DNA of 64,000 bases from NCBI RefSeq assembly GCF_000760295.1, contig NZ_JNBA01000039.1, positions 310,001 to 374,000 on the forward strand, in the 5' to 3' direction. Under the pieces are notes generated by a model, which saw nothing but the letters and a program-made list of their open reading frames with translations, searched no databases and was not told where the DNA came from. Made by a program: the position numbers and the translations under genes. Numbering within the stretch: position 1 is the stretch's first letter; the number at the start of each line of letters is the position of its first letter. Of the stretch, positions 1 through 64,000 are shown piece after piece. This DNA comes from Prochlorococcus sp. MIT 0701 (GTDB taxonomy: Bacteria; Cyanobacteriota; Cyanobacteriia; PCC-6307; Cyanobiaceae).

Positions 1-484
1 TCAGATCGTTGTCGATCTGCTGGAGACCACTCACCAACAGCCACTGACCAAGTCCCATCGTTGCTTGGGGAATGCTGTCTGGGGAGACGGGGGCTGCATT
101 GAGTCTCACAACTCTGCCCCCGCCACAAAGTGTGGTGATGGCAGCCTGCAATGTGGCCAGATCGGGGTCTTGAAGTAGGCCTGGACAATCGAGGCTCAAC
201 AACTCGTTTGCATTGAAGCGAAGCTGGGCCGGAAGTATCAGCATTACTGGCGCAGGTTGCCAATGCTCCTGAAGTCTTTTGAGTTCCAGTTGCAATGTGC
301 TGAGAGTTTCGAGACTCTCCACCGACAAGATCACTAGGACTGGATGACGGCTCAACTGGTCCGTCCGCAGAATGACATCCAGTTCTGGGTTTGCACTGCT
401 GAGCTGCAACGCTAAGGATTCACCGAGCAGATCGGGAGCCAGCAACAGGATCTGAGTGGATGTGCTGTCCGCCAAATTCACCAC
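1..484 (-). CDS. N-terminal part of a DUF3685 (Ycf55-like) protein, cut by window edge
   Basis: Reading the minus strand gives about 160 open residues running off the window start. It begins near GTG 484 (alternatives GTG 481 and TTG 475; in-frame TGA at 500-502). The translation starts as a receiver-like alpha/beta fold (ILLLAPDLLGESLALQL) and includes LILPAQL and GLGQWLLVSGLQQID, which I recognise from cyanobacterial DUF3685 proteins. No function is established for this family. The C-terminal part lies outside. No clear Shine-Dalgarno decides the start. Confidence 0.55.
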   Translation of the reverse strand, partial: MVNLADSTSTQILLLAPDLLGESLALQLSSANPELDVILRTDQLSRHPVLVILSVESLETLSTLQLELKRLQEHWQPAPVMLILPAQLRFNANELLSLDCPGLLQDPDLATLQAAITTLCGGGRVVRLNAAPVSPDSIPQATMGLGQWLLVSGLQQIDNDL

Positions 485-555
485 GGCACAAGGCTTATGT
501 CATCAAGGTAACGAGCGTTAGGCAAATCCTCCAGTCCGGTGAAATCTTGATGTTT

Positions 556-1023
556 TTAGTCCTGGTTATTACATGCTGGCCGACCGCTGAGTTGAAGGGT
601 GTAGGAGTGAATGCAGTAACCAGTTTTGGCCTCGATTTGATCGAGCAAATCCTCAGGGAGTTCTATATCAAGGTCTGTGATATTGCCGGTCTCTATACAG
701 GTGAGATGGCTATGAGGATCGCTTCGGTAGCTGTATAGGCGACCATTGGCGCGATCGAGACATTCGATCAGTCCTGCTGATTGAAGTGCCTCCAGGTTCT
801 GATAAACGGATGTGTGACCAATAGACCGACCACAGGCGTTGAGCTTTTGAAAGATATCGCGAGCACTGAGATGAGTGGCTTCGCTCCAGAGGAGATCCAG
901 CACCATGCGCCGCTGACGGCTTAGTCGCATCCCGAGACGCCGGCAGCGTTCGAAGGCTCCCTGCACTCCATCTTCATCTCGCCCACCACTTGAGCCGCTG
1001 ATTTTGGGAGCGGTGTGCGTCAC
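556..1023 (-). CDS. Fur-family metalloregulator
   Basis: This 155-residue protein has the Fur layout: an N-terminal winged helix (RLSRQRRMVLDLLW, then HTSVYQNLEALQSAGLIE around residues 70-90) and a C-terminal dimerisation part with DPHSHLTC. Fur-family proteins repress genes when bound to Fe, Zn, Mn or after sensing peroxide. The usual second cysteine after HLxC is replaced (HLTCIET), and no CxxC pairs are present, so the structural zinc site of classical Fur is missing. That fits a divergent cyanobacterial PerR/Fur-like branch; which metal it senses cannot be told. It is an independent gene between the DUF3685 gene and hisA. Confidence 0.9.
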   Translation of the reverse strand: MTHTAPKISGSSGGRDEDGVQGAFERCRRLGMRLSRQRRMVLDLLWSEATHLSARDIFQKLNACGRSIGHTSVYQNLEALQSAGLIECLDRANGRLYSYRSDPHSHLTCIETGNITDLDIELPEDLLDQIEAKTGYCIHSYTLQLSGRPACNNQD

Positions 1024-1085
1024 AACTGAAGTGATAATGAATTCAATTTACGGCTCCAGCAAGGTCAATTCATATTCCAAGGTCC

Positions 1086-1853
1086 TCATGCCATCAGTGA
1101 TTTGCTGCTTGGTGGGTCCTGAAGTCGGCCATCACCAATGGCTCGGGTTGCTTCTTGTAGATCCACCTTGCCGTCGTAGAGAGCTCTTCCCACAATCACC
1201 CCTGTCACTCCATAGGGTTCAAGAGCCAGCAGACTAAGTAGATCGGCCATGCAACCCACGCCTCCGGAGGCGATTACTGGAACGCTGCTGGCGTTTGCCA
1301 TTGCGCGTAGTGAATCTAGGTTCGGCCCTTCAAGGGTTCCATCGGTTGCAATGTCTGTGCTGATGATTGCGGCGATGCCGGCAGCATTGAAATCAGCGGC
1401 TAAGTCTGTTGCATTCACCTCGCTTTGACTAATCCATCCTCGTGTTGCCACCTTGCCGTTTTTGGCATCGATGCCGACGATTATTCGACCGGGATTCCTT
1501 TGGGCCAGCTGTTTCACTAGCTGGGGTTGCTCTATTGCCACGGTGCCAAGGATGACTTTTTCAAGGCCGTAGGCGAGGAGTTCTTCAGCTCGTTCGAGAG
1601 TTCGCACACCACCCCCGAGCTGTACAGGAATATTGAGGGCAGAGGTAATCGCTCGCACACAGGAATCGTTGACCGGCTCACCAGATTTGGCGCCATCGAG
1701 ATCCACCAGGTGTAGACGGGTTGCCCCCTGCTGCTGCCAGCTAAGGGCTTGAGCAACGGGGTCCTCGCTGAAGCGAGTCACCTTCTCGTAGTCCCCCTGG
1801 TGAAGTCGCACGCAAGCGCTGTCCAGTAGGTCGATGGCTGGGATGATCTCCAT
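1086..1853 (-). CDS. hisA: HisA, ProFAR isomerase
   Basis: 1-(5-phosphoribosyl)-5-[(5-phosphoribosylamino)methylideneamino]imidazole-4-carboxamide isomerase, fourth step of histidine biosynthesis, cytosolic TIM barrel. The first strand EIIPAIDLL carries the catalytic Asp; [47 protein letters not shown] and VIASGGVG follow in the family order. About 255 residues, normal for HisA. I chose ATG 1853 (start MEIIPAID), as in homologues; ATG 1862 would add three residues. The 5' end faces the divergent epimerase gene, with about 100 bp between them. hisIE lies elsewhere in the window, so his genes are dispersed. Confidence 0.95.
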
Positions 1854-1956
1854 GATTGGCAAAGAACGTTGCCTTAGGCCTCCATCCTGCAGGGCGAAGG
1901 GCCTTCAGTTGCTGATCGAACGCGCTTCAATATGCGCGTTTGATGATTCAGCTGTT

Positions 1957-2877
1957 TTGAAGATTCTGATCATGGGGGGAACCCGATTTGTCGGCAAGCC
2001 TCTGGTTACTCAACTTCAGGCCCAAGGCCATGCACTCACGTTGTTCACTCGTGGCCGCCATCCTGTGCCAGATGGTGTGGAACATCTCAGTGGTGATCGA
2101 GCCACCACTGAGGGACTGAGTTGTCTTCAAGGCCGAAGCTTCGATGTCATCGTCGACAGCTCAGGGCGCAAGCTTGAGGACAGCCAAAGAGTGGTGGCCT
2201 GTACAGGAGAGCCAAAGCATCGTTTTCTCTATGTCAGTTCCGCTGGCGTCTATGCCGATTCCGAACAGTGGCCACTAAATGAGGAGAGTGCCACCGACCC
2301 GGACAGTCGTCATGCCGGCAAGGCTCAGACTGAATCATGGCTGCTTCAGCAGGGAATTCCATTTACCAGTTTCCGACCTACATATATCTATGGTCCCGGT
2401 AATTACAACCCAATTGAACGTTGGTTTTTCGATCGTATTGTTCATAATCGACCGATTCCGTTGCCACGAGATGGCACCACCATCACCCAATTGGGTCATG
2501 TTGTTGATCTGGCTGATGCCATGGTTCGTTCCCTTGAGGTGGAGACAGCAACGAATCGCGTTTACAACTGTTCCAGCAAGCGTGGTATCACCTTCAGGGG
2601 CTTGATTGCAGCGGCAGCAAGGGCTTGTGGCAAAGATCCAAATGCAGTTGAGCTTCGTTCTTTTGATCCCTCAGGCCTGAATCCCAAAGCTCGTAAGGCA
2701 TTCCCGCTGCGGCTGAGTCATTTCCTTACCGATATCACCAGGGTGGAGCGGGAATTGGCCTGGCAGCCACGCTTTGACCTTGAGACTGGCCTCGAAGATA
2801 GCTACTGCAACGACTACTCCTTGAACCCAACGGCTGAACCAGATTTCAGTGCCGATCAATCCTTGATCGGGGTTTGA
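1957..2877 (+). CDS. NAD(P)-dependent epimerase, CSP41-like extended SDR
   Basis: Extended short-chain dehydrogenase with an N-terminal Rossmann motif MGGTRFVGKPLV, VSSAGVYAD in the catalytic-Ser region and FRPTYIYGPGNY in the substrate-binding part. It resembles the cyanobacterial/chloroplast CSP41 (stem-loop binding protein) epimerase-like family, whose members lack a clear canonical YxxxK active site. The TTG at 1957 gives a start KILIMGGTRFVG that matches the family; a longer reading from 1834 would add an unlikely 41 residues overlapping hisA. The last 32 bases overlap tail-to-tail with pgsA. The substrate is unknown. Confidence 0.85.
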   Translation: MKILIMGGTRFVGKPLVTQLQAQGHALTLFTRGRHPVPDGVEHLSGDRATTEGLSCLQGRSFDVIVDSSGRKLEDSQRVVACTGEPKHRFLYVSSAGVYADSEQWPLNEESATDPDSRHAGKAQTESWLLQQGIPFTSFRPTYIYGPGNYNPIERWFFDRIVHNRPIPLPRDGTTITQLGHVVDLADAMVRSLEVETATNRVYNCSSKRGITFRGLIAAAARACGKDPNAVELRSFDPSGLNPKARKAFPLRLSHFLTDITRVERELAWQPRFDLETGLEDSYCNDYSLNPTAEPDFSADQSLIGV

Positions 2878-3415
2878 TGTATGCCACCGCAGAGCTAAGG
2901 GCCAGGATCAGAGATGGCCAGAACAACCACCAACCCAGTTGCTGCACATTTAGGCAAAAGTTGTGGCTTCCCCAACTAGGCGGCCACAACAACAGCAGCA
3001 TGCTTAGGAACTGAAGGATTGTCTTTGCTTTACCTCCCCAAGAAGCAGGAGCACCAGATGAGGATTGAGCACGCCAACCGGAAATCAGTAGTTCCCTGGC
3101 CAGCAGTAGCCAGATCGACCAAACAGGCAAGACCTCGTTGCTGGCCAGCCAGATCATCGGTGCTGCAAGAAGGAGCTTGTCAGCAAGCGGGTCCAGACGG
3201 GCACCCCAACTACTACCACCACCCGCTCTGCGGGCCAGCCAGCCATCGGCGGCGTCGCTAAGCCCTGCTAGCAGCAACAACATCCATGCCAGAGCAGGCT
3301 GTCCAAATTGAAGGAACAACACCAGGGGGAGGCCTGCGGCGGAACGCCCCACGGTTAGAGCATTTGCCGATCTTCTCAGTGTTGATGGTGAACCGAGGCG
3401 GGATGGTGCACTCAC
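2846..3415 (-). CDS. pgsA: CDP-diacylglycerol-glycerol-3-phosphate 3-phosphatidyltransferase
   Basis: Membrane enzyme of phosphatidylglycerol synthesis. The CDP-alcohol phosphotransferase signature D-x2-DG-x2-AR-x8-G-x3-D-x3-D is intact at about residues 54-79 (DAADGWLARR, then GARLDPLADK). Hydrophobic segments before and after it give a multi-span membrane protein of 189 residues, normal for PgsA. Phosphatidylglycerol is essential for photosystem function in cyanobacteria. The family assignment is firm; the exact substrate is inferred from length and motif. The 3' end overlaps the convergent epimerase gene by 32 bases. Confidence 0.9.
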   Translation of the reverse strand: MSAPSRLGSPSTLRRSANALTVGRSAAGLPLVLFLQFGQPALAWMLLLLAGLSDAADGWLARRAGGGSSWGARLDPLADKLLLAAPMIWLASNEVLPVWSIWLLLARELLISGWRAQSSSGAPASWGGKAKTILQFLSMLLLLWPPSWGSHNFCLNVQQLGWWLFWPSLILALSSAVAYIKPRSRIDRH

Positions 3416-3447
3416 AGGCTCAGAATGAATGAACTTGCATGTGATTC

Positions 3448-3918
3448 ATGGTGCTCCAGCAGACGGTGAAGGATGTCATGTCAACGCCTGTGCTCAGTGT
3501 CGTGCCAGCCACATCTCTGCAGGAGGCTGTACAACTGCTAACTGATCACCACATCAGTGGCCTGCCAGTCATCAACGACGATGGCACGCTTGTGGGGGAA
3601 CTCACTGAGCAAGATCTAATGGTGCGCGAGAGCGGCGTTGATGCTGGTCCCTATGTGTTGCTGCTCGACAGTGTTATCTACTTGCGGAACCCCCTTAACT
3701 GGGACAAGCAAGTTCACCAGGTGCTTGGTACCAGCGTCAACGACTTGATGCGCAGCGACACCCATACCTGCAATGAAACACTGCCATTACCAAGGGCCGC
3801 CGCCATGCTTCATGACCGCAGTACCCAGCGCTTATTTGTGATCAACGATCAGCGCAAACTTGTTGGGGTGATTACTCGGGGTGATGTTGTTCGGGCTTTA
3901 TCGATGCAGGGTGAATAG
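3448..3918 (+). CDS. CBS-domain pair protein
   Basis: 156 residues made of two CBS domains: VKDVMSTPVLSVVPATS to LVGELTEQDLM (about residues 8-55) and VNDLMRSDTHTCNETLP to LVGVITRGDVVRAL (about 97-152). Such pairs bind adenosine nucleotides and act as energy or redox sensors; in chloroplasts and cyanobacteria some bind thioredoxin. No catalytic domain is attached. It starts 32 bases from the divergent pgsA start, so the two promoters must lie close together or inside the genes. The ligand is unknown. Confidence 0.9.
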   Translation: MVLQQTVKDVMSTPVLSVVPATSLQEAVQLLTDHHISGLPVINDDGTLVGELTEQDLMVRESGVDAGPYVLLLDSVIYLRNPLNWDKQVHQVLGTSVNDLMRSDTHTCNETLPLPRAAAMLHDRSTQRLFVINDQRKLVGVITRGDVVRALSMQGE

Positions 3919-4036
3919 TGCCTAGCAAAGCTCTCAAATATGCAATATCCAATCTTGAGGCATCGTGAATTGAACACGATCCAAATTGGTAACGCCTTAT
4001 GGCTAAGGCCTGCTATGAAAACGATTTATTTGACTG

Positions 4037-5596
4037 TTAGTTGATCAGTCCTACCTCTGATGTGGACAGCGGTGGTGGAGGTAATAGCGGTAGTGGTGGA
4101 GCTCCAATAAGTGGGGGAGGTTCGATTTCGGCCGGATTTTCATGGATCGGGCCTTTTCGTTGATTGGTCTGTTGGGCTGTAGGCAGGGCCTCGCCTTCCC
4201 GAAGCAACAAAGGTGGTGGCAGATCCGGTGGAAGCAGGGTGTTGCCCCATTCCAGATCCGTTCTCAAGGGACTCTTATCTTTGCGATTCAAGGGTGAATC
4301 CAACTTTTCGTGCGTTTCGAGCAATACAAGTGGATCTGCCGTAATCGGCGGTTCCCGTAGAGGGGCTCGATCACTATTACGAGCCACAAAAGTACGTTGG
4401 CTATCGCTGGGAATGGTAGGGCCGGGCTTTGGCGCCCAGATCATCCTGGCGATGGGCTCCACACCTTGCTCTATCAATCGATTAAGTCCAGCTAGGGCTC
4501 GGTCGAATAGTTTTCCGCCCGGCCATTGTTGGCAATTAACTCCATTGCAGTCTTGGGCCCCATCAATCCTGGGGCTGAGAGAAGCTGCCAAGGTTCCCTG
4601 AAGTTGGAAGCGCCGTTCACTGAGCCTCAGGAGATAGGGAACATGCACAAAGCTTGTGACACCACCGCTAATCCAATTGGCGTCATCCTCCGTGAATCCC
4701 TTGACGCCTGGAATGATCAAACGACTCTTGGAGGCATGGTCTGGCATGTAAGCCGCCACAAGGCCACGGCTGCGGGCTAAATCCTTGCTCTGTTCAAGGG
4801 TTAACCCATCTCTGCTCATTAATACCTCCATACGCCCGTCTTGTCGCAGGCCCATGATCATCCTGATGCGAGGAAGGTAGTAGCGGATCCGCTGGCCCAT
4901 GCTGATGCTGTATGCGCCCTTGTAACGAGGAGGAGGCGCTTCCAGATCGTTGTAAATGCTGTGTAGGCCTCCGATAAAGGTGTCGTAGTTGGAGGCACGA
5001 TTGGGTGTTAGTTCTCCGTAACCGAAGTCCACTCTGCCGTTGTAGCGAATGCCTATGTAGGCGCGTTGGACGGAGGCAGCGCGATTACGACTACTCCAGA
5101 CGCGTTGACCCAGCTTGAGATCTCCAAGGGGAACTGTGATCTCTTGGCCGCCAATGTCAACATGCCGCTCGTACATCGGACCAGAGACAAATGCCAGTGA
5201 AGAAGAGTCCTGGAAAGCGTCCTGTTCTCTATCCCAGCCTTCAAGAAGGCCGAACTTCACTTTACGTGGATCAAAATCGAGTGCGTAGACCTCATCGTTT
5301 GGTCGATAGCGAAAGGGAGCATGTACTTGTCTGTTAATGCTCTCTTGGGCGACTTGACTTGGGTTGAAGCGTTCAGGTGCTTTCGGAGCCAGAGCCACAA
5401 GACCAGCAAAAACTGTGAGCGGTACCCCGATCACAAGTAAGCGTTTGGATAGCTGAGAGCGCCTGCGCTGAGGCCGTCGCCGCCGCCTTGGCGGGGAGGC
5501 TGTGCGGCCAGCACGTCTAAGTGGAGCTGCCTTTGCTTTGGTTGTAGCTGTTTTCGTTCGGGGCAAGTAAGAAATGGCTACCTTCACCATCAGCAA
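4037..5596 (-). CDS. Secreted or anchored protein with phosphodiester-glycosidase-like core and proline-rich tail
   Basis: 519 residues. The N-terminus is very basic (an Arg-rich run near residues 30-50), followed by one hydrophobic segment (LLVIGVPLTVFAGLVALAP), so the protein is probably anchored with the rest outside the cytoplasm. The middle (GLRQDGRMEVLMSRDGLTLE, then AYMPDHASKSRLIIPG) faintly resembles the NAGPA/DUF2233 phosphodiester glycosidase fold, but the usual NLDGGGS motif is not there. The last 100 residues are rich in Pro and Leu. An alternative start is Met 3. I recognise it only as a picocyanobacterial hypothetical. It is downstream-facing toward the CBS gene and stands alone. 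Confidence 0.75.
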   Translation of the reverse strand: MLMVKVAISYLPRTKTATTKAKAAPLRRAGRTASPPRRRRRPQRRRSQLSKRLLVIGVPLTVFAGLVALAPKAPERFNPSQVAQESINRQVHAPFRYRPNDEVYALDFDPRKVKFGLLEGWDREQDAFQDSSSLAFVSGPMYERHVDIGGQEITVPLGDLKLGQRVWSSRNRAASVQRAYIGIRYNGRVDFGYGELTPNRASNYDTFIGGLHSIYNDLEAPPPRYKGAYSISMGQRIRYYLPRIRMIMGLRQDGRMEVLMSRDGLTLEQSKDLARSRGLVAAYMPDHASKSRLIIPGVKGFTEDDANWISGGVTSFVHVPYLLRLSERRFQLQGTLAASLSPRIDGAQDCNGVNCQQWPGGKLFDRALAGLNRLIEQGVEPIARMIWAPKPGPTIPSDSQRTFVARNSDRAPLREPPITADPLVLLETHEKLDSPLNRKDKSPLRTDLEWGNTLLPPDLPPPLLLREGEALPTAQQTNQRKGPIHENPAEIEPPPLIGAPPLPLLPPPPLSTSEVGLIN

Positions 5597-6083
5597 ATTC
5601 AGCTAAAGCTCACTGCATCAATGGCTTCCCGTCAACTCCCTAGAGGAAGGAAATCGTTAGTGAATGGCTTCTTGCTGAAAATGAAGCAGGTAAAGATGAT
5701 ATAAATTCGAACCTTTCGCAGAAAAATTATCACCTCCTCTTCGGTCCAAAAGGGCTTCGAGGCGGGATTTTGATCAATTTCAAATCTTTTCATAGTCAAT
5801 GATTGTTAGCCGTATTTTCGCTGCGTCCGTTACGTATTCCTAGCTACATCAATATTGCTTAAGGAAGAATTTTGCTTGGTTTGGTTTGTTATGTGATCGT
5901 GACGCGGTCAATGTGTTTGATCTAGTTGTCCCGTCAGATGCTGTCTTATTCAAAGGTTATGGTTATATTCGAAAAACGACGCAACTCTTGCAAGCACTTA
6001 AGCCATTACAGATGGAAACAGAAAAACGCTCTTAAGGGCTGTTGATCGCAATCTAAGATGGACTTTTCAGTTGTAGCCTCTAG
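5597..6083. other. Intergenic region, 487 bp
   Basis: I see no convincing gene here. It holds the 5' side of the 519-residue protein gene and, at 6054-6072, the first copy of a 19-base near-repeat (TAAGATGGACTTTTCAGTT) whose second copy lies just before the channel gene. The A/T-rich TAAGAT inside it could be a -10 element. Confidence 0.5.
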
Positions 6084-6289
6084 ATGACTCTTTTTCTTGT
6101 TAGTGCCTTGGTTGGATCCGTTCTGGCAATGATTTTGATCGTTCGTCGCCTAGAACAGAAATAAGCTTTTGCTTGTCTCTCCTCTGAAGTTCTTGCTCAG
6201 ACTGGTCTTTCAACCTTTCTTGTCGTGGTGGTGTGGAGAAAATCGTCCGCAGCCCTATGACAGCCTTAGGTTAGATGGGCTTTTCAGTT
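6054..6289 (+). repeat. Pair of 19-base direct repeats ahead of two gene starts
   Basis: TAAGATGGACTTTTCAGTT (6054-6072) and TTAGATGGGCTTTTCAGTT (6271-6289) match at 17 of 19 positions, 217 bases apart. Each ends a short distance before an ATG (6084 and 6315). TAAGAT/TTAGAT looks like a -10 hexamer, so each copy may be a promoter plus leader. This is inference from spacing only. Confidence 0.45.
6084..6164 (+). CDS. Possible 26-residue single-span membrane peptide
   Basis: An ATG at 6084 opens 26 codons ending in TAA: a hydrophobic stretch FLVSALVGSVLAMILIV followed by the basic tail RRLEQK. This is the shape of small cyanobacterial membrane subunits of photosystems, cytochrome b6f or NDH-1, but I cannot match it to a named one. 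There is no good Shine-Dalgarno. The repeat at 6054-6072 supplies a plausible promoter. It could also be chance. Confidence 0.35.
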   Translation: MTLFLVSALVGSVLAMILIVRRLEQK

Positions 6290-6314
6290 CGTGTGTTGGC
6301 GATTGATGGGCGGC

Positions 6315-7385
6315 ATGAATCTAAAGAGAAGGCTCTCCGTTGTTGCCTTGATCGTCATGGCGACTCCGTCTCCCCTTCAGGCAATGGCTTTGAGGGTTGG
6401 AGTGAGTGGTTCGCCACCATTTGTTGACAAGAGGGCTGGTGTATATGAGGGCATTAGTGTTGAAGTTTGGCGTCAGATTGCTAATGCAAAAGAACTTGAG
6501 TACATTCTCATTCAATACCCCAACGTAGATTCGAATATCAAGGCGGTAGCTGATGGAAAGATTGACCTAGCTATCGGACCGATCAGCATTACGCCAGATC
6601 GGGTGGCAAATAATCGGATTGAATTCACCCAACCTTATTTCTATGCAGAGGAGGGTGTTTTAGTACCCTCACAACCACCCGGATTGTGGAAGAGGATTAA
6701 ACCTCTCTTTGGTGTCGCTGCTTTATCTTCTATCACTTTTTTGTTGTTTACACTTTTCTGTGTAGGCAATTTGATTTGGCTTGCAGAACGCAAACGCAAC
6801 CCTGAACATTTTCCTCCTCAATACATACAAGGTGTAGGGAATGGGATTTGGTTTGCGTTGGTTACACTCACAACCGTAGGCTACGGAGACCGTGCACCTT
6901 TAACTAAAGCTGGACGCAGCATAGCAGGGGTCTGGATGGTAATTTCACTAGTATCAGTGTCGACAATTACTGCAGGATTGGCTTCAGCATTTACCGTCTC
7001 TCTATCTCAGACGCGATTGTCTGGCGTCATGAAACCATCGGATTTGGATGGTGAATTAATTGGTGTAGTTGCTGGCACCACAGGTGCATCTTTAGCCAGA
7101 TCATATGGTGCACGGCCATTTCCAGTACCAACCCTTAAGGATGCTATTAATCTAATCAAGAAAAACAATGTCTCAGGAGTGATCTCCGACAAACCTATCT
7201 TGAGTTATTACATGAAAAATAATCCAGATAAATCTCTGAAATTAGCACCTTTTAGGCTTTCCCTTCAGACCTATGGATTTGTCTTACCTAGTGATAGTCC
7301 ATTTGAACGTTTAATTAATATTGAACTCCTTCGTCTTGAACGCAGTCGTCAGGTTAGAGCGATAACCGACAGGCTTTTGAAATAA
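6315..7385 (+). CDS. GluR0-like ligand-gated potassium channel
   Basis: The protein has the architecture of prokaryotic ionotropic glutamate receptors: a signal peptide, the first half of a periplasmic solute-binding domain (ALRVGVSGSPPFVDK to FTQPYFYAEEGVLVPS), a transmembrane helix (FLLFTLFCVGNLIWL), a pore loop with the K+ selectivity filter TLTTVGYGD, a second helix (IAGVWMVISLVSVSTITAGL), and the second half of the binding domain. Met 6315 starts NLKRRLSVVALIVMA, a normal signal peptide; ATG 6291 and 6306 are upstream alternatives. It probably sits in the plasma membrane and opens a K+ pore on binding an amino acid or similar ligand. The family prototype is Synechocystis GluR0. The ligand here is unknown. 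It stands alone. Confidence 0.9.
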   Translation: MNLKRRLSVVALIVMATPSPLQAMALRVGVSGSPPFVDKRAGVYEGISVEVWRQIANAKELEYILIQYPNVDSNIKAVADGKIDLAIGPISITPDRVANNRIEFTQPYFYAEEGVLVPSQPPGLWKRIKPLFGVAALSSITFLLFTLFCVGNLIWLAERKRNPEHFPPQYIQGVGNGIWFALVTLTTVGYGDRAPLTKAGRSIAGVWMVISLVSVSTITAGLASAFTVSLSQTRLSGVMKPSDLDGELIGVVAGTTGASLARSYGARPFPVPTLKDAINLIKKNNVSGVISDKPILSYYMKNNPDKSLKLAPFRLSLQTYGFVLPSDSPFERLINIELLRLERSRQVRAITDRLLK

Positions 7386-7412
7386 TCCCTCTGATCTAAT
7401 GCTCACAAACAT

Positions 7413-7982
7413 TTAGTTTTGCAGCTGACACTTCAACACTGCTAGCGCTTCATCGGGTAGTCCCAAAAATTGATCCAGCCATGCGGCTCCACTGAGTGGC
7501 ACGGTCGCGACTCCCACAAGTACGGCATTGCCATCCGCATCAAGTGCCTGTCCTTTTACATGATGGCGCTGACTCTCAACCTTTCCACTGCTGAGGCATG
7601 TGTTCACAGTCAGGTCAGGAGCAGTGAGCCAACTGCCAACTGTGAAACAGAATTGCGCTTCAAACTGAAGTGATAGTTCACCACTATCGGGCGCGAAAGA
7701 CCCTTCAAGCTTTTGGGTTGCAATGCTGATGTTCAAACCTGGAGGCATTGGCAAGCCAAGTATCTGTGTTGTGCGCCAGCTGAGAGCAGGAATGATCAGG
7801 GTTTTTGGATCAAAGCGAAGACTTCTCAGACCATCTTGACTTAAAGGCCCTAGAAGGCCGTCTCCACCCCCACCTCTAGCGTCATAACTAAAGGCTGGAT
7901 AAGCACCGATAGCTAGACGACATCCTTTCTGACTGGTCAGATGCATTACGGACGACAACATAACAACTTGGCCGATACCCAC
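7413..7982 (-). CDS. Conserved picocyanobacterial hypothetical protein
   Basis: 189 codons if read from 7982; likely true starts are Met 8 or Met 12 (MLSSVMHLTSQKG). The translation contains SYDARGGGGDGLLG, LPMPPGLNISI and DADGNAVLVGVATVPLSG. The balance of beta-type hydrophobic residues suggests a soluble protein. I have seen this type only as a cyanobacterial hypothetical and cannot assign a function. It is convergent with the channel gene, 28 bases apart, with no obvious terminator between them. Confidence 0.75.
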   Translation of the reverse strand: MGIGQVVMLSSVMHLTSQKGCRLAIGAYPAFSYDARGGGGDGLLGPLSQDGLRSLRFDPKTLIIPALSWRTTQILGLPMPPGLNISIATQKLEGSFAPDSGELSLQFEAQFCFTVGSWLTAPDLTVNTCLSSGKVESQRHHVKGQALDADGNAVLVGVATVPLSGAAWLDQFLGLPDEALAVLKCQLQN

Positions 7983-8342
7983 GTTGACAGAGGCTAAGCG
8001 CAGGTGTATTCAGATCAACTTATAAAACCAAATAAGCTTTGCCTAAACAGACTCTCTATAGATGCAGTATTTAATTAGAATTATTTGACACTAGATGTCT
8101 AGGATAATCAACGATCGACTGGAAAGATTCGAAACAAATCCTTGCCGCAGACGACATAAAGATACTTTTATCTAGATAATGTTTTGACAGAGGTTGAGAC
8201 TGTAAATATCGAGTGAATCGCCCCTCCAGCTCATCAATGCAGCAAAGATGAACCATTAACACTATTTAGTCAACCTTCTAATACTGCGCCAACATCAGCA
8301 TCTAAATAGTCAAGACACTTACCATTCAGCAGGACTGGCCTG
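7983..8342. other. Intergenic region, 360 bp
   Basis: A 63-codon minus-strand open frame (8071-8262) is the only candidate; its translation (ELEGRFTRYLQSQPLSKHYL) is not clearly a protein, and it has no good ribosome-binding site. I see no RNA gene or terminator. Confidence 0.4.
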
Positions 8343-8582
8343 CTACCCGTCCAACTGACAATGACGACGCAATCCATCTTCAATCAAGAATGACGCAAGG
8401 CTGCTACAGCTACGCCTTTCTGCAAGGGCATGCTGCTTGAGCCGATTCATCAAACCCGCAGGCAGGGTCACATTTAGGCGTTCCGATTCAGCAGAATCGG
8501 CCACCATTGCTGCACTTGGAGCCTCTTGAGGCAATCGTTGGCGCTCTTGCAGCTCGTCCATTAGGTTCTGCAGTGACGACAC
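8343..8582 (-). CDS. Ribbon-helix-helix (CopG/MetJ-type) small protein
   Basis: 79 residues. The C-terminal half carries a ribbon-helix-helix pattern: ERLNVTLPAGLMNRLKQHAL, then CSSLASFLIEDGLRRH, i.e. a beta strand followed by two helices as in CopG/Arc-type DNA-binding dimers. The N-terminal 35 residues are polar and may be disordered. Such proteins are usually repressors or antitoxins; no toxin partner is adjacent. It is divergent from the PCC-glutaredoxin gene with about 155 bp between, so it might act on that promoter. That link is inference. Confidence 0.75.
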   Translation of the reverse strand: MSSLQNLMDELQERQRLPQEAPSAAMVADSAESERLNVTLPAGLMNRLKQHALAERRSCSSLASFLIEDGLRRHCQLDG

Positions 8583-8737
8583 TTTGACGTCTTAGCTTGG
8601 CAGAAATATTTCAGCAATAAATTGCCATTCGTGCTCAAAAGCTCTCTATGGCAATCTTCGAGTCGTCTATCGATCAGGTCTGAGGATCAGCATTTATTAT
8701 TGACTACTTAATCTCTGTTTTCACTGAGGAGAACTCC

Positions 8738-9343
8738 ATGCGATCGCTGCCATTGAAGCTTGCTCCAGGCAGCGACCTGCTCATAAGCCTTCAGAAAATG
8801 GCTCAGGAACAGAACAGCTCAGGTTTCGTTCTTGGTGTGGTTGGCAATCTTTCGCGTGCAGCATTTCAGTGTCCTGGTCAGTCAGGGCCCACTGTCCTCG
8901 AGGGAAACTTGGAGATCATCACTCTTAATGGCACGGTTTCTCCCAATAGTGTGCATCTGCATCTAAGCCTCTCTGATAGTGCCTGTCAGGTATGGGGAGG
9001 CCATCTTGAACCAGGCACCCTTGTCCTCAAGGGTGCTGATCTGTTGGTGGGTTTGTTGGATCAGTCTCTCCCACAAGACTCTCCTGACTCTTCTCAGACA
9101 CCAAGGGTGGAAATTGCTGTTCTGCCTGGTTGCCCTTGGTCTACCAGAGCTCTGAGGATGCTTCGTTCTCTTTCAATTCCGCACACCGTTAAGAGCATCG
9201 ACAATGATGCCTCTTTCAAGGAGTTCAATCACCTTAGTGAGCTCAATACTTTCCCTCAGGTGTTCATCGATGGTGAGTTGATTGGCGGGTACGATGAACT
9301 CTCAAAGATGCATGCTTCTGGCCAACTAGAGACACTGCGATGA
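8738..9343 (+). CDS. PCC (DUF296) domain fused to monothiol glutaredoxin
   Basis: 201 residues with two domains. The N-terminal 110 residues match the PCC/PPC (DUF296) fold seen in AT-hook proteins and bacterial stand-alone proteins: LAPGSDLLISLQKMAQE, GFVLGVVGNLSRAAFQ, EIITLNGTVS, HLHLSLSD, GGHLEPGTLV. Residues about 122-200 are a glutaredoxin: a CPWS active site (monothiol CxxS), the cis-Pro motif TFPQVFIDG and GGYDEL. Monothiol glutaredoxins handle Fe-S clusters or deglutathionylation; PCC domains bind unknown ligands. A good Shine-Dalgarno (gaggaga) precedes ATG 8738. It overlaps the next gene by four bases (ATGA), implying coupled translation. Confidence 0.85.
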   Translation: MRSLPLKLAPGSDLLISLQKMAQEQNSSGFVLGVVGNLSRAAFQCPGQSGPTVLEGNLEIITLNGTVSPNSVHLHLSLSDSACQVWGGHLEPGTLVLKGADLLVGLLDQSLPQDSPDSSQTPRVEIAVLPGCPWSTRALRMLRSLSIPHTVKSIDNDASFKEFNHLSELNTFPQVFIDGELIGGYDELSKMHASGQLETLR

Positions 9344-9597
9344 GTAGTGATCAAGGCAAAGCAACCAATGCAAGCTTTTGGGATGAAAAACCCTGGTGGT
9401 GTCAACCCTGGAGCATTCTGCTCACAGGTGTTGCTTTTGTTGCTTTCAGTTGGTGGTGGCCCAATCTGCTTTGGTTTACTGTTCTGATCGCTATAGGCGT
9501 GATCGGATGGTGGGGCCTATTTCTAGTGCTAGCCCCAGCGGTCTATCGCCAGCAGATTCAGCAGCAACTTTCGGAACAGGATCAAATCTCATCCTGA
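9340..9597 (+). CDS. Small conserved two-span membrane protein (DUF6737-like)
   Basis: 85 residues: a soluble start with SFWDEKPWWCQPWSI, then two transmembrane helices (LLTGVAFVAFSWWW and LWFTVLIAIGVIGWWGLFLVL) and a polar tail. The Trp-rich N-terminus is typical of a conserved cyanobacterial membrane family without known function. Its start codon overlaps the stop of the PCC-glutaredoxin gene, so the two are one transcription and translation unit. A membrane partner for the glutaredoxin fusion is a reasonable guess, not shown. Confidence 0.8.
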   Translation: MSSDQGKATNASFWDEKPWWCQPWSILLTGVAFVAFSWWWPNLLWFTVLIAIGVIGWWGLFLVLAPAVYRQQIQQQLSEQDQISS

Positions 9598-9687
9598 TGG
9601 AAATAAGTCTTTGAATATCACGCCCCATCATTGGATCAATCTCCAAACCAGCTGGGCCTTGCAAAACATCTCGTCAATTGCTTCGTT

Positions 9688-10572
9688 ATGGCCTCGCTGC
9701 TAAAGATCCAGCCGCTGCAACGCAATGACATCGACAGGGTTACGCAGTGGGCCAGGGCAGAGGGTTTTGCTCCTGGTGTTGGTGATGTGAGTATTTATCG
9801 TCATGCCGACCGCCAGGGACTATGGGTAGGTTGGCTCGGCAATCAGCCTGTCGGTTGCATTGCCGGAGTTCGCTACAACGCCGCCTATGGCTTCATCGGA
9901 TTGTTCCTTGTCATTCCGGAACATCGAGGTCATGGGTATGGAGTTCAGCTATGGGAACATGCTCTCGAGCATCTCGTTGATCTTCCTTGCGTTGGTTTAG
10001 AGGCTGCGTACGATCGAATTGACGACTATGCCGGATGGGGCTTTGTAACTGCATCGCCGACAACTCGCTGGCAAAGAATTTGTGATGGCAACCTAATTGG
10101 CGACGATGATGATTCCAATGGCGAAGGGTTGCAACTGCTTGAGGGTGATTCGATCCCCGCGATGGCTGTACAGTCTTATGACGCCATACGTGAACCAAGC
10201 CCCCGCCCGCACTTCCTTTCCGATTGGCTTCAGCATCCTGCCGGTAATGTGTTGGCCCTGGTAGATGGCAATGATTGTTGCCATGGATTTGGCAGGATTC
10301 GTCCTTGTCTATTACGTGATGGGGAAGGCTGGCGGATTGGGCCGCTATTAGCTGATAGTCCTCAACTAGCTGAGCTGTTGTTGAAGCGTTTGATCCAACG
10401 CCATCCAGGTGTGGTGCTCTTGGACGCACCTGGAGGCAACTCTTCAGCAGAGCCCCTGCTTCAGCAACTTGGCTTCAAGGCTGTCTCTCAGACTTTGCGT
10501 ATGTATCGCGGAGAACAACCCTCTATTCCTTTAGACGAGGTTTATGGTTTGGCCTGCTTGGAATTGGGCTAA
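9688..10572 (+). CDS. GNAT N-acetyltransferase with two GNAT-like halves
   Basis: Met 9688 starts ASLLKIQPLQRNDIDRV, the usual opening of this family; reading from 9631 would add 19 unlikely residues. The N-terminal half has a complete acetyl-CoA site (LFLVIPEHRGHGYGVQLW, matching R/Q-x-x-G-x-G/A). The C-terminal half (about residues 150-290) is an Acetyltransf_18/DUF1248-type region with RIGPLLAD and LLLKRLIQRHPG. The substrate is unknown. A strong hairpin follows the stop, shared with the convergent cytochrome c6 gene. Confidence 0.85.
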   Translation: MASLLKIQPLQRNDIDRVTQWARAEGFAPGVGDVSIYRHADRQGLWVGWLGNQPVGCIAGVRYNAAYGFIGLFLVIPEHRGHGYGVQLWEHALEHLVDLPCVGLEAAYDRIDDYAGWGFVTASPTTRWQRICDGNLIGDDDDSNGEGLQLLEGDSIPAMAVQSYDAIREPSPRPHFLSDWLQHPAGNVLALVDGNDCCHGFGRIRPCLLRDGEGWRIGPLLADSPQLAELLLKRLIQRHPGVVLLDAPGGNSSAEPLLQQLGFKAVSQTLRMYRGEQPSIPLDEVYGLACLELG

Positions 10573-10579
10573 AAATAGA

Positions 10580-10627
10580 AAATCCCTCAGTCAAGCTGGT
10601 TAAAAACCAGGGTTGACTGAGGGATTT
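10580..10627. terminator. Bidirectional hairpin terminator
   Basis: AAATCCCTCAGTCAA (10580-10594) pairs perfectly with TTGACTGAGGGATTT (10613-10627), with an inner CTGGTT/ACCAG arm. A-rich flank on one side and T-rich on the other suit termination of both the GNAT gene and the convergent cytochrome c6 gene. Confidence 0.8.
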
Positions 10628-10648
10628 AAAACTATTGATTTACTTTAA

Positions 10649-10987
10649 CTACCAACCACTGCTGGCTTGAGCCTCTACATAGGCTGCTACATCGGCAATA
10701 TCTGCTGCACTGAGGACGTCTGCAAAGGAAGGCATGCCGCCTTTACCATTGGTGACCTGGGCCATAATTGCTTCTTCATGACCTGAGCCATAGTTGCTTA
10801 AGGTAGCTTCTAGAGCGGCTTTTTGAAGGGTCTTGGCAGGATCTACGATGTTTCCGCCGCCAGCATGGCATGCGGCACAAGTAGACGAGAAGACTTGTCC
10901 TCCATGGGCTGAGTCAGCAGCCATCACCCAAGAAGGAGCTGCAAAGCATACGGTGATAGCAAGGAGAGCTGAAAGTAGCCTACGCAT
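10649..10987 (-). CDS. petJ: Cytochrome c6
   Basis: Soluble lumenal electron carrier between cytochrome b6f and photosystem I or oxidase. 112 residues: a signal peptide ending SWVMA, then the mature protein starting [14 protein letters not shown]. The haem site is CAACH, the sixth ligand Met lies in KGGMPSF, and the C-terminus ends in VAAYVEAQA, all typical of PetJ. It faces pstS divergently across 350 bp. A second, more divergent small cytochrome c is encoded at 57600-57977. Confidence 0.93.
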
Positions 10988-11337
10988 CAGAAGCAGGTAT
11001 CAAAGCTCACTATTATTGGTTATCGAATGGTCTGAGAACTCTTTTGGATGGAAGCTGTTATTAATTCAAATATTCGCCAAAAGGCCTACGCCTTATTGAT
11101 CTTTGGAGATCAAGACCAAGCCTGACTTTGCTAAGCAAGGGGGCAGGAAGCTCCCTTTGCTGCTCGGTTGCTCGGCTTTTGCCTAGAGAAAAAAACAAGG
11201 GTCTAGTGGGAAGAACGTTCTTATCTCCCTGAACCACTGACCAATTCATCAAGATCTCCTAGTCAATTGCTGTCTTTTTCCCATCAAGGGGCATTTCTTA
11301 TCTAGTTATGGGTTCATGAAATTCTTTAAGGGGCCCC
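10988..11337. other. Divergent intergenic region petJ-pstS, 350 bp
   Basis: Promoters for petJ and pstS should lie here. I looked for cyanobacterial Pho-box type repeats (CTTAACCT-like) before pstS and saw nothing clear. No ORF here has a convincing translation. Confidence 0.45.
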
Positions 11338-12321
11338 ATGTCGTTCTCAAAGAAGGCCCTCTTGCTCTTTTCTGTGGTTGTTCTTAGTGCTGGCATTACT
11401 GCTTGCAGCACCTCAGGATCATCCGGCCGTCTCAGCGGAGCTGGTGCGACCTTCCCTGCGAAGATCTATACCCGCTGGTTTAGTGATCTCTCGGTGGCTG
11501 GGGGGCCGCAGGTCAACTATCAGGCTGTGGGTTCTGGATCTGGTCGCAAAGCCTTCATTGATCAAACTCTGAACTTCGCTGCTTCGGATGATCCGATGAA
11601 GCAAGAAGATATTCAGAAGGTCAAGCGTGGGTTGGTGCAAATCCCGATGGTTGGAGGCACAATTGCCTTTGGTTACAACTGGAACTGCGATCTACAGTTG
11701 ACCCAAAAGCAAGCAGTCCAGGTCGCACTTGGAACGATCACTGATTGGGATCAGCTCAATTGCCCTGCAGGCAAGATCACTTGGGTGCATCGTTCAGATG
11801 GCTCAGGCACAACCAAGGCATTTACCAATTCCATGCAGGCCTTCTCCAAAGAATGGACACTTGGCATAGGCAAATCAGTCGATTGGCCTGCAGGAGTGGG
11901 TGCCAAAGGTAATTCGGGTGTTGCTGGTGTAATTACAAACACACCAGGTGCCATCGGCTATGTGAATCAGTCATACATTAAAGGAAAGGTTAAAGCTGCT
12001 GCACTTGAAAATCTCTCTGGAGAGTTCCTCACGCCAAGTGTGGAAACAGGAGCAGCTGCCCTCAATGGCATCAAGCTAGACGCCAATCTCGCTGGTACAA
12101 ATCCAAATCCCACGGCGAAAGGTGCTTATCCGATTGCCACTCTCACCTGGTTGTTGGCATACAAAACCGGTAATGGCAGCAACCTTGACGCACTCAAAAC
12201 GACATTTGACTATATGTTGAGTGATCAGGCTCAGGCCCAAGCTGATGGCTTGGGATTTGTTCCCCTTCAGGGCGAGATTCTCGACAAGTCACGTGCTGCC
12301 GTTGGCATGGTCGGCAAGTGA
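11338..12321 (+). CDS. pstS: Phosphate-binding lipoprotein PstS
   Basis: Periplasmic phosphate-binding component of the Pst ABC transporter. The signal sequence ends in a lipobox (AGITACSTSG; Cys about residue 23), so it is probably membrane-anchored. GAGATFPAKIYTRWF, YQAVGSGSGRKAFIDQ, FAASDDPM and VHRSDGSGTTKAFT are the phosphate-binding loops of the family. 327 residues, normal. A Shine-Dalgarno (aagggg) precedes ATG 11338. No pstCAB genes are adjacent, as is common for extra pstS copies in picocyanobacteria. A perfect hairpin overlaps the stop codon. Confidence 0.95.
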   Translation: MSFSKKALLLFSVVVLSAGITACSTSGSSGRLSGAGATFPAKIYTRWFSDLSVAGGPQVNYQAVGSGSGRKAFIDQTLNFAASDDPMKQEDIQKVKRGLVQIPMVGGTIAFGYNWNCDLQLTQKQAVQVALGTITDWDQLNCPAGKITWVHRSDGSGTTKAFTNSMQAFSKEWTLGIGKSVDWPAGVGAKGNSGVAGVITNTPGAIGYVNQSYIKGKVKAAALENLSGEFLTPSVETGAAALNGIKLDANLAGTNPNPTAKGAYPIATLTWLLAYKTGNGSNLDALKTTFDYMLSDQAQAQADGLGFVPLQGEILDKSRAAVGMVGK

Positions 12322-12335
12322 TCAAATCACTTGCC
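12313..12335 (+). terminator. Hairpin overlapping the pstS stop codon
   Basis: GGCAAGTGAT (12313-12322) and ATCACTTGCC (12326-12335) form a perfect 10-bp stem with a 3-base loop, beginning inside the last codons of pstS. Only a weak T-run follows (cgttt), so it may be a 3'-end stabiliser rather than a full terminator. Confidence 0.5.
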
Positions 12336-12484
12336 TCGTTTAAGTCGTCTTATTGAAATTATCAAAAGGGAAGCTAATAATTCCTTTAAATATCTCCCTC
12401 TTCTATTAGCCTATATTGCTTGTCGCTTAGGAACCAACATGTTGTAATCCATTAGTCTTTAAATGGGTTTAACCCTGGCAAGTA

Positions 12485-12694
12485 TCAATAACCAGAGGTC
12501 TGGTTTCCATGTTTTCGCTGACGTTGTTTCTCCTCAAGAAGTTCGCTTTCGAGCTGTTCAATCAGCTTGGTAACTAGTGCGTGAAACTCAGGCTGACAAC
12601 CTCGAAATGCCGCCTTGTGACGAATGGGTTCGTTACGAGTACGCAGGTCGGTAAGCATCAGCTGTAGGGCATCAATTCTGGCATTGGTGTTCAT
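12485..12694 (-). CDS. Small conserved helical protein
   Basis: 69 residues from Met 12694 (MNTNARIDALQLMLTDLRTR); ATG 12706 would add four. The sequence is helical and charged, with a coiled-coil-like C-terminus (LVTKLIEQLESELLEEKQRQ). I do not recognise a function. It lies 28 bases downstream of the NmrA-like gene in the same direction, so the two are probably cotranscribed. Confidence 0.65.
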   Translation of the reverse strand: MNTNARIDALQLMLTDLRTRNEPIRHKAAFRGCQPEFHALVTKLIEQLESELLEEKQRQRKHGNQTSGY

Positions 12695-12722
12695 GACCAG
12701 ACACACTCCTCATTTGAAGACA

Positions 12723-13406
12723 CTATGACGCCAGAGCATTGATGTTTTTGAGCGCTTGTTGCATTGTGATTCGCTTCAGATCAGGATCGCTCGTGACCTC
12801 GATGATACGGCCAATTGACGATGGAGTCTTAAGGGCTTCAATGCAGCAGCGCGCCACTAATCGTCGAGGAATTCTAGCGTCTTCCTGACAATCGGCCGCT
12901 GTATAAAGGATCCCTTCTTTCTCTAGGTTCTCTTCTCGATCGTTCAGGCCACCCGGTCTAATCACAGTCCAATCGAGACCGCTTTGCCCTAGTGCCTGTT
13001 CCCCTAGGCGTTTCCAAACCAAGATTAGGCCAAAAAGATTGAGTGGATGCAACCATCGTCCGGCACAGAGCGAACTAACCAGCACAACCCTTTTGACGCC
13101 AACCCTTTTGCAACTGGCGATTTGCTGTCTTACCCCTAAGGCATCAACCCGCGCGGGTCCGGTGAGATCTGCAGAGGGTCTGGCACCGGTTGCGAGCACA
13201 AGGGCTTCGCAGCCTTCTAGTGCTGCATCCAGCGCTTTTTCATCCCCCAATGACAAGCGTCGCTGATCACAATTGCTCAAGTCATCCGGCAAAAGGGAAT
13301 TGGGACGAAGCAACAGGCGGACCTGATTCCCTTCTTTTAGGGCTTCCTCAGCAACTCGATAGCCGGTTTTGCCAGAAGCTCCACTGATGGCAAGCTTGAT
13401 CCCCAT
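12723..13406 (-). CDS. NAD(P)-binding NmrA-like / atypical SDR reductase
   Basis: 227 residues of a single Rossmann fold: AISGASGKTGYRVAEEAL (nucleotide motif GxxGxxG) at the N-terminus, LVLATGARPSA, VVLVSSLCAG and WTVIRPGGLND. These are the landmarks of the atypical SDR5/NmrA family common in cyanobacteria and plastids, where some members act in quinone or chlorophyll metabolism. It lacks an obvious catalytic YxxxK, so it may be a redox sensor or chaperone-like protein. Substrate unknown. Confidence 0.88.
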   Translation of the reverse strand: MGIKLAISGASGKTGYRVAEEALKEGNQVRLLLRPNSLLPDDLSNCDQRRLSLGDEKALDAALEGCEALVLATGARPSADLTGPARVDALGVRQQIASCKRVGVKRVVLVSSLCAGRWLHPLNLFGLILVWKRLGEQALGQSGLDWTVIRPGGLNDREENLEKEGILYTAADCQEDARIPRRLVARCCIEALKTPSSIGRIIEVTSDPDLKRITMQQALKNINALAS

Positions 13407-13706
13407 GTGGTTTTGCAGATTATTTTGACAGGTCTAACGAAAATGTGAACAACACTGTTGGTTCTTTAATGATCTATTGTCAGCACCGATGCCGTTCAGC
13501 CTTAGCAGTGGCGATTCATCACTGGAAGCGACGCCTTTAAAGCCTTCTGATCAACCTTGTTGTTTTCAAAATGTCAGGAACATCAGATTGCGTCCCACGG
13601 TATTGATCACCACCACTCGTTATTACTGCGATGACTTGGTGGAATTGAAGGGACTTAAGCATAATAAAATAGTGAATCATGCAATTGTCATTTCAAATCA
13701 TCATTA
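13407..13706. other. Intergenic region, 300 bp
   Basis: A 76-codon frame (13477-13707) is open but its translation is not protein-like and ends on the rhomboid start. I see no RNA gene or clear terminator. Confidence 0.4.
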
Positions 13707-14282
13707 GTGAACCAATCCAAACGCAAACAGATACTTACCTTTCGGTTATGCCTGCCTCTGTTCTTTGTGGGGATTGCTTGGCTCCAGGAGATTATTGATC
13801 AGCTATTTTTTTCGGGCAGATGGAATCTACCGTTAGGGCCTGGTGTTCCTTGGTGGGGTCTACTTACTGCTCCATTTAGCCATGCGGGCTTTGGTCACTT
13901 GATCTCTAATACGGTTATATTTATACCTCTCAGCTGGTTGGTACTTACCAAGGGTATTCGTGACTATATTGCTGTGTTAATTGCTGTTGTTGTGATGGAA
14001 ATACCTGTTTGGTTGTTTTGGCCTAGAGGAAGCCATGGCATGTCGGGTGTCTTGTATGGACTGCTCGGCTATCTGTTGTTGATTGGATTTCTGGAACGCA
14101 GATTTATGCCCATTTTATTGTCAATCTTGTGCTTGATTCTTTTTGGAAATGCACTTCCGGCTTTGATCCCAGGAGTATCTCCCGCTGGGGTGAGCTGGAT
14201 CGGGCACGCCAGTGGGTTTCTGGGAGGTCTTTTTGCAGCACTTGCTATTTCGCGGGAGTCAGAGAGGCTGGATAAGCCTTAG
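13707..14282 (+). CDS. Rhomboid-family intramembrane serine protease
   Basis: 191 residues, starting at GTG 13707. About six hydrophobic segments. The rhomboid landmarks are in order: HAGFGHLISN (first His motif), GSHGMSGVLYGLLGY (catalytic Ser of the GxSG-type motif, here GMSG) and WIGHASGFLGG (catalytic His). So the Ser-His dyad appears intact and it should cleave membrane proteins. Substrate unknown. It is a single gene in a rather AT-rich setting. Confidence 0.88.
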   Translation: MNQSKRKQILTFRLCLPLFFVGIAWLQEIIDQLFFSGRWNLPLGPGVPWWGLLTAPFSHAGFGHLISNTVIFIPLSWLVLTKGIRDYIAVLIAVVVMEIPVWLFWPRGSHGMSGVLYGLLGYLLLIGFLERRFMPILLSILCLILFGNALPALIPGVSPAGVSWIGHASGFLGGLFAALAISRESERLDKP

Positions 14283-14384
14283 GATTGATCAACGACAACT
14301 TATTCTGGCTATCAATGAGTTCTTTTAATTCTTATTATCGTTTGTACTTACAAAAGTATCATATTATATCTTAATTTTGAGGGA

Positions 14385-15038
14385 TTATGCTTTGGTACAC
14401 ATCACTGGATGTCGTCGTTTTGGATATAGCTCTCTACACAAAGCACAGGTTGTTCCATCACAACCTCTTGCTGAACAGTATTCACGCCCATAATAAATAA
14501 TCTGGAGATGAAGCTTATTCCATGCTGATTTCGGGAATAGCTTTTTGAGATCTTTTTCTGTCTGAACAACGCTGCTTCCTTTAGATAATCCCCATCTTTG
14601 GGCTAAACGATGGATATGTGTGTCAACTGGAAATGCAGACACGCCAAAAGCTTGCGCCATGACAACACTTGCTGTTTTATGTCCAACTCCTGGGAGTGAT
14701 TCTAGACCTTCGAAATTCTGTGGAACAGAGGAATGGAAGCATTGAACAATCATTTCAGAAAGTCTATAAATATTTTTGGCTTTTTGGTTTGAAAGACCTA
14801 CTTGTCGAATGAATCCCAGAATCCTCTTCTCACCTAATTGAACCATAGCTTCTGGTGTCGGTGCAGTTTTAAATAGTGCTGGGGTGATTTCGTTCACCTT
14901 TTTATCAGTGCATTGAGCACTCAGTAAGACTGCAATCAATAAGGTGTAAACATTGGTATGGGTGAGAGGAATTTCCGGATCGGGATAAAGCTCGTTCAAG
15001 CGAAGCATGACTGTTGTTGCTCGTTCAAGTTTGTTCAT
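14385..15038 (-). CDS. nth: Endonuclease III
   Basis: DNA glycosylase/AP lyase of base-excision repair for oxidised pyrimidines. 217 residues with the helix-hairpin-helix LPGVGHKTASVV (catalytic Lys in GHKTA) and the catalytic Asp in FPVDTHIHRLAQRWG. The C-terminal iron-sulfur region is unusual: cysteines at 188, 193, 198, 201 and 214 do not give the standard C-x6-C-x2-C-x5-C spacing, and the expected last ligand position is Lys. Cluster binding may differ or use Cys 193/214. It is a single gene. Confidence 0.93.
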   Translation of the reverse strand: MNKLERATTVMLRLNELYPDPEIPLTHTNVYTLLIAVLLSAQCTDKKVNEITPALFKTAPTPEAMVQLGEKRILGFIRQVGLSNQKAKNIYRLSEMIVQCFHSSVPQNFEGLESLPGVGHKTASVVMAQAFGVSAFPVDTHIHRLAQRWGLSKGSSVVQTEKDLKKLFPKSAWNKLHLQIIYYGREYCSARGCDGTTCALCRELYPKRRHPVMCTKA

Positions 15039-15805
15039 TCGTCTTTCAAAGCTAAACAGATTTGGTTTTCATCTGAGATTGACTTCCATTATGCTGGAAT
15101 CACAAGGTTTTAGCTTTTGAAGGGTACACCTCTGAACTGATGGTGTAGTCCTAGAATAGTTATTGTAAGAGGATGGCAGGGCTGACACCTTCTCCTCTAG
15201 GTATTATTGAAGAAATTGCTTCGATGGATGTTTGATGTCCGGCATTGCGTTGAGCAGTTGGACGTTCCTTCCATTAAGGCATTATCCATCAAGCCAAAGT
15301 GGTCTGGATTGCAAATGGATAGAATATAAATCAAAATAGCATTAGAGATGGTTCATAATCTTTGCCTATTTTGATTCTTATTAATTATTGCACAAGTCTA
15401 AGATCAAAACATCAGCATTATTATTGATAGCAGCTGCTTTCTGGTTGGATGGGGCGATTCGAATCAACGACATAGATCATTTCACAAGAGCAGTTTTTGG
15501 GTTGTTTGTTTAAATCAATACTTGGGGGATGATTGATGATATACATGGCTTTAGCTTCACAAGTGTTTTGCACATTCACCTACCATAATTAAACTTAAAG
15601 CAGATGCAAATCAACTACTTAAAAGTTATCAGATTAAGAGCATAATCGCAATTATTATTCTTCAGATCATGGGATTGTCGAGCTATTCTACATTGTTACT
15701 TGGCACTTCTTTAACTCATGCTGTACAGAAAAGACAGGGGGGGATGACCAAGAATTTAAGAGATTTTGTAAGCAGTTCTGCTAAGGGTGTTGCCTGTCGA
15801 TCACT
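15039..15805. other. Intergenic region, 767 bp
   Basis: I find no convincing ORF, tRNA or terminator. Composition is AT-rich and looks like non-coding or decayed DNA. The upstream end contains promoter territory for nth. Confidence 0.45.
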
Positions 15806-16153
15806 TCAACCGAAGGTGCTTCCGTTCCAACCCCAGAGTCGAGCAGGGACATCCTCAAAGACTATATAAGTGCGATCAGCTGGAATACCGAGCTTTTGCT
15901 CCATGTGGCTACACACTAGTTCACTCACTTCATGCGTCCGGCTACCATCGAGAGCTCCGATGCTTTTTACCTCCACGTAGCAGGTTGAGGAAAGATCTCC
16001 GGCAAAGGTCATCGGGACACCACATTGAAGGGATGTCATCACATAGCGCTCAGGTTTTCCGAGCAGATTTGCTAGTTTGCTTGAAAGCTCCTGCAATATT
16101 GAATTGGCATCAGCTACAGCTGGGACTGATGCTTGGATGTTGATCAAGGGCAT
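15806..16153 (-). CDS. MIF-like tautomerase
   Basis: 115 residues of the macrophage migration inhibitory factor / tautomerase superfamily. Starting at ATG 16153 gives MPLINIQASVP, so Pro 2 becomes the catalytic N-terminal proline after Met removal; the longer reading from 16192 would bury it. LGKPERYVMTSLQCG, STCYVEVKSIG and the end LGIPADRTYIVFEDVPA then GWNGSTFG closely follow animal MIF, including the terminal NxSTF motif. Family members tautomerise phenylpyruvate-type ketoacids. Its physiological role in cyanobacteria is not settled. A MIF homologue from Prochlorococcus has been structurally studied. Confidence 0.9.
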   Translation of the reverse strand: MPLINIQASVPAVADANSILQELSSKLANLLGKPERYVMTSLQCGVPMTFAGDLSSTCYVEVKSIGALDGSRTHEVSELVCSHMEQKLGIPADRTYIVFEDVPARLWGWNGSTFG

Positions 16154-16253
16154 GGAGACAATTTTTAAGAAGTCTGCTGCAAAGTATGCCATTTAGCTCC
16201 ATACTTAGCTGCTAACAGCTGCAGCATTTACTAAATGTTGAACTGCAGTGCAG

Positions 16254-16499
16254 CTAGCACGACATTTTAACTGCAGAATCGAAATCTACCGTAGAACAAC
16301 AACGAATTGATCGATGAAGTGGCATATTTGATTCTTCTGATTCCGTATCGATAATCATTGACATTCGTTTACAGTGATTGTCAGATTTACAATCCGTCAA
16401 CTCTAATGTCAAAGCATTTTCCCATGGCTGATTAGAGCCATAGCTAACAAGCGTGTGAGTACTAGCATCGCCTACCAATAGAAGCTTATTACATTCCAT
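16254..16499 (-). CDS. Doubtful 81-residue ORF
   Basis: Part of the translation looks protein-like (GSNQPWENALTLELTDC), but the rest is low in recognisable structure and there is no strong ribosome-binding site. It may be a small lineage-specific gene or a remnant. It fills most of a 460-bp space between the MIF gene and the TVP38-type gene. Confidence 0.3.
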   Translation of the reverse strand: MECNKLLLVGDASTHTLVSYGSNQPWENALTLELTDCKSDNHCKRMSMIIDTESEESNMPLHRSIRCCSTVDFDSAVKMSC

Positions 16500-16613
16500 T
16501 TGGCCACTTTACCTACATTTTATTTTCTGAAGCCATCAACACTCCCAACATGTAGACAAGGCAAGCTAAAACTTACACTCTATAAATCATGAGTAAGAAG
16601 AGTATAGAGATAC

Positions 16614-17282
16614 CTATAGTGGCTTTTTGCGTTGTAGCAGACCTGTCACCATTGCCAGCCCAAATATACCAAGAATAGCTATCAATACCAGTATGATTTT
16701 ATTGCCAGAATCAAGTAAACCTGCTCCTAATGCTACGGTAAATGGATTGGATAGTAAAATCCCAATCATTAGTGCTGGCACAAATCTAATCCAAGCAACC
16801 TTTGTCAATCCCATACCGTAGGATACAAAATCGAAGAATCCGGTCATAAGAAATCCAGTCATCAAAAAAAAGTTAGATTCCAGATGCCTTTGGCTCAAGT
16901 CTTCGACTCGAGCCATGAATTGATCACCCACAAGCTTCCTAATAAGCCTCTGACCGTAGCGCCTAGACAAGAAAAATGACAGGCAACATGACAAGGTATC
17001 GGCTAGACATATCACAATTAATCCCTTATTAAATCCCAGCAGTGCCCCAGACAAAACCGAGTAAGCAGTCCCGGGCAAAGCAGGTATAACGACACTTGTG
17101 AATCTTAAAATGAAGATGCCAAGAGGGACCCAAGCGCCCAACCCTGATACCCAGAGTCTTAGTTGATCGCCTCCTCCAAATAACTTTAGAAGGTAAATAG
17201 CTATCGCTACAGAAAGAATAAAAGCAATGATTCTTAGGCCCTTAAATGAACGTGAGTATTTTGAAAGTAAAGGGTTAGCCAT
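16614..17282 (-). CDS. TVP38/TMEM64 (VTT/DedA-like) membrane protein
   Basis: 222 residues with about five to six transmembrane segments. The core resembles the VTT domain: FTSVVIPALPGTAYSVLSGALLGF, then CLSFFLSRRYGQRLIRK and FLMTGFFDFVSYGMGLTKV. Family members are thought to be lipid scramblases or transporters in the plasma membrane. Function in this organism is unknown. Single gene; the 5' side opens on a 925-bp non-coding stretch. Confidence 0.85.
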   Translation of the reverse strand: MANPLLSKYSRSFKGLRIIAFILSVAIAIYLLKLFGGGDQLRLWVSGLGAWVPLGIFILRFTSVVIPALPGTAYSVLSGALLGFNKGLIVICLADTLSCCLSFFLSRRYGQRLIRKLVGDQFMARVEDLSQRHLESNFFLMTGFLMTGFFDFVSYGMGLTKVAWIRFVPALMIGILLSNPFTVALGAGLLDSGNKIILVLIAILGIFGLAMVTGLLQRKKPL

Positions 17283-17370
17283 GCAGAACTCTCATATCTT
17301 TAAATTCAATCTGTAGTTGACTTGACTCTCATTTGGATGAGGCTACAATGATTCCATCCATGCAACAAAC

Positions 17371-17493
17371 ATGCATGGGAAATTGTAATTATTACTACTA
17401 TTGCTAGTCATCCCTACCCTTGCGTTAAGCGCAAAGAACTTTCCAAGTAAGGATATTTACCGTTACTTGGCATCACTCTCTGGCAAGAAGTAA
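17371..17493 (+). pseudogene. Possible small secreted peptide with an in-frame stop
   Basis: ATG 17371 opens five codons, then TAA (17386), then 34 codons that look like a signal peptide and short mature part: LLLLLLVIPTLALSA followed by KNFPSKDIYRYLASLSGKK and a stop. Either the gene is broken by the TAA or translation starts at TTG 17401 inside the hydrophobic run. Weak evidence. Confidence 0.25.
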
Positions 17494-18131
17494 TAATTCA
17501 ATGCTAATAAGCAAATCCCCCAAAACCAACTCTTTCTTTTTCAAAGCTTGAGTTGGCTGATCTATTCACTATTTTCCTATTAAGCCAGATTTGTGTATTT
17601 GACAGCTATCAAAGTCAAATCCTTTATTCGCCAAGTTCGTCACAATAAAGCTAGAAAATAGACATTCTGTCCATATTAATAAATATTTTAAGCCTTGTCT
17701 TCAGTGCCAACGATACACAAGCCCATCCAAGGAGACCGGTTTTGCATATCGTGTTCAAACCAGTTGGTTACTTTTTATGGAACCAATTTTATCCAGCAAC
17801 CTTTATGCCAGGCTTCAGGTGAACTGATCATTATTCTCCAGTAGTTCATGGTAGATAGAGGCCTGAAATTACACCTATCTTTAATTTCTTCTCTAGAAAT
17901 AAAATTCTTGTGTAGATCATACATTCTGTTCACTATAAGTTATTTCTTAGCGATAGCTTTTGAATCTATGCGTCTTGAGTTGAATTCAAGCAGATCCATG
18001 CGCAGGATGGTGGTTCTTTTATTTGAACCATAACCTGACTTCAGACAAAAATACCAACATGCTCTTTTTTCAGCCTTGTTTTGCCACGACCCCCCCTGAA
18101 CCAAGCACCCTGAATCAATGGCTACCTCTAA

Positions 18132-18149
18132 ATGTGATATTTATCACAT
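18132..18149. promoter_or_regulatory. Perfect Crp-type operator
   Basis: ATGTGATATTTATCACAT is an 18-base inverted repeat that contains TGTGA-N6-TCACA exactly, the consensus for Crp-family regulators. It lies 59 bases before the TTG start of a Crp/Fnr-type gene, a position that suits autoregulation. The sequence is certain; the binding protein is inferred. Confidence 0.7.
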
Positions 18150-18207
18150 GCTAAGCAAGCATCGATCTGTGCTCGATGGGTGAAAATGATTCATCCGCTT
18201 GTGACAA

Positions 18208-18990
18208 TTGTCATCTATTGGAGTTGTTGTTGAATCAAAAATCTCTAGTAGGTGCTCAGGTCTATGTGATAGCAATGGATCTCGGAAAGATGCCACACAG
18301 ATCACCCTTGATTCTGCGAGCAACAGTTATGGCAATGAAGAGTTCCCTTTCCTCCTTCAACCATTACACAATGCGTCTTGTCCGAAAACAGTCAGTAGTC
18401 AACTGGAATCGCTGGAATCACTTCAACTCACAATAGGACAGAGCATTCTGCTGTCCTCTCCGACGCATCAATCTCGCTACGTGCGGCTGTCGTTTCAGCA
18501 GGGTATTGCCAGGCTTTCAGGGTCTTTCGGAGATCATTTTCCTGATATCACTTTGGCTTTTTGCGGTGATACTGAATCTAGTTGGCTTCGATTACCCGAC
18601 GGCAGTAACTTTTTGCTTGAGGCACTCACTAATAGTTCAATTGGCCTTCATTACGCAGACAACTGCCCAAAAGAGCAGGATCTCCTATGGGAGTGGCTGT
18701 TTGATTTTCATCTTGTCAGGCATCCGGTAGGAGCTGAAGCAAGGCTAGTTGCTCTTTTAAAGCTGCTCATTGGTCGCTTTGGCATCCGTAGAAGTGACGG
18801 TTATGAATTGCCCTTTCCACTTGGCCATGCCCGCATGGCCGAACTTATTGGGGCCACGCGCTCCACTGTTACGCGTCAGATCACCTTGTTTCGGAGCAAG
18901 AATGATCTTCAGCTGATTGAACCTGGCGGAACTTTTCTGCTCTCGGCACGACTTATCGAATCCACACCAGCTATGGATATACGCTTGTGA
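18208..18990 (+). CDS. Crp/Fnr-family transcriptional regulator
   Basis: Up to 260 residues from TTG 18208; the true start may be further in, since the first 60 residues are not family-like. The middle is a degenerate cyclic-nucleotide-type beta barrel (LTIGQSILLSSP, VRLSFQQGIARLSG). The C-terminus is a Crp helix-turn-helix: PLGHARMAELIGATRSTVTR. It is closest in style to picocyanobacterial NtcA-like paralogues. It overlaps the ABC ATPase gene by four bases, so both are one unit, and a perfect Crp site lies upstream. Regulation of iron genes is suggested by context only. Confidence 0.82.
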   Translation: MSSIGVVVESKISSRCSGLCDSNGSRKDATQITLDSASNSYGNEEFPFLLQPLHNASCPKTVSSQLESLESLQLTIGQSILLSSPTHQSRYVRLSFQQGIARLSGSFGDHFPDITLAFCGDTESSWLRLPDGSNFLLEALTNSSIGLHYADNCPKEQDLLWEWLFDFHLVRHPVGAEARLVALLKLLIGRFGIRRSDGYELPFPLGHARMAELIGATRSTVTRQITLFRSKNDLQLIEPGGTFLLSARLIESTPAMDIRL

Positions 18991-20048
18991 TTACTAACCA
19001 CTTGCAAATCAAGGGCGTCTGGCATCACTACGGTGATGGCTCAGCAGAGGGCTGGACACTGCAATCCATCAATATGAATCTCCAGCGAGGTGAGCTTGTT
19101 GGCCTATTGGGACCTTCGGGTTGTGGCAAAACAACCTTGCTTCGATTGATTGCTGGATTTGAAAAGCCTGTGCGAGGGACTATCTGCATCGATGGTCACG
19201 AGGTCGCAAGCTCAAGGAGCATGCTGCCGCCCGAGCGCAGAGGCATAGGCATGGTGTTTCAGGATTACGCCCTTTTCCCCCATCTCGATGCCTGGCGCAA
19301 TAGCTGTTTTGGTTTACGCCGCGGCCAAGACACCAGCAGAGCGCAATGGCTGCTTGAGATGCTTGGCCTAGCGGATCTTCGTCACCGTTATCCGCATCAG
19401 CTGTCTGGAGGCCAACGCCAACGATTGGCGCTGGCAAGAGCACTGGCACCAGAACCCTCACTCGTACTTCTTGATGAACCCTTTTCCAACCTTGATGTTG
19501 AGGTACGTCTGCGCTTGCGCAGCGAACTTTCAGGAGTTCTTCAAACATGTGGTGCCAGTGGTCTACTTGTGACACATGATCCTCAAGAAGCCCTGGCAAT
19601 CTGCGATCGGGTTGCAGTACTGCGTGATGGTGAACTCCATCAGTGCGCAACACCCAATGATCTTGTCCACAAACCAGCCACACCTTTTGTTGGTCGGTTT
19701 GTACTTCAAGGAAACCTGCTTCCTCTCAACATGGGTGGCGAGCATTGGCTGACGCCTGTTGGTCCTATCTCAAAACCCCAGGAGCCGAACGCCGCTAAGG
19801 CAACTGAGTTAATGGTCGATGATCAGGCACTGCAGATTCAGCAGGATCCCAGAGGCGAGGCTCTAATTCAAGGTCGGGAGTTTCTTGGTAGTCACTGGTT
19901 GTTGCGTGTGGAGCTTGGGAATCACATGTTGCGTGTACGGCAACCACTCGAACGTCCTGTCAAGACAGGTGATCGCTGCTTCGTCGCCTTTCGCGCTGGC
20001 CAAAAGGGCCTTCTTTTCCCCGGAGCGATTCCATGTCCACTCAGTTGA
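18987..20048 (+). CDS. futC: Iron(III)-type ABC transporter ATP-binding protein (FbpC/FutC)
   Basis: 353 residues, GTG start inside the previous gene's end. The ATPase domain has Walker A GPSGCGKTT, a Q-loop VFQDYALFPH, the signature LSGGQRQRLALARAL, Walker B LVLLDEPFSNLD and the switch VTHD. The last 100 residues form a TOBE-type regulatory domain. Organisation and sequence resemble FbpC/FutC/PotA-type importers. Iron is the likely substrate given the nearby ferritins and Pcb gene, but the permease and binding protein are not in this window, so the substrate is inferred. Confidence 0.85.
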   Translation: MITNHLQIKGVWHHYGDGSAEGWTLQSINMNLQRGELVGLLGPSGCGKTTLLRLIAGFEKPVRGTICIDGHEVASSRSMLPPERRGIGMVFQDYALFPHLDAWRNSCFGLRRGQDTSRAQWLLEMLGLADLRHRYPHQLSGGQRQRLALARALAPEPSLVLLDEPFSNLDVEVRLRLRSELSGVLQTCGASGLLVTHDPQEALAICDRVAVLRDGELHQCATPNDLVHKPATPFVGRFVLQGNLLPLNMGGEHWLTPVGPISKPQEPNAAKATELMVDDQALQIQQDPRGEALIQGREFLGSHWLLRVELGNHMLRVRQPLERPVKTGDRCFVAFRAGQKGLLFPGAIPCPLS

Positions 20049-20176
20049 GAAGAATGTTTAAACGCCATGACTTAGCTAGTCAGGCTCTCAAACCCTCAAC
20101 AGACATTAGACCTACAATCTTATGTTGATACAGCTATATTTGCAATCAACATGCCTGATTGCAAATGATTGGCTAA

Positions 20177-20314
20177 TCAGTCCCGGCTGCATACGCATTT
20201 TCCACCTTTCCACTTAGAGCACTTCCGCTTTTTGCAGGCTTTTTTCTTGCTTTGAACTGGACCATGGCGTCGCAGGCGACTGTCTGAAAAGTCATTCCCC
20301 AAGGACTTGGCCAT
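20177..20314 (-). CDS. Cysteine- and lysine-rich 45-residue small protein
   Basis: ATG 20314 to TGA 20177-20179. The N-terminal half is polar (MAKSLGNDFSDSRLRRHG); the C-terminal half is KKKACKKRKCSKWKGGKCVC followed by SRD, with four cysteines and many lysines, a pattern of defensin-like or metal-binding miniproteins. No signal peptide. A CAGG sequence five bases before ATG may serve as ribosome-binding site, and a Fur-box-like site begins 26 bases upstream. The ferritin gene diverges from it. A 76-codon frame overlaps the same stretch in another frame (20173-20403), but its composition is less protein-like. No known family recognised. Confidence 0.5.
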   Translation of the reverse strand: MAKSLGNDFSDSRLRRHGPVQSKKKACKKRKCSKWKGGKCVCSRD

Positions 20315-20340
20315 AACGACCTGCGGTCGACTCCGCAACT

Positions 20341-20359
20341 GAGATTGATTCTCATTCTA
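20341..20359. promoter_or_regulatory. Fur-box-like site
   Basis: GAGATTGATTCTCATTCTA matches 13 of 19 positions of the Fur consensus GATAATGATAATCATTATC. It lies between the divergent Cys-rich ORF (start 20314) and the ferritin (start 20496), closer to the former. Position and score fit iron-dependent control; binding is not shown. Confidence 0.5.
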
Positions 20360-20495
20360 CAGGGTCCATATCGCACCTGAAGAGATCTTTTCAAGATGTA
20401 CAAGGGCTTGTAGCATTCGCTACATCACTATCTGCACCTCAGATTGGCTGGTAATCCATCACCGCCACTTTGTGCAGACTCATCAAAACAAAATC

Positions 20496-21074
20496 ATGGC
20501 ATTCCCTACAAGTACGAAAGCTGTAGCCCTTACGACCGGTCCTGCAGGACGTGCAATAGCTCAATCGATGGAGGCTTCTCTGGTTGAGGCTCTCCATCAG
20601 CATCTAACCATGGAGCGAAATGCTAGCGCTGCTTACTTTGCTATCGCGATTTGGTTTGCTGAACGCGAGTTGCGTGGCTTTTCCCATTACTTCAAGCAAG
20701 AAGCTATTCAAGAACAGGAACATGCAGCCCATTTTGCCGATTACCTGATTGCTCGTGGACAAGCTGTTGTTCTACAGGATGTGCCTTCACCCCGTCAGGA
20801 ATGGATGTCTACAGATGAAATCATGGCTGCATCATTCCAGATGGAAGCAGACGTGACCACCTCACTTCATCAGCTTTATGCAATGGCTGAGCGAGCTTCT
20901 GATATGCGGACCACAGTTTTCCTTGACCCACTTGTCGATAATCAAGTCAACTCTGAAAATGAGCTTGCTCACCTCTTAGGGCGTGTACGCTTTGCCCAGG
21001 ATCAGCCCTCTGCAATGTTGATAATTGACGGCGAACTTAGTGATGGCAAGCATTCGCCTGCGAAGTTGGCCTAG
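20496..21074 (+). CDS. Ferritin (SynFtn-like)
   Basis: 192 residues from ATG 20496; GTG 20472 would add eight. Four-helix iron-storage protein forming a 24-subunit shell. The ferroxidase ligands are visible: Glu in TMERNASAAYF, Glu and ExxH in FKQEAIQEQEHAAHF, Glu in QMEADVTTSL and NQVNSENEL in the last helix. The order and spacing closely follow Synechococcus SynFtn. It stores iron in a mineral core and limits oxidative damage. The divergent partner is the Cys-rich ORF, with a Fur-like site between. Confidence 0.93.
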   Translation: MAFPTSTKAVALTTGPAGRAIAQSMEASLVEALHQHLTMERNASAAYFAIAIWFAERELRGFSHYFKQEAIQEQEHAAHFADYLIARGQAVVLQDVPSPRQEWMSTDEIMAASFQMEADVTTSLHQLYAMAERASDMRTTVFLDPLVDNQVNSENELAHLLGRVRFAQDQPSAMLIIDGELSDGKHSPAKLA

Positions 21075-21190
21075 AGATAGCAATAGAAAGCCAATAGATA
21101 GACGTAACTATTTTTTCAAAATAGAGACTTAAGGGCTCTATTAATAGCTAAGAATATTGTTAGATTTATCATCTTGATGCTAATTAGTTC

Positions 21191-21463
21191 TTATAACGCT
21201 AGTGGTCTGCTGCTGATCTCAATTAGAAATGCAATAGAGAGTTTATCTTCGATACCTTTACTTTGCATGTCTTTTGCTGTTTCGAGTAATACAATGCGTC
21301 GATTGCTTAGCTGTTGAAATTCTCTTTTTAGACGGCAAGAGAGGCTTTCATCATTACATTTGGCCATCGCCTCCAGCAAAGATCTGCAGCGATGGCGGAT
21401 CCCATCAACCTCTCTGCACAGACTGCCGATGACGGTGTCTGAAGTCGTAACTAAGTCTTTCAT
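21191..21463 (-). CDS. Small conserved helical protein beside a Crp-like gene
   Basis: 90 residues, predicted all-helical: TTSDTVIGSLCREVDGIRH and FQQLSNRRIVLLETAKDMQ. No known domain. It begins 13 bases after the stop of the Crp-like gene 21477-22070 in the same direction, so the two are almost certainly cotranscribed and may be functionally linked. Function unknown. Confidence 0.65.
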   Translation of the reverse strand: MKDLVTTSDTVIGSLCREVDGIRHRCRSLLEAMAKCNDESLSCRLKREFQQLSNRRIVLLETAKDMQSKGIEDKLSIAFLIEISSRPLAL

Positions 21464-21476
21464 TTGCGTACAAGTA

Positions 21477-22070
21477 TCAGGCGGCCAGAGGCGCTGATTC
21501 GATTAAGGCTGGAGACAAACGCAAGATGGGCTCTCCGCTGGGAACATTTAAAAGATCAGCGGTCCGTAGTCTGGAGATCAATCGCGTGGAGGTCACACGC
21601 GTGGAGCCGATCAGTTCGCCGATTCGCTCATGGGTGAGTCGGAATGGGAGATCACACCATTCGCCGCAGCGTCTTCCTAAACGGTTAACAAGCAGGGCAA
21701 ACAACGCTTGGAGACGTTGTTCTGCATTGCCCAAGTGTCGTATCCGAAGCAACTGCAGGGTCCATTCGTTCACGGCATCAAAGTCATGCCCATCACGGAT
21801 TTCTGCATCGCTACGAAAACATAGTGGCGTAAGCGCTTCGACACAGACCCCTTCGCTGCACAAGCGGTCGGTGCGTAGTTGATCGCCTTCCTGAAGAAAA
21901 GCGAGAGTCATCCCTTCAGTCTCTTCGCATGGGCAGTAAACGCGGGCTATGCCCTCAACGACTTCTATACACGCGCCACCTGATCGGGCGGCTGGATCGA
22001 TCAGGATGGATTGCCCTGTTGGCATCCGCACTGCTGGTATTGGATCATCGGGGAGGAATCGGAAGCTCAT
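21477..22070 (-). CDS. Second Crp/Fnr-family regulator
   Basis: 197 residues. The N-terminal beta barrel is short and degenerate (GQSILIDPA, ACIEVVEGIARVYCPC), the dimer helix is NAEQRLQALFALLVNRLG, and the helix-turn-helix is LTHERIGELIGSTRVTSTR. It shares its layout with the regulator at 18208-18990, so the two are probably paralogues. There are clustered cysteines (VYCPCEE, LCSEGVCVE) that could sense redox state or bind a cluster; this is speculation. It heads a two-gene unit with the 90-residue protein. Confidence 0.85.
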   Translation of the reverse strand: MSFRFLPDDPIPAVRMPTGQSILIDPAARSGGACIEVVEGIARVYCPCEETEGMTLAFLQEGDQLRTDRLCSEGVCVEALTPLCFRSDAEIRDGHDFDAVNEWTLQLLRIRHLGNAEQRLQALFALLVNRLGRRCGEWCDLPFRLTHERIGELIGSTRVTSTRLISRLRTADLLNVPSGEPILRLSPALIESAPLAA

Positions 22071-22845
22071 TTGAAGCCTCTCAAGTGCTTTTTGAGAACT
22101 CTTCGCAACCTATACGCTCAACAGGGCCTTTTGCAAGCGATTCTCAATAGCAATAGGGTTGTTGCGAGGCTTACGTGTTGCTGATTGGTGCATATGTTAA
22201 TTCCGTTACATATAGGCGTGCTGTTTGGGCACGTGGGGGCACCCAGTCATTACTTGCTGACTTGCGCTTGGTGAAATTTGTGGCAAAAAACGGCAACCCG
22301 AATGGACCTCTAGGCGCCATGGCCTCCTGGGCTGTGAATTTATCGAGTAATGGGCATCCTGGCTTTCGGGGGAGAACTTCATAGTGAGCATGGAATCAAT
22401 GATGCAAGGACGTAGCAATGGCTAATAAAATTCCAATCTATTTGACAGAGTTTGATCTATTGAATCAATGCAGGGAAGTAAAATACTTTTTCTTGTCGTG
22501 AAATATGCCGTTCTAACTGCTCTCTCTTAGCCTAGGCTAATTTTATATCGTTGACATTTTCCAGCCAATGTGATTATAAGCGTATAGAAGGTATGTCATT
22601 ATGATCGTCAACAATTACAATTCAGGAGAAGCGTTATCTTCAAAACCCATGAATGTCGTCATTATAGAGGCAAGACAGGCTTAACCATTAACGCACCTAC
22701 AAGACAATCATCGGAAGACGACGTGCATACTAAAAAGCTCAACAGAGGAGGAGCTTTTCAACCAATTAAGTTGGTTTAGGATTAATGATATTTGTAGCCC
22801 AAAAATGCTAATTCTAGCTATATTAGATTGCGTCTAGAGCCAGCG
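22071..22845. other. Intergenic region, 775 bp
   Basis: It contains a weak 27-codon frame at 22601-22684 (MIVNNYNSGEALSSKPMNVV) with an AGAAGG sequence 11 bases before ATG, and a 69-codon frame at 22175-22384 that I consider non-coding. No RNA gene seen. Confidence 0.4.
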
Positions 22846-23016
22846 ATGTTTACAGCTCCCTTTGCCGCAGCAGTGGAACTTACACCAATAACCATTGGTG
22901 GAGTTATTTTGCTTGGTGTTTTGGTATTGGCAGCCGATATTCATTTGCTCATACGACAACAGCAACGAAGCCGCGTAAGGGAAGTGGCAGCAAGTACTGA
23001 ACCTCAAGACAAATGA
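22846..23016 (+). CDS. Small single-span membrane protein
   Basis: 56 residues from ATG 22846 (a TTG 22828 would add six). One transmembrane helix (TIGGVILLGVLVLAADIHLL) followed by a basic-polar tail (IRQQQRSRVREVAAST). No family recognised. It sits between the Crp-like unit and the pcb gene. Its position in an iron region is suggestive only. Confidence 0.5.
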   Translation: MFTAPFAAAVELTPITIGGVILLGVLVLAADIHLLIRQQQRSRVREVAASTEPQDK

Positions 23017-23354
23017 GTCCCCCAGATATTCGTCACCAACCCTTGGGGCCTGTCGGTCTATTACTCATAGATGGCATCAAGGGCATATAAGCAATTTATT
23101 GAAGTTGTTATTATGAGTGAAATTATAAAAATGACTGCAACCCGAGTATTTTTCTATAAGACATAGCTCATGGATGATTTATATTCCAAGATTCAATCGC
23201 TATATGGATTTGTTTTTTATCGATAGTCTCACCATGAAGGGTCGGCACCTCAGAGTCATTCATTTAACCTTACAGCTTAATAATTGAAATATATATCATC
23301 ATGTTATATGGTCCTAGCAGACAATGTGCTAACAATCCGTATTTAGACGAAACG

Positions 23355-23369
23355 GATGTGATTCACATC
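23355..23369. promoter_or_regulatory. 15-base palindrome with TGTGA/TCACA arms
   Basis: GATGTGATTCACATC is an inverted repeat around a single central base. Its arms are those of a Crp site but with a 1-base instead of 6-base spacer, so a normal Crp dimer would not fit. It is about 120 bases beyond the pcb stop codon and has no obvious target gene. Confidence 0.35.
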
Positions 23370-23420
23370 TTTAATGAATTAAGCATAAGTTGATATTTAA
23401 CTCTAGTAAGCTGTGGACTT

Positions 23421-23449
23421 AATAAAAAAGCCCTGCTTTCGCAGGGCTT
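23421..23449 (-). terminator. Rho-independent terminator of the pcb gene
   Basis: AAGCCCTGC (23428-23436) pairs with GCAGGGCTT (23441-23449) around a 4-base loop. On the minus strand the stem is followed by a T-run (the A-run 23424-23429). It lies 39 bases past the pcb stop. Confidence 0.85.
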
Positions 23450-23487
23450 ACTCTATTCAGGAAGAGTTGTATTAATTTGGGGTTGGT

Positions 23488-24597
23488 TTATGTGGCGTTG
23501 TCGGTCGATGTTGACGGCATGGACGTAGTTTCACCTGGATTCAAGCTGATTTCATTACTTTCTAATTGATCAAACAATTTCTCAACACGCTTGAAGTCAA
23601 AACCCATCGCTCTCAATCCATGCCAGAGATGACCTTGAAGATAGAAGAAGCCAAGGTAGAAATGGAAGTTGGACAGCCATGCTCGAGCGGAATGTACATC
23701 TGCTCCTCCAAAGAGAGGATCTGTATCAGAAAAATATGGTGCGAAGCTCAATTCAATATTGAGAGGACCACCATAAAGCTCTGTTGGATAAATTGTCGTG
23801 TTCATAGACGCCCAGAAGGCTGCTACAAAGGCTATGTAAGCAGCACCTGCCAATGATGTTGAAAGAACAAACTCTGCTGATAGAAGCCCTTTACCCTTGA
23901 ATTCTGTATATTCACCAAATGGCTTACTAAAGATATGCCATATAGCTCCTGCACTCAGGAAGAAAGCCAAGAAGGCGTGCCCGCCCATAACATCTTCCAA
24001 GCTATTGACGGTAAGCCAATCAATTTGGTGGTTCCATACCATTTGCAAGTCAAGGTTGTATTCAACCTTGCGTACTGCTCCCAGTGCTGGATCATAGATT
24101 CCGTGGTATTTAGCCCATTCAACAAATTGAACACAGCCAAGACCAAGGAATAACAGGTGATGTCCAAGGATGAAGGTGAGTCTGTCAGGATCCCCCCAGC
24201 TGAAATCGAATTTGTTAGGTCTGGAGTCTTTCGGGTACTCACCGAGATCCTCCTTGTATCTAAAGGAGTGAAGCATCGCCCCACCGGCATACACGGCTGA
24301 GAAAATCAGGTGTAAGACTGCGACTACAAGCATTCCGTAGGAATCAGTAATCACGCCGTTCTCTATTCCACCAATTCCAAGTCCCGCTAAATGCGGAAGG
24401 CTTACAAGGCCTTGATCACCGATGGGTAATGCGGAATCGTAACGGGCTAGCTCAAATAGGGTGTTGGCACCAGCACCGAAGCAAATCAATCCTGTATGGC
24501 CGATATGAGAGGCAATGAATCTGCCTGAGCGGTTGGTCACTCCACTGTTACCCGCGTACCACGCGTAGGTAACGTTGGATTTCCCGTAGGTTTGCAC
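23488..24597 (-). CDS. pcb: Pcb/IsiA-type chlorophyll-binding antenna protein
   Basis: Six-span light-harvesting protein of the CP43-like family, found in Prochlorococcus thylakoids. From GTG 24597 the protein (369 residues) starts with QTYGKSNVTYAWYAGNSGV, like other Pcb proteins; reading from 24687 would add 30 non-homologous residues. NRSGRFIASHIGHTGLICF, GHHLLFLGLG, DVMGGHAFLAFF and FHFYLGFFYLQGHLWH carry the chlorophyll-ligand histidines. In MIT9313 one of two Pcbs (PcbB) is iron-stress-induced and serves PSI; the ferritin and Crp-like neighbours suggest this is that type, but the sequence alone does not prove it. A 16-base palindrome lies upstream. Confidence 0.9.
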   Translation of the reverse strand: MQTYGKSNVTYAWYAGNSGVTNRSGRFIASHIGHTGLICFGAGANTLFELARYDSALPIGDQGLVSLPHLAGLGIGGIENGVITDSYGMLVVAVLHLIFSAVYAGGAMLHSFRYKEDLGEYPKDSRPNKFDFSWGDPDRLTFILGHHLLFLGLGCVQFVEWAKYHGIYDPALGAVRKVEYNLDLQMVWNHQIDWLTVNSLEDVMGGHAFLAFFLSAGAIWHIFSKPFGEYTEFKGKGLLSAEFVLSTSLAGAAYIAFVAAFWASMNTTIYPTELYGGPLNIELSFAPYFSDTDPLFGGADVHSARAWLSNFHFYLGFFYLQGHLWHGLRAMGFDFKRVEKLFDQLESNEISLNPGETTSMPSTSTDNAT

Positions 24598-24652
24598 GAG
24601 AATGAACTTGTTAAGGGCTATAGAAATATATTTGCACCATGGTAGTTCGACA

Positions 24653-24668
24653 TTCTGTGTACACAGAA
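24653..24668. promoter_or_regulatory. Perfect 16-base palindrome upstream of pcb
   Basis: TTCTGTGTACACAGAA is fully self-complementary. It lies 55 bases before the pcb GTG start, a good place for an operator. The inner TGTG...CACA resembles a Crp half-site pair but without the usual spacer. Which regulator binds is unknown. Confidence 0.55.
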
Positions 24669-24724
24669 CTCTACATATTGAAGGCAATTAAGTGTGATTT
24701 AGACATCAAAATGTGCCGTAGTAA

Positions 24725-24925
24725 ATGAATGCTTGCATGCGATCATTGGTTACATCATTGATCCGTCAGATGATACTCTCCAACAAAATCATTGATCACG
24801 TCACCAAGCAGTTAGAGGCACAATACAAGGTTACATTTCATACTCTTATTCAAGGGGTGATCATGGTGCAGCTGATACTGAAAGCTGTACTTCACTTGGC
24901 ATTACTAGGCTTAGGGCTCTACTGA
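24725..24925 (+). CDS. Doubtful 66-residue ORF divergent from pcb
   Basis: The C-terminal 20 residues are hydrophobic and would form one membrane helix; the N-terminal part (LSNKIIDHVTKQLEAQYKV) is amphipathic. There is no clear Shine-Dalgarno, and inner ATG 24863 could start a 20-residue peptide. Presence in the intergenic region of pcb is the only context. Confidence 0.25.
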   Translation: MNACMRSLVTSLIRQMILSNKIIDHVTKQLEAQYKVTFHTLIQGVIMVQLILKAVLHLALLGLGLY

Positions 24926-25084
24926 CTACAAATGAGGAACTATTGTTGTGGCATTGTTGTATCTAAGAATTTGGCACAAGGGATTGACTTGCCTAGGATT
25001 AAGTCTCATTTCGAATTGAGCAAAGCCATCCTGTGATTGGGATTACTTGGGCTAGTGATATATGGACTTTGTCTGGATTCATCA

Positions 25085-25201
25085 ATGGATTTTGGAACCC
25101 TCTCTGCAGTGGTGTGTGGAATCATTGGCTCGGCCTGCATTGCTATTTTTATTATCGGCGGCAAAGCCGATAATGATGGTCAAGGAACCAACATGACGTG
25201 A
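25085..25201 (+). CDS. 38-residue single-span membrane peptide followed by a terminator
   Basis: ATG 25085 to TGA 25201. MDFGTLSAVVCGIIGSACIA begins a transmembrane helix that continues IFIIGG, followed by KADNDGQGTNMT. A strong terminator begins 28 bases after the stop, which supports a real transcript. No family recognised; the size resembles small photosynthetic membrane subunits. Confidence 0.5.
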   Translation: MDFGTLSAVVCGIIGSACIAIFIIGGKADNDGQGTNMT

Positions 25202-25619
25202 ACTCTGGATTAGCACATTTTCAAACGAAGGGCAGAGTTTTCACTCTGCCCTTTTTTAATATTATTTTAAGTTGTAATTGAGAGGGGAAATCTTGTGCCA
25301 AGCGATTATATATACCGCCTGATCGAGATTGCTATGAATATCCTGGTCAATAGATATGGAATTAAAATAACCAAGTTAATTAGAATATAGCACCTCTATT
25401 CAAAACATAGATGCCAATATTCTAATCTGAATACAAGTTCTAGCGTTTGAGGATGAGGCCTGACAAGGCCAGGTCTTATTCTAGGCAGATAAATATCATT
25501 GCTGAATATTTAGCAATGCATCATAACTAAAAAAGCATTAGTTTTTGCGGAAAACTACAAAGAAGAGGTGGCGATAGATATTTCTTGCTATTATTGTAAA
25601 ATGAAACTAAAGCTTGCAA
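25202..25619. other. Intergenic region, 418 bp
   Basis: Apart from the terminator at 25230-25257, I see nothing in this AT-rich stretch. Confidence 0.5.
25230..25257 (+). terminator. Rho-independent terminator
   Basis: GGGCAGAGT (25230-25238) pairs with ACTCTGCCC (25243-25251), followed by six T. A textbook plus-strand terminator just after the 38-residue ORF. Confidence 0.9.
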
Positions 25620-26153
25620 TTAATTCTCGGATTGTCTTAATCCAGTGAGACCACCTTTGACAGTTGTCAAGGCTGTTCCATCAAGGAACTGTTGATCTAA
25701 AAGAAGTAGAGCCGCTGTGTTGTCACCAGCCAGGCGAAGGCGCTTACGAACAAAGCGTGCTTCCGCTTCCTCTTGTAACTGTTCGGCAATGAACCAATCG
25801 AGCATGGCGGTCGCACTACGCTCACCAGCTTGTTCGGCAATGGAATAAATGCGATTGATTGATGCTGTTACATCTTTTTCCAGGTCATAGACCTGATCAA
25901 AGAGATCCTGGGTGGATCCCCAGTTGCGTTGTGGTGCTTCAACAGCGGGGAGCTCCACCTGTTCATCGCAATCGACAAGATAGGCAATAAGTCGATCTGC
26001 ATGACCACGTTCCTCTTGGCTCTTAATTTGCATGTATGAGGAAAATCCAGCTAAATCCTTCTCGCGAAGCCATATTGACATGGCTAGGTAGGTATGACTT
26101 GCCTGAAACTCACAAGCCAAATGACAATTGATCGCCTTGGTTAGGTCATTCAT
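25620..26153 (-). CDS. Ferritin, second copy
   Basis: 177 residues. Ferroxidase ligands are visible in helix A (CEFQASHTYLAM), helix B (QIKSQEERGHADRLIAYL; ExxH), helix C (YDLEKDVTASI) and helix D (WFIAEQLQEEAEARF). It is shorter at the N-terminus and clearly different from the ferritin at 20496-21074, closer to general bacterial ferritin FtnA. Two ferritins with distinct sequences may divide storage and detoxification. No Fur-like site was seen upstream. Confidence 0.93.
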   Translation of the reverse strand: MNDLTKAINCHLACEFQASHTYLAMSIWLREKDLAGFSSYMQIKSQEERGHADRLIAYLVDCDEQVELPAVEAPQRNWGSTQDLFDQVYDLEKDVTASINRIYSIAEQAGERSATAMLDWFIAEQLQEEAEARFVRKRLRLAGDNTAALLLLDQQFLDGTALTTVKGGLTGLRQSEN

Positions 26154-26691
26154 GGTCTGCTTTACCGATTAAGGCCATCATTGGCGAAATGAACTTCTGC
26201 AGTCGAAACTGCCTATGCATGCTAATGGAGACGTGCTGAAGTGCAGCCGCAGACTTGAGTAGTTGATTTATAGTATACATTCCCTTGTCCTGCTAAAAGT
26301 GAGCCACCTTCTTTAAATTCCAAATATTTTCTTCTAAGCGATAGCACCCTTGCGGGCTTTAAATTAATAAATTAGTTCAATAAAAACCTTCTGGTATCAC
26401 CGATTAAATCAGAAGAGTAGGGGGCATGATTAAAGAATTAATACTTGCACCTTATGGAACTTATGCATAAAGGGGATGTTGACTTGGTGCTAATCTGGGC
26501 TGTGTCTTAAGCCGTCAAAACGTCTATTGATTTGGACTAGTTACTCTAAATACTTATCAAGCTTGCATCATAGTTGGCCACATTAATCATATTAACATGG
26601 AATTCATTTGTCTCTATACTCGTGCCTAAATCAGTAACTACTTAACAAGTGAGCATGATTGAAATATTTTTCTTTGCTATTTTATTTAATA
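26154..26691. other. Intergenic region, 538 bp
   Basis: Very AT-rich. I see no ORF with a protein-like translation, no RNA gene and no clear hairpin. Confidence 0.45.
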
Positions 26692-27432
26692 TTAGTTCTT
26701 GCCTAGATATTTGCCTAAGAAAGAAAGGGGTTTGGCCATGGTTTCTGAGAAACCAAGGATCCCCTTGTCTTGGTGGCTATATAAGAGTGTGTCATCACCA
26801 TCCAGTAGATAAGTACCGCCCCGTTGTGTAATGAAGTCATCACGAGGTAAGTAAGTACGTAAGTTACTTAGCACTTCAATCATGTTTCGCAGTCGAATAG
26901 TGGCGAGCTCAAATGGTCTTTGAAAGCCCTCACCACCGGCAAGCGAGAAAAATGATCCTGTTACGGATGGGAATGGGGAGATGTTGATGGTTTCGTTGTT
27001 GGCGATTCGCTGGGGTGCACTACGATCTCCTGTGTAGCCACGAAGGACTTCGAAAAGGGTACCTGGAGATCCAATTCCTGCGCACATTAAAAACAATGCA
27101 GGCCAAGGACCTCCAGGTGTTTGTAGTCCGCCATAGAGACCCAAAGCTCTGTGAAGTGTCGGTTCTTCATCGACCAACATACTTTGCTTAGGAAACCCCG
27201 TGAAGGTGCAGAATCGTGCGGCACTGTCAGAATTTCCTATGCCTATGGCCAGAGTGGTGATCCCAGCAGCCCTTAGCCTTGGCATATCAGCTACTAGCGC
27301 TTGAGCGTATTCAAGGCTGTCAAAGTCACCTAACTGGGGAAGCAAGACAATGAGTCTATATTTTCCTTTTTCCATCCCTGGCACTTGCCTGAGTCTTTGA
27401 AGCAGTGGAAGGGGTGCTTTTACTGTGCACAC
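26692..27432 (-). CDS. Peroxiredoxin-like (AhpC/TSA, PRXL2-type) protein
   Basis: 246 residues. YRLIVLLPQLGDFDSLEYAQ, MPRLRAAGITTLAIGIGN, RFCTFTGFPKQSMLVDEEPT and HRALGLYGGL follow the thioredoxin-like fold of the PRXL2/AhpC-TSA group. The usual redox Cys after the first strand (CPxC region) is absent, so peroxidase activity is doubtful; the single cysteine in RFCTFTGFP could be catalytic in some other way. ATG 27375 is a possible internal start. Conserved in cyanobacteria; function unknown. Confidence 0.75.
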   Translation of the reverse strand: MCTVKAPLPLLQRLRQVPGMEKGKYRLIVLLPQLGDFDSLEYAQALVADMPRLRAAGITTLAIGIGNSDSAARFCTFTGFPKQSMLVDEEPTLHRALGLYGGLQTPGGPWPALFLMCAGIGSPGTLFEVLRGYTGDRSAPQRIANNETINISPFPSVTGSFFSLAGGEGFQRPFELATIRLRNMIEVLSNLRTYLPRDDFITQRGGTYLLDGDDTLLYSHQDKGILGFSETMAKPLSFLGKYLGKN

Positions 27433-27847
27433 GTCGTTAGGATTCTTAGATTAGTTTGCTCCTCAATAAGCTTACTACTTGTTGTTCATTCGAGAAGCAT
27501 CCTTCTAATTACATTAAGCAGGAAGGGTTGCTGTCATTTCTGAGATTTCACTAGTACCTTAATCAGATATCCATAGATTCTATGGGGAAATCGTAAATTC
27601 GGAACTTATAGCAGAGAAGTACTGGATGTTTAAATAACGATAAGGGCCATTATTCTAAATATTAAAAGCATATCTATCACTTAATCTATTAAACAGTGAA
27701 AGCAAAGATGGTCACTAACACCCACCTTCTCACTGCCTAGAATCATTGCTATTAAAGGGGTCTTGCCTCTCAATATGATATGTGTCAATCACAAGACAAG
27801 TGGGGGTTAAGGGGCTTAGCTATAACTATGCGCATAAAGACAATGGC
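27433..27847. other. Intergenic region, 415 bp
   Basis: Nothing recognisable apart from promoter territory for the two divergent genes. Confidence 0.45.
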
Positions 27848-28099
27848 ATGACAACCAACACTCCATACTCCTTGCGTTGCACCCTCACCTTTGGCGACAT
27901 CTATGGCCAAGTCTTGGCCTGGATGGCCGTGATCTTCGTAAGCCTTGCAGCAGGTCTTGGTCTTATGGGCTCGAGCAGGCCTCTGTTCGCTCTAGTTGGC
28001 GTTGGCTTGATCTTGGTATTAAGCCTGCCCTTCCTCCTGTTCGCCTTCGTAACAACCCTGCTCAACCACATCTCTCTCGAGCCAAAAGAAGCTTCCTAG
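27848..28099 (+). CDS. Small two-span membrane protein
   Basis: 83 residues from ATG 27848 (MTTNTPYSLRCTLTFGDIYG); reading from 27782 would add 22 unlikely residues. Two helices: VLAWMAVIFVSLAAGLGLMG and LFALVGVGLILVLSLPFLLF. Conserved-looking small cyanobacterial membrane protein; no function known. No operon partners. Confidence 0.65.
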   Translation: MTTNTPYSLRCTLTFGDIYGQVLAWMAVIFVSLAAGLGLMGSSRPLFALVGVGLILVLSLPFLLFAFVTTLLNHISLEPKEAS

Positions 28100-28209
28100 A
28101 TTTAACGATATTTGGGAATGTGATAGTGCCAACCTGATCAACTTAGAGACTTATAAAGATGAGCCTATTAATTTTGTGCCTGACCCGGAAAATTTTCTAG
28201 GTATCATGA

Positions 28210-28353
28210 TATGAGCCCATTATCGAATGGACCTATCAAGAGCTCTACTTAGATCTCACTGGAAACACCAAAGCCTATCAAATCGTCCAAAGGAAGTCCT
28301 CTAATGACTTCAGCAAAGCTGATCTAGCCCTACAATCTATTCAGGGTAATTAG
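28210..28353 (+). pseudogene. Start-less protein-like fragment
   Basis: Forty-seven open codons ending in TAG encode EPIIEWTYQELYLDLTGNTK followed by AYQIVQRKSSNDFSKAD, which looks like real protein, but the frame has no ATG/GTG/TTG start and opens after TGA. It may be the end of a decayed gene. The family is unknown. Confidence 0.3.
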
Positions 28354-28540
28354 GTTTCATACCACTGGAAAACCGATTACAGAAATGCTTTTACCATGAC
28401 AAATTTCTAATCAGTATTCTAACTCTTCACTAGCAATAGTCCTTCTAAATATATTAACAGCATCAAAGAAGTGCGTATGAATTATTACCACAATCTCTAA
28501 TCAGAAATGACTAGAAAACTGGACAAGCCAAGTCACAAAG

Positions 28541-28672
28541 ATGAAGCCATATAAAAACTCTGTTCAGCGAAGAATTGAATGGGAATCAAAAAGATCAATC
28601 AATGTAGATCACGCAATATCAATCTGTGATGCAAGTCAACCTAGGAGCGGAGACAAAGATGGTGTAATCTAA
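28541..28672 (+). CDS. Doubtful 43-residue ORF
   Basis: ATG 28541 opens MKPYKNSVQRRIEWESKRSI, then NVDHAISICDASQPRSGDKD. Amino-acid composition is protein-like, but there is no strong Shine-Dalgarno and it lies among non-coding DNA. It could be a fragment of an older gene. Confidence 0.28.
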   Translation: MKPYKNSVQRRIEWESKRSINVDHAISICDASQPRSGDKDGVI

Positions 28673-29196
28673 AATATATCAGATCAAAATATCAATCCCA
28701 AGAGGCAGCTATCAACAGAACTCCTGACTTCAAGAATGTGCGTGCGGCTTCCTATTATAGTGGAAACTGATTTGCCTATTTCATACATTTAACCCACAAT
28801 AGCATGCATTTAATATGAATCCCAACTCACATCAGAGGTTCCTTGCTGTCCAACAAGAAGATTCTCTCAACCAAATTGTAGTTAGATCGCAGTTTGCAGA
28901 AATTTTTTTGCGGTCTGATCAAAGATCCTTCAACTTTGTGTAATAATAAAAGTCAATCTGCTCTATATATATAAGGCTAAAAAACGGCTAAATAAGAAAT
29001 TGTTTCTCCCCATTAATGTGGTAGGGATCGGTATACTAAATAGGTTTAACCAAACCGCTATTTGATCTGGCCTATTTGAAAGTGATCCTTGTTTTAGACC
29101 TGCCACCTCCTATTGAGCTTGCTGACAGCGCTACATAACCACATGCATCTAAATCCCAAAGAAACTACCTATGATTAGCAATCTTGCCTGAATTTA

Positions 29197-29916
29197 ATGT
29201 TGCCATCCTGGTTAACCCCAAAAGCTTCAAAAGAGGCTCCAATTCCCTCAAAAACTGAGCAGCACGCCGTTCTAGGTACAGCGCTGCAGAACCCGCTAAC
29301 CACAGATCAGGAAGATGCTCTTTTTGCTTGTGGCTGCTTTTGGGGAGCCGAAAAGGGTTTCTGGAAATTGCCTGGGATCACCACCACGGCAGTGGGTTAC
29401 GCCGGCGGCCATCGACAGCAACCGACCTATCAGGAGGTCTGCTCAGGACGTAGCGGACACACGGAGATCGTTCGGGTGGTGTGGAACAAATCCGTTATTG
29501 ACTTCAGCGACCTCCTTAAATTGTTCTGGGAATGCCACGATCCCACGCAAGGAAATCGCCAGGGCAATGATCAAGGGAGTCAATATAGATCGGCGATTTA
29601 CACGACAACAATTAAACAGATGGAGCTCGCGCAGGCCAGTCGAGACAGCTTTCAGCAACTCTTAAGCAAGGCTGGATTTGGGGAAATCACAACTGAAATC
29701 AAAGCTGATCAAGAATTCCATTATGCCGAGTCATATCATCAGCAATACCTAGCAAAACCAGGAAGTAGGCCATACTGTTCTGCAATGCCAACTCAAGTCA
29801 TTCTAGGTGATTTCCCAGGTGCAAACTTTAAATTACCAGTAAGTGTCTGGCAAGAATATGATTGGTCAGTTAGCCATTGTGTTCTAAGATCTGGAAACGA
29901 AATAATCATGCTCTAA
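29197..29916 (+). CDS. msrA: Peptide methionine-S-sulfoxide reductase
   Basis: 239 residues. The active-site motif [11 protein letters not shown] carries the catalytic Cys; [46 protein letters not shown] and [20 protein letters not shown] are conserved MsrA blocks. The 30-residue C-terminal extension ([13 protein letters not shown]) is shared with other cyanobacterial MsrA proteins. It repairs oxidised methionine using thioredoxin. Start ATG 29197 gives an N-terminal extension of about 40 residues before the core. Confidence 0.95.
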
Positions 29917-30248
29917 TAAATAGTAAGCCAAAAATCACAAGCTCAACCCAAATCAATCAAGGATGTGCAAGCAAAGGTTCAATAATACTTAAAGGAAGAC
30001 ATAGACCTGGGCAATCTTATCTTGTTAACAAAAAATCTTCGCCTGCGACAAGAAGTTAATCATTGTCAACTTTCTGTCGAGTAAAGAGATAAGGCTAAAT
30101 AAATACCAAAATCAATAAAGTAGCAAGAAGGTAGGCAGCGAATACTTGTATATATTTACATGATTGCAATTAACAGAGCAACAACAACTCGCCAGGGACT
30201 CTAGTGCTATAAACCATGGGACTCCGAGAAACTTACTAGTGACTCAAT
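29917..30248. other. Convergent intergenic region, 332 bp
   Basis: A 60-codon frame overlaps the msrA end (29877-30059) but its translation is not protein-like. No clear terminator was found. Confidence 0.4.
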
Positions 30249-32291
30249 TTACTTATTGCCAATACTTCCAGTAGCAGACTTGCTTTGCCATTGCATAGAT
30301 GAATCTTTAATTGCCCCTCCAATTGGTTCAAACCTTCCTCCAAGTTGTTTAGCAAGAAATTCCTCAATAACTGCATAAAGGGCTAGTGAGTTTCTCGGGT
30401 CTTCAATCCCATGGCCTTCGTCTGGAAAGACAATGAAGTCAACTGGTAAATCATTGGCATGCATAGCTGCCACAATAGATTCACTCTCAGACAACTTAAC
30501 GCGTACATCATTAGCACCATGTACAATCAACAAAGGGCTCTGAATACGGTTGGCATAAGTTAATGGTGAAATAGCTTCCAAATCAACCCTACCAACACCT
30601 ACCATTCTCTCCCAAGGTTTACGGATTGGCTCCCAATAAGGAGGAATAGACTCCAATAAAGTTTCTACATTAGAAGGCCCAACTATATCCACAGCAGCAG
30701 CAAATACTTCTGGGTCACGCGTAAGTCCAGCCAACGCAGCATAACCACCATAAGAGCCCCCCATAATCACAATCTTCTTGGGGTCAGCAATACCTTCATC
30801 AACAGCCCATTGAACAGCATCAACAAGGTCATCCTGCATAGCGGCATACCACTGACCTTCACCAGCCAGCAAATGACTTTGGCCGAAACCAGTCGAACCT
30901 CTGTAATTGACACTCAATACATGGTAACCGCGATTTGCTAAAAGTTGATGAATTGAATTAAGACCCCAATAATCACGAGCCTGAGGGCCACCATGCACCA
31001 ACAGCACAAAAGGTTGTGGGCCCGATTGATTTAGAGTTGAGCGTGTTAGGTAAGAAGGGAGACGCAAACCATCACGTGCGCGTAATTCAAGGCTTTCCAT
31101 TGCTGAAAGCTTATATTTATCAAGCAAAGGGTTAATTGAGAAGAGTTTTCGGCCTTTTTTTTGATTACGATTCCATATCCAATACTGTGGTGAGTGGGTA
31201 TCGGAATATAAACTTACTAGCCATATCATTGAATCAAGATCATCATCAACGATGTAGAATTCACGATCTTTGGCAAGTTGTTTAAGAGCACTCAGATCAT
31301 TCAAAAGTTCCTGATCTATGATAATCTTGCGACTTCGTAAGTCAGTTTCAATCAGAATTTGGGGAGCATCAGTTTCAGGGTCTGACAGTTCAACTCCCAG
31401 TGCTCCACTTTTAGACTGGTAAACCAGCTCGTTAGGGCAATCGTCTGTACAACTATGCAGATCTTCAGTGCGCCAGCGCACCAAGCGAGGTAAACCATCT
31501 TTGATCAGCAACCCATACAACCAAGTTGCATTTCTATCGAACCCAAGAGGTGTTGATCCAGCCTGACTTTCTTCAAAGCTGAAACTTAAAAATGGTTTCC
31601 AACCTTTTTGGCCAGGCAGACGAAGGTCGTAAGCATTGCCGCCATCTGGTTTTATCCGTGTTCGAAGAACCAACTGCCAACTACCGTCAATCCAGTCGAC
31701 AGAGACCGAATGGCCATCATTGGCTTCATACAGTAAACGGCGCTCACCAGTCTCTAGATTGAGTACCCAGAGATCGTGATAGCGGGGATCGCGATCATTT
31801 AGGCCGATGATCAGCTCATCTGGGACGTCTTGGTCATCACCCCAGATAGCAGCTTTGACACCCTTCCCTGGTGTGAGATCAATCTCCTCACCAGTCGTTG
31901 GATTGATTCGAATCAGAACAGTATTTTCATCGCCATAGCTATCGCGGCTAGTGATTAGATATCGCCCATCAATGCTCCAACTAGCAGGCCTAGTGGGACG
32001 ATTCGTGCTGTTTGTAAGCAGGCGTGGTTTAGATCCCTCTTCAAGCGCTTGAACCCAAAGATTCAGCACTCCCCGATGGGGTGCCAAAAAAACAATCTGG
32101 CTGCCATCTGGACTCAAGGCAACCCCACTCACCTCAGGGTTGCCAAACAACACTGCACGTGGAATAAGCGGAACCGCACCCTTAGAGAGGGTATCTGCGA
32201 AAACAGGGGAGGAAAGTCTTATCGGTAAAGCAAAAATGGTTAACAGGCATGGCAGAGCTAAAGTTGCTACACGCAAAGAAAATCTTCCCAT
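30249..32291 (-). CDS. Exported S9-family prolyl-oligopeptidase-like peptidase
   Basis: 680 residues. A signal peptide (RVATLALPCLLTIFALP, ending VFA) suggests export. The first half is a beta-propeller with TolB-like repeats (PDGSQIVFLAPHRG, SWSIDGRYLITSRD). The C-terminal half is an alpha/beta hydrolase of the S9C acylaminoacyl-peptidase type: LLVHGGPQARDYWG, the Ser nucleophile GGSYGGYAAL, Asp in VHGANDVRV and His in DEGHGIED. The complete triad implies a working peptidase. Scavenging of peptides is plausible. It is divergent from a short membrane-protein gene. Confidence 0.9.
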   Translation of the reverse strand: MGRFSLRVATLALPCLLTIFALPIRLSSPVFADTLSKGAVPLIPRAVLFGNPEVSGVALSPDGSQIVFLAPHRGVLNLWVQALEEGSKPRLLTNSTNRPTRPASWSIDGRYLITSRDSYGDENTVLIRINPTTGEEIDLTPGKGVKAAIWGDDQDVPDELIIGLNDRDPRYHDLWVLNLETGERRLLYEANDGHSVSVDWIDGSWQLVLRTRIKPDGGNAYDLRLPGQKGWKPFLSFSFEESQAGSTPLGFDRNATWLYGLLIKDGLPRLVRWRTEDLHSCTDDCPNELVYQSKSGALGVELSDPETDAPQILIETDLRSRKIIIDQELLNDLSALKQLAKDREFYIVDDDLDSMIWLVSLYSDTHSPQYWIWNRNQKKGRKLFSINPLLDKYKLSAMESLELRARDGLRLPSYLTRSTLNQSGPQPFVLLVHGGPQARDYWGLNSIHQLLANRGYHVLSVNYRGSTGFGQSHLLAGEGQWYAAMQDDLVDAVQWAVDEGIADPKKIVIMGGSYGGYAALAGLTRDPEVFAAAVDIVGPSNVETLLESIPPYWEPIRKPWERMVGVGRVDLEAISPLTYANRIQSPLLIVHGANDVRVKLSESESIVAAMHANDLPVDFIVFPDEGHGIEDPRNSLALYAVIEEFLAKQLGGRFEPIGGAIKDSSMQWQSKSATGSIGNK

Positions 32292-32424
32292 TGATCATTA
32301 ATCGATTTTTGATAAGTGTGACCAGAATTACTCTTAAAGGAAAGCAGCTGCTTTCAAATAACTTTTGCCACTGCAAACTTCCTCTAACCTACAACTCAAG
32401 CAAGCAGATCATCAACATGCAGCT

Positions 32425-32592
32425 ATGAAGACACCCTGGCCAGATCGATTGGTAATGCTTGCCTTAGCTGCCACTCTGCTGATTGTCTTCTGCCTGATCT
32501 TCTCCTTGAGGCCTGCCGGGCAGCAGGGGAAAGAGCCAGCTCTACAGTGGCGAGAGACACCTGAGGCAACCTCAGGAGCCTTACAGATCTAA
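32425..32592 (+). CDS. Small single-span membrane protein
   Basis: 55 residues from ATG 32425. MKTPWPDRLVMLALAATLLI continues VFCLIFSLRP, giving one helix, followed by a polar tail (GKEPALQWRETPEATS). No family recognised. It precedes the 32623 gene by 30 bases in the same direction and may be cotranscribed with it. Confidence 0.55.
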   Translation: MKTPWPDRLVMLALAATLLIVFCLIFSLRPAGQQGKEPALQWRETPEATSGALQI

Positions 32593-32622
32593 CCACCCCT
32601 GCCCATCTGAGCCCTTGTAGAA

Positions 32623-33036
32623 GTGGCAAAGTGGTCAGGATTCAGCATCAGGTTGCTGATCTTGCCCTCACCATCAGACCCACAGCGGCCAAGAAGGTTG
32701 CTTCCGCTCCCTAAGGGCTTGGTTGAGCTCTATGGGCTAATCGCAGTACTGATGGTGGTCATTCCCGAGTGGCTTGCTGAGGTCAGCTTGAACATGAGCA
32801 ACAGCGCCAGCGAAGCTCAGCTGCCAATGAGGGCGCGCGCCTGGAGAACATTGCCGGAGCTGCAATTGGCAGCGATGAACCTTTCTGAATTGAGACAACT
32901 GGCGCATCAGCTCAAGCTCTGGGGCTACGCAAGCGAAAGCCGTGATCAGCTATCAAGGCGTCTACTAAGGCGATTGAGCAGAAGATCACCTTCAAAACGG
33001 ATTAGATCGGCAAGTAGGCAACGCAATACCCTGTGA
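32623..33036 (+). CDS. Conserved basic protein with SAP-like C-terminal helix pair
   Basis: 137 residues from GTG 32623. The first part holds a hydrophobic stretch (LVELYGLIAVLMVVIPEWL). The C-terminal part (MNLSELRQLAHQLKLWGYAS, then RDQLSRRLLRRLSRRS) resembles the SAP/Rho-N helix-extension-helix that binds nucleic acid and is very basic. Function unknown. It ends 14 bases before tRNA-Pro. An internal start is possible. Confidence 0.6.
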   Translation: MAKWSGFSIRLLILPSPSDPQRPRRLLPLPKGLVELYGLIAVLMVVIPEWLAEVSLNMSNSASEAQLPMRARAWRTLPELQLAAMNLSELRQLAHQLKLWGYASESRDQLSRRLLRRLSRRSPSKRIRSASRQRNTL

Positions 33037-33050
33037 TAACTTGCCTACGC

Positions 33051-33124
33051 CGGGGCGTGGCGCAGCTTGGTAGCGCACTACTTTGGGGTAGTAGGGGTCG
33101 TGGGTTCAAATCCCGCCGCTCCGA
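33051..33124 (+). tRNA. tRNA-Pro(GGG)
   Basis: Complete cloverleaf. Acceptor CGGGGCG pairs with CGCTCCG (one G-T pair); D-stem GCGC/GCGC; anticodon stem CTACT/AGTAG with loop TTGGGGT giving anticodon GGG; T-loop GTTCAAATC. CCA is not encoded. A palindrome and a terminator follow closely. Confidence 0.95.
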
Positions 33125-33476
33125 TTCCGTGCATGACTGAGATCTCAGTCAAAAGGCCACTTCTCATTAGAGAGGTGGCTTTTTTGATTCATCAATATCG
33201 AAATAGATCTTGTCAATGAGATTATTTAAGAGTCAATGAGGAATCTAAGCAAAAAAGCCATAGAGTCAGCGGCCAATAAAAAGCATTAAAAGCCACACTT
33301 ATTCTGCTGCCTAGATACTTGCTGGCCTATTAGTTATTAAGCTGCAATAGCCAGCTGCCACAGCAAGCAAAAAATCCACGATTCGACCTATAGCTAATGC
33401 TGCGATGACAAACTGTAGGATACATCTAAGTCTTGATAAATAATAACCTAGCAAGAAGCTAATAAAAGGCTTGATT
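33125..33476. other. Region after tRNA-Pro, 352 bp
   Basis: Holds the 18-base palindrome TGACTGAGATCTCAGTCA (33134-33151) and the tRNA terminator (33152-33185). Beyond these I see nothing. Confidence 0.5.
33152..33185 (+). terminator. Terminator after tRNA-Pro
   Basis: GCCACTTCTC (33156-33165) pairs with GAGAGGTGGC (33170-33179) with one G-T pair and a 4-base loop, followed by seven T. An 18-base palindrome directly precedes it. Confidence 0.88.
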
Positions 33477-33647
33477 ATGCATCAACTCAGCACGAAGAAA
33501 AGACAAGAAGATATTTCTCAAGGCATTTATGTCTATAAACTGAAAAAAAGAGTATGTCTAATCGTTCGATTTTATCGAGAACGTCACGTCATCCCCAAAG
33601 TCTCAGTTCAAATTTATCTTAAAAACGTTTTTTCCAACTGGTGTTGA
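33477..33647 (+). CDS. Possible 56-residue basic ORF
   Basis: ATG 33477 is preceded by AAAAGG at a spacing of seven bases, a good ribosome-binding site. The translation includes MHQLSTKKRQEDISQGIYVY and RVCLIVRFYRERHVIPKVSV, basic with beta-type hydrophobic residues. No family recognised; in AT-rich DNA a frame of this length may be chance. Confidence 0.38.
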   Translation: MHQLSTKKRQEDISQGIYVYKLKKRVCLIVRFYRERHVIPKVSVQIYLKNVFSNWC

Positions 33648-33706
33648 ACACTAAAACAAACCAAAAGAATTGCCAACAAAGGTTTTGCTGGCAAAACATC
33701 AAGGAT

Positions 33707-34024
33707 TCATGACCGTTCAGAACAATTGGGCTCCAAATCACTTGATTGGAACCTGGTTGCAACTGAATAGCGATGCAACCAACGATTAACCCGTCCCCGC
33801 TGGTTAGGTGGAACCTCCTCAAGCAACTGGGACAACTCCAAGGCTCCCAAACGTCTGAGTTCCCTCACATCCACATGCCAAAGGGCCTCCGCCTCACGGA
33901 TCAAACGCGCCCAAGTTCGTACCTGCTGCCACTGACGCAATCTCGATCGCAGTGGGTCACTTAGAAGTGAGCGATTGAAGGTCCACTGCCTCGAGGGTTG
34001 ATGGTGGCTAGGTAAAGCATCCAT
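33707..34024 (-). CDS. Conserved small helical protein
   Basis: 105 residues. The core WARLIREAEALWHVDVRELR and LGALELSQLLEEVPPNQRGR is helical and looks like a genuine conserved cyanobacterial protein. The first 20 and last 15 residues are weaker. Function unknown; single gene in an accessory stretch after tRNA-Pro. Confidence 0.6.
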   Translation of the reverse strand: MDALPSHHQPSRQWTFNRSLLSDPLRSRLRQWQQVRTWARLIREAEALWHVDVRELRRLGALELSQLLEEVPPNQRGRVNRWLHRYSVATRFQSSDLEPNCSERS

Positions 34025-34892
34025 GTGACCACCTTGACGAATTCAAAGCCAATCCATGCAAAATCACCAGTGCGCTTCGGAGTTCTGAAGCAAATCAGCT
34101 CTTTCCTTTCCTACAAGCAGCCTCGATTCAGATTCCCTGGCTTAAGAGGGTGGGACAAGATCACCACCAGCGCCCCAATCCACAGGCGATAAACGGGAAA
34201 AGCGGTTGTGACAACAGGGTAAAAGTTTCCACACCACCATTTAATACAAGGGCAAGAAGTTCGCAATTGTCATATCGCGCAAGCTAGAAGTGTTGATTGC
34301 GGTGCTCAGAGAAGCCCAACAGAAGTTCGCCGTTAAGGCCTATGGGCTGAGCAGCTTGTAATCAAAGAATTCGTCAACTTGTTGATAGGTCAGCTGTAGC
34401 TGATGATCAAGCAGATCAAAAAAGCGGTCTAAGCAGAGCTTTTCTTATTCGTTTCACACTCAGTAGCGATGAAAATTTGATAGGTATACTGTAAATTGTT
34501 GTGTTTAGTTTACTGCAGAGTAGAAGGAAATACAGTGTGATTGCGTAATGCAAGCGAAATGATGAGTACTTTTTTAAAAAGGGCGAGCGAACTCTACTTA
34601 GGCCAGTCAGTCAATACATTAAGAGGGAAGCCGAGCTTGCAGCGTTAGATATTCCGAATAATTAATTAAAGGTAAGCTAGTGATATGCAAGGAATTTAAT
34701 ACTGAACAGAAAGCAGAAAATCATCTGCAGACGCTAAATACACCTGCTAAACAGGAACCTTGAACCTTGGCAGCGCCAGTGAGCCGCGAACAAGAGTATA
34801 AATCAAATCATTAACAACCAGTGGAGTATGACATTTTAGATGTAGGAGTCGCGCCTAAAAGGATATCTGCTTATCATATGGAGCCAAAAGTT
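34025..34892. other. Gene-poor stretch, 868 bp
   Basis: Contains a start-less protein-like fragment at 34340-34444 (minus). Other frames are closed often. No RNA gene or terminator was recognised. Confidence 0.5.
34340..34444 (-). pseudogene. Start-less protein-like fragment
   Basis: Thirty-four open codons end at TAG 34340 and encode DRFFDLLDHQLQLTYQQVDE followed by FFDYKLLSP. The composition looks like true protein, but there is no start codon and TAA lies just upstream. Probably the end of a decayed gene. Family unknown. Confidence 0.3.
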
Positions 34893-35231
34893 TCATTTAC
34901 GTATGACATTTTTGAGGTAGTTTGCGATGGCAAAATTAATCACGATTGCATGGTTCCTTTCGTCTTTGTTTAATCCTGAAAAAGCTAGATCAGAAGAAAG
35001 ATCCGCAAAGACCATTTCCAGTGCTACCTGGACCCCTGGACGCTGCTGAAAATCGCGAAATTCATCAATAGCAGTACTTATCAATTTATCGACATCGGTA
35101 GACAAGCCCATTGATTGACGTTGGCGGAGATAGTTCTGTATCTGCTCATAAATTTTTACTGAAATTGGAACATTTCCCCAGGAAGCACGCTGACTATCCT
35201 TGCTAATTATCAACTCTTTATCCATAGACAT
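34893..35231 (-). CDS. Conserved hypothetical helical protein
   Basis: 112 residues from ATG 35231 (MSMDKELIISKDSQR), chosen because AGAGGAG lies about six bases upstream; ATG 35273 and 35225 are alternatives. VPISVKIYEQIQNYLRQRQ and LISTAIDEFRDFQQRP look helical. There is no known domain. It lies in an accessory region of small unknown genes. Confidence 0.6.
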   Translation of the reverse strand: MSMDKELIISKDSQRASWGNVPISVKIYEQIQNYLRQRQSMGLSTDVDKLISTAIDEFRDFQQRPGVQVALEMVFADLSSDLAFSGLNKDERNHAIVINFAIANYLKNVIRK

Positions 35232-35498
35232 TTTAGGCTCCTCTAGCGATTCTATGTTCAAATATAGGAGCAATGCTTCCTATGTCCGATAGATGATTTT
35301 CTGATTCCATAATAGCAGCCTATTTGTCAGTCCAGGCGGAATTCAAAGTCCTTGCGAAGATTGAACCTACAAGCAAGTAAAACAATGGGGTTATCCGATT
35401 CTGCCAACATGGACAGTAAAGATTGTGAGACTGCAATTCATAGATGATTTCATACTTCTAATCAGAATTCCCCACTTTCTTTATCTTTATTGATCTAG

Positions 35499-35537
35499 CC
35501 TAATAGCCGAGCCTGATCGAAGATCTCTGCTATTAGG
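35499..35537 (-). terminator. Hairpin after the 35562-36005 gene
   Basis: CCTAATAGC (35499-35507) pairs with GCTATTAGG (35529-35537), starting 25 bases after the stop of the minus-strand gene. The loop is long (21 bases) and there is no T-run, so termination is uncertain. Confidence 0.35.
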
Positions 35538-35561
35538 TTGAATACGTATATTCAGTAGGAC

Positions 35562-36005
35562 CTAAGTGTTTAGGTTTTTATTGATTAACGAAGAAGGATT
35601 GAAAGGCTTGGATTGAGATTGACTAGGGCCTTGATTTGCCAGGTTAAGGATAGAAGCATTAAGCTCCATCTCGGAAATCCCAATATTATCTCCACACACC
35701 TCAAAAATATTCTTAGAGATGAGTGAAGCCATATCTTCTTTTGGAACTGCCATGACTTCTTTTAAAGCACCTGAGCGCATTAAGCTACTTATCATTTGAC
35801 GGCCAGCAACTAAGGCCGCTTTATCTGCAGTGCTTCCATCTGAAATCGCGACACAGTACTTATCTGAGAAAGTCTCGCCTATTTCAGATACCGCAGGGGA
35901 TAACTCGAAGTCACTTGCGAATGCTGGAGGCGGGGTGAGAACAGAAGAGAACAGAAGTACTGTTGCAAGAAAGATGGGCAAGAAATACTTGGAAAAATTA
36001 CGCAT
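35562..36005 (-). CDS. Small exported protein
   Basis: 147 residues from ATG 36005 (MRNFSKYFLPIFLATVLLFS), a clear signal peptide ending near AFA. The mature part contains two cysteines spaced for a disulfide (DKYCVAISDG and FEVCGDN). It resembles secreted picocyanobacterial hypotheticals; function unknown. A Q/S/N-rich tail ends the protein. Single gene. Confidence 0.7.
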   Translation of the reverse strand: MRNFSKYFLPIFLATVLLFSSVLTPPPAFASDFELSPAVSEIGETFSDKYCVAISDGSTADKAALVAGRQMISSLMRSGALKEVMAVPKEDMASLISKNIFEVCGDNIGISEMELNASILNLANQGPSQSQSKPFNPSSLINKNLNT

Positions 36006-36625
36006 CGGGCACATAACCTATTTTAGGTCTTGACTAACTCAAAGATAAGTGATTGTGGGCCAACAAACCGCCTGGCAGAGTAAGCTGAAGTGATTATTGA
36101 TTTAATGCTGAGGGCAGAGCAAATCTATCTCATTGATTTTGAGTGCGATTGCAATTAACTTAAGTAGTGGTACTAATTCCACTATTTGACAATCAGATTC
36201 AGCTTGTCAAAAAATGGCTAAATGGCCTGTTAAAAAGTTATGAGCCTGGACTCATTTCTAGTTTATTTGTTCACAACCCATGCAAAGGCAGAGGCTGTTG
36301 TTGCGTTGCTAGTCCGACCGCCAGAGCACGCATAGACTTCAAGGCTGTTGCCTATATCATCAGCGACAACACCATCGATGCTGAACCAAGAAATTCAGCG
36401 GCGCATTAGCAACATTGCGGTAGTCAATCATGTTGGGGCTAAGCAAGTTGAATTAAAAGCGCTGCAGCAGCCACTAGAGATGCATTGATCAACTTTTTTC
36501 GTCGCATCAACAATAGATCATGGGTAGAAAGACCTAATGATTATTGCTTTATCTAACCGCTGATCAACCTTTAAAACCACCATGCTTATGCCAGATTAAG
36601 CTGAGTGTACTATCGGAAATCTACA
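36006..36625. other. Gene-poor stretch, 620 bp
   Basis: Two weak frames overlap here: 36167-36409 (80 codons, GTG start, one Cys-rich part KGRGCCCVASP) and 36378-36488 (36 codons, MLNQEIQRRISNIAVVNHVG). Either might be a gene remnant; neither has a good ribosome-binding site. Confidence 0.35.
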
Positions 36626-36961
36626 ATGTTGGCTGAATTCAAGACTCTTGTCGAGCTTAGCCAAGAAGGATACTTTAAAAAGCTGCTGGAATCAGTCAGG
36701 GAGTCATTAGATGTCCCAGTCACTACTTTTAGTAACAGCACAGTTAGCAGTCAAATCGTGATTGGAATTATCGCAATTGTAATCCTGGGTGTAATAATTT
36801 TACCCTTTGGAGCAACCGAAGCTTCTATCAAGGCTTGTCAAATCAATACAGACAAAAAGCTTGTCAAGGTTGGCGGCTCTGTAATCGTTGTGATGACCTC
36901 CCTTAGTGCCATACTCTACCTAGAAGTTTTGAAGCTATATGGAGTGTTTGGCAGTAGCTAA
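36626..36961 (+). CDS. Two-span membrane protein
   Basis: 111 residues from ATG 36626 (MLAEFKTLVELSQEGYFKKL); the frame extends upstream to 36605. Two hydrophobic helices: SQIVIGIIAIVILGVIILPF and SVIVVMTSLSAILYLEVLKL, separated by a charged loop. The amphipathic N-terminus could lie on the membrane. No family recognised. Confidence 0.55.
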   Translation: MLAEFKTLVELSQEGYFKKLLESVRESLDVPVTTFSNSTVSSQIVIGIIAIVILGVIILPFGATEASIKACQINTDKKLVKVGGSVIVVMTSLSAILYLEVLKLYGVFGSS

Positions 36962-37020
36962 AGATTGAGGTCTGCATCTCACTAACAACCAGCAGGCACA
37001 TCTTTAAATTTATCATTAAC

Positions 37021-37253
37021 CTCATAAGGCATGTCTTCTTGTCAAAAAAAGCTGGTTTCTATCCATTAAAGAATGCTGAATATGTTGATGGGCGTCAAGT
37101 AAAGGCGCTGACTTACTATGCTTACTATGCAAGCCTAGGTCATCTTCTACTTCAAGAAATGGAGCTGTATTGACTGCAGGAGAAGCAATCATTCTCTATC
37201 CGCAGGGTTCCGATCTCTTCAATCTACCCAAAGTATTTATTTATGAAGGTTGA
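37021..37253 (+). pseudogene. Frameshifted remnant of an unknown gene
   Basis: One frame gives SKKAGFYPLKNAEYVDGRQV and KALTYYAYYASLGHLLLQEM up to TGA 37171. A one-base shift at that point continues LTAGEAIILYPQGSDLFNLP and KVFIYEG to TGA 37251. Both parts look like one protein joined by a frameshift. No proper start codon is near; TTG 37039 is the only option. Family unknown. Confidence 0.4.
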
Positions 37254-37760
37254 AAAGGGATAAGGGCACTGGAGACATTTAGCTTAGATTACCCTATATC
37301 TCTTAATATATTGCGCCTCGCTTTGCAGTTCCTTGACTTAAACTTAGCAGTCTCTTTCAACCCCATTGCATCTGAAGCCATGCCTACTTACACACCTAGG
37401 ATGTGAATCCCGGTCAATTTTTTAGCTAGACAGCTACCGAGACAGTGTCCCTAAGCTGCCAAAGCATCAGGCCACGCGTCACAACCAGAAGAAGGGAGAG
37501 GAATGCTATTCCAACGCATAAAGGACAATGTGGAAATCCCACTCAGCACTTAGTCAACTAATCAATTATTAGCCAGAGCTTCAAAAAATGTCCTCGAATA
37601 ATGACACATTGATACTTAAAGGTCCGGTTCGCTGATCTGCCAATAGGGTAGCAACGCCAAAAAAATCACCCCCTAGCGTGCCTCCAAACTAGCGATAAGC
37701 TTGATCAAAATCTTCTAGCGAGCACTCTTTCACTATTAAGAGCCGTCACATCCATTGCAT

Positions 37761-37787
37761 TAAAAAGGGCACCCGCGTCGGGTGCCC
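37761..37787 (-). terminator. Rho-independent terminator, minus strand
   Basis: Nine-base perfect stem GGGCACCCG/CGGGTGCCC with a 3-base loop; the T-run is on the minus strand, so it ends a leftward transcript for which no gene is visible. Confidence 0.8.
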
Positions 37788-37900
37788 TCAAGTCCAGGAC
37801 TCATTTTCAGGGTATCTGCGTCCTCGGACTCCTATTTGATCTCTAGCCAGGAGTGGAACATGGCGTCATGAGTCAAAACACTTGTTCTGGCTATGGGCTA
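37761..37900 (-). ncRNA. Candidate small RNA ending in a strong terminator
   Basis: A perfect terminator hairpin on the minus strand (GGGCACCCG 37767-37775 with CGGGTGCCC 37779-37787, followed by a T-run, plus-strand A 37762-37766) has no protein gene upstream of it. The 100 bases before it can form small stems (AGTCC/GGACT; GTCC/GGAC). The 5' end is a guess. It could also be the trailing end of a decayed gene. Confidence 0.35.
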
Positions 37901-38147
37901 CATCTTTGAGATGCATCTTGCATCGCTGGTTCATGCAGGGGGGCTCTGAAGCAATAGCATCCCTTTTGCCAGACTGAAGAGCATCGATGCTATGCAGCCA
38001 AATCAAGTCATAGCAATAGTTTTTTTACTCAAAGGCCTCAGTGTGCAAGATCACAGCAATGAGTGAGTGAGATCATCACATCCATCATTGATCGAGGTGA
38101 TGGTGTGTTGATTGGGTACACGCAAAACCCACACCCCACACCATCCA

Positions 38148-38459
38148 ATGAACTTCAAATCCGCCCTTGCTGGTACCGCACTAGCACTGATTAGTACAAC
38201 ATCCGCACTGGCCATCAGCACTCCAGCACAAGCAGCTGATGGTTGCGGTCGCGGTTGGCGCTATTCCCACACTTACCGCGGCTGTGTCGTGAAGCGCCAC
38301 GTGCGACCTGTTTATGTTCCTGTATCACGCCCTTATGCCCCCATTTACCGTCATTCGATCTATAGACCCGCCTATCGCAACGTCTATAGACCCGCCTATC
38401 ACCCTTATCACTTGCGTCGTAGGCCGGGAATTGGTGGTGTCATTTCGATTGGATTCTAA
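38148..38459 (+). CDS. Small exported Tyr/Arg/Pro-repeat protein
   Basis: 103 residues from ATG 38148. A signal peptide (KSALAGTALALISTTSALA, ending AQA) precedes DGCGRGWRYSHTYRGCVVK, a short two-cysteine segment. The rest is a Tyr-Arg-Pro-rich repeat: YRPAYRNV then YRPAYHPY, encoded by an 18-base DNA repeat (38359-38376 and 38383-38400) with a 24-base period. It probably resides in the periplasm or surface. A terminator follows. Function unknown. Confidence 0.75.
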   Translation: MNFKSALAGTALALISTTSALAISTPAQAADGCGRGWRYSHTYRGCVVKRHVRPVYVPVSRPYAPIYRHSIYRPAYRNVYRPAYHPYHLRRRPGIGGVISIGF

Positions 38460-38487
38460 GAATCAAACATATTAAAACCCAGCACAT

Positions 38488-38511
38488 AACCCGCCCTAGT
38501 GCGGGTTTTTT
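38488..38511 (+). terminator. Rho-independent terminator
   Basis: AACCCGC (38488-38494) pairs with GCGGGTT (38501-38507) and is followed by a run of T. It lies 28 bases after the stop of the repeat protein gene. Confidence 0.88.
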
Positions 38512-38715
38512 ATTTGACAACATTTAGCCCTGCCTGAAGATCGGTCGGACCTTTGAAAGATCACTGATTGCTATCGCGGCTCGGCAAACGGGGCCTCTAG
38601 GAGGAGGTCTGTTGTCGATCACAGATTCATCAGCGCATGGTTGCAAGGCCGCCTGGAAGGCGACCTTTGCCACGTCGTTTTCTCTTGTCCTACTCCCTTG
38701 CTGCCAGCGCGATAT

Positions 38716-38961
38716 TTAATTGCCGCCGTTGCAAATCTGGACTCGCTTCCAATTAGTATCGAGTTGGCCATCAGACTCTGCCATAAGTTCCTCCACGCAA
38801 CGATGAAAGAATCGTGACTGCTGGGCAATCGGTTCAATCTGAATCGCGAAATAGATCGTTGAAAAGGTTGCTAGTCCTGTTGCAAAGATCGCCAGGGTGG
38901 GATAAAGGTGAACACGAGTAATCTCAAGCAGTGTGAGCTTCTGTCCTTCGAGCTCGGTCAA
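38716..38961 (-). CDS. Small membrane-anchored protein
   Basis: 81 residues. A helix (LYPTLAIFATGLATFSTIYF) after a short cytoplasmic start is followed by QQSRFFHRCVEELMAESDGQ and KRVQICNGGN. The C-terminal CNGG and preceding Cys are common in small picocyanobacterial membrane-anchored hypotheticals with a periplasmic disulfide. Function unknown. A possible inner start is not needed. Confidence 0.6.
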   Translation of the reverse strand: MTELEGQKLTLLEITRVHLYPTLAIFATGLATFSTIYFAIQIEPIAQQSRFFHRCVEELMAESDGQLDTNWKRVQICNGGN

Positions 38962-39734
38962 TAGTGGTTCGCAGGATCGATAGCGGGTTCTCTATTTTGC
39001 CGCTCGACACACCTTCGTCTTCAAAACTTCGCTCTCAGTAGTGATTCAGCACAAGAAGGGGCTGCTCTGACGAGGGAGTCTGGATAGCAGATATGAATAC
39101 AAGTAGGACAGGGAACTAAGCGGAGAGATGCGATAATCAGACAATCTAGACTCAATAAGTCCCTCTCCAGAGGGACTTATTGGGGAATAGACCTTGAGAG
39201 AAGCAGCATTTCGGGGTCGCTCAATGAGCACGAATCAATCCATTCAATATTGATTGAACCCAAGATTCACTTTGCCGAAAGGAAAATGAATCCTCATTAT
39301 GTAGAGAAAGCCTCCATGGATAGGATGGCCCCAAATGATTCATAATGGTTCACCGTAGGCTTATTTTCATCACAGGTCATAAGAGGTTTCATCTTCAATG
39401 ATTTGTAGTTGGTAAAGATGTCAAATCTGCTTGGGCGAACAAATTGATCCGAACTAGCCCTATATTGCATCGTTTTGAAATAGCGGTCAAAAGCATTGCA
39501 ATAAGAACAAAATAGCTATCTGCATTGGTTGGGCCTTTGTAAATAGATGCTGTCTCACATACAGAGCGTATGACGTGCCTGTATCGCCGTCTTCGCTGCA
39601 TTGTTTTTGAGCTATCGTTGAGGAACTTAGGTTGGCGCGCTGACAGAGAGCTGGCTATAGACAAGACAATACCCTGAATTGTCGAGTTAAAATGGTGACA
39701 TAAATCTAGTTATGGCTTGTAGACTCAAACTGAA
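38962..39734. other. Gene-poor stretch, 773 bp
   Basis: Contains the 13-bp inverted repeat at 39153-39182. Two frames (39046-39231 and 39395-39664, both minus) do not read like proteins to me. Confidence 0.45.
39153..39182. repeat. Perfect 13-bp hairpin without a T-run
   Basis: CAATAAGTCCCTC (39153-39165) and GAGGGACTTATTG (39170-39182) flank a 4-base loop. It could be a terminator or a structured RNA element, but no gene ends next to it. Confidence 0.6.
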
Positions 39735-40949
39735 GTGACGCTAGAGACTCCTGAAGCAATGGTAAGCGATTCATCCAATCAATCTGTGTCTGGGCAAAGT
39801 GCAAATTATTACTTTATAGATGGCGAAAGCAAATTTCGTTCAAATGATTATCAAGGGGCAATTGACAGTTACACTAAAGCAATCGAGATCAATCCATATA
39901 GTGCCATTGTCTACAATAATCGAGCGAATATTAAAGATGAATTAGGCGATTATCAAAGTGCACTTAATGATTATGATAAAGCAATAGAAATAGACGCATT
40001 TGATCCTAGTTATTACATCAACAGAGGCGTTACCAAGAGACACAAGAATAACATCGAAGGAGCAATCTCTGATTACACTAAGGCTATTGAACTAGATCCA
40101 CAACATGCAACTGCCTATTACAATAGGGGGATTGCTAAAGTCAGTTGCTGCGACCACAAAGGTGCAATCTCTGATTACACTAAGGCACTTGCCGCAAATC
40201 CAAAACATGCTAAATCATACTACAATAGGGCGATTAGTAAAATCAATATTAATGACATAAAAGGGGCAATTACTGATTACACAAAGGCAATTGAAACCAT
40301 GCCACTTTTTGCCTCTGCCTATCACAATCGCGGCAATTTAATGGAGATACTGGGCCGAAGACAGGCAGCGATTACTGACTTTGAGAAGGCGCTAGAAATC
40401 AAACCACAACTTATCACTACGAGGAACGAGCGTGGCAATAATAAAAGCGTTGTACAGAGTAAGATTGTAAAAGATTTGAGCAATGAAGAAGACATCATTC
40501 AGCAAGATGCATTTGATTGTTATAGACAAGGGAATATTGAACAAAAGCGAGGAGAAAGCCAATCAGCTATTACCTTTTACACAAAGGCGATAGAAATTGA
40601 TATAAACTATGCCGAGGCATACAACTACAGGGGGCTCGCTAATTACAAACTTTGTGACTATCAAGCTGCTCTTGATGATTACAACAAGGCAATAGAGATT
40701 AACTCGACATATGAAGATGCATACATTGGTTGCGGTCTTGCAAAGTCTGCTTTAGGTGATTACAAAGGGGCCATTGGGGCATATGAGAAGCTACTAGTAA
40801 TTAACCCTAAGAATGTTGCTGCCTATAGAAATCGTGGAATTGCTAAGGAATTGGATGGAAATCTAGAGGGTGCTTGTTCTGATTGGGAGCAGGCCTCCTC
40901 TCTGGGAGATGCAGATGCTTCAGACTGGGTGAAGGAACAATGTTGTTGA
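39735..40949 (+). CDS. TPR-repeat protein
   Basis: 404 residues from GTG 39735. About ten tetratricopeptide repeats with the classic pattern, e.g. GAIDSYTKAIEINPYSAIVY, GAISDYTKAIELDPQHATAY, AALDDYNKAIEINSTYEDAY, ending in GACSDWEQASSLGDADASDW. TPR domains form right-handed superhelices for protein-protein binding. There is no signal peptide or catalytic domain. AT-rich codon use compared with the core genes suggests accessory origin. Partners unknown. Confidence 0.92.
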   Translation: MTLETPEAMVSDSSNQSVSGQSANYYFIDGESKFRSNDYQGAIDSYTKAIEINPYSAIVYNNRANIKDELGDYQSALNDYDKAIEIDAFDPSYYINRGVTKRHKNNIEGAISDYTKAIELDPQHATAYYNRGIAKVSCCDHKGAISDYTKALAANPKHAKSYYNRAISKININDIKGAITDYTKAIETMPLFASAYHNRGNLMEILGRRQAAITDFEKALEIKPQLITTRNERGNNKSVVQSKIVKDLSNEEDIIQQDAFDCYRQGNIEQKRGESQSAITFYTKAIEIDINYAEAYNYRGLANYKLCDYQAALDDYNKAIEINSTYEDAYIGCGLAKSALGDYKGAIGAYEKLLVINPKNVAAYRNRGIAKELDGNLEGACSDWEQASSLGDADASDWVKEQCC

Positions 40950-41297
40950 TGATTCACTCTTCTGCACTCTGTGCAGTCACAAAAGATGGGCGGGGCAGAG
41001 CCCATACAAGAAGCTTACAATTTAACGCTACAAAGATGCTAATAACATGGGTCTATGACACTGATACTGCTAAAAAGTTTTCTCTTGTTGCTGGATTGTC
41101 AGCTATATTCAGAAGCCAGTCAACTCTGTAACATCAAGATAGCTTTGGTTATTGGCATATGCGACGATAAGATCATTCATCTAAAACCATGACAGCACTT
41201 ATGCCATATGCTGCAGGCGAAAGTCTATCCCTACGGAAAAAACACATGCGCGAATTCTGTCGACTAGCGATGTACAGCGCTATAAATACTTGCTTAG
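40950..41297. other. Intergenic region, 348 bp
   Basis: An 82-codon frame overlaps the end of the TPR gene (40883-41131) but is a shadow of it. Nothing else seen. Confidence 0.4.
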
Positions 41298-41948
41298 ATG
41301 GCAATGGCAGTAAACGATTACATTTGCAATCACATGTCTGAGGCCCTCCTAAATGAACTAATCGATACAGTTCAACAATGCTTAGCTTGTATATCCCATC
41401 AGATTAAAGGTGAACCAAATATTGAAAAAGCTGATCTTAATTTCTGGCTTGATCCAAAGTCAGTAATTTTCATGACCTCCCCTGAAACGGATGACATCTA
41501 TTGTGCGCAACTTGATGATTTGGATACAAAGAGTGAATTTCTTGAGATCATCCTAGATCAGGCTATTATCTCTACTTTTCTAACAACTCAAGATTTAATT
41601 CTAGTACTTGCTGCTCAGGACTCACCAAATTTATATGATGTCAGGATGGCCGCTATTGATAGATCTACAGGATGTGCACTTATTCGCACTGAGAATCTGT
41701 TTAATAAAAGCATGCTGGAGCGTAATATCGACAAGACTATTGAAGACTCCACAGAACTATCAAATCAATTCTGGCTGCGTCGCTACTCCGATAATAAATC
41801 ATGGCAATTTAGACAGCATGCTTACAAGCGAATCTCATATCCAGGCAATAATTTTCACAAACGCTTTATTAGTAATTCATACCGCAGACTGCAGTCTTTT
41901 CTTTTGGATATCGAGGAACATATCCTTTCTAAGTTTAATGGAGTCTAG
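41298..41948 (+). CDS. Unknown soluble protein
   Basis: 216 residues (alternative start Met 3). Segments such as ADLNFWLDPKSVIFMTSPET, FLEIILDQAIISTFLTTQDL and LYDVRMAAIDRSTGCALIRT read like a genuine soluble alpha/beta protein. I do not recognise the family. It follows the TPR gene in the same direction with 348 bp between, so cotranscription is uncertain. AT-rich codon use resembles the TPR gene. Confidence 0.6.
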   Translation: MAMAVNDYICNHMSEALLNELIDTVQQCLACISHQIKGEPNIEKADLNFWLDPKSVIFMTSPETDDIYCAQLDDLDTKSEFLEIILDQAIISTFLTTQDLILVLAAQDSPNLYDVRMAAIDRSTGCALIRTENLFNKSMLERNIDKTIEDSTELSNQFWLRRYSDNKSWQFRQHAYKRISYPGNNFHKRFISNSYRRLQSFLLDIEEHILSKFNGV

Positions 41949-42024
41949 AGACAGGAGAATGAGCAGCATGGATCATAATTCTCCGACAAATTAGCTGCTC
42001 TATCTTTATTCGATAAGAGACACA

Positions 42025-42144
42025 TCATTTTGGATGATCCTGATTCCTTACATTGTTTTTTCTGGCTCTCCAAATAAACAAAAGAGGTATACCGACAAGC
42101 ATCAGCCCTCCGTCTGCCAATAAGAAATTGTTCCATAAATCCAT
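42025..42144 (-). CDS. 39-residue single-span membrane peptide
   Basis: ATG 42144 to TGA 42025. MDLWNNFLLADGGLMLVGIP continues LLFIWRARKNNVRNQDHPK: one helix with a basic cytoplasmic tail. The composition is clearly protein-like although the frame is short, and another overlapping frame (41945-42184) reads poorly. No family can be named. Confidence 0.5.
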   Translation of the reverse strand: MDLWNNFLLADGGLMLVGIPLLFIWRARKNNVRNQDHPK

Positions 42145-42471
42145 TGGGTCTATCCCTTTTAATGCTCAATCTTAAATCAAACATATAAAACTTTAGGAAA
42201 CCATGCCAATATTGATCAAAAAAAAGACGTGGAATGTCTAAGGGCCGCCCATGGCGTGGTTAGAAGAAAAAGTTTTTATTATCTAGATCAGCAAAATAAT
42301 TAATTAACCAAGAGACCTCTGCTGATCTGAGTCACCTGGACACCTAGTCTATCAAATTGAGCGAGGAGAGTTATGGCACTTAGAAATTGCAAAGCTTGCT
42401 CATGCTGCAGCACAGCAGTTTAGAATTAACTCTTCTACTTGATGTATCATCGCTGATAAGGGAGCTAACTG
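42145..42471. other. Intergenic region, 327 bp
   Basis: The promoter region of the SDR gene. It contains a 16-codon Cys-rich frame at 42373-42423. Confidence 0.4.
42373..42423 (+). CDS. Possible 16-residue cysteine-rich peptide
   Basis: ATG 42373 follows a strong GAGGAGAG sequence and opens MALRNCKACSCCSTAV, four cysteines in sixteen residues, then TAG, 49 bases before the SDR start. It might be a leader peptide sensing cysteine supply, or chance. Confidence 0.25.
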   Translation: MALRNCKACSCCSTAV

Positions 42472-43374
42472 ATGGGTTGGAAAGTTGAAGACATCCCTGA
42501 CCAGAAAGGAAGGGTGGCATTAGTCACAGGTGCCAATAGTGGCCTAGGCCTTGAAACGGCTAAGGCATTGCTTAACAAGGGTGCCAAAGTCATCATGGCT
42601 TGTCGCTCACTACCCAGAGGTGAAGCTGTTCGACAAATTATTCTTCAGAGAAATGATTCCACAAACCTTGATCTAATTGAGTTGGATCTCGCTGATTTGG
42701 CGAGCGTTAGACGTGCAGCTGAGCAGGTTGAAAGTCAATACTGCAGACTAGACCTACTAATCAACAATGCTGGAGTGATGGCTCCTCCAAAGACCCTCAG
42801 TAAACAAGGTCTAGAACTTCAGTTCGCCGTTAATCATCTTGGCCACATGGCTTTGACACTAAAGCTCCTACCCTTACTCGCAAAGCAACATGGAGCAAGA
42901 GTTGTTACTGTCACCTCTGGCGCACAGTACATGGGTCGAATCGCATGGGAGGATCTTCAAGGGATCAAGCGCTATGACCGCTGGGCGGCCTACTCCCAAA
43001 GCAAACTTGCTAATGTGATGTTCGCCTTAGAGCTCGACAAGCGAGTGCGCAAGGCAGCAAGTGGGATCGCATCATTGTTGGCACATCCAGGCCTTGCACG
43101 CACTAATTTGCAGCCTAAATCTGTTGCAGCGAACAAATCCTGGCCCGAAGGCCTTGCTTATCGGTTAATGGATCCCATGTTTCAGAGCGCTGCAATGGGA
43201 TCCCTACCGCAATTACATGCTGCAACCGCGCCAACTGCTCAGGGCGGCGAACAATATGGACCTAGATTTAACTTTAGGGGTTACCCGAAGCTTTGCCGCA
43301 TTGCGCCGTTGGCACTTAGAGAGGGAGACCGTCAAAGGCTTTGGAGCATCAGTGAAAAACTTTTAGAGATTTGA
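42472..43374 (+). CDS. Short-chain dehydrogenase (retinol-dehydrogenase / POR-like)
   Basis: 300 residues. Classical SDR with cofactor motif TGANSGLGLE, NNAG in LLINNAGVMAPP, catalytic Ser in VTVTSGAQYMG and YxxxK in YSQSKLANVM. The layout (WKVEDIPDQKGRVALVTG start, Arg in MACRSLPRGE) matches the RDH/POR-type SDR subfamily, NADPH-dependent. The substrate is not known; it is not protochlorophyllide oxidoreductase itself. Single gene. Confidence 0.9.
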   Translation: MGWKVEDIPDQKGRVALVTGANSGLGLETAKALLNKGAKVIMACRSLPRGEAVRQIILQRNDSTNLDLIELDLADLASVRRAAEQVESQYCRLDLLINNAGVMAPPKTLSKQGLELQFAVNHLGHMALTLKLLPLLAKQHGARVVTVTSGAQYMGRIAWEDLQGIKRYDRWAAYSQSKLANVMFALELDKRVRKAASGIASLLAHPGLARTNLQPKSVAANKSWPEGLAYRLMDPMFQSAAMGSLPQLHAATAPTAQGGEQYGPRFNFRGYPKLCRIAPLALREGDRQRLWSISEKLLEI

Positions 43375-43466
43375 ACTTGCCATTAACAAGTATTTTAACG
43401 CTTTACTTTGTTTAAACTGTCAGTTTGACTCTCACAGCTATGATCTAAAGACAGTGAATTCCGCCC

Positions 43467-43661
43467 ATGCCTGAAGAGCCCATTGAGAATCCTTCAGACA
43501 ATCCAGCCGTTGAACCTGAGGCTGATGAAAAAGTAGAAGCTGAAAAGACCATTCAAATCCCAGAGGGCTCTAGGGTGGTGACAATCATTATTGACAAAGG
43601 AGAGGTGACTGAAAAAGTGTATCAATCACCTGATGGAGACAGGATAATCGTGAAGTACTAA
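43467..43661 (+). CDS. Small acidic protein
   Basis: 64 residues. A strongly acidic, Pro/Glu-rich first half (PEEPIENPSDNPAVEPEADE) is followed by a short beta-rich part (RVVTIIIDKGEVTEKVYQ). No domain is recognised. It begins 92 bases after the SDR stop, same direction. Composition is typical of small conserved cyanobacterial proteins. Confidence 0.65.
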   Translation: MPEEPIENPSDNPAVEPEADEKVEAEKTIQIPEGSRVVTIIIDKGEVTEKVYQSPDGDRIIVKY

Positions 43662-43888
43662 AAATATCCTGATCACACTCCCTAAAGTATCAATCCTTGC
43701 AACTCACTCAAACCAATACTAGTGACCATTGCAAAATCATACGTGTACCTGTAAAACAATAGATAACCCATGAATCCTTAGGCTATAGCTTCTCCAAACC
43801 AATGACAATCAAGTTTACTGCCTAAAAATGAAAGCAGCTAATATCTTGGCTTGATTATATTAAGTAAGCGCTTATATTATTCATCAAG
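43662..43888. other. Convergent intergenic region
   Basis: 227 bp between convergent genes; no clear terminator. Confidence 0.35.
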
Positions 43889-44422
43889 TCAAGCACCTTT
43901 ATTCAATTCATCTGGGTCTAATGGGATTTTCTTGTAAGCAAGTGCTGTACGTCGGGCCAGCTTTAGGAAAGGATATATCAGCCTCGAGCGAAATGGTGAA
44001 GACATCAAAGTCTTAAGAACAGATAATAACTGAGCGGATGGTTCCATTTTTTTACATAACCACTGAATGGCCTCGGCCCCATGAAAAGCCTCATCACCTA
44101 CGATTAATATAGCTCCATCGCTGAGATCTAAGCCTCGAGATTTTAAATTATCTCGTAAAGGCTTTTCTGCTCGTCCATCACATATCTCCAAGCCCTGAAT
44201 ACCACTACGTAACTCACTCAATTCTGCAAAGTGGAGACAAAAAGGACAGCCGCCATCATAGATAAGTAACGGAATTGATGAGTATTCATCAAACAATGGT
44301 GTTTGCAGTTTCATGCATTCATCTGAAGTTCGTGATTGAGGAGGCGAAAGGTGATTACCAAGAATCTTTTCAATCTCCTGAATTATTTTAGTCCGATTCT
44401 TTAGGCACTTCGAGAGTTCCAA
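43889..44422 (-). CDS. DCC-family thiol-disulfide oxidoreductase-like protein
   Basis: 177 residues; the family core begins at PLLIYDGGCPFCLHFAELSE (about residue 51), with the DCC motif DGGCPFC, a CxxC in a thioredoxin-like fold, and GDEAFHGAEAIQWLC. The first 45 residues are not part of the family, so the true start may be ATG 44313 (MKLQTPLFDEYSS). It overlaps the upstream DUF3119 gene's end by 35 bases in this longer reading; the shorter start would leave a gap. Role unknown. Confidence 0.8.
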   Translation of the reverse strand: MELSKCLKNRTKIIQEIEKILGNHLSPPQSRTSDECMKLQTPLFDEYSSIPLLIYDGGCPFCLHFAELSELRSGIQGLEICDGRAEKPLRDNLKSRGLDLSDGAILIVGDEAFHGAEAIQWLCKKMEPSAQLLSVLKTLMSSPFRSRLIYPFLKLARRTALAYKKIPLDPDELNKGA

Positions 44423-44807
44423 CTCGAAGTCTCAACTGTTCTAAAAGCATGACAGGGTCAAAAAGGATCGGCATCAGATGAGGGCTTTTGACTTCGCGGA
44501 AGAACAAGATCCCTGGTATTTCCGGTAAGAACATTCGCCAGGCCAGCCAATTGGCAAATGGGAAGCGACGTAACTCCTCGTCTACTCGCCATATCACGAG
44601 ATCTTTATCGGTTAATTCCAAACGCAGCAGATAGGCTTGCACCAGCAAAAACACTGCGAATCCACACACCACAATCGTCGCCCAAGGATGTAGAGGGAGA
44701 GGTAGCATTGCCAGGCCAATAACGTACACCAATACGGGTAAGCGGATGCTTGGTTTGAGAATCACGCTCTGGCTTTGATCAGGCTGGCTTTCAGGTGTCG
44801 ATGACAT
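44388..44807 (-). CDS. DUF3119 membrane protein
   Basis: 139 residues from ATG 44807 (ATG 44813 adds two). Two adjacent transmembrane segments (LPVLVYVIGLAMLPLPLHPW and ATIVVCGFAVFLLVQAYLL) followed by a soluble domain with FPFANWLAWRMFLPEIPGIL and FFREVKSPHLMPILFDP. This is the cyanobacterial/plastid DUF3119 family; function unknown. Probably cotranscribed with the DCC protein downstream. Confidence 0.85.
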   Translation of the reverse strand: MSSTPESQPDQSQSVILKPSIRLPVLVYVIGLAMLPLPLHPWATIVVCGFAVFLLVQAYLLRLELTDKDLVIWRVDEELRRFPFANWLAWRMFLPEIPGILFFREVKSPHLMPILFDPVMLLEQLRLRVGTLEVPKESD

Positions 44808-45043
44808 TACCACTGAATTGAGGTTGTTATTAGGTTTTTGCCTCTAGCTCTTTTTAGATGAGTTTCTGCTAAAAGAGTTTTAAAAGGTGTTTTTCGTTAT
44901 AACTTTACGCTCCATTGTCAGCAGACAAAGAGCTTGTGAAAGCTCATCCACATCCTTATTTTCCTAGGATTAGCAACGGGATGTCACCAGTGTTCTGGAA
45001 GGGAACGGAGCTTGCAACAACGAATCGAAAGTGTTTTTTTGGC

Positions 45044-45553
45044 TTAGCTCTTTAGTCGGGTTCCTTCTTCGCAACTTAGCCACAACAAGATCATCACCAG
45101 GATTGGCATTGAAAGGTCTGTAAACAAGGTTGTTCCAACATTGGGGGGAGCGTCATTTGACTGGACAACCAGCGAATCAACATGCCCGAGCCCATCGGCG
45201 AAGAACCAGCTGGTATAGGCAACTATTGAGGCCACCAGGTAGTCACGACATCGCCGCCAAAACCACTCAACCCAAGGATGCCAATGGTGAGATTGGTGAA
45301 TGCCACTTCATTCTGGGATCGGCTATTTGGCCAGCCGATCTGCTCGGCGATGAACTGGCCAAACACTATATGCATTGCGAATCCATAAAGTCCCCCTAGA
45401 CCCATGACCCAAAAGGCGATCCAGAGCAGGGGTTGCTTCCGACCAGCGAATGATGTTCCCACTACGGCGAACCTGCAGGGCCCCGCATAGCAAAGCAATT
45501 AATGCGGTCCAAAGATCGATATGGCCAAAGATCAAGCGGACCAAGTGATTCAT
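45044..45553 (-). pseudogene. Twice-frameshifted membrane protein (DUF6790-like)
   Basis: Three minus-strand frames add up to one membrane protein. 45553 leftward: MNHLVRLIFGHIDLWTALIA and LLCGALQVRRSG. A shift near 45420 continues as LLWIAFWVMGLGGLYGFAMH, FGQFIAEQIGWPNS and NEVAFTNLTIGILGLSGF. A second shift near 45245 continues as YTSWFFADGLGHV and MPILVMILLWLS. The order fits a four-span DUF6790-type protein. Two independent frameshifts argue for a real pseudogene. Confidence 0.65.
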
Positions 45554-45717
45554 CAGATTAATTATTTTCCTCAGGATATTTGAAAAGCATATTGAGAGGT
45601 TCTTTTAGAGGGATATAGCCCAAAGAAGCAAACTTCTGCATTTCAAGATCATTTTCTAAGACTGTAAACGTCTATGGATTGATTGATCTGATCTCAATCA
45701 GTTTGATGGAACTCTTT

Positions 45718-46167
45718 TCAGCCAAGCTCTTTGGCGAAATGGTGAAACACAATGTTGAACCCTTGTTTTGCATAAAAGCGATGGGCTCCAAATCGCTCCA
45801 CTCCTGCATCTAGATGGATCTGCCTGCAACCCGCATCCCTTGCGATCCCCTCCAAGTGGCGCAACATCTGAACTGCCAGACCCTGGCCCTGATAGGTGGG
45901 GTTGGTCACAAGATCTCCCAGATAGAAGTAGCTGCCAAGCGATAGGGAAGAAGCCAAGCGATATCCCGCCAGGACTGCCAATGAAGAGGGTTGCTTCTGA
46001 TCAGTTGGATCGAAGTCTTGAAAGAGACCCAAAAGCACGTAGCCATGATCATTGCGTTGCAGCCCAAGACGGCTGATGAAATCAGCTTTGCCGAGTTTCG
46101 GATGAAGGTGGCGGATCAGGCCATAGGCCTCGTTCAACTCCGAAGGGGTGTTGAGTTCATGGATCAT
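45718..46167 (-). CDS. GNAT acetyltransferase
   Basis: 149 residues from ATG 46167 (MIHELNTPSELNEAYGLIRH); reading from 46224 adds 19. The acetyl-CoA motif is LGDLVTNPTYQGQGLAVQML (QGQGLA), followed by DAGVERFGAHRFYAKQGF, the standard C-terminal GNAT region. Single-domain, substrate unknown. Divergent from the glutamate decarboxylase gene with about 100 bases between, so they may share regulation. Confidence 0.88.
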   Translation of the reverse strand: MIHELNTPSELNEAYGLIRHLHPKLGKADFISRLGLQRNDHGYVLLGLFQDFDPTDQKQPSSLAVLAGYRLASSLSLGSYFYLGDLVTNPTYQGQGLAVQMLRHLEGIARDAGCRQIHLDAGVERFGAHRFYAKQGFNIVFHHFAKELG

Positions 46168-46264
46168 CAACCAACTCAGTTGTTTGTTATTGCACCTCCC
46201 ATCTTGCAAGGCTTCCTTGCTCAAGCAACGTCGTTAAGGTCATACATAGACACAAGAAAAAAGC

Positions 46265-47701
46265 ATGACCATACATCGTTCCAATCCCCGCTCTAACGAT
46301 CTGGAGGAGCATGCCATTGGGGAAACCGTTGATGAATTGGTCTCCCCCTTACCCTGCGCGACTTTCCCGCAAGAGTGCCGTCCAGCCTTGACGACATTTA
46401 ATTTGCTCAAGGATGAATTGTTGCTTGACGGCAACAGCAAACAAAATTTGGCCACCTTCTGTCAGACCTACGAAAGCCCCCAGGTGGCTGAGCTGATGGC
46501 CCTCGCGGTTGACAAGAACCTGATCGACAAGGACGAATATCCCCAAACCGCAGAGATTGAACGCCGTTGTGTTTCGATGATGGCTGATTTATGGCATGCC
46601 CCCAGTGAAGCTGTGGGATGCTCCACCATCGGTAGCAGTGAGGCCGCCATGCTGGGTGGCTTGGCTGCCAAATGGCGTTGGCGTGAACATCGCAAAGCGG
46701 CAGGTCAGTCGATCGATCGCCCCAACATCGTTTGCGGCAGTGTACAAATCTGCTGGACGAAATTTGCCCGCTACTGGGACGTTGAGTTGCGGGAGGTGGA
46801 GATGACCTCCGGCGAGCTCTGCATGTCTCCAGAACGAATGCTGGAGCAAGTGGATGAGAACACCATCGTTGTGGTGCCTACCCTGGGCGTCACTTATCAC
46901 GGCCTGTATGAAGACGTACAAGCCATCAGTCAGGCCCTCGATGAACTGCAACAGCGAAAAGGGCTCGACATTCCTATCCATGTGGATGCAGCCAGCGGTG
47001 GCTTTCTTGCTCCTTTCTGTGCCCCTGATCTAGCTCCCTGGGATTTCCGTTTGCCGCGCGTGAAGTCAATCAACTCCTCTGGCCATAAGTTCGGCTTAGC
47101 TCCTCTGGGTGTGGGTTGGGTTCTTTGGCGTGAGTCCAGTGATCTACCGGAAGGATTGGTTTTCCATGTGAGTTACCTAGGAGGCGATATGCCCACGTTT
47201 CAGATCAACTTCTCGCGGCCAGCGGGGCAGGTGATCTCCCAGTACTACGACTTTGTCCGCCTAGGTCGCGATGGTTATCAAGCCATCCATGGAGCGAGCT
47301 ATGCCAATGCTCAATACGTTGCTCAAGAACTCAAAAAGCTAGGCCCATTTGAGTTAATACATGATGGCAACCCAGCTCGTGGGATCCCCGCGGTGGTATG
47401 GACATTGCGAGCCGGCCAAGAGCTTGGTTTTAACCTTTACGACCTCTCTGATCGACTGAGATTGCGTGGTTGGCAGGTGCCGGCTTATCCATTTACAGGT
47501 GAACTTGCTGATAAAGCCTTTCAGCGGATCTTGGTAAAACGCGATTTCTCACGTGAAATGGCTGATCTCCTACTTACCGACATCCGCAACGCTATAACGC
47601 ATTTCGAGAGTCATCCTGTCAAGATCAGTCTTAATGCTGCTGAAGCAGCATCTACTAATCATCTCGGCCGTTCAATGGTTGAATGCCTTGATGCGCATTG
47701 A
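46265..47701 (+). CDS. gadB: Glutamate decarboxylase
   Basis: 478 residues, PLP-dependent, cytosolic; converts glutamate to GABA and CO2 with proton use. Family motifs: [33 protein letters not shown] (PLP-binding Asp/Ala), the Schiff-base Lys in [15 protein letters not shown], and [20 protein letters not shown]. Full length, no truncation. In many bacteria GAD supports acid tolerance; here a GABA shunt or nitrogen role is plausible. The next gene overlaps its end by 11 bases. Confidence 0.95.
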
Positions 47702-48599
47702 TGATGCCCCCCCATTGGGGGCTTTGAATTTAAAGCGGGAGCATCCTCCAAACCTTCAGTCGCATTATTCGAGTCCATGGGGCACGACAGCTTGGCGGGA
47801 AGATGTTCCTGTTATCGACAGACCGCATGATTTAGAAGCTCATTCACGTTGGGGGCTGTGGACAAGTCGTCGTCTGCGAAAAGGCCATGGACCGCTGGAG
47901 CAAGGAAAGTATCGAACCTTGGCTCCGAAGCATATGGTTCAAGCATTACTGCGTGGGAAAGACGTCCATCGTCTTGAAGTGCGAACGGCCGTGGCGTTCA
48001 TCATTGGTCCGCTGTTGTTCGTTATTGGCAGTGTTTTGCTGATGAGCAAACTTGGCTCGGGTGCAGCGCTCTTGGCAATTGGCTCCGTTTTTTTTACGGC
48101 AGGAGGTTGGTTTCAGTTGGAACAGGCTTTGTTGGTGACCCGTGGTTTGCTCAATCGGAAGCAGCGCTGGGGCTGGTGTGGGATTTGGTGTGCGCTAACG
48201 CAAAGCATTGGCACCGTTCTTTTCAACATGGAGACATTTTCAACCTGGGGGTTGCCTACGCTGAATGGAACACCATGGCTAATGCTGGAGGTTGCTCCCA
48301 ACATTCTCGGGTCCGTGCTGTTTGTTATTTCGGCGATCTTCGGGCTTCTGGAGGTGGGTCATGGCCGCCTCTTCGTCATACAGCCGCACCATCTTGGTTG
48401 GTGGGTGGCTGTTGTGAATGCACTCGGATGTCTGTGGTTTATGCAAGCAGCCATCGCTGCTATCCCTGTAGATCTATCCATAGCCACTGTGCTTGATCCT
48501 CAGGTTGCAATCAGAGCAACCTTATTGGGAGCCTTAGCTTTTACTGCTGTAGGTGTGCTGAGCCTTGCCGAGTGTAGTGAGGATGAGGTTAAGACCTGA
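47691..48599 (+). CDS. Multi-span membrane protein, YrhK-like repeats
   Basis: 302 residues from ATG 47691, overlapping the glutamate decarboxylase end by 11 bases. A soluble N-terminal 90 residues is followed by about six membrane segments: [60 protein letters not shown]. The LFxIGSxLF pattern occurs more than once and resembles the YrhK family. The overlap implies coupled expression with gadB, so a transporter or sensor for GABA metabolism is possible but unproven. Confidence 0.7.
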
Positions 48600-48667
48600 A
48601 ATTGCCTTAAGGAGGGTGTTATCTCTTTGCTGATGACCAATAAAACTTATCTTACGACATAGAAATC

Positions 48668-48699
48668 AACTCCTAACTAGAAAGTTAAGGAGTTTTTTT
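48668..48699 (+). terminator. Rho-independent terminator of the gadB unit
   Basis: AACTCCTAACT pairs with AGTTAAGGAGTT (one bulge) around 4 bases and is followed by seven T. It lies 68 bases after the membrane-protein stop. Confidence 0.85.
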
Positions 48700-48778
48700 C
48701 TTCAAAGTAATATATTTCCATCTCTAGAATGCCACTATTAAGAAGATCGGTGTGCTCGTCTAAATATCCTATGGAGTT

Positions 48779-49309
48779 TCAGAATCGTCTTTGTGAGAAA
48801 ACACTCATCTGTACAACTCCTACATTCTGGGGGATGGGATTAGGGCCCCAAGGGATAGCAGAAACCGAATACACGTACAAGCCTGCGGGTGGATTCGTCA
48901 TGACATTGAAAGCCACAGTGACCTTGGCTCCGGGTGGAACAGCTTCCTGAAAGTTGATAGCGATCGATCGATTGCCGTCCTCGAAATTGGCTGATACCGG
49001 TACGGAGGGTCCAACCTGACGTGGCATTCCCAAAAATGCCTTTGGTTGAATAGGACCGTAATAGAAAGCAGGCTGAACACCGCGAATCTGTTTTAAGCTG
49101 ATTCCGCCGAGACCAGCGTCTGCTCCTTGTGGTAACTCGATCACGAAATAGAACTTTGCTCCACCTTCAAATGCATAGCTGCTGTAGTTAATTAATTTTG
49201 CCTTAGTCGGCACTGCCACAAAAGATGTCTGACCATTGATCTCAAGCGCTGGCGTATGGATTGGGAACAGCAAAAACGCCGCAGCCAATGCTGAAGGGAT
49301 CAGTTGCAT
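48779..49309 (-). CDS. DUF2808 exported protein
   Basis: 176 residues. A signal peptide (LIPSALAAAFLLFPIHTPA) is followed by the DUF2808 fold: AFEGGAKFYFVIELPQGADA, GPIQPKAFLGMPRQVGPSVP, VPPGAKVTVAFNVMTNPPAG and YSVSAIPWGPNPIPQNVG. This family is found only in cyanobacteria and is probably periplasmic. It directly abuts the upstream GST-domain gene (49309), so the two are likely one operon. Function unknown. Confidence 0.88.
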   Translation of the reverse strand: MQLIPSALAAAFLLFPIHTPALEINGQTSFVAVPTKAKLINYSSYAFEGGAKFYFVIELPQGADAGLGGISLKQIRGVQPAFYYGPIQPKAFLGMPRQVGPSVPVSANFEDGNRSIAINFQEAVPPGAKVTVAFNVMTNPPAGLYVYSVSAIPWGPNPIPQNVGVVQMSVFSQRRF

Positions 49310-50562
49310 CAGCTCGTGAGGAAAGGCTTGGGATTCTGATCAAAGCGATCGTAAATCGGAATTGGAGCTCCCATCTCAGGGCTATCGAGCTGGGCTGTTT
49401 GTTCAAGGGCTTGACGCAGCCGTCGAGCTGATATCAGTGGCATGTCTCGCGGAACTGAGATGCGATCCCTGAGGTAGCGCAATCCTCTAGCACTACCTGG
49501 ATCTGGTGAGCAAGAGGCCCCTAAAGCCATTCGTGTGAGCGTGGCCCTTAAGGGTTGATCGAAGCGAATAGCTCCAAGCGGGTTGAGTTCCAAAAGTCGT
49601 TGGTGATGCTTTAACACCCTTGACAGAGCAAGACCATCTGGCCGCGTCTTTGAGTTATCGGGATCAGCCCAGCAGGTTTCCAATTCTGCAAGGCCTTCAC
49701 CACAATCAATAGCTTCTGCCAGTTCTTGTTGTTTTGGATTAGGTGCAACCCAGCATCCACCCATCTGAGGCGGCAAGTCGTGGGCATGGGTATGGAAGTC
49801 ACCCTGTGTACCTCGATACACCTCCAATTCTTCGAGAGCCTTAAACCACTTGTGGATGGCGGGATGTTCTTCCCGCAGGCTGAAACCTTTGTAATACGCC
49901 AATGAGGCATTCATCCTTTCGACATAGGGGATAAACACCACATCGGCGCTTCCTGGACATGGGCTGGTTGGTGTATTGCTAGCTGGATCCAGCCAAGGTC
50001 CTTGTTCTGCTGACAGCTGGTGTTCCATCATCCGAGCTTTGATCTGGAATTGTTCTCGGCAAGCCTGTTCCTGCCTCTGATTCAATCGAGCTGTGCAAAG
50101 CCACCGACACCAGGCTCCAAAAAGTTGCCGTTCCAGATCTCGCAACTTAAGGGTGCGCGGTTCCTCCAACTGATGACCTAGAGGACCAAAGGCATGCTCT
50201 AGAGCTAACAAGATCTGATCACTTTCCGTAATCAAGCGCCCATCAAGCTCGAGGGCAGGAAGCATTCCTGAAGGCACTTTTTTCTTGAACCAGGCTTCCT
50301 TTTCCCCATAGCAGCGCATGGTGACTTTGCGAATCCTGTAGGGGATCTGCTTCCATTCGAGCCAAAGCCACACCTTCTGGCAGTAGGGGCACCAGGCGTG
50401 ATGGTCCCGATAAAGAGTGACCCTTAAAGCTTTTTCAGATTGCCCAAAGAGGCGCAAGGTGGCTTGGGCATTGGTGGGGCCATTGATTCGATCAGCCTCC
50501 GGCACTGTTAGCTCTGCTAAGGCCTGCCAGTCAAGAGCTTTTGTCGACGCTGCAGGAGGCAT
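49309..50562 (-). CDS. Glutathione S-transferase-domain protein with C-terminal extension
   Basis: 417 residues. After 45 residues, a GST N-terminal thioredoxin-like domain with CPYC in DHHAWCPYCQKVWLWLEWKQ and SGMLPALELDG, then an all-helical GST C-terminal part (ADVVFIPYVERMNASLAYYK). About 170 extra residues follow (e.g. FDQPLRATLTRMALGASCSP), unlike a normal 220-residue GST. The CPYC motif suggests thiol-disulfide or Omega-type activity. Cyanobacterial and plastid proteins of this layout exist, function unknown. Its stop overlaps the start of the DUF2808 gene by one base. Confidence 0.85.
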   Translation of the reverse strand: MPPAASTKALDWQALAELTVPEADRINGPTNAQATLRLFGQSEKALRVTLYRDHHAWCPYCQKVWLWLEWKQIPYRIRKVTMRCYGEKEAWFKKKVPSGMLPALELDGRLITESDQILLALEHAFGPLGHQLEEPRTLKLRDLERQLFGAWCRWLCTARLNQRQEQACREQFQIKARMMEHQLSAEQGPWLDPASNTPTSPCPGSADVVFIPYVERMNASLAYYKGFSLREEHPAIHKWFKALEELEVYRGTQGDFHTHAHDLPPQMGGCWVAPNPKQQELAEAIDCGEGLAELETCWADPDNSKTRPDGLALSRVLKHHQRLLELNPLGAIRFDQPLRATLTRMALGASCSPDPGSARGLRYLRDRISVPRDMPLISARRLRQALEQTAQLDSPEMGAPIPIYDRFDQNPKPFLTS

Positions 50563-50804
50563 AAATCCTTGATTTGAAGCCGCATCATCATGCCTGTTTC
50601 GAGTGCCTTTAGGTGCTTAGGCAAGAGGTTCTCGATTCAAATCAAATGATCAACCATTGATGTTGGATAAGCCAAGAGTTTCGGCCAATGCTCGATTGCA
50701 GAGAATCCATAACTCGTCGTTTTGAATGAGTCATGACAGGTTTACTGATCATTGTCGTCACGATCCCTGAGTAATCCTGGCGTTGCTTTCTTAAGGAGTT
50801 GACA

Positions 50805-50849
50805 ATGGATGCAGTGATCCTCGTCTCTTGGAGCATCCTTTTGATCTGA
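50805..50849 (+). CDS. Possible 14-codon leader peptide overlapping gor
   Basis: AAGGAG (50793-50798) sits seven bases before ATG 50805, which opens MDAVILVSWSILLI and stops at TGA 50847, twenty bases inside gor. The strong ribosome-binding site fits this frame better than the gor TTG 50828, which has none nearby. It may drive gor translation by coupling. Confidence 0.3.
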   Translation: MDAVILVSWSILLI

Positions 50850-52189
50850 TCGTGCTTGGCGCTGGCTCTGGTGGACTAGCCGCTGCTAAGCGAGCCGCAA
50901 GCCATGGTGCCAAGGTCGCCATCGTTGAAGGTGACCGTGTTGGAGGGACCTGCGTCATTCGCGGCTGTGTACCGAAGAAGCTGTTGGTCTACGGATCTCT
51001 TTATCGGGAACAGCTTGAAGTTGCCCCCAGTTTTGGAGTTGAGTTGAGTGATGCACACATCAATGCGGGGGTGTTGCTAGCCAATGTGCGTCAGGAGGTG
51101 GATCGTCTCAATGCTCTTCACATTGACCTGCTAGCCAAAAACGGTGTTGAGCTTGTGACGGGATGGGGGAGTTTTACGAGCCCAAACAGCGTGGCTGTCT
51201 CAAGGAACGGAGCCATCGATGCTTCACAGGAACTTCACGGCGATCACATTCTGATCGCGGTCGGTGGGCGTCCCCATCGTCCTGATATCCCAGGTGCGGA
51301 GTTGGGCTGGGTTAGCGATGACATGTTCATGCAAAGCAGCTTCCCCGACCGAGTGGTGGTGGTGGGGGCTGGATTTATTGCCTGTGAATTTGCCTGCATC
51401 CTCCATGGCCTTGGCGTCGAGGTCATCCAACTGGTGCGAGGGGATCACTTGCTGCGTGGCTTTGATCGGGAGCTCTCCACTGCAGTACAGGAGGGAATGC
51501 AGGGGAAGGGCATTGATCTTCGTTTTGGAGAAAACCCAGCCGCTCTAAAAGGCCAACCTAGCGATCTCGTCTTGTCAACCGAGAGTGGGGAACGCTTCTC
51601 TTGTGGGGGAGTTCTTCTTGCTACAGGACGACGACCCTTTTTGCAAGGACTCAACCTTGACGCTGCTGGGGTTGTTTTAGAAGGTCGACGTATTTCAGTG
51701 GATGCCAACCAATCCACAAATATCCCTCACATCTTTGCCGTAGGTGATGTCACAGACCGCATCAATCTCACTCCGGTTGCGGTTGACGAGGGCAGAGCTT
51801 TTTCGGACACTGTTTTTGGTAATAAGCGACGTCAAGTTAACCATGATCTCGTCGCTAGTGCTGTATTTAGTCAGCCTGAATTGGCGACTGTAGGACTTAA
51901 TGAAGAGCAGGCGATTGAACGTTATGGGGAAAACCAGGTCAAAGTGTATCGAGCTCGTTTTCGTTCTATGGCACAAGCACTACCGAAACGAGGCCCGAGG
52001 TGTTTGCTTAAGTTAGTCGTTGAGATCAATACTGACAAAGTTATTGGCTGCCATATGGTCGGAGAGCATGCAGCGGAAATCATTCAAATGGCTGCAATTG
52101 CTGTAGGGATGGGTGCGACAAAAGCTGACTTTGATCGCACCATGGCATTACATCCCACGGTTTCTGAGGAGTTTGTCACCATGACTTAG
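50828..52189 (+). CDS. gor: Glutathione reductase
   Basis: 453 residues, FAD- and NADPH-dependent disulfide reductase. FAD motif VLGAGSGGLAAAKRA, the redox-active pair GGTCVIRGCVPKKLLVYGS, NAD(P) motif VVVVGAGFIACEFACIL, VGDVTDRINLTPVAV, and the catalytic HPTVSEEFVT at the C-terminus are all present. The CVIRGCVPKK variant is typical of plant and cyanobacterial GR. Starts at TTG 50828 (MEHPFDLIVLGAG); an overlapping 14-codon frame with a good Shine-Dalgarno precedes it. Keeps glutathione reduced. Confidence 0.95.
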   Translation: MEHPFDLIVLGAGSGGLAAAKRAASHGAKVAIVEGDRVGGTCVIRGCVPKKLLVYGSLYREQLEVAPSFGVELSDAHINAGVLLANVRQEVDRLNALHIDLLAKNGVELVTGWGSFTSPNSVAVSRNGAIDASQELHGDHILIAVGGRPHRPDIPGAELGWVSDDMFMQSSFPDRVVVVGAGFIACEFACILHGLGVEVIQLVRGDHLLRGFDRELSTAVQEGMQGKGIDLRFGENPAALKGQPSDLVLSTESGERFSCGGVLLATGRRPFLQGLNLDAAGVVLEGRRISVDANQSTNIPHIFAVGDVTDRINLTPVAVDEGRAFSDTVFGNKRRQVNHDLVASAVFSQPELATVGLNEEQAIERYGENQVKVYRARFRSMAQALPKRGPRCLLKLVVEINTDKVIGCHMVGEHAAEIIQMAAIAVGMGATKADFDRTMALHPTVSEEFVTMT

Positions 52190-52399
52190 GGAGTATTGCT
52201 GAAGATAAATTCCATAGATCCTTTTAGTTGATCACTTGCGCCATTTGAGTCGTCCAGGCAAGGCCTTAGGGGATCTGTTACGGCTCGGCAAACAATGATC
52301 TTGCCGATGTATATGTTCTGATGTTCGTGTCACATGATATCGGTATCTTCGAATCAGTTGACTCGATTAGTCTCCATCTTCAGCAGGATGTTTGCTAGA

Positions 52400-53509
52400 T
52401 CAATCAACACGATGAGTTATTCGTTCTCTGCGCAGTTGACGCCAATACAACAAGGCTTGAAGCACTATCATAACGAGAACAATCGGTAGAACAATGCAGA
52501 GCATTGTCAATCGAAATCCATCCTGCCAAGTGGGTAGGGTGCGGGGGAGAACTTGATCGATCACATAAAAAACGTAGAGCCCTACGAGGATCCCTCCTTC
52601 AAGCCGGCTAATTCGTCCCTTGGTCCAAAAAATTGGCATGCAGGCAAGCGTGGTGAGCACCATCACAGGTAGATCTCGCTCAATGATCAAGCGATCGACT
52701 TGCAGCCCAGCCCCACCAGAGATCAAGGCACAACTACTCAGGACCAGAAGTTGATTAAGCAAGCTGCTGCCCACCACATTGCCGATCGCAAGATCTGTGC
52801 GGCCTCGTAGAGCAGCCACCAAAGATGTGAACAATTCCGGCATTGAGGTGCCAGCAGACACGATCGTGAGTCCGATGACGGTCTCACTCACTCCTAAGAG
52901 TGAAGCAGCATCGCTTGCCCCTTTAACCAGCTGGCTCGATCCGACGGTCAACAACAGGATGCCAAGCAAAAGGCGGATACAAGCTTTGATCCAACCGCCA
53001 TTGGCAGTTTCGCTATTGATCTGCGGCTCAGCCTCCACCATTCCATCCGGTTCCTCACGGGCCGTACGGATTTCCCATACAGAATTGATCACGAGAGCTA
53101 TCAAGAGGGCTACTCCGGCCTGCCATGTCACACGACCTGCTGAAGCCATTCCCCATACGGCTGCAGACACCGCTAGTAGCAGAGGAACATCACGTCGCAC
53201 TAAACGACTCTCCACCCTGAGTGGCAGCACAAGGGCACTGCTGCCGAGCACCACCATCACATTAAAAATATTGCTACCAACCACATTGCTCATGGCCAGG
53301 GCATCGGAGCCCTTGAGCACTGAACTCACACTGACGAACAGCTCGGGGGCACATGTGCCCAAGGCCACCACAGTGAGACCGATCACAAGCTCGGGTATAC
53401 CGAAGATCAGTGCAAGGGCGACGGAACCCTGCACAAACAGTTCTCCGCCCCCAAACAACAGGCCGATTCCTGCCAGCACTTGTAAAGCCGGTTCAAGGAA
53501 TTGCGGCAT
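52400..53509 (-). CDS. CaCA-family Na+/Ca2+ (or K+) exchanger
   Basis: 369 residues, about ten membrane segments. The two inverted alpha repeats are clear: IGLTVVALGTCAPELFVSVS with VVGSNIFNV, and IGLTIVSAGTSMPELFTSLV with VVGSSLLNQ. The G-T-x-x-PE motif (Glu is the ion ligand) is present in both halves. A hydrophilic loop lies between. YrbG-type exchanger, likely exporting Ca2+ by exchanging Na+ or H+. It is a single gene. Confidence 0.92.
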   Translation of the reverse strand: MPQFLEPALQVLAGIGLLFGGGELFVQGSVALALIFGIPELVIGLTVVALGTCAPELFVSVSSVLKGSDALAMSNVVGSNIFNVMVVLGSSALVLPLRVESRLVRRDVPLLLAVSAAVWGMASAGRVTWQAGVALLIALVINSVWEIRTAREEPDGMVEAEPQINSETANGGWIKACIRLLLGILLLTVGSSQLVKGASDAASLLGVSETVIGLTIVSAGTSMPELFTSLVAALRGRTDLAIGNVVGSSLLNQLLVLSSCALISGGAGLQVDRLIIERDLPVMVLTTLACMPIFWTKGRISRLEGGILVGLYVFYVIDQVLPRTLPTWQDGFRLTMLCIVLPIVLVMIVLQALLYWRQLRRERITHRVD

Positions 53510-53916
53510 GTGATCCGAACGGACTAAAGGGATTCTGCATCTGAACGCAAACCCTGACCCTCTCTCTCAAAAATCATGGTTGCTTGCGTAAGACGATCTT
53601 AAGGTTTTGGTCTTCATACTTGCAAGATTCGCTGTTGCTCAATCGAACTAACGCTGATTCTCAGATGTCGCTCTACTTAGAAAGCCTAACGCTGCAAAAA
53701 TGCTTCTATCGATGATCTTGATTTTCGCTTCTTGCTCTTCTGCGCTGGCCAAGGCTCTCTCCTGAGAACACAATGTCATTGTCTGTTCTCAGGAATGACT
53801 GAGCCATAGCGTCGAAAACATCATTTTTGGGAGCACTTCCTGAAAGGGTGTATCACAGCAAATTTATTTTTGGGTCTTGCTTCGGTGCTGAAATCTCTAC
53901 ACCTCATTCTGGGTTG
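53510..53916. other. Divergent intergenic region, 407 bp
   Basis: Contains a strong hairpin (53762-53794) about 120 bases before pyrC. No ORF of note: the first 30 codons of the pyrC frame run through it upstream of the chosen start. Confidence 0.5.
53762..53794. promoter_or_regulatory. Hairpin upstream of pyrC
   Basis: CCTGAGAACA (53762-53771) pairs with TGTTCTCAGG (53785-53794), with an inner CAATG/ATTG possibility. No T-run follows. It could be a terminator of an unseen transcript or a regulatory hairpin in the pyrC leader. Confidence 0.45.
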
Positions 53917-54987
53917 ATGGCTTTGGATTCTTTGCCCGACCAACTCATTTTGCGTCAACCGGATGACTGGCATGTCCATCTGAGGGATGGTGCCATGCTG
54001 CATGCGGTGCTAGGCAGCACAGCTCGGGTGTTTCGACGAGCAATCGTGATGCCCAATCTCAGGCCACCGATCACGAGTGTAGAAGCAGCAAAAACCTATC
54101 GCGACCAGATTTTGGCAGCCCTTCCTGATGGTGTTCCGTTTACGCCATTGATGACGGCCTACCTCAACGAGAGTTTGGCTGCAGATGTTTTAGAGCAAGG
54201 GCATCAACAAGATGTTTTCATCGCCGCCAAGCTTTATCCAGCCCATGCCACAACTAATTCCGAGCAGGGAGTCAGTGATCTAAGAGCGATTAACTCACTT
54301 CTAGAGACGATGGAGAGAATTGGGATGCCATTGCTCGTTCATGGTGAGGTGAGCGATGTCGATATCGACATTTTCGATAGAGAAGCCTTTTTTATTGAGC
54401 ACCACCTGGCACCACTAATAGCGCGTTATCCAAATCTTCGTGTAGTGATGGAGCACATCACGACCCAAGAGGCAGTTCAGTTCGTGGAAACAGGTGGAGC
54501 GAATCTGGCAGCCACTATCACTCCTCATCATTTACATATCAACCGCAATGCAATGTTTCTCGGTGGTTTTCGTAGTGATTTCTACTGCTTACCAGTAGCC
54601 AAGCGTGAACGCCATCGACTCGCCCTGCGTCGAGCAGCGACAAGTGGCAAACCATGCTTTTTCCTTGGCACTGATTCGGCACCACATCCTCGCTCTGCAA
54701 AGGAGAGTGCTTGTAGTTGTGGTGGCATTTTCAATGCTCATTATGCGATGGAAAGTTATGCCGAAGTCTTTGAGCAGGAAGGAGCACTTGATCGTCTTGA
54801 GGCCTTCTCCAGTGAATACGGGCCAGCGTTCTATGGTTTGCCCCTCAATAACACCTCAATCAAACTGATACGACGAGCTCATGTTGTACCAGCTACTTTT
54901 ACCGGACAAACCAATGCAGATTCTTCTGAACACTTAGTTCCATTTCATGCTGGCGAACTGTTGGGCTGGTCTGTTTCGGTTGATTGA
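53917..54987 (+). CDS. pyrC: Dihydroorotase
   Basis: Class II dihydroorotase, third step of pyrimidine synthesis, Zn enzyme in the cytosol. 356 residues from ATG 53917 (MALDSLPDQLILRQPDDWHV); the longer frame from 53827 adds 30 non-family residues. Metal ligands: WHVHLRDG, the carboxylated Lys in FIAAKLYPAHATTNSEQG, His in LLVHGEV and VMEHITT, and Asp in LGTDSAPHPRSAKES. All conserved. Upstream is a strong hairpin. Confidence 0.95.
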   Translation: MALDSLPDQLILRQPDDWHVHLRDGAMLHAVLGSTARVFRRAIVMPNLRPPITSVEAAKTYRDQILAALPDGVPFTPLMTAYLNESLAADVLEQGHQQDVFIAAKLYPAHATTNSEQGVSDLRAINSLLETMERIGMPLLVHGEVSDVDIDIFDREAFFIEHHLAPLIARYPNLRVVMEHITTQEAVQFVETGGANLAATITPHHLHINRNAMFLGGFRSDFYCLPVAKRERHRLALRRAATSGKPCFFLGTDSAPHPRSAKESACSCGGIFNAHYAMESYAEVFEQEGALDRLEAFSSEYGPAFYGLPLNNTSIKLIRRAHVVPATFTGQTNADSSEHLVPFHAGELLGWSVSVD

Positions 54988-55120
54988 TAAAGCACGCCTC
55001 AGAGCGCATTAATTGCACCATTGCTCGACCTGGCAATCAAGGATCCGATTGGGGTCTGGCTAGCAACTTGAATCTCTACACAAATGGGGAAAATATTTGG
55101 CTCGTTGCGATGATCACCAG

Positions 55121-55206
55121 TGGGGGCAGGGGGACTTGAACCCCCACGTCCTTTTCAGGACAAGCGATTTTAAGTCGCTTGCGTCTACCAATTCCGCCAT
55201 GCCCCC
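55121..55206 (-). tRNA. tRNA-Leu(TAA)
   Basis: Minus strand. Acceptor GGGGGCA pairs with TGCCCCC; the anticodon stem GCGAC/... with loop CTTAAAA gives anticodon TAA. A long variable arm (TGTCCTGAAAAGGACG) marks it as class II Leu; T-loop GGTTCAAGTCC is intact. 86 bases, no encoded CCA. Confidence 0.93.
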
Positions 55207-55269
55207 GGCAATGGCTGGGCCAAGGCCCGCAATGGCATCCTAGATTTAACACCAAGCAGTTTACTGACA

Positions 55270-55521
55270 GTGTTTCTACAGGCCGTCACCAGTCCAATCT
55301 CGATCAACTCGCTGATGGTGCTCGCTGCCTATGCCTTTTTAGGTGGCCTCTATTTGGTTGTTGTCCCTTTGCTCCTCTATTCCTGGATGAACAGACGGTG
55401 GCACTGTATGGGCAAATTCGAGCGTCTAAGCGCCTACGGAATGGTGTTCCTGTTCTTTCCCGGTTTAATTCTATTCGCGCCTTTTTTGAATCTTCGCCTT
55501 AATGGTCAAGGAGAGGTTTAA
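55270..55521 (+). CDS. ndhL: NAD(P)H-quinone oxidoreductase subunit L
   Basis: 83 residues, GTG start. Thylakoid membrane subunit of cyanobacterial NDH-1, specific to oxygenic phototrophs. Two helices: [20 protein letters not shown] and [20 protein letters not shown], linked by [14 protein letters not shown], which is diagnostic. It starts 63 bases from the divergent tRNA-Leu and precedes a DUF3007 gene by four bases, then trpA, in the same direction. Confidence 0.93.
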
Positions 55522-55525
55522 ACAT

Positions 55526-55873
55526 ATGACGCGTGCCAAGGTCATTCAGCTGGGCTTTCTTGTTTTGATACTCGGAGGGCTCGCTTACAGTGTATTCAGC
55601 TTTGCGGGCCTGGATAGTATTTCTGCCGGTATCGCTGCTCAATCACTTCTTGTTGTGGTTGTTGTCGGATGGACGGGATCATATCTACTTCGAGTGGTTT
55701 CTGGGAATATGACCTTCATGCAGCAACGTCGTCGTTATCAACAGGCCTATGAAAACCTTTCAACTGCTGAACTTGAGACTCGCTTCGATGCATTACCTGA
55801 TGCTGAGAAAGTTTCCTTGCTGAAGGATATTGAGGATGAGAAGCCTAAGCAACAAGCCCCCTCCGACCAATAG
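55526..55873 (+). CDS. DUF3007 membrane protein
   Basis: 115 residues from ATG 55526 (MTRAKVIQLGFLVLILGGLA), preceded by aaggagagg, and starting four bases after the ndhL stop; ATG 55502 would overlap ndhL. Two membrane helices (VIQLGFLVLILGGLAYSVF and GIAAQSLLVVVVVGWTGSYL) then a soluble tail with MTFMQQRRRYQQAYENLSTA. A cyanobacterial/plastid family, often next to ndhL and trpA; role unknown. Confidence 0.88.
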   Translation: MTRAKVIQLGFLVLILGGLAYSVFSFAGLDSISAGIAAQSLLVVVVVGWTGSYLLRVVSGNMTFMQQRRRYQQAYENLSTAELETRFDALPDAEKVSLLKDIEDEKPKQQAPSDQ

Positions 55874-55918
55874 GTTCTAGGGCGTTTGCCACCCTCACGA
55901 CTTCTTCTAATGATTGCT

Positions 55919-56746
55919 ATGGCAGATTCCTTGGCACCGAAATCCAATACACAAGCCACAATCAGCAGTCGCTTCCAACGAGTACAAGCTGAGGGACGCC
56001 TTGCACTCATGCCATTTCTAATGGCTGGTGATCCTGATCTGGCAACAACTGCTGAAGTGTTGCTCAGCCTGGAGCAATCTGGCGCGGACATGGTCGAGCT
56101 GGGCATTCCCTATAGCGATCCTCTCGCCGATGGTCCGGTGATTCAGGCAGCTGCTTCTCGAGCACTGGCTTCTGGTACGACACCAGCTCGGGTCTTGCAG
56201 ATGTTGATTGACTTGCGGGGCAAACTTTCCATTCCTGTGATCCTGTTCACCTACACCAATCCATTGTTCAACCGGGGCATGGAGCGTTTCTGTGATGAAG
56301 CGGCTGAGGCTGGAGTTGCCGGTCTTGTGGTCCCAGATCTTCCACTCGAGGAAGCTGAGCGTCTTTCTCCCTTGGCTTCTGCTCGTGGACTTGATCTGGT
56401 TCTTCTGGTGGCTCCTACTACACCTGCGGAACGCATGGCAAGGATTGCAGAAAGCAGCAGGGGGTTTACCTATTTAGTGAGCGTGACGGGAGTTACCGGC
56501 GAACGTTCTGTAATGGAGGAACGTGTTGAATCCTTGGTGCAACAACTCAAATTGTCCTGTTCCAATCCTGTAGCAGTCGGATTTGGAATTTCTGGGCCTC
56601 AGCAGGTACGGCAGGTGCGAAATTGGGGTGCTGATGGAGCCATTGTTGGCAGTGCTCTAGTGAAACGAATGGCTGCTGCTGCTCCTGGATTTGTTGCTCA
56701 AGAAGCGGGTCTTTTCTGCAAGGAGCTGCGCAACGCTGCTGGATGA
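55919..56746 (+). CDS. trpA: Tryptophan synthase alpha subunit
   Basis: Converts indole-3-glycerol phosphate to indole for the beta subunit. About 275 residues from ATG 55919 ([20 protein letters not shown]); 55910 and 55886 are alternatives. Catalytic Glu in [19 protein letters not shown] with the following Asp, and phosphate-binding [10 protein letters not shown] plus [10 protein letters not shown]. Full length. Third gene of the ndhL-DUF3007-trpA unit. Confidence 0.95.
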
Positions 56747-56789
56747 GTTTTAACTTGCTCATGTCTATCCTCCTGCCTAAAGACATCAA

Positions 56790-56820
56790 CAAAAAAAGCC
56801 CTGGAGGATTTCCAGGGCTT
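56790..56820 (-). terminator. Terminator of the cyAbrB gene
   Basis: AAGCCCTGGA (56796-56805) pairs with TCCAGGGCTT (56811-56820); the T-run is on the minus strand. It lies 60 bases after the cyAbrB stop and also just past trpA, so it may stop leftward transcription into trpA. Confidence 0.85.
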
Positions 56821-56880
56821 GAGTGATTCAAATGAGGTTGGCACGATCTTGGCTGAATCTCCCTTAGCTCAAAATATGAA

Positions 56881-57252
56881 TCAATCGTCGTCTTCGTCGC
56901 TTCCTCCAGCGGGAACTAGGCGAATCTGCTTGCGTCCAAGCTTGATTTCAAACTCATCACCAGGCTTGAGATCAAGTAAGGCTGTATAAGCCTTGCCAAT
57001 CAATAGATTGCCATTGCCCTGAACAGTAGCTACGTAGCTAAGCTTGCGTCCACCCTTACCGATACCTGCAACACCAGTTATACCAAGGCTTACACCTTTA
57101 GCTTCTAGTAGAGCTTCGTAGAAAGCAGTGAAATTAAGGCGTTCTCCACCATCCTTCTTCGTGGAGACGTAGCCACAGGCGCGAACAAGATCGGATTTGC
57201 TGACATCACCCAGGTCTTTGACTTTCGTGAGGAGGTCGCTGCCGGTGAGCAT
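56881..57252 (-). CDS. cyAbrB transcription factor
   Basis: 123 residues. Cyanobacterial AbrB-like protein with a DNA-binding part at the C-terminus (LLDLKPGDEFEIKLGRKQIR), and LRNFTAF-like LVRACGYVSTKKDGGERLNF in the first half. These abundant nucleoid-type regulators control carbon and nitrogen metabolism and redox genes. The acidic end (GGSDEDDD) is typical. Strong terminator downstream. Confidence 0.9.
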   Translation of the reverse strand: MLTGSDLLTKVKDLGDVSKSDLVRACGYVSTKKDGGERLNFTAFYEALLEAKGVSLGITGVAGIGKGGRKLSYVATVQGNGNLLIGKAYTALLDLKPGDEFEIKLGRKQIRLVPAGGSDEDDD

Positions 57253-57354
57253 GATTTGTAAAACAGAAATCTACTTCAACAACATAGCGTTTAGTTACCC
57301 ATTTGTGCCATCCTTTAAGAGACAAATTTTAGCGATGAGTTTTAAGCTGCAGAC

Positions 57355-57624
57355 ATGGCACGATTTGTTCTTTGGGGTACTTACTGCGAGAACGCACTTG
57401 AAAAGCGAAGCCCTTTTCGTGAAGAACACCTCAATAGGCTTACCACTCTTAAGAAGCAGGGCATTCTGATCACTCTTGGTCCAACAGAAGGGAGCACTCA
57501 TGTTTTTGGGATTTTCGAAGCCGCAAGTCTTGATGTTGTTAGGAAGCTTCTAGAGCAAGACGTTTACTGGAAGGAAGGAATATGGACCTCTCTTGAGGTT
57601 TACCCTTGGGTCCAAGCATTCTGA
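57355..57624 (+). CDS. YCII-family protein
   Basis: 89 residues starting MARFVLWGTYCENALEKRSP. Small ferredoxin-like fold with EEHLNRLTTLKKQGILITLG, a His and Asp-type pocket and GIFEAASLDVVRKLLEQDVY. YCII proteins are dehalogenase- or lactonase-like with unclear roles. It converges with the cytochrome c gene and overlaps its end by 25 bases. Confidence 0.85.
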   Translation: MARFVLWGTYCENALEKRSPFREEHLNRLTTLKKQGILITLGPTEGSTHVFGIFEAASLDVVRKLLEQDVYWKEGIWTSLEVYPWVQAF

Positions 57625-57977
57625 GCTTGAGCCCATATCCAGGCCGCCACGAGCTGATCTCCACTATCGCCGAGAACATCCTCATAGCCAGACATTTGCC
57701 CGATTCCTTCTCGAGCCACTCTGGCGATTGCTTGAGGATTATCTAGACCGTTTCGCTCTAGTGCTTTGAGCCTAAGGGTTTTGTTACGTCGAATGATATT
57801 GCCACCATTTACATGACATCCTGAACAGTGTTGCTTGAATAACGATCCTCCAGCATCGGTATCCAATGCAATGGTGCCAATAGGATGGCTCAAGAGTGTA
57901 GAGATCAGGATTAGCAATCCTGCAATTTGGCCCCCAAGTTCAAATACAAATCGCCTCAGACGAATCTGTAGATTCAT
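57600..57977 (-). CDS. Small c-type cytochrome, c6-like
   Basis: 125 residues. An N-terminal membrane segment (GGQIAGLLILISTLLSHPIG) acts as a signal or anchor. The haem site is CSGCH in LFKQHCSGCHVNGGN, and the distal Met lies in GIGQMSGYEDVL. NIIRRNKTLRLKALERNGLD is typical of c6-type cytochromes. It differs from the standard PetJ at 10649 and may be a c6C-like paralogue. Its 3' end overlaps the YCII gene. Confidence 0.88.
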   Translation of the reverse strand: MNLQIRLRRFVFELGGQIAGLLILISTLLSHPIGTIALDTDAGGSLFKQHCSGCHVNGGNIIRRNKTLRLKALERNGLDNPQAIARVAREGIGQMSGYEDVLGDSGDQLVAAWIWAQAQNAWTQG

Positions 57978-58163
57978 GCAATCATCAGTAGTAACGCCTC
58001 AGTCTGCCGTAGTGATCTGTTTTGGTCTGCTGATAACGCTTTAACAGTTGCGTATGGGCTTGGCATCCCCGTGAAAGAGTGGACTGGGCTATCACAAAGA
58101 CTTAGAGCAGATCTTCAGCCGAATCAACTGCTGTTCACTGCTCTCATAGGCTGGTTGATGTAG
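57972..58163 (+). pseudogene. Protein-like frame without a normal start codon
   Basis: Sixty-three codons run from ATT 57972 to TAG 58161-58163 and read CRSDLFWSADNALTVAYGLG, IPVKEWTGLSQRLRADLQPN and QLLFTALIGWLM. This looks like the true C-terminus of a conserved protein, but no ATG, GTG or TTG lies at the right place; GTG within the frame would leave 34 codons. Either ATT is used or the 5' part was lost. Confidence 0.45.
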
Positions 58164-58329
58164 AGCATGGGAATAGGTTTTGAATCCTATTCAGAGGTTT
58201 GCATGGTTGAGTATTTCTATGCGTGTTGTGATGAACAAAGCTGGATGAGGCAACCAAAATTTTTCTCGCTGATGCCTTGAGCAATTTGTTTTCAGCATCA
58301 TTAGTTGGCAATGAATTCTGGAGAAATGG
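58164..58329. other. Intergenic region
   Basis: 166 bp, promoter territory of the Nif11-cupin gene; no strong hairpin seen. Confidence 0.35.
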
Positions 58330-58884
58330 ATGGCAGAACAGGATCTGTACCGATTCCTCGACAAGGTGCAACAGCTTCAAAAAATGATTCAGTCGCTAGA
58401 AAAGGTCCCTGGCCGACGGGAGCTGCTAGCTGCTTGTGGAGATCACAACCAAGTGGTGAAGTTAGCTCGATCTTGGGGCTTTGAGATTGGACGCCGTTGG
58501 GGTGAACTTGATCCTGTCGAGCAGCTTCCTTCCGATGCCAATCTGCTAACGCGGCCATTACCTCCACAAGGACAGGAACAACAGCATCTTCTCCAAGCTG
58601 GTTCAAATTGGCGCCTAGAGCTAATTCTCTCTTGTGCTGCATCTAGTCCAGAGGGGTTCTGGTATGACCAGGCTGATCACGAATGGATTGTGCTAATCAA
58701 AGGGAGTGCACGTATGCAACTGAAAGGTCCCGATGGGTGGGTTGATCTCAGCGTGGGAGATCAGCTGCATTTGGCCCCTCACCGTCTGCATCGTGTGGAA
58801 CGAACCGATCCTCACCCTGGGACAATTTGGTTGGCTTTGTTCTGGAACGAGCAGAAAGAACCGGATCAATTGTCGCTCTCTTGA
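58330..58884 (+). CDS. Nif11-type domain fused to a cupin
   Basis: 184 residues from ATG 58330. The first 55 residues resemble the Nif11 fold used as leader in prochlorosin and related RiPP precursors: LYRFLDKVQQLQKMIQSLEK, then GDHNQVVKLARSWGFEIGRR. Residues about 85-175 are a cupin (WRLELILSCAASSPEGFWYD, HEWIVLIKGSARMQL, GDQLHLAPHRLHRVERT), with His ligands for a metal. Neither a leader cleavage site nor a core peptide is present. Function unknown. The 3' end overlaps the PsiE-like gene by 137 bases on the other strand. Confidence 0.8.
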   Translation: MAEQDLYRFLDKVQQLQKMIQSLEKVPGRRELLAACGDHNQVVKLARSWGFEIGRRWGELDPVEQLPSDANLLTRPLPPQGQEQQHLLQAGSNWRLELILSCAASSPEGFWYDQADHEWIVLIKGSARMQLKGPDGWVDLSVGDQLHLAPHRLHRVERTDPHPGTIWLALFWNEQKEPDQLSLS

Positions 58885-59299
58885 CCAGCCAATAAGCCCC
58901 GGCCAAAGCAATCGAGGCAATCCCCAGTCCAGCCAGTAACTGAGGTTTATCATCAGATCCTGGTGGCAACACGATCACTTTGCGCGCCACGGCTGTCAAC
59001 GCTGTGACAAGCACCAGCTCAATCTGTACCACGTGGCGGCGGAGATAACTGGTGACGTTCTGAAGCACTTCAAGAGCAATCAGCACAGTTAACAGATCAC
59101 CAAGAACCTTGATTAAGTCATCCCCAAGCCAGCTGTGCTGTGAATCAGCAAACAATTCACTGCCAACATTCACGATGAGCTGTGTCAATGCCGCAATGAT
59201 CACAACAACGGTGATCACTGTGAGAACCTTGACTATTACTGTTTCTCCCCAATCCACTAGGTTGAGGAATGAAGGCATTGCCCGCTTAAGACGGCGCAA
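58748..59299 (-). CDS. PsiE-like phosphate-starvation membrane protein
   Basis: 183 residues, about four membrane helices: VIVKVLTVITVVVIIAALTQ, LGDLLTVLIALEVLQNVTSY, VQIELVLVTALTAVARKVIV and GLGIASIALAGAYWLVKRAT. This is the PsiE family. The last 45 residues (from IDPVLSARSRTK) are unstructured and lie antisense to the cupin gene, which suggests a stop codon was lost or moved. Function in phosphate starvation is inferred from the family only. Confidence 0.85.
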   Translation of the reverse strand: MRRLKRAMPSFLNLVDWGETVIVKVLTVITVVVIIAALTQLIVNVGSELFADSQHSWLGDDLIKVLGDLLTVLIALEVLQNVTSYLRRHVVQIELVLVTALTAVARKVIVLPPGSDDKPQLLAGLGIASIALAGAYWLVKRATIDPVLSARSRTKPTKLSQGEDRFVPHDADGEGPNAADLPR

Positions 59300-59307
59300 G
59301 GCGGATC

Positions 59308-59556
59308 TCAGTTATTGAAAGGATTGTAGGTAGGCCTAGCCGGGGTATCGCCGCTGGGATTCTCAATCTTGGTATCGCAGGTAATGGATCCATCCGCCTC
59401 TTCAATGCAGTCGCTGGGCACGACTTTGCTGTTTTCACCTGTACGGCTGTTCGGTCCCAGCAGCCACCCCTCCGACTGTGCCTGCAGGCTTAGAGGAGCA
59501 GCTAATTGCACACTGGCAGTCATTCCAAGGCAAGTCACAAGTAAGGGCAAACGCAT
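59308..59556 (-). CDS. Small exported protein
   Basis: 82 residues from ATG 59556 (MRLPLLVTCLGMTASVQLAA), a signal peptide ending near LQA. The mature part SEGWLLGPNSRTGENSKVV has a Cys pair (SDCIEEADGSITCDTK) likely forming a disulfide. It starts just after the 59598 gene, and ends nine bases before the PsiE start, so all may be one operon. Function unknown. Confidence 0.65.
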   Translation of the reverse strand: MRLPLLVTCLGMTASVQLAAPLSLQAQSEGWLLGPNSRTGENSKVVPSDCIEEADGSITCDTKIENPSGDTPARPTYNPFNN

Positions 59557-59597
59557 GATGGAACTGTCATTCAGATCCACTTTGCCTGTCATCTGGT

Positions 59598-59915
59598 TCA
59601 GCTGCCGCAGTCGTCGCGAATTTCTTGCAGAAGTAGGTCTAGTTGGCTGAAAGGATCGGCATCTTTTGGGTTGTCAGATGGAGATGATGCATTCGTTCCA
59701 ACCCATTCAGCTTCAATTTCACATAGACGTGCGGCCACCCGTGGTATTCCGCCCAGGCGATGTTCACGTTCCAAGACCTCAAGCAAAGCAGGCATGCGAG
59801 TCGACACAGCCTGGAGGCTTCGACGCAGGTCTGCCTGGGTACGTCCCTGCTGCTTCAACCAATCCTTCAGCAGGAGGGTCAGCTCATCTTCAACTTGACC
59901 AGACCAGCCTGACAT
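59598..59915 (-). CDS. Small conserved protein coupled to DUF1232
   Basis: 105 residues from ATG 59915 (MSGWSGQVEDELTLLLKDWL), whose A is shared with the TGA of the upstream DUF1232 gene (TGATG), so translation is coupled. KQQGRTQADLRRSLQAVSTR and MPALLEVLEREHRLGGIPRV are helical, with an HTH-like look, but I do not recognise a named family. Function unknown. Confidence 0.7.
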   Translation of the reverse strand: MSGWSGQVEDELTLLLKDWLKQQGRTQADLRRSLQAVSTRMPALLEVLEREHRLGGIPRVAARLCEIEAEWVGTNASSPSDNPKDADPFSQLDLLLQEIRDDCGS

Positions 59916-60286
59916 CAGCCGCCAACTGGAAACCACCGATCCAGTTTGCGTCGGGCACGATCACGAATCTGGGGGGTCATGTGATTGCTCCAGAGGCCTA
60001 CGACTGCGGTAAGTGCAACAAGGTCATCACTGAATCCTGCGACAGGGATTAAATCTGGCACCAAATCAATGGGCATGATGAGGTAGGTAAGTGCAGCGAG
60101 CATTGTGAGTCTGGCCTGTGCAGGTGTTGATGCATCCAAGAGCATTTCCATAGCTTCTAAAGCTGGCCTTGCAAGGCTTCGCCCAGCCTGACGCAACACC
60201 TTTTGAAACAGACTCTGATCAATAACGGAACTTTCCAGCACCGTTGCATCGACGGTGGTGTGAGTTGCGGTGGACTCATCAACCAT
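59915..60286 (-). CDS. DUF1232 (YkvA-like) membrane protein
   Basis: 123 residues. The DUF1232 signature is LTYLIMPIDLVPDLIPVAGF followed by SDDLVALTAVVG, a short membrane-inserting motif. The N-terminus is soluble and the C-terminus basic (RDRARRKLDRWFP). No function established. First gene of a run with 59598-59915 (TGATG overlap). Confidence 0.9.
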   Translation of the reverse strand: MVDESTATHTTVDATVLESSVIDQSLFQKVLRQAGRSLARPALEAMEMLLDASTPAQARLTMLAALTYLIMPIDLVPDLIPVAGFSDDLVALTAVVGLWSNHMTPQIRDRARRKLDRWFPVGG

Positions 60287-60348
60287 GGTTTGTCGGCGCC
60301 GATGTCATTCCATTTTTACCTGATTTATGGGGATTCATAAGATGAGCA

Positions 60349-60367
60349 CCGCCCCTGCTTGGGGCGG
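60349..60367. terminator. GC-rich hairpin after the sigma factor gene
   Basis: CCGCCCC (60349-60355) pairs with GGGGCGG (60361-60367) around TGCTT. It follows the minus-strand sigma gene by about 30 bases, but the T-run is poor on both strands. Confidence 0.5.
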
Positions 60368-60396
60368 ATTTCCTACTTTTCAGTGACGTTTATCGC

Positions 60397-61323
60397 TTAA
60401 AGGGTGCTTTCTACCAAACCACTCTGAATTCCTGTTTTGCGTAATTTTCGCAGTGCCCTTTGTACCACCTGCCTGCAGTATTCGCGACTGCAGCTCATAT
60501 GTCGTGCAACTTCCGCGAGGGTGCGCCATTCATGAGATCCGTCGAGTCCAAAACGAAGTGTGACCACCATCCGTTCTTTAGGAGTGAGGTTCGCACGATT
60601 GAGCAAAGTCCATACCGATGCAGTCCTTTCCGCTATTTCGGCACGCTCCATAGGAGGGATCTCTTCGCTGGGAAGGAGATCCACAAGTTCTGAAGGATCA
60701 GATTTTGACTTCACAACTCCTTGAAGGCTCACTGTCACACTGCGTAATTCACAAGCAAGCAGATCTTCCACTTCGGCCATCGGCAGTCGCATGGTTTTTG
60801 CCAATTGCTCAGCAGTGGGAGGCAATCCGTTGCTCTGCATCAGTCTTGACTTTGCTGCTCTTAATTTCGTGAGCTTCTCATTCACATTTACGGGAATTCG
60901 TATCGTCCTGCTCTGGGTAGATAGTGCCCGGTTAAGCCCCTGGCGAATCCACCAATAGGCATAGGTCGAAAATCGATGGCCACGGGTTGGGTCATATTTC
61001 TCCACTGCTCTTGTAAGTCCAAGCGTACCTTCTTGAATCAGATCGAGAAGATCAAGACCCTTGCCCTGGTAGCGCTTGGCCAGATTCACTACAAGTCTTA
61101 AATTGGCAGTGATCATCTGATTTTTGGCTTTTTCTCCGCGACGAATGGTGAGGCGCTGATCATCTGAGTATTCGCATTCGGGCCCCGCTCCGCCAGCGAG
61201 ATGGCAGCGATCAGTAAGCGCAACCATGGCCTGAACCTTCCGACCCATTGTGAGTTCCTGTTCAGGTGTCAGAAGTTGGTGCCGCCCGATCTCCCCAAGA
61301 TAGGCACTTAAAGAACTCACCAT
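60397..61323 (-). CDS. Group 2 sigma factor (RpoD-like)
   Basis: 308 residues, cyanobacterial SigB/C/D/E-type non-essential sigma factor for RNA polymerase. Region 1.2 at SLSAYLGEIGRHQLLTPEQE; region 2 NLRLVVNLAKRYQGKGLDLL and YAYWWIRQGLNRALS; region 3 IPVNVNEKLTKLRAAK; region 4 HTH LAEVARHMSCSREYCRQVVQ. It replaces the primary sigma under stress or light change. Which group 2 member cannot be told. Isolated gene; a GC-rich hairpin follows. Confidence 0.93.
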   Translation of the reverse strand: MVSSLSAYLGEIGRHQLLTPEQELTMGRKVQAMVALTDRCHLAGGAGPECEYSDDQRLTIRRGEKAKNQMITANLRLVVNLAKRYQGKGLDLLDLIQEGTLGLTRAVEKYDPTRGHRFSTYAYWWIRQGLNRALSTQSRTIRIPVNVNEKLTKLRAAKSRLMQSNGLPPTAEQLAKTMRLPMAEVEDLLACELRSVTVSLQGVVKSKSDPSELVDLLPSEEIPPMERAEIAERTASVWTLLNRANLTPKERMVVTLRFGLDGSHEWRTLAEVARHMSCSREYCRQVVQRALRKLRKTGIQSGLVESTL

Positions 61324-61561
61324 CTAGAACTCAACTCTTAATTGAACCTAGAGCCAAAGTGTTTCCATCCTGGCTGCGTAAGGAAGAGTGCGGAATTAAC
61401 TTTTTATGCGTTATTAAACAGTTTCTTCAGGATGTCGTGTTGCTTTGATTGGTGCAGCCCCCCCTCACTCCCTTCTTCTATTGAGATAGCCGTTCATTGA
61501 GCTTGATGTCGCTAGCGTCAAAGCGAATTTCATTCATCCCATCCACTTGGGAGTCCTCCTC
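61324..61561. other. Divergent intergenic region
   Basis: 238 bp with promoters for the sigma factor and DUF2214 genes; nothing distinct recognised. Confidence 0.35.
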
Positions 61562-62032
61562 ATGCCTGAGATTGTCAACAATGCTGGAATTGCCTACGTC
61601 CACTACCTGAGCTTCATGGTTTGCTTTGCTGCCTTGGTGCTTGAGCGAAAGCTGTTGAAGGCTTCCCCAAACCGTGGAGAAGCCACGGCCATGTTAATCA
61701 CTGACATCGTTTATGGCGTAGCAGGGTTGGCGCTATTGATCAGCGGCATTTTGCGGGTGTTGTATTTCGGCCAGGGAAGTGACTTTTATACTCAAAACCC
61801 TTTGTTCTGGTGGAAGGTAGGAGTCTTTATTGTTGCGGGGACTCTTTCGCTTTATCCAACTGTCACCTATATCCTCTGGGCTATTCCACTGCGCAAGGGA
61901 GAACTTCCTGAAGTGAGTTCCTCTTTAGTGACTCGCCTCGGTTGGTTCATTAACATCGAAATCATTGGATTTGCATTCATTCCCCTTTTGGCAACCCTGA
62001 TGGCCCGCGGCGTCGGTCTTCCTTCTCAATAA
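61562..62032 (+). CDS. DUF2214 membrane protein
   Basis: 156 residues from ATG 61562 (MPEIVNNAGIAYVHYLSFMV); ATG 61547 adds five. Four membrane helices with the family blocks ITDIVYGVAGLALLISGILR, LYFGQGSDFYTQNPLFWWKV and TLSLYPTVTYILWAIP. Function unknown. It lies five bases before the zincin gene in the same direction, so likely an operon. Confidence 0.88.
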   Translation: MPEIVNNAGIAYVHYLSFMVCFAALVLERKLLKASPNRGEATAMLITDIVYGVAGLALLISGILRVLYFGQGSDFYTQNPLFWWKVGVFIVAGTLSLYPTVTYILWAIPLRKGELPEVSSSLVTRLGWFINIEIIGFAFIPLLATLMARGVGLPSQ

Positions 62033-62037
62033 GCCAA

Positions 62038-62670
62038 ATGGTTCCAGATCCCTGTCCACCAGCGCAAGACGTTCGTGTTTTAAATGGTGGGCTTCAATTA
62101 CCCGAATCCAGAAATGGGCTCGGGTATGTCGACAAATTAGCGACCACCAGTTTTGGTTATCCAAGCCTGCCGCATTGGTGTGTATGGGTTGAACCAAACC
62201 CCAAAGGCTCTGTTGCGGGCCACCGCTGGTTAAAGCGATGGGCCAATGCTGTTGATGCTGCATTCAATAGCTGGTCTGAAGTGATCCCAATAACGAGGGT
62301 CGCTGAGATTGAACGCGCTCATGTGATGGTGTTTAGAAAACGCCCTCCGCTGCGACAGCTCCCCTCCGGTTGGCGTGCCAGCAATGGCCGAAGTCTGCTG
62401 ACAATCGTTGAGGCTCGACGCAAAAAGGCAACCCAACTTGAGCCAAAAGTGAAGGTCTTGGTTTCACCAGAACTAAGAGCGCCTGTCCTTCAAGCGACAG
62501 CCTTGCATGAGCTAGGTCATGCTTTTGGCCTATGGGGGCACAGTGATCATGCTGGCGATGTCATGGCCGTATCCCAGGGGGCATTGCCTGTCTTGACTGT
62601 TTCCCAAAGAGATCGGCTCACACTTGAGTGGATCCGTTCACAATCCACCAACTTTGGGCAACCACGTTGA
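62038..62670 (+). CDS. Zincin-type metalloprotease
   Basis: 210 residues. The zinc motif HExxHxxGxxH is present: LHELGHAFGLWGHSDHAG, followed by a Met-turn DVMAVSQG as in metzincins/matrixins. VVEPNPKGSVAGHRWLKRWA precedes. There is no signal peptide, so it may act inside the cell, or export is by another route. Similar small proteases occur in many cyanobacteria; substrate unknown. Downstream of DUF2214 by five bases. Confidence 0.88.
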   Translation: MVPDPCPPAQDVRVLNGGLQLPESRNGLGYVDKLATTSFGYPSLPHWCVWVEPNPKGSVAGHRWLKRWANAVDAAFNSWSEVIPITRVAEIERAHVMVFRKRPPLRQLPSGWRASNGRSLLTIVEARRKKATQLEPKVKVLVSPELRAPVLQATALHELGHAFGLWGHSDHAGDVMAVSQGALPVLTVSQRDRLTLEWIRSQSTNFGQPR

Positions 62671-62717
62671 TGGGAATTTCACTAAAAAGAATCACTCAGT
62701 CAGCAACAGTTCAGCAT

Positions 62718-63386
62718 TCAGCTTCGACGTGGTGCTCCACGTCTATTAGCGAGCACCTCAAGCACTTCTCTCCAGTTCACACCGTGGTGGGCAAGAGCGA
62801 CTTGCAGATGAAAGAGAAGATCAGCTGCTTCATTAGCAATTGCCTTCCCATCGTCGTCTTTGCAAGCCATCACAAATTCCGCACTCTCCTCACCAATTTT
62901 TTTAAGGATGCGATTGTCACCACCTTCTAAAAGCTTGTTTGTGTAACTGTTGGTTTCGGGTGTGGTCTGGCGTTGATCAATGACCCGAAAAAGTTCACTG
63001 CAGGCATCCATCGGAGGAGGGAGAGTCAGTGAGTCTCCCTGCGAATGATGGTTTACCTCTGCGAAGAAACAGCTTCGAGCTCCGGTATGACAACTGACCA
63101 AACCGGTTTGTTCGATACTGAGTAAAAGCACATCAGCATCGCAGTCATAACGAATTCCCTTAAGGATCTGCGTATGACCGCTAGTGGCACCTTTATGCCA
63201 AAGCTCCTGGCGCGAGCGGCTCCAGTAATGAACTTCGCCACTCTTTAATGTCTGCTCCAGGGCAGTGCGATTCATCCAGGCCATCATCAAAACGGCTCCA
63301 TCAAGCCAGTCTTGGGAGATCGCTGGAATCAGACCAATATCGTCAAAACAAAGTTGGTCGATGAAGGCGGGGCTGAGGGGTTGCAT
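62718..63386 (-). CDS. hisIE: Bifunctional HisI-HisE
   Basis: 222 residues. N-terminal phosphoribosyl-AMP cyclohydrolase: AVLMMAWMNRTALEQTLKSG, HYWSRSRQELWHKGATSG, and metal ligands in DCDADVLLL and HTGARSCFF. C-terminal phosphoribosyl-ATP pyrophosphatase: YTNKLLEGGDNRILKKIGEE, SAEFVMACKDDDGKAIANEA and LLFHLQVALAHHGV. Catalyses histidine steps 2 and 3. hisA lies far away in the window. It starts at ATG 63386. Confidence 0.95.
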   Translation of the reverse strand: MQPLSPAFIDQLCFDDIGLIPAISQDWLDGAVLMMAWMNRTALEQTLKSGEVHYWSRSRQELWHKGATSGHTQILKGIRYDCDADVLLLSIEQTGLVSCHTGARSCFFAEVNHHSQGDSLTLPPPMDACSELFRVIDQRQTTPETNSYTNKLLEGGDNRILKKIGEESAEFVMACKDDDGKAIANEAADLLFHLQVALAHHGVNWREVLEVLANRRGAPRRS

Positions 63387-63837
63387 TCGTCCTCAAAGAG
63401 TGGAGGTGCTGCCGTGCAATCATCCCTCAGCACCAAACGAGTCATCAACTGCTTCGCTCTCGCATGACCCACCCCTCTTAAGGTCTCATAACCTAAAAGC
63501 GAATGGAGCCGTGCATCAGCATCTCGAATGCTATGGGTGCTGATTAGAAATTTCACTTCTAGCCATGACTAGGGTTCAGGATCAACAGACACCAGAGACA
63601 TCAAGGGACGATGGGTGGGGTTGAAGACTGATAAGACCTACTCAAAGCATTAATTACTCAGTATCAAGCAGATAGCTTGTCTCAGGCACATCTAAAAGGG
63701 GACGATCCCAACTGCTGATAGGTTGAATTTTAATGCAGCAAGTTTAGCCAATCAACAATCAACTCTTAAAGACCAGTCCGTCGGACTTTTCAAGGTGAAG
63801 GCAGCTATCAGCAATTTGCACTTTCAGAAGAAAATAA
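63387..63837. other. Non-coding region after hisIE, 451 bp
   Basis: A 75-codon minus frame (63329-63556) overlaps the hisIE start and reads poorly. No RNA gene or terminator recognised. Confidence 0.4.
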
Positions 63838-64000
63838 TCTAACCTCAAGCTTCTCGTCAATGAAGGTAGAGATGAGGCATCTTTTAGCGATGACTCTCGC
63901 AAGCTTGCACCTATGCTCAAAAGCACAATCAAAGAAACAAAAATAAATTTTCAACTTGCTATTGATGAAGCGAATCCAAATAGGAAAGAAGTCTTAAGAT
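63838..64000 (+). CDS. Open frame running off the window end
   Basis: After TAA 63835-63837 the frame stays open to the edge and reads LKLLVNEGRDEASFSDDSRK, LAPMLKSTIKETKINFQLAI and DEANPNRKEVLR. The first ATG is 63913. The composition is protein-like, charged and helical, but the 5' part has no start, so it may be a remnant or an internal start is used. Needs the next window. Confidence 0.35.

Follow-up and report, generated by a model that had tools for sequence, protein, structure and literature searches.

Organisation of the locus

The window, by which we mean the whole 64,000-nucleotide stretch of DNA analysed here, encodes on its minus strand (20177–20314) a 45-residue miniprotein with the sequence MAKSLGNDFSDSRLRRHGPVQSKKKACKKRKCSKWKGGKCVCSRD. 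Re-translation returned the coordinates, the sequence and the four cysteines that had been reported for this open reading frame in the original prediction. The cysteines fall in a core spanning residues 23–42, which reads K-K-K-x-C-x4-C-x7-C-x-C, and the protein has a computed pI of 10.4 and a net charge of +12. An alternative in-frame TTG at 20338 would extend it to 53 residues; the methionine encoded by the ATG at 20314 is shared by 90% or more of the 63 relatives that were aligned. In public genome annotations the reading frame may often stand as a hypothetical protein.

Divergent from the miniprotein gene lies a ferritin gene (20499–21074, plus strand) encoding a 24-mer ferritin of the SynFtn type. 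Its identity as a ferritin, also claimed previously, was confirmed by a match to PF00210 and by the PDB, in which chains 7pf9 and 5ouw are the nearest structures (E about 1e-59). The two start codons are 184 bases apart, and an alternative in-frame GTG start of the ferritin is found at 20472. On the other side, a FutC-like ABC-transporter ATPase gene (18987–20048, plus strand), recognised by PF00005, TOBE_2 and synteny, converges on the miniprotein gene; its family and context suggest that the ATPase serves iron(III) uptake. An 11-bp inverted repeat (20138–20166), read from the sequence, occupies the space between the two convergent stop codons and is probably a hairpin or terminator. The RNA fold of positions 20040–20180 on the minus strand gave a z-score of –4.3, and a terminator scan was negative. 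The only RNA families detected in the window were two tRNAs, and the miniprotein reading frame had no Rfam match.

Several further genes of the neighbourhood deserve mention. Two different Crp-family regulators are encoded on either side of the futC/miniprotein/ferritin cluster, one at 18208–18990 (plus strand) and the other, CrpA (PF13545/PF00325, synteny), at 21477–22070 (minus strand), near the ferritin gene. A 90-residue protein without a Pfam match is encoded at 21191–21463 (minus strand), in the gap separating ferritin from the Crp regulator. It occupies this position in most loci where ferritin is adjacent, is 30–50% identical in other genera, and constitutes a further unnamed member of the iron cluster. 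Another 24-mer ferritin, different in type from SynFtn, is encoded at 25620–26153 (minus strand); in some relatives a gene of this second type adjoins the miniprotein gene in place of the SynFtn type. Near both ferritins is a gene for an IsiA/Pcb-like chlorophyll-binding protein (23488–24687, minus strand), an arrangement common to several Prochlorococcus relatives.

Conservation and selection

A search with the single window sequence matched the miniprotein in four of five genomes of the same genus; for the Cyanobiaceae (Prochlorococcus, Synechococcus and Cyanobium) as a whole the tally was 295 of 400 genomes, representing 50 of 59 genera. With a profile, it was detected in 185 of the 222 near-complete (at least 95% complete) genomes of the family. 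No relative was found in 255 sampled genomes from other families of the class, nor in the phages and viral contigs searched. The 49 named loci that carry the gene belong exclusively to picocyanobacteria or cyanobacterial MAGs; their hosts include Prochlorococcus, Synechococcus, Cyanobium and Ca. Synechococcus spongiarum. The nearest named record, from Prochlorococcus sp. AG-412-I05, is 91% identical to the window protein, and the window may come from a low-light Prochlorococcus.

Alignment of 63 diverse relatives revealed that C27, K31, C32, S33, W35, K36, G37, C40 and C42 are invariant, with M1, K23–K25 and G38 nearly so. This yields a nearly invariant core, KKKxCKxxKCSxWKGGxCxC, that contains no conserved histidine, preceded by an N-terminal half that varies in both sequence and length. 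Every relative checked is strongly basic (pI 9.2–11.7). The original prediction was to fall if the cysteines or the frame were not conserved; both are conserved in the relatives. For most pairs, dN/dS lies at 0.05–0.26, with synonymous exceeding non-synonymous change, and values of 0.34–0.60 occur in three very close Prochlorococcus-type pairs that differ by few changes. Judged from these alignments, the gene is under purifying selection, and we regard it as practically certain that it encodes a real, conserved protein.

An unusual form was observed in genus g56, where the miniprotein is cut to about 28 residues (MGDKKKKKKCKKKKCSAWKGGKCICHGQ in genome G059, contig L135, 1122–1211, minus strand) and its gene has moved out of the ferritin locus; a match is still found in 9 of the 12 genomes.

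Gene order in relatives

Of 90 distinct loci, 57 have ferritin as the closest gene that could be recognised to one side of the miniprotein gene. Fifty-one of the 90 show the arrangement of the window, with the miniprotein gene divergent from a SynFtn-type ferritin at a median distance of 183 bases. At other loci its neighbour in tail-to-tail orientation is either a ferritin of the second type (L017, L045, L051, L111 and L115) or a SynFtn-like gene (L061, L069 and L075). In Cyanobium-type genomes it is located just downstream of the Crp regulator, co-directional with it and convergent with futB, and ferritin is encoded far away. The distances can be considerable: in G092 ferritin maps to 963 kb and the miniprotein to 3,219 kb, and in G212 the miniprotein maps to 1,001 kb and ferritin to 1,085 kb. 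Of the genes tested for synteny, those for ferritins are the only metal-storage genes that keep a place next to the miniprotein gene.

The SynFtn-type ferritin itself has multiplied in genus g34, in which genomes G221, G270, G276, G282 and G294 (2.4–3.3 Mb) carry four to eight such genes. These copies are scattered over the chromosome, several with equal score and identity to the query.

Co-occurrence with ferritin

Across the 222 near-complete genomes, the miniprotein and a 24-mer ferritin are both present in 181 and both absent from 33 (phi 0.87). Four genomes have the miniprotein without a detected ferritin (G354, G314, G192 and G217) and four have ferritin without the miniprotein (G007, G145, G184 and G214); of the latter, G007 retains a degenerate miniprotein copy, KKRKNCTKKKYPAWKGGK, elsewhere in the genome. 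The association also holds in lineages in which the two genes lie apart. When presences were shuffled inside genera, a randomisation with no tree behind it, 62.3 joint presences (sd 2.0) were obtained against the 79 observed, a number that none of 200,000 shuffles reached. In the same genomes the miniprotein gave a phi of only 0.31 with CrpA and –0.01 with FutB. Co-occurrence with ferritin is thus not a property of the neighbourhood as a whole, and these values rule out the neighbours CrpA and FutB as its cause.

The 33 genomes with neither gene are spread over 13 genera, and in g51, g6, g45, g5, g48, g34 and g10 they stand beside genomes with both, indicating that joint loss has probably occurred repeatedly. 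Assembly gaps do not explain the double absence, since several of the genomes concerned (G048, G113, G161, G037 and G028) are single contigs; that of G387, with crpA at a contig end, is probably such a gap. Dps-like relatives of ferritin, classed as such by match length and because the ferritin query did not hit them, remain in double-absent genomes. The pattern suggests that it is the 24-mer ferritin, and not its Dps-like relatives, that matters for retention of the miniprotein. Taken together, we consider it likely that the miniprotein works with ferritin.

Operator and promoter

Upstream of the miniprotein gene lies an inverted repeat of the form TGAGA-N5-TCTCA (20340–20355; minus strand ATGAGAATCAATCTCA), a putative Fur-family operator whose Fur-type site extends to 20359. 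A Fur box had been predicted 26 bases before the ATG with a score of 13/19; the position holds, and on the minus strand the score against the E. coli Fur consensus is 14/19. Within three mismatches, the box at 20340 is the only match to ATGAGAATNATTCTCAT in the 64-kb window, and it is one of five places in the genome within two mismatches. As 0.56 matches would be expected by chance in 64 kb, the box is not significant in the window alone; what gives it weight is that relatives conserve it. At least 12 of its 16 positions are matched in 27 of 82 non-redundant 60-base upstream regions versus 0.4% of dinucleotide shuffles, with the operator beginning 24–45 bases before the miniprotein ATG.

In the window the operator overlaps a putative –10 element, TAGAAT (20354–20359, minus strand), read from the sequence and laid out in the same way in relatives. 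In many of these the hexamer is TATAAT; an example of operator and hexamer overlapping is TATAATGAGAATCAAACTCA in L114. A generic sigma-70 scan returned no full –35/–10 match. The overlap recurs across Prochlorococcus and in several lineages of Synechococcus. Cyanobium-type genomes, where the miniprotein gene follows crpA, lack the operator.

The site does not discriminate between Fur, Zur and PerR, because these regulators share a box type and the genome encodes three Fur-family proteins. Another of the best boxes in the genome is found between znuA- and znuC-like genes. The znuA/znuC genes of Synechococcus WH8102 offer a parallel, being repressed by way of a Zur box that overlaps the –10 element (PMC9337993). 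Identifying the regulator as Fur by comparison with an idiA/futA box failed, as the one idiA/futA-like gene examined in this genome has no comparable box. The link to ferritin makes iron control the likeliest reading of the operator sequence. One Fur-family gene (PF01475) is located at the window edge (589–933, minus strand), with a box-like sequence, GTGATAATGAATTCA, upstream of it.

Homology and structure searches

Searches of Pfam, NCBIfam and PHROGs placed the miniprotein in no family, and neither Pfam nor NCBIfam contained a zinc-binding or metallothionein family that matched it. Scanning the 63 relatives against Pfam with hmmscan at E-values up to 0.1 likewise revealed no Fe-S or Bfd family. 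Among solved structures, no PDB relative was found by profile or by Foldseek. The AlphaFold2 model is devoid of helices and of low confidence (mean pLDDT 65.5, pTM 0.29), being best around residues 31–45; low pLDDT is usual for a short peptide, and the modelled fold therefore says little, also as regards a Bfd fold. No mention of a small protein partner of SynFtn-type ferritin was found in the open-licence literature, and by the family and literature searches the miniprotein family is undescribed.

Comparison with known systems

The closest functional parallel is Bfd, a small [2Fe-2S] protein that is required for the removal of iron from bacterioferritin and whose gene is adjacent to bfr yet expressed differently from it (PMC7762939, PMC7760384). 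Bfd expression falls as Fur rises (PMC12363616). The miniprotein is likewise small, has four cysteines and is encoded beside the gene for an iron-storage cage. Its gene has a Fur-type promoter of its own, separate from that of the cage gene, and is retained for the most part in genomes that retain the cage; the action proposed for it would similarly be exerted on ferritin during iron starvation. There are clear differences at the molecular level. Bfd (Fer2_BFD) shows no sequence match to the miniprotein, which is shorter (about 28–51 residues), and its cysteine spacing is unlike C-x4-C-x7-C-x-C. Whereas Bfd serves bacterioferritin, the partner proposed for the miniprotein is a haem-free ferritin, and a cluster and electron transfer are only proposed. 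As sequence and structure searches detected no homology to Bfd, we speak of an analogy of role and not of membership.

The ferritin beside the miniprotein gene is of the described SynFtn type, a distinct class of picocyanobacterial ferritin (PMC7762939). The metallothioneins SmtA/BmtA resemble the miniprotein in being small, cysteine-containing and controlled by a Fur-family protein (Zur). However, the miniprotein has far fewer cysteines, matches no metallothionein family and is linked to ferritin rather than to zinc genes.

Proposed role

We propose that the miniprotein is a cytosolic, dedicated partner of picocyanobacterial 24-mer ferritins with a Bfd-like role in iron release, an explanation to which, as a whole, we assign a probability of about 0.5. 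When iron is plentiful, Fe-Fur would block the miniprotein promoter; under iron starvation the protein would be made, and its four cysteines would coordinate either a metal ion or a small Fe-S cluster. The basic miniprotein (net +12) could then dock on the acidic ferritin and help to mobilise the stored iron. The ferritin subunits have computed pI values of 5.1 and 4.7 and a net charge of –11 each, a contrast compatible with such docking. Binding of a metal or an Fe-S cluster, suggested by the conserved cysteines, is probable; that the protein acts in release rather than in loading or sensing is a tentative conclusion by analogy. The broadest formulation is more speculative still: these proteins of about 30–50 residues, specific to picocyanobacteria and found in nearly every ferritin-bearing Prochlorococcus, might form a four-cysteine family of reductase or electron-transfer partners that release iron from haem-free 24-mer ferritins, an independently evolved minimal counterpart of Bfd. 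Counted against the proposed explanation are the poor structural model and the absence of a PDB match, the lack of an Fe-S match in Pfam, a cysteine spacing unlike that of Bfd, the operator-less Cyanobium-type genomes, the eight discordant genomes, four of each kind, and a box type that would equally suit Zur or PerR, with a good box at znu-like genes and none comparable at the idiA/futA-like gene.

The same co-occurrence and charge complementarity, together with the four conserved cysteines, would be expected of an iron-loading or delivery chaperone whose cysteines supply ferritin, or the machinery of Fe-S assembly, with Fe2+ or some other metal rather than withdrawing iron from the cage. A Fur-type block in iron-replete cells would act in the wrong direction for this task, and the iron route into SynFtn is described as carboxylate-based, not thiol-based (PMC8743623), making loading an unlikely function. 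Slightly more unlikely still is that the miniprotein is a small zinc-stabilised regulator that binds nucleic acid or protein and tunes the expression of ferritin or fut when cells are starved of iron. Its high pI, its four cysteines, the nearly invariant W-K-G-G and the co-directional position just downstream of the Crp regulator in Cyanobium-type genomes would all suit a regulator, but the gene tracks ferritin and not CrpA or FutB, and it matches no known zinc-binding family.

The shared Fur/Zur box type, the second good box at the znu-like genes and the reported response of SynFtn to copper (PMC7762939) could instead point to a metallothionein-like buffer of zinc, copper or metals in general, governed by Zur or PerR and placed near ferritin on account of oxidative stress. 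We consider such a buffer improbable: the miniprotein has only four cysteines and no conserved histidine in its core, its gene is linked to two types of ferritin in a wide range of genera, and the genes tested for synteny include no further metal-storage gene that is conserved alongside. A chance or non-coding reading frame, its DNA kept as regulatory or RNA sequence, could be argued from its shortness and absence from Pfam and NCBIfam; it is refuted by amino-acid conservation across genera and the bias towards synonymous change, and the gene has also been relocated yet retained in other contexts and has no RNA-family match.

With respect to the original prediction, an iron-linked and possibly metal-binding protein behind a Fur-type operator is supported by the conservation of protein and operator and by the co-occurrence with ferritin, and a role as metal chaperone is possible. 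A defensin-like or secreted signal peptide, by contrast, does not fit: neither the window protein nor most of its relatives have a hydrophobic leader by eye, and the gene tracks a cytosolic iron store, not a transporter.

The proposal that the miniprotein helps ferritin to release iron bears on how haem-free bacterial ferritins return their iron and on why picocyanobacteria retain a distinct ferritin type. The miniprotein is small enough to be synthesised, so that the idea can be tested quickly. Clonable, and following ferritin in presence and loss among Prochlorococcus and Synechococcus, it would also give direct access to the way iron is stored by the commonest photosynthetic organisms of iron-poor seas.

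Follow-up and report, generated by a model that had tools for sequence, protein, structure and literature searches.

In the available part of Haft et al. 2010 (PMC2887384), Nif11 leaders are described as having a core peptide behind a Gly-Gly cleavage motif. A gene in the stretch of DNA analyzed here, a 64,000-nucleotide window of the genome of Prochlorococcus sp. MIT 0701, encodes a Nif11 domain that is continued by a cupin, and the question is what such a domain does when it has no peptide to lead. The original prediction had seen a Nif11-like fold joined to a metal-binding-type cupin, with either recognition of RiPP machinery or an ancestral use of the fold as explanation, and had proposed HMM searches with Nif11 and cupin profiles and a structure prediction as checks. 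The relatives of the gene suggest another answer, namely that the Nif11 part is a conserved module, not a leader, which streamlined ocean cyanobacteria have kept alone after repeated loss of the cupin. The features of the gene are the following:

58330..58884, + strand: nif11_cupin gene, 184 aa, ATG start, whole frame with stop (ORF; TIGR03890)
58330..58506, + strand: Nif11 module, residues 1-59, three predicted helices (2-25, 29-34, 39-48) plus tail (PF07862; AlphaFold2; module profile)
58486..58506, + strand: tail motif I-G-R-R-W-G-E, residues 53-59 (invariance; end of 17 free ORFs)
58528..58851, + strand: cupin domain of 2opk type, residues 67-174 (2opk profile match; VIA-align)
58681..58683, + strand: E118, at what we take to be the canonical cupin Glu ligand position (23/24 sequences)
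58789..58791, + strand: H154, presumably at the canonical motif-2 His ligand position (23/24 sequences)

The 184-aa protein matches the NCBIfam model TIGR03890 (nif11_cupin) with E 1.4e-87 and 291.7 bits, the curated cut-off being 159.45, and the alignment joins residues 2-172 to profile positions 1-171 of 171. As a sequence match this is far beyond chance. The protein belongs over its full length to a named family and, therefore, the combination of Nif11 and cupin is an already catalogued architecture; the model is a 'hypothetical equivalog', named by its domains only. No paper names TIGR03890 in the literature searched, in which most subscription journals and preprints are outside coverage. 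The words 'Nif11' and 'cupin' appear together in PMC10783134 and PMC9426513, and PMC9723758 raises with iron a 'Nif11 domain-like protein' that cannot be tied to the nif11_cupin family.

The N-terminal half is a Nif11 domain as had been proposed: Pfam Nif11 (PF07862) matches residues 1-57 with E 7.5e-12 and 45.8 bits (gathering cut-off 23.8), these residues covering 47 profile positions and being thus about 10 residues longer than the profile. The AlphaFold2 model of the fused protein (mean pLDDT 82.8, pTM 0.59) places the three helices listed above before a loose linker near residues 62-65, which is followed by strands between residues 82 and 172. The absence of a core peptide is also borne out, since neither a core nor a Gly-Gly cleavage motif is present, and the Nif11 domain runs through R-W-G-E and the linker straight into the cupin. 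The leader model TIGR03798 gives the window protein only 13.2 bits against a curated cut-off of 32.3. As a control, eight of the 22 other PF07862 matches in the same genome were tested with this model, of which seven pass (54.6-93.3 bits) and one stays at 19.3. Two free modules of relatives, discussed below, score 27.6 and 18.1 bits, both under the cut-off, the former (L066) within 5 bits of it.

The eighth control protein is a 71-aa Nif11 protein without Gly-Gly site, located about 4.4 kb past the window end (L024, G000:C39:378400-378540). On visual comparison it is similar to a family present in 6 of 41 regions, and it may be a member of a second non-leader Nif11 family.

The C-terminal half scores below the gathering cut-off of Pfam Cupin_2 (PF07883; 18.8 against 27.2 bits), but a profile of 24 sequences matches PDB entry 2opk with E 7e-22. 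Foldseek ranks 2opk first, and VIA-align superimposes AlphaFold2 residues 67-174 on 2opk_C with Z 17.4 and rmsd 2.0 over 108 residues, the next entry having Z 14.4. From profile and predicted structure together, the cupin identity of this half is secure despite the sub-threshold Cupin_2 score, and the joining of both domains stands as it had been described. The label 'metal-binding-type' holds in part. Canonical metal cupins have the motif HxH...E plus a motif-2 His as ligands; E118 and H154 are each retained in 23 of the 24 aligned sequences, whereas the HxH pair is replaced, Y112, D113 and Q114 being found there in the window protein. A related cupin, 46% identical to the cupin half of the window protein over residues 76-172, was also noticed at positions 4475-4771 of a non-cyanobacterial contig, from Immundisolibacter (L003).

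R56, W57 and G58 are present in 24 of 24 fused sequences and are invariant across 28 fused and free modules; 8 of the 11 positions that do not vary among these 28 lie between residues 36 and 58 (C36, H39, V42, G50, I53, R56, W57 and G58). A module profile built from 26 fused and free Nif11 sequences and searched in 373 genomes of the phylum gave exactly one strong match per genome in 55 Cyanobiaceae genomes, with scores of 87.7-108 bits, the next best match having 29.1 bits; outside Cyanobiaceae the sole match had 22.8 bits (G608). Because each matching Cyanobiaceae genome has one strong match, the module is, at the sequence level, a distinct single-copy variant with invariant Cys36 and His39 and a tail I-G-x-R-W-G, unlike the leader-type paralogues. 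As it was found only in Cyanobiaceae among the 373 genomes, it looks derived, and the proposed ancestral use of the fold is not supported. For the free module, the prediction is a compact domain of three helices (mean pLDDT 92.7); a Foldseek search of it against the PDB returned no match, a result that says nothing on fold novelty.

The distribution of the two halves over genomes was followed with TIGR03890. It finds a match at E <= 0.001 in 345 of 400 Cyanobiaceae genomes, and in 211 of them the score exceeds the cut-off; 23 of the 251 near-complete genomes are without any match. A phylum-wide sample of 386 genomes contains 97 with a match, 40 outside Cyanobiaceae and 57 inside. In all 40 of the former, the best match begins no earlier than profile position 46, which corresponds to a cupin without the Nif11 half; 34 of the 57 latter are over the cut-off (fused) and 23 match at the Nif11 end. 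In a set of 30 chosen genomes, 22 have the Nif11 end alone, 6 are over the cut-off, one (G046) has a full-length match below it, and one (G008) has no match. A further match, of 22 bits to the cupin part, was given by one Nif11-end genome (G117), the only such case among the 22 Nif11-only genomes. Free Nif11 modules stay under the cut-off (89.1 and 69.5 bits against 159.45 for the two that were scored). On the evidence of these two sets of genomes, the relatives exist in three sequence states: a cupin alone, the fusion, and a free Nif11 ORF in small Prochlorococcus-like genomes, the last label being one that we infer partly from the closest named relative of the window protein (Prochlorococcus sp. 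AG-412-I05, 95% identity).

Some further cases were found in the same searches. Five genomes of genus g9 (G008, G063, G091, G114 and G133), 95-99% complete, have no TIGR03890 match; a loss of the entire gene within a single genus would make a natural control. In larger genomes, L061/L086 (G018) and L062 (G062) have both domains in one frame with a two-piece match and a longer linker. The whole protein was without match in 50,697 phage records; an IMG/VR match (L238) lies antisense inside longer ORFs of an apparent phage structural region and was dropped as due to chance.

The surroundings of the window gene are formed by the following genes:

57600..57977, - strand: cytochrome c-like gene, divergent, a conserved neighbor at a gap of 353 bases (PF13442; synteny)
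58748..59299, - strand: PsiE-family gene, convergent, whose ORF overlaps the 3' end of nif11_cupin by 137 bases (PF06146)
60397-61323, - strand: sigma-70 gene, within the same conserved neighborhood, several genes off

At 12 loci with psiE neighbors, the overlap amounts to 53-155 bases in 11 cases, and in the remaining one the two ORFs are 483 bases apart, with ORF ends that were mechanically picked. The synteny of fused and free loci and of free-cupin loci did not reveal any conserved operon pointing to a partner of the Nif11 module; for the free cupins of other cyanobacteria, no neighbor is common to more than four of 18 loci, mainly of close relatives.

The free Nif11 form was studied at 17 loci, where the ORF has 59-66 aa and ends 0-7 residues past the tail. 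The tail reads IGRRWGE in 11 of them, IGKRWGE in 4, IGERWGE in 1 and IGRRWGD in 1. Four of these loci (L101, L113, L114 and L116) occupy the slot of the fused gene, between trpA, AbrB-like, YCII and cytochrome genes and the same reverse-strand genes up to the sigma-70 gene; at the other 13 the neighborhood differs from this slot, and it is conserved among four loci of genus g18. From sequence comparison, the free form is the same gene as the Nif11 part of the fused form. For 30 free modules of g18, 277 pairs with dS 0.1-1.5, which are non-independent, gave a median dN/dS of 0.149 and a highest value of 0.489; the free (predicted) ORF is under purifying selection. The module occurs in 39 of 61 genomes of g18, and in 20 of the 22 near-complete ones. 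It is not indispensable, since two near-complete g18 genomes are without the free form and the 23 near-complete Cyanobiaceae genomes mentioned above have no match. A tblastn search with three cupin halves over 900 bases downstream of the free ORF at the 17 loci did not find cupin remnants, the best E being 0.29. For this reason, a long profile match in G042 (positions 1-103, with seven stops), which had been a candidate for such a remnant, was discarded as a chance extension. As a separate observation, the four g18 loci L109-L112 all have the same gene family 86-89 bases after the free ORF on the same strand; its member at L109 matches PAP_fibrillin (27.0 bits, cut-off 22), and that locus has a second PAP_fibrillin gene some 2.2 kb upstream.

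Whether the cupin was lost once or several times was addressed with trees built from the region of the ribosomal protein cluster (24 ORFs). Of the 40 genomes chosen, six were without rpsC match (G011, G019, G012, G042, G055 and G033), and G028, whose region is partial at the end of a contig, was omitted. As a result, only one of the four free loci that occupy the fused slot, namely that of G053, is represented. The main tree (4783 columns; 32 genomes, 18 fused and 14 Nif11-only) was drawn with large-genome Cyanobiaceae as outgroup and without the distant outgroup G494; a second tree, which includes G494, roots on the AT-rich lineage and, therefore, our main statement uses the first one. Both are quick trees without mixture model, and have an odd letter make-up in nine (main) and ten (with G494) rows. 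By parsimony, the Nif11-only rows of the main tree need four changes, and a single clade of them is rejected with p-AU 9.9e-6; well-supported branches force two changes in the main tree and four in the tree with G494. An rpoB tree of 26 genomes has little resolution, and also gives four changes of the Nif11-only label, of which two are forced. According to these trees, the cupin was lost more than once and a single origin of the loss is rejected. The cupin of G046 has an intact frame in which Q114, E118 and H154 are all lost, and this genome stands beside the Nif11-only G052 in both ribosomal-cluster trees, with SH-aLRT 93 (main) and 99 (with G494). This looks like a loss in progress, but in the rpoB tree G046 stands beside the fused G013.

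The explanation that we find best, although we hold it with somewhat less than even confidence, is that the Nif11 module is the working part of the protein and acts by docking, that the cupin is an accessory, and that the loss came after fusion, with no role as RiPP leader. The module with its RWGE tail would be the unit under selection, because it has repeatedly persisted by itself where its partner domain disappeared. It may dock to a conserved partner via helix 3 and the RWGE tail, that is, through the face with residues 36-58, and the cupin may serve as a sensor or modulator, tuning the docking and binding a metal or small molecule close to E118/H154. Such an accessory character would be the reason why the cupin could be lost while the Nif11 part was kept. 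The main alternative reverses the roles: the protein would be primarily a cupin enzyme or ligand binder, and the Nif11 part would only place, oligomerize or inhibit it. The cupin is older and wider than the fusion, since it is alone in the 40 genomes outside Cyanobiaceae and has the Immundisolibacter relative (L003), and the retention of E118 and H154 in nearly all sequences puts it under constraint where present. Nevertheless, it is the cupin that was lost more than once and the Nif11 part that stayed, the latter is under purifying selection when free, and the HxH ligand pair is replaced, so we consider this alternative rather unlikely.

We think that a transcription-linked regulator, in which the Nif11 part would bind DNA, RNA polymerase or a sigma factor and the cupin would sense a signal, is distinctly unlikely. 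Cupins do occur in transcription regulators, with 1y9q and 6b8w_A among the structural matches, the tail is basic and aromatic, and the sigma-70 gene belongs to the same conserved neighborhood; yet this gene is several genes off on the other strand, and at 13 of the 17 free loci it is absent from the vicinity of the free gene. That the module has no structural match among PDB chains speaks neither for nor against DNA binding. The recognition of RiPP machinery put forward in the original prediction, according to which the Nif11 half would direct the cupin to a machine such as ProcM or ProcT, was not supported when the RiPP enzyme LanM (model TIGR03897) was used for co-occurrence in the 400 Cyanobiaceae genomes. 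LanM is over the cut-off in 25 genomes, with any match in 29, and 24 of those 25 also match TIGR03890 (the exception is G300); with the family in 345 of 400 genomes, this overlap is what wide occurrence alone gives. None of the 22 genomes with the Nif11 half alone is among the 29. The domain is a true Nif11, the window's genome encodes a LanM, and a Nif11 domain/cupin protein is placed within a RiPP-cluster network in the available part of Arias-Orozco et al. 2023 (PMC10783134), but that LanM is on contig C7 and nif11_cupin on C39, and the leader model and the Gly-Gly motif fail as described above. A RiPP link of nif11_cupin is not supported by these sequence comparisons, which indicate that its Nif11 part is not a leader, and we regard the recognition of RiPP machinery as very improbable. 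Hardly any credence can be given to a free ORF that is itself a secreted or processed peptide, with the fused gene as relic of a precursor: it is small and of the Nif11 family, and extracellular Nif11 proteins are predicted in a marine secretome, in a source whose available part does not tell which ones (PMC11928666); however, it has no cleavage motif and, as it ends 0-7 residues past the tail, there is nothing left to release.

Coming back to the docking module, it is quite possible, if still somewhat short of probable in our judgment, that in picocyanobacteria the Nif11 fold also serves for something other than a leader. The protein would then be a single-copy adaptor that docks through its RWGE tail, at first joined to a cupin sensor and later set free, with 60 residues, in two or more (probably four) lineages that lost the cupin. 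Databases and mining tools would misread it as a RiPP precursor because they equate Nif11 with leaders. Genome mining may thus count such Nif11 proteins as RiPP precursors, and this is a warning. Single-copy, and kept without core or cupin in genomes in which no LanM was found, the module offers a clean case of the fold acting alone, and bears on the question of the roles of Nif11 in ocean cyanobacteria beyond RiPP biosynthesis. Moreover, the free 60-residue form could be used directly as a small bait to find the partner, and natural before-and-after comparisons are offered by the losses of the cupin. A free Nif11 form arising by repeated cupin loss was not found in the literature searched, with the limits of coverage given above; this includes the available parts of PMC9723758, PMC2887384, PMC8002600, PMC2784084, PMC3877281, PMC11928666 and PMC10783134.

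With respect to known systems, the window gene is an ordinary member of TIGR03890, with the same architecture over its full length and no difference from it. With the Nif11 leaders of RiPPs (TIGR03798; ProcA of the prochlorosins) it shares the domain family PF07862, and it differs from them in failing the leader model, in having about 10 more residues, in the replacement of Gly-Gly by R-W-G-E and in the absence of a core. PDB entry 9zn4, a Nif11 domain-containing protein, is a weak profile match to the module, with E 0.014, above the usual threshold. The cupin half resembles REUT_A1446 of Ralstonia eutropha (2opk; E 7e-22, Z 17.4), whose function is a guess given in its title, 'putative mannose-6-phosphate isomerase', and has the TIGR03890 profile in common with the free cupins of 40 cyanobacterial genomes outside Cyanobiaceae; both of these are without the Nif11 module. 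The fused architecture was known through the family model; its relatives appear to show that the Nif11 fold can be used otherwise than as a leader.
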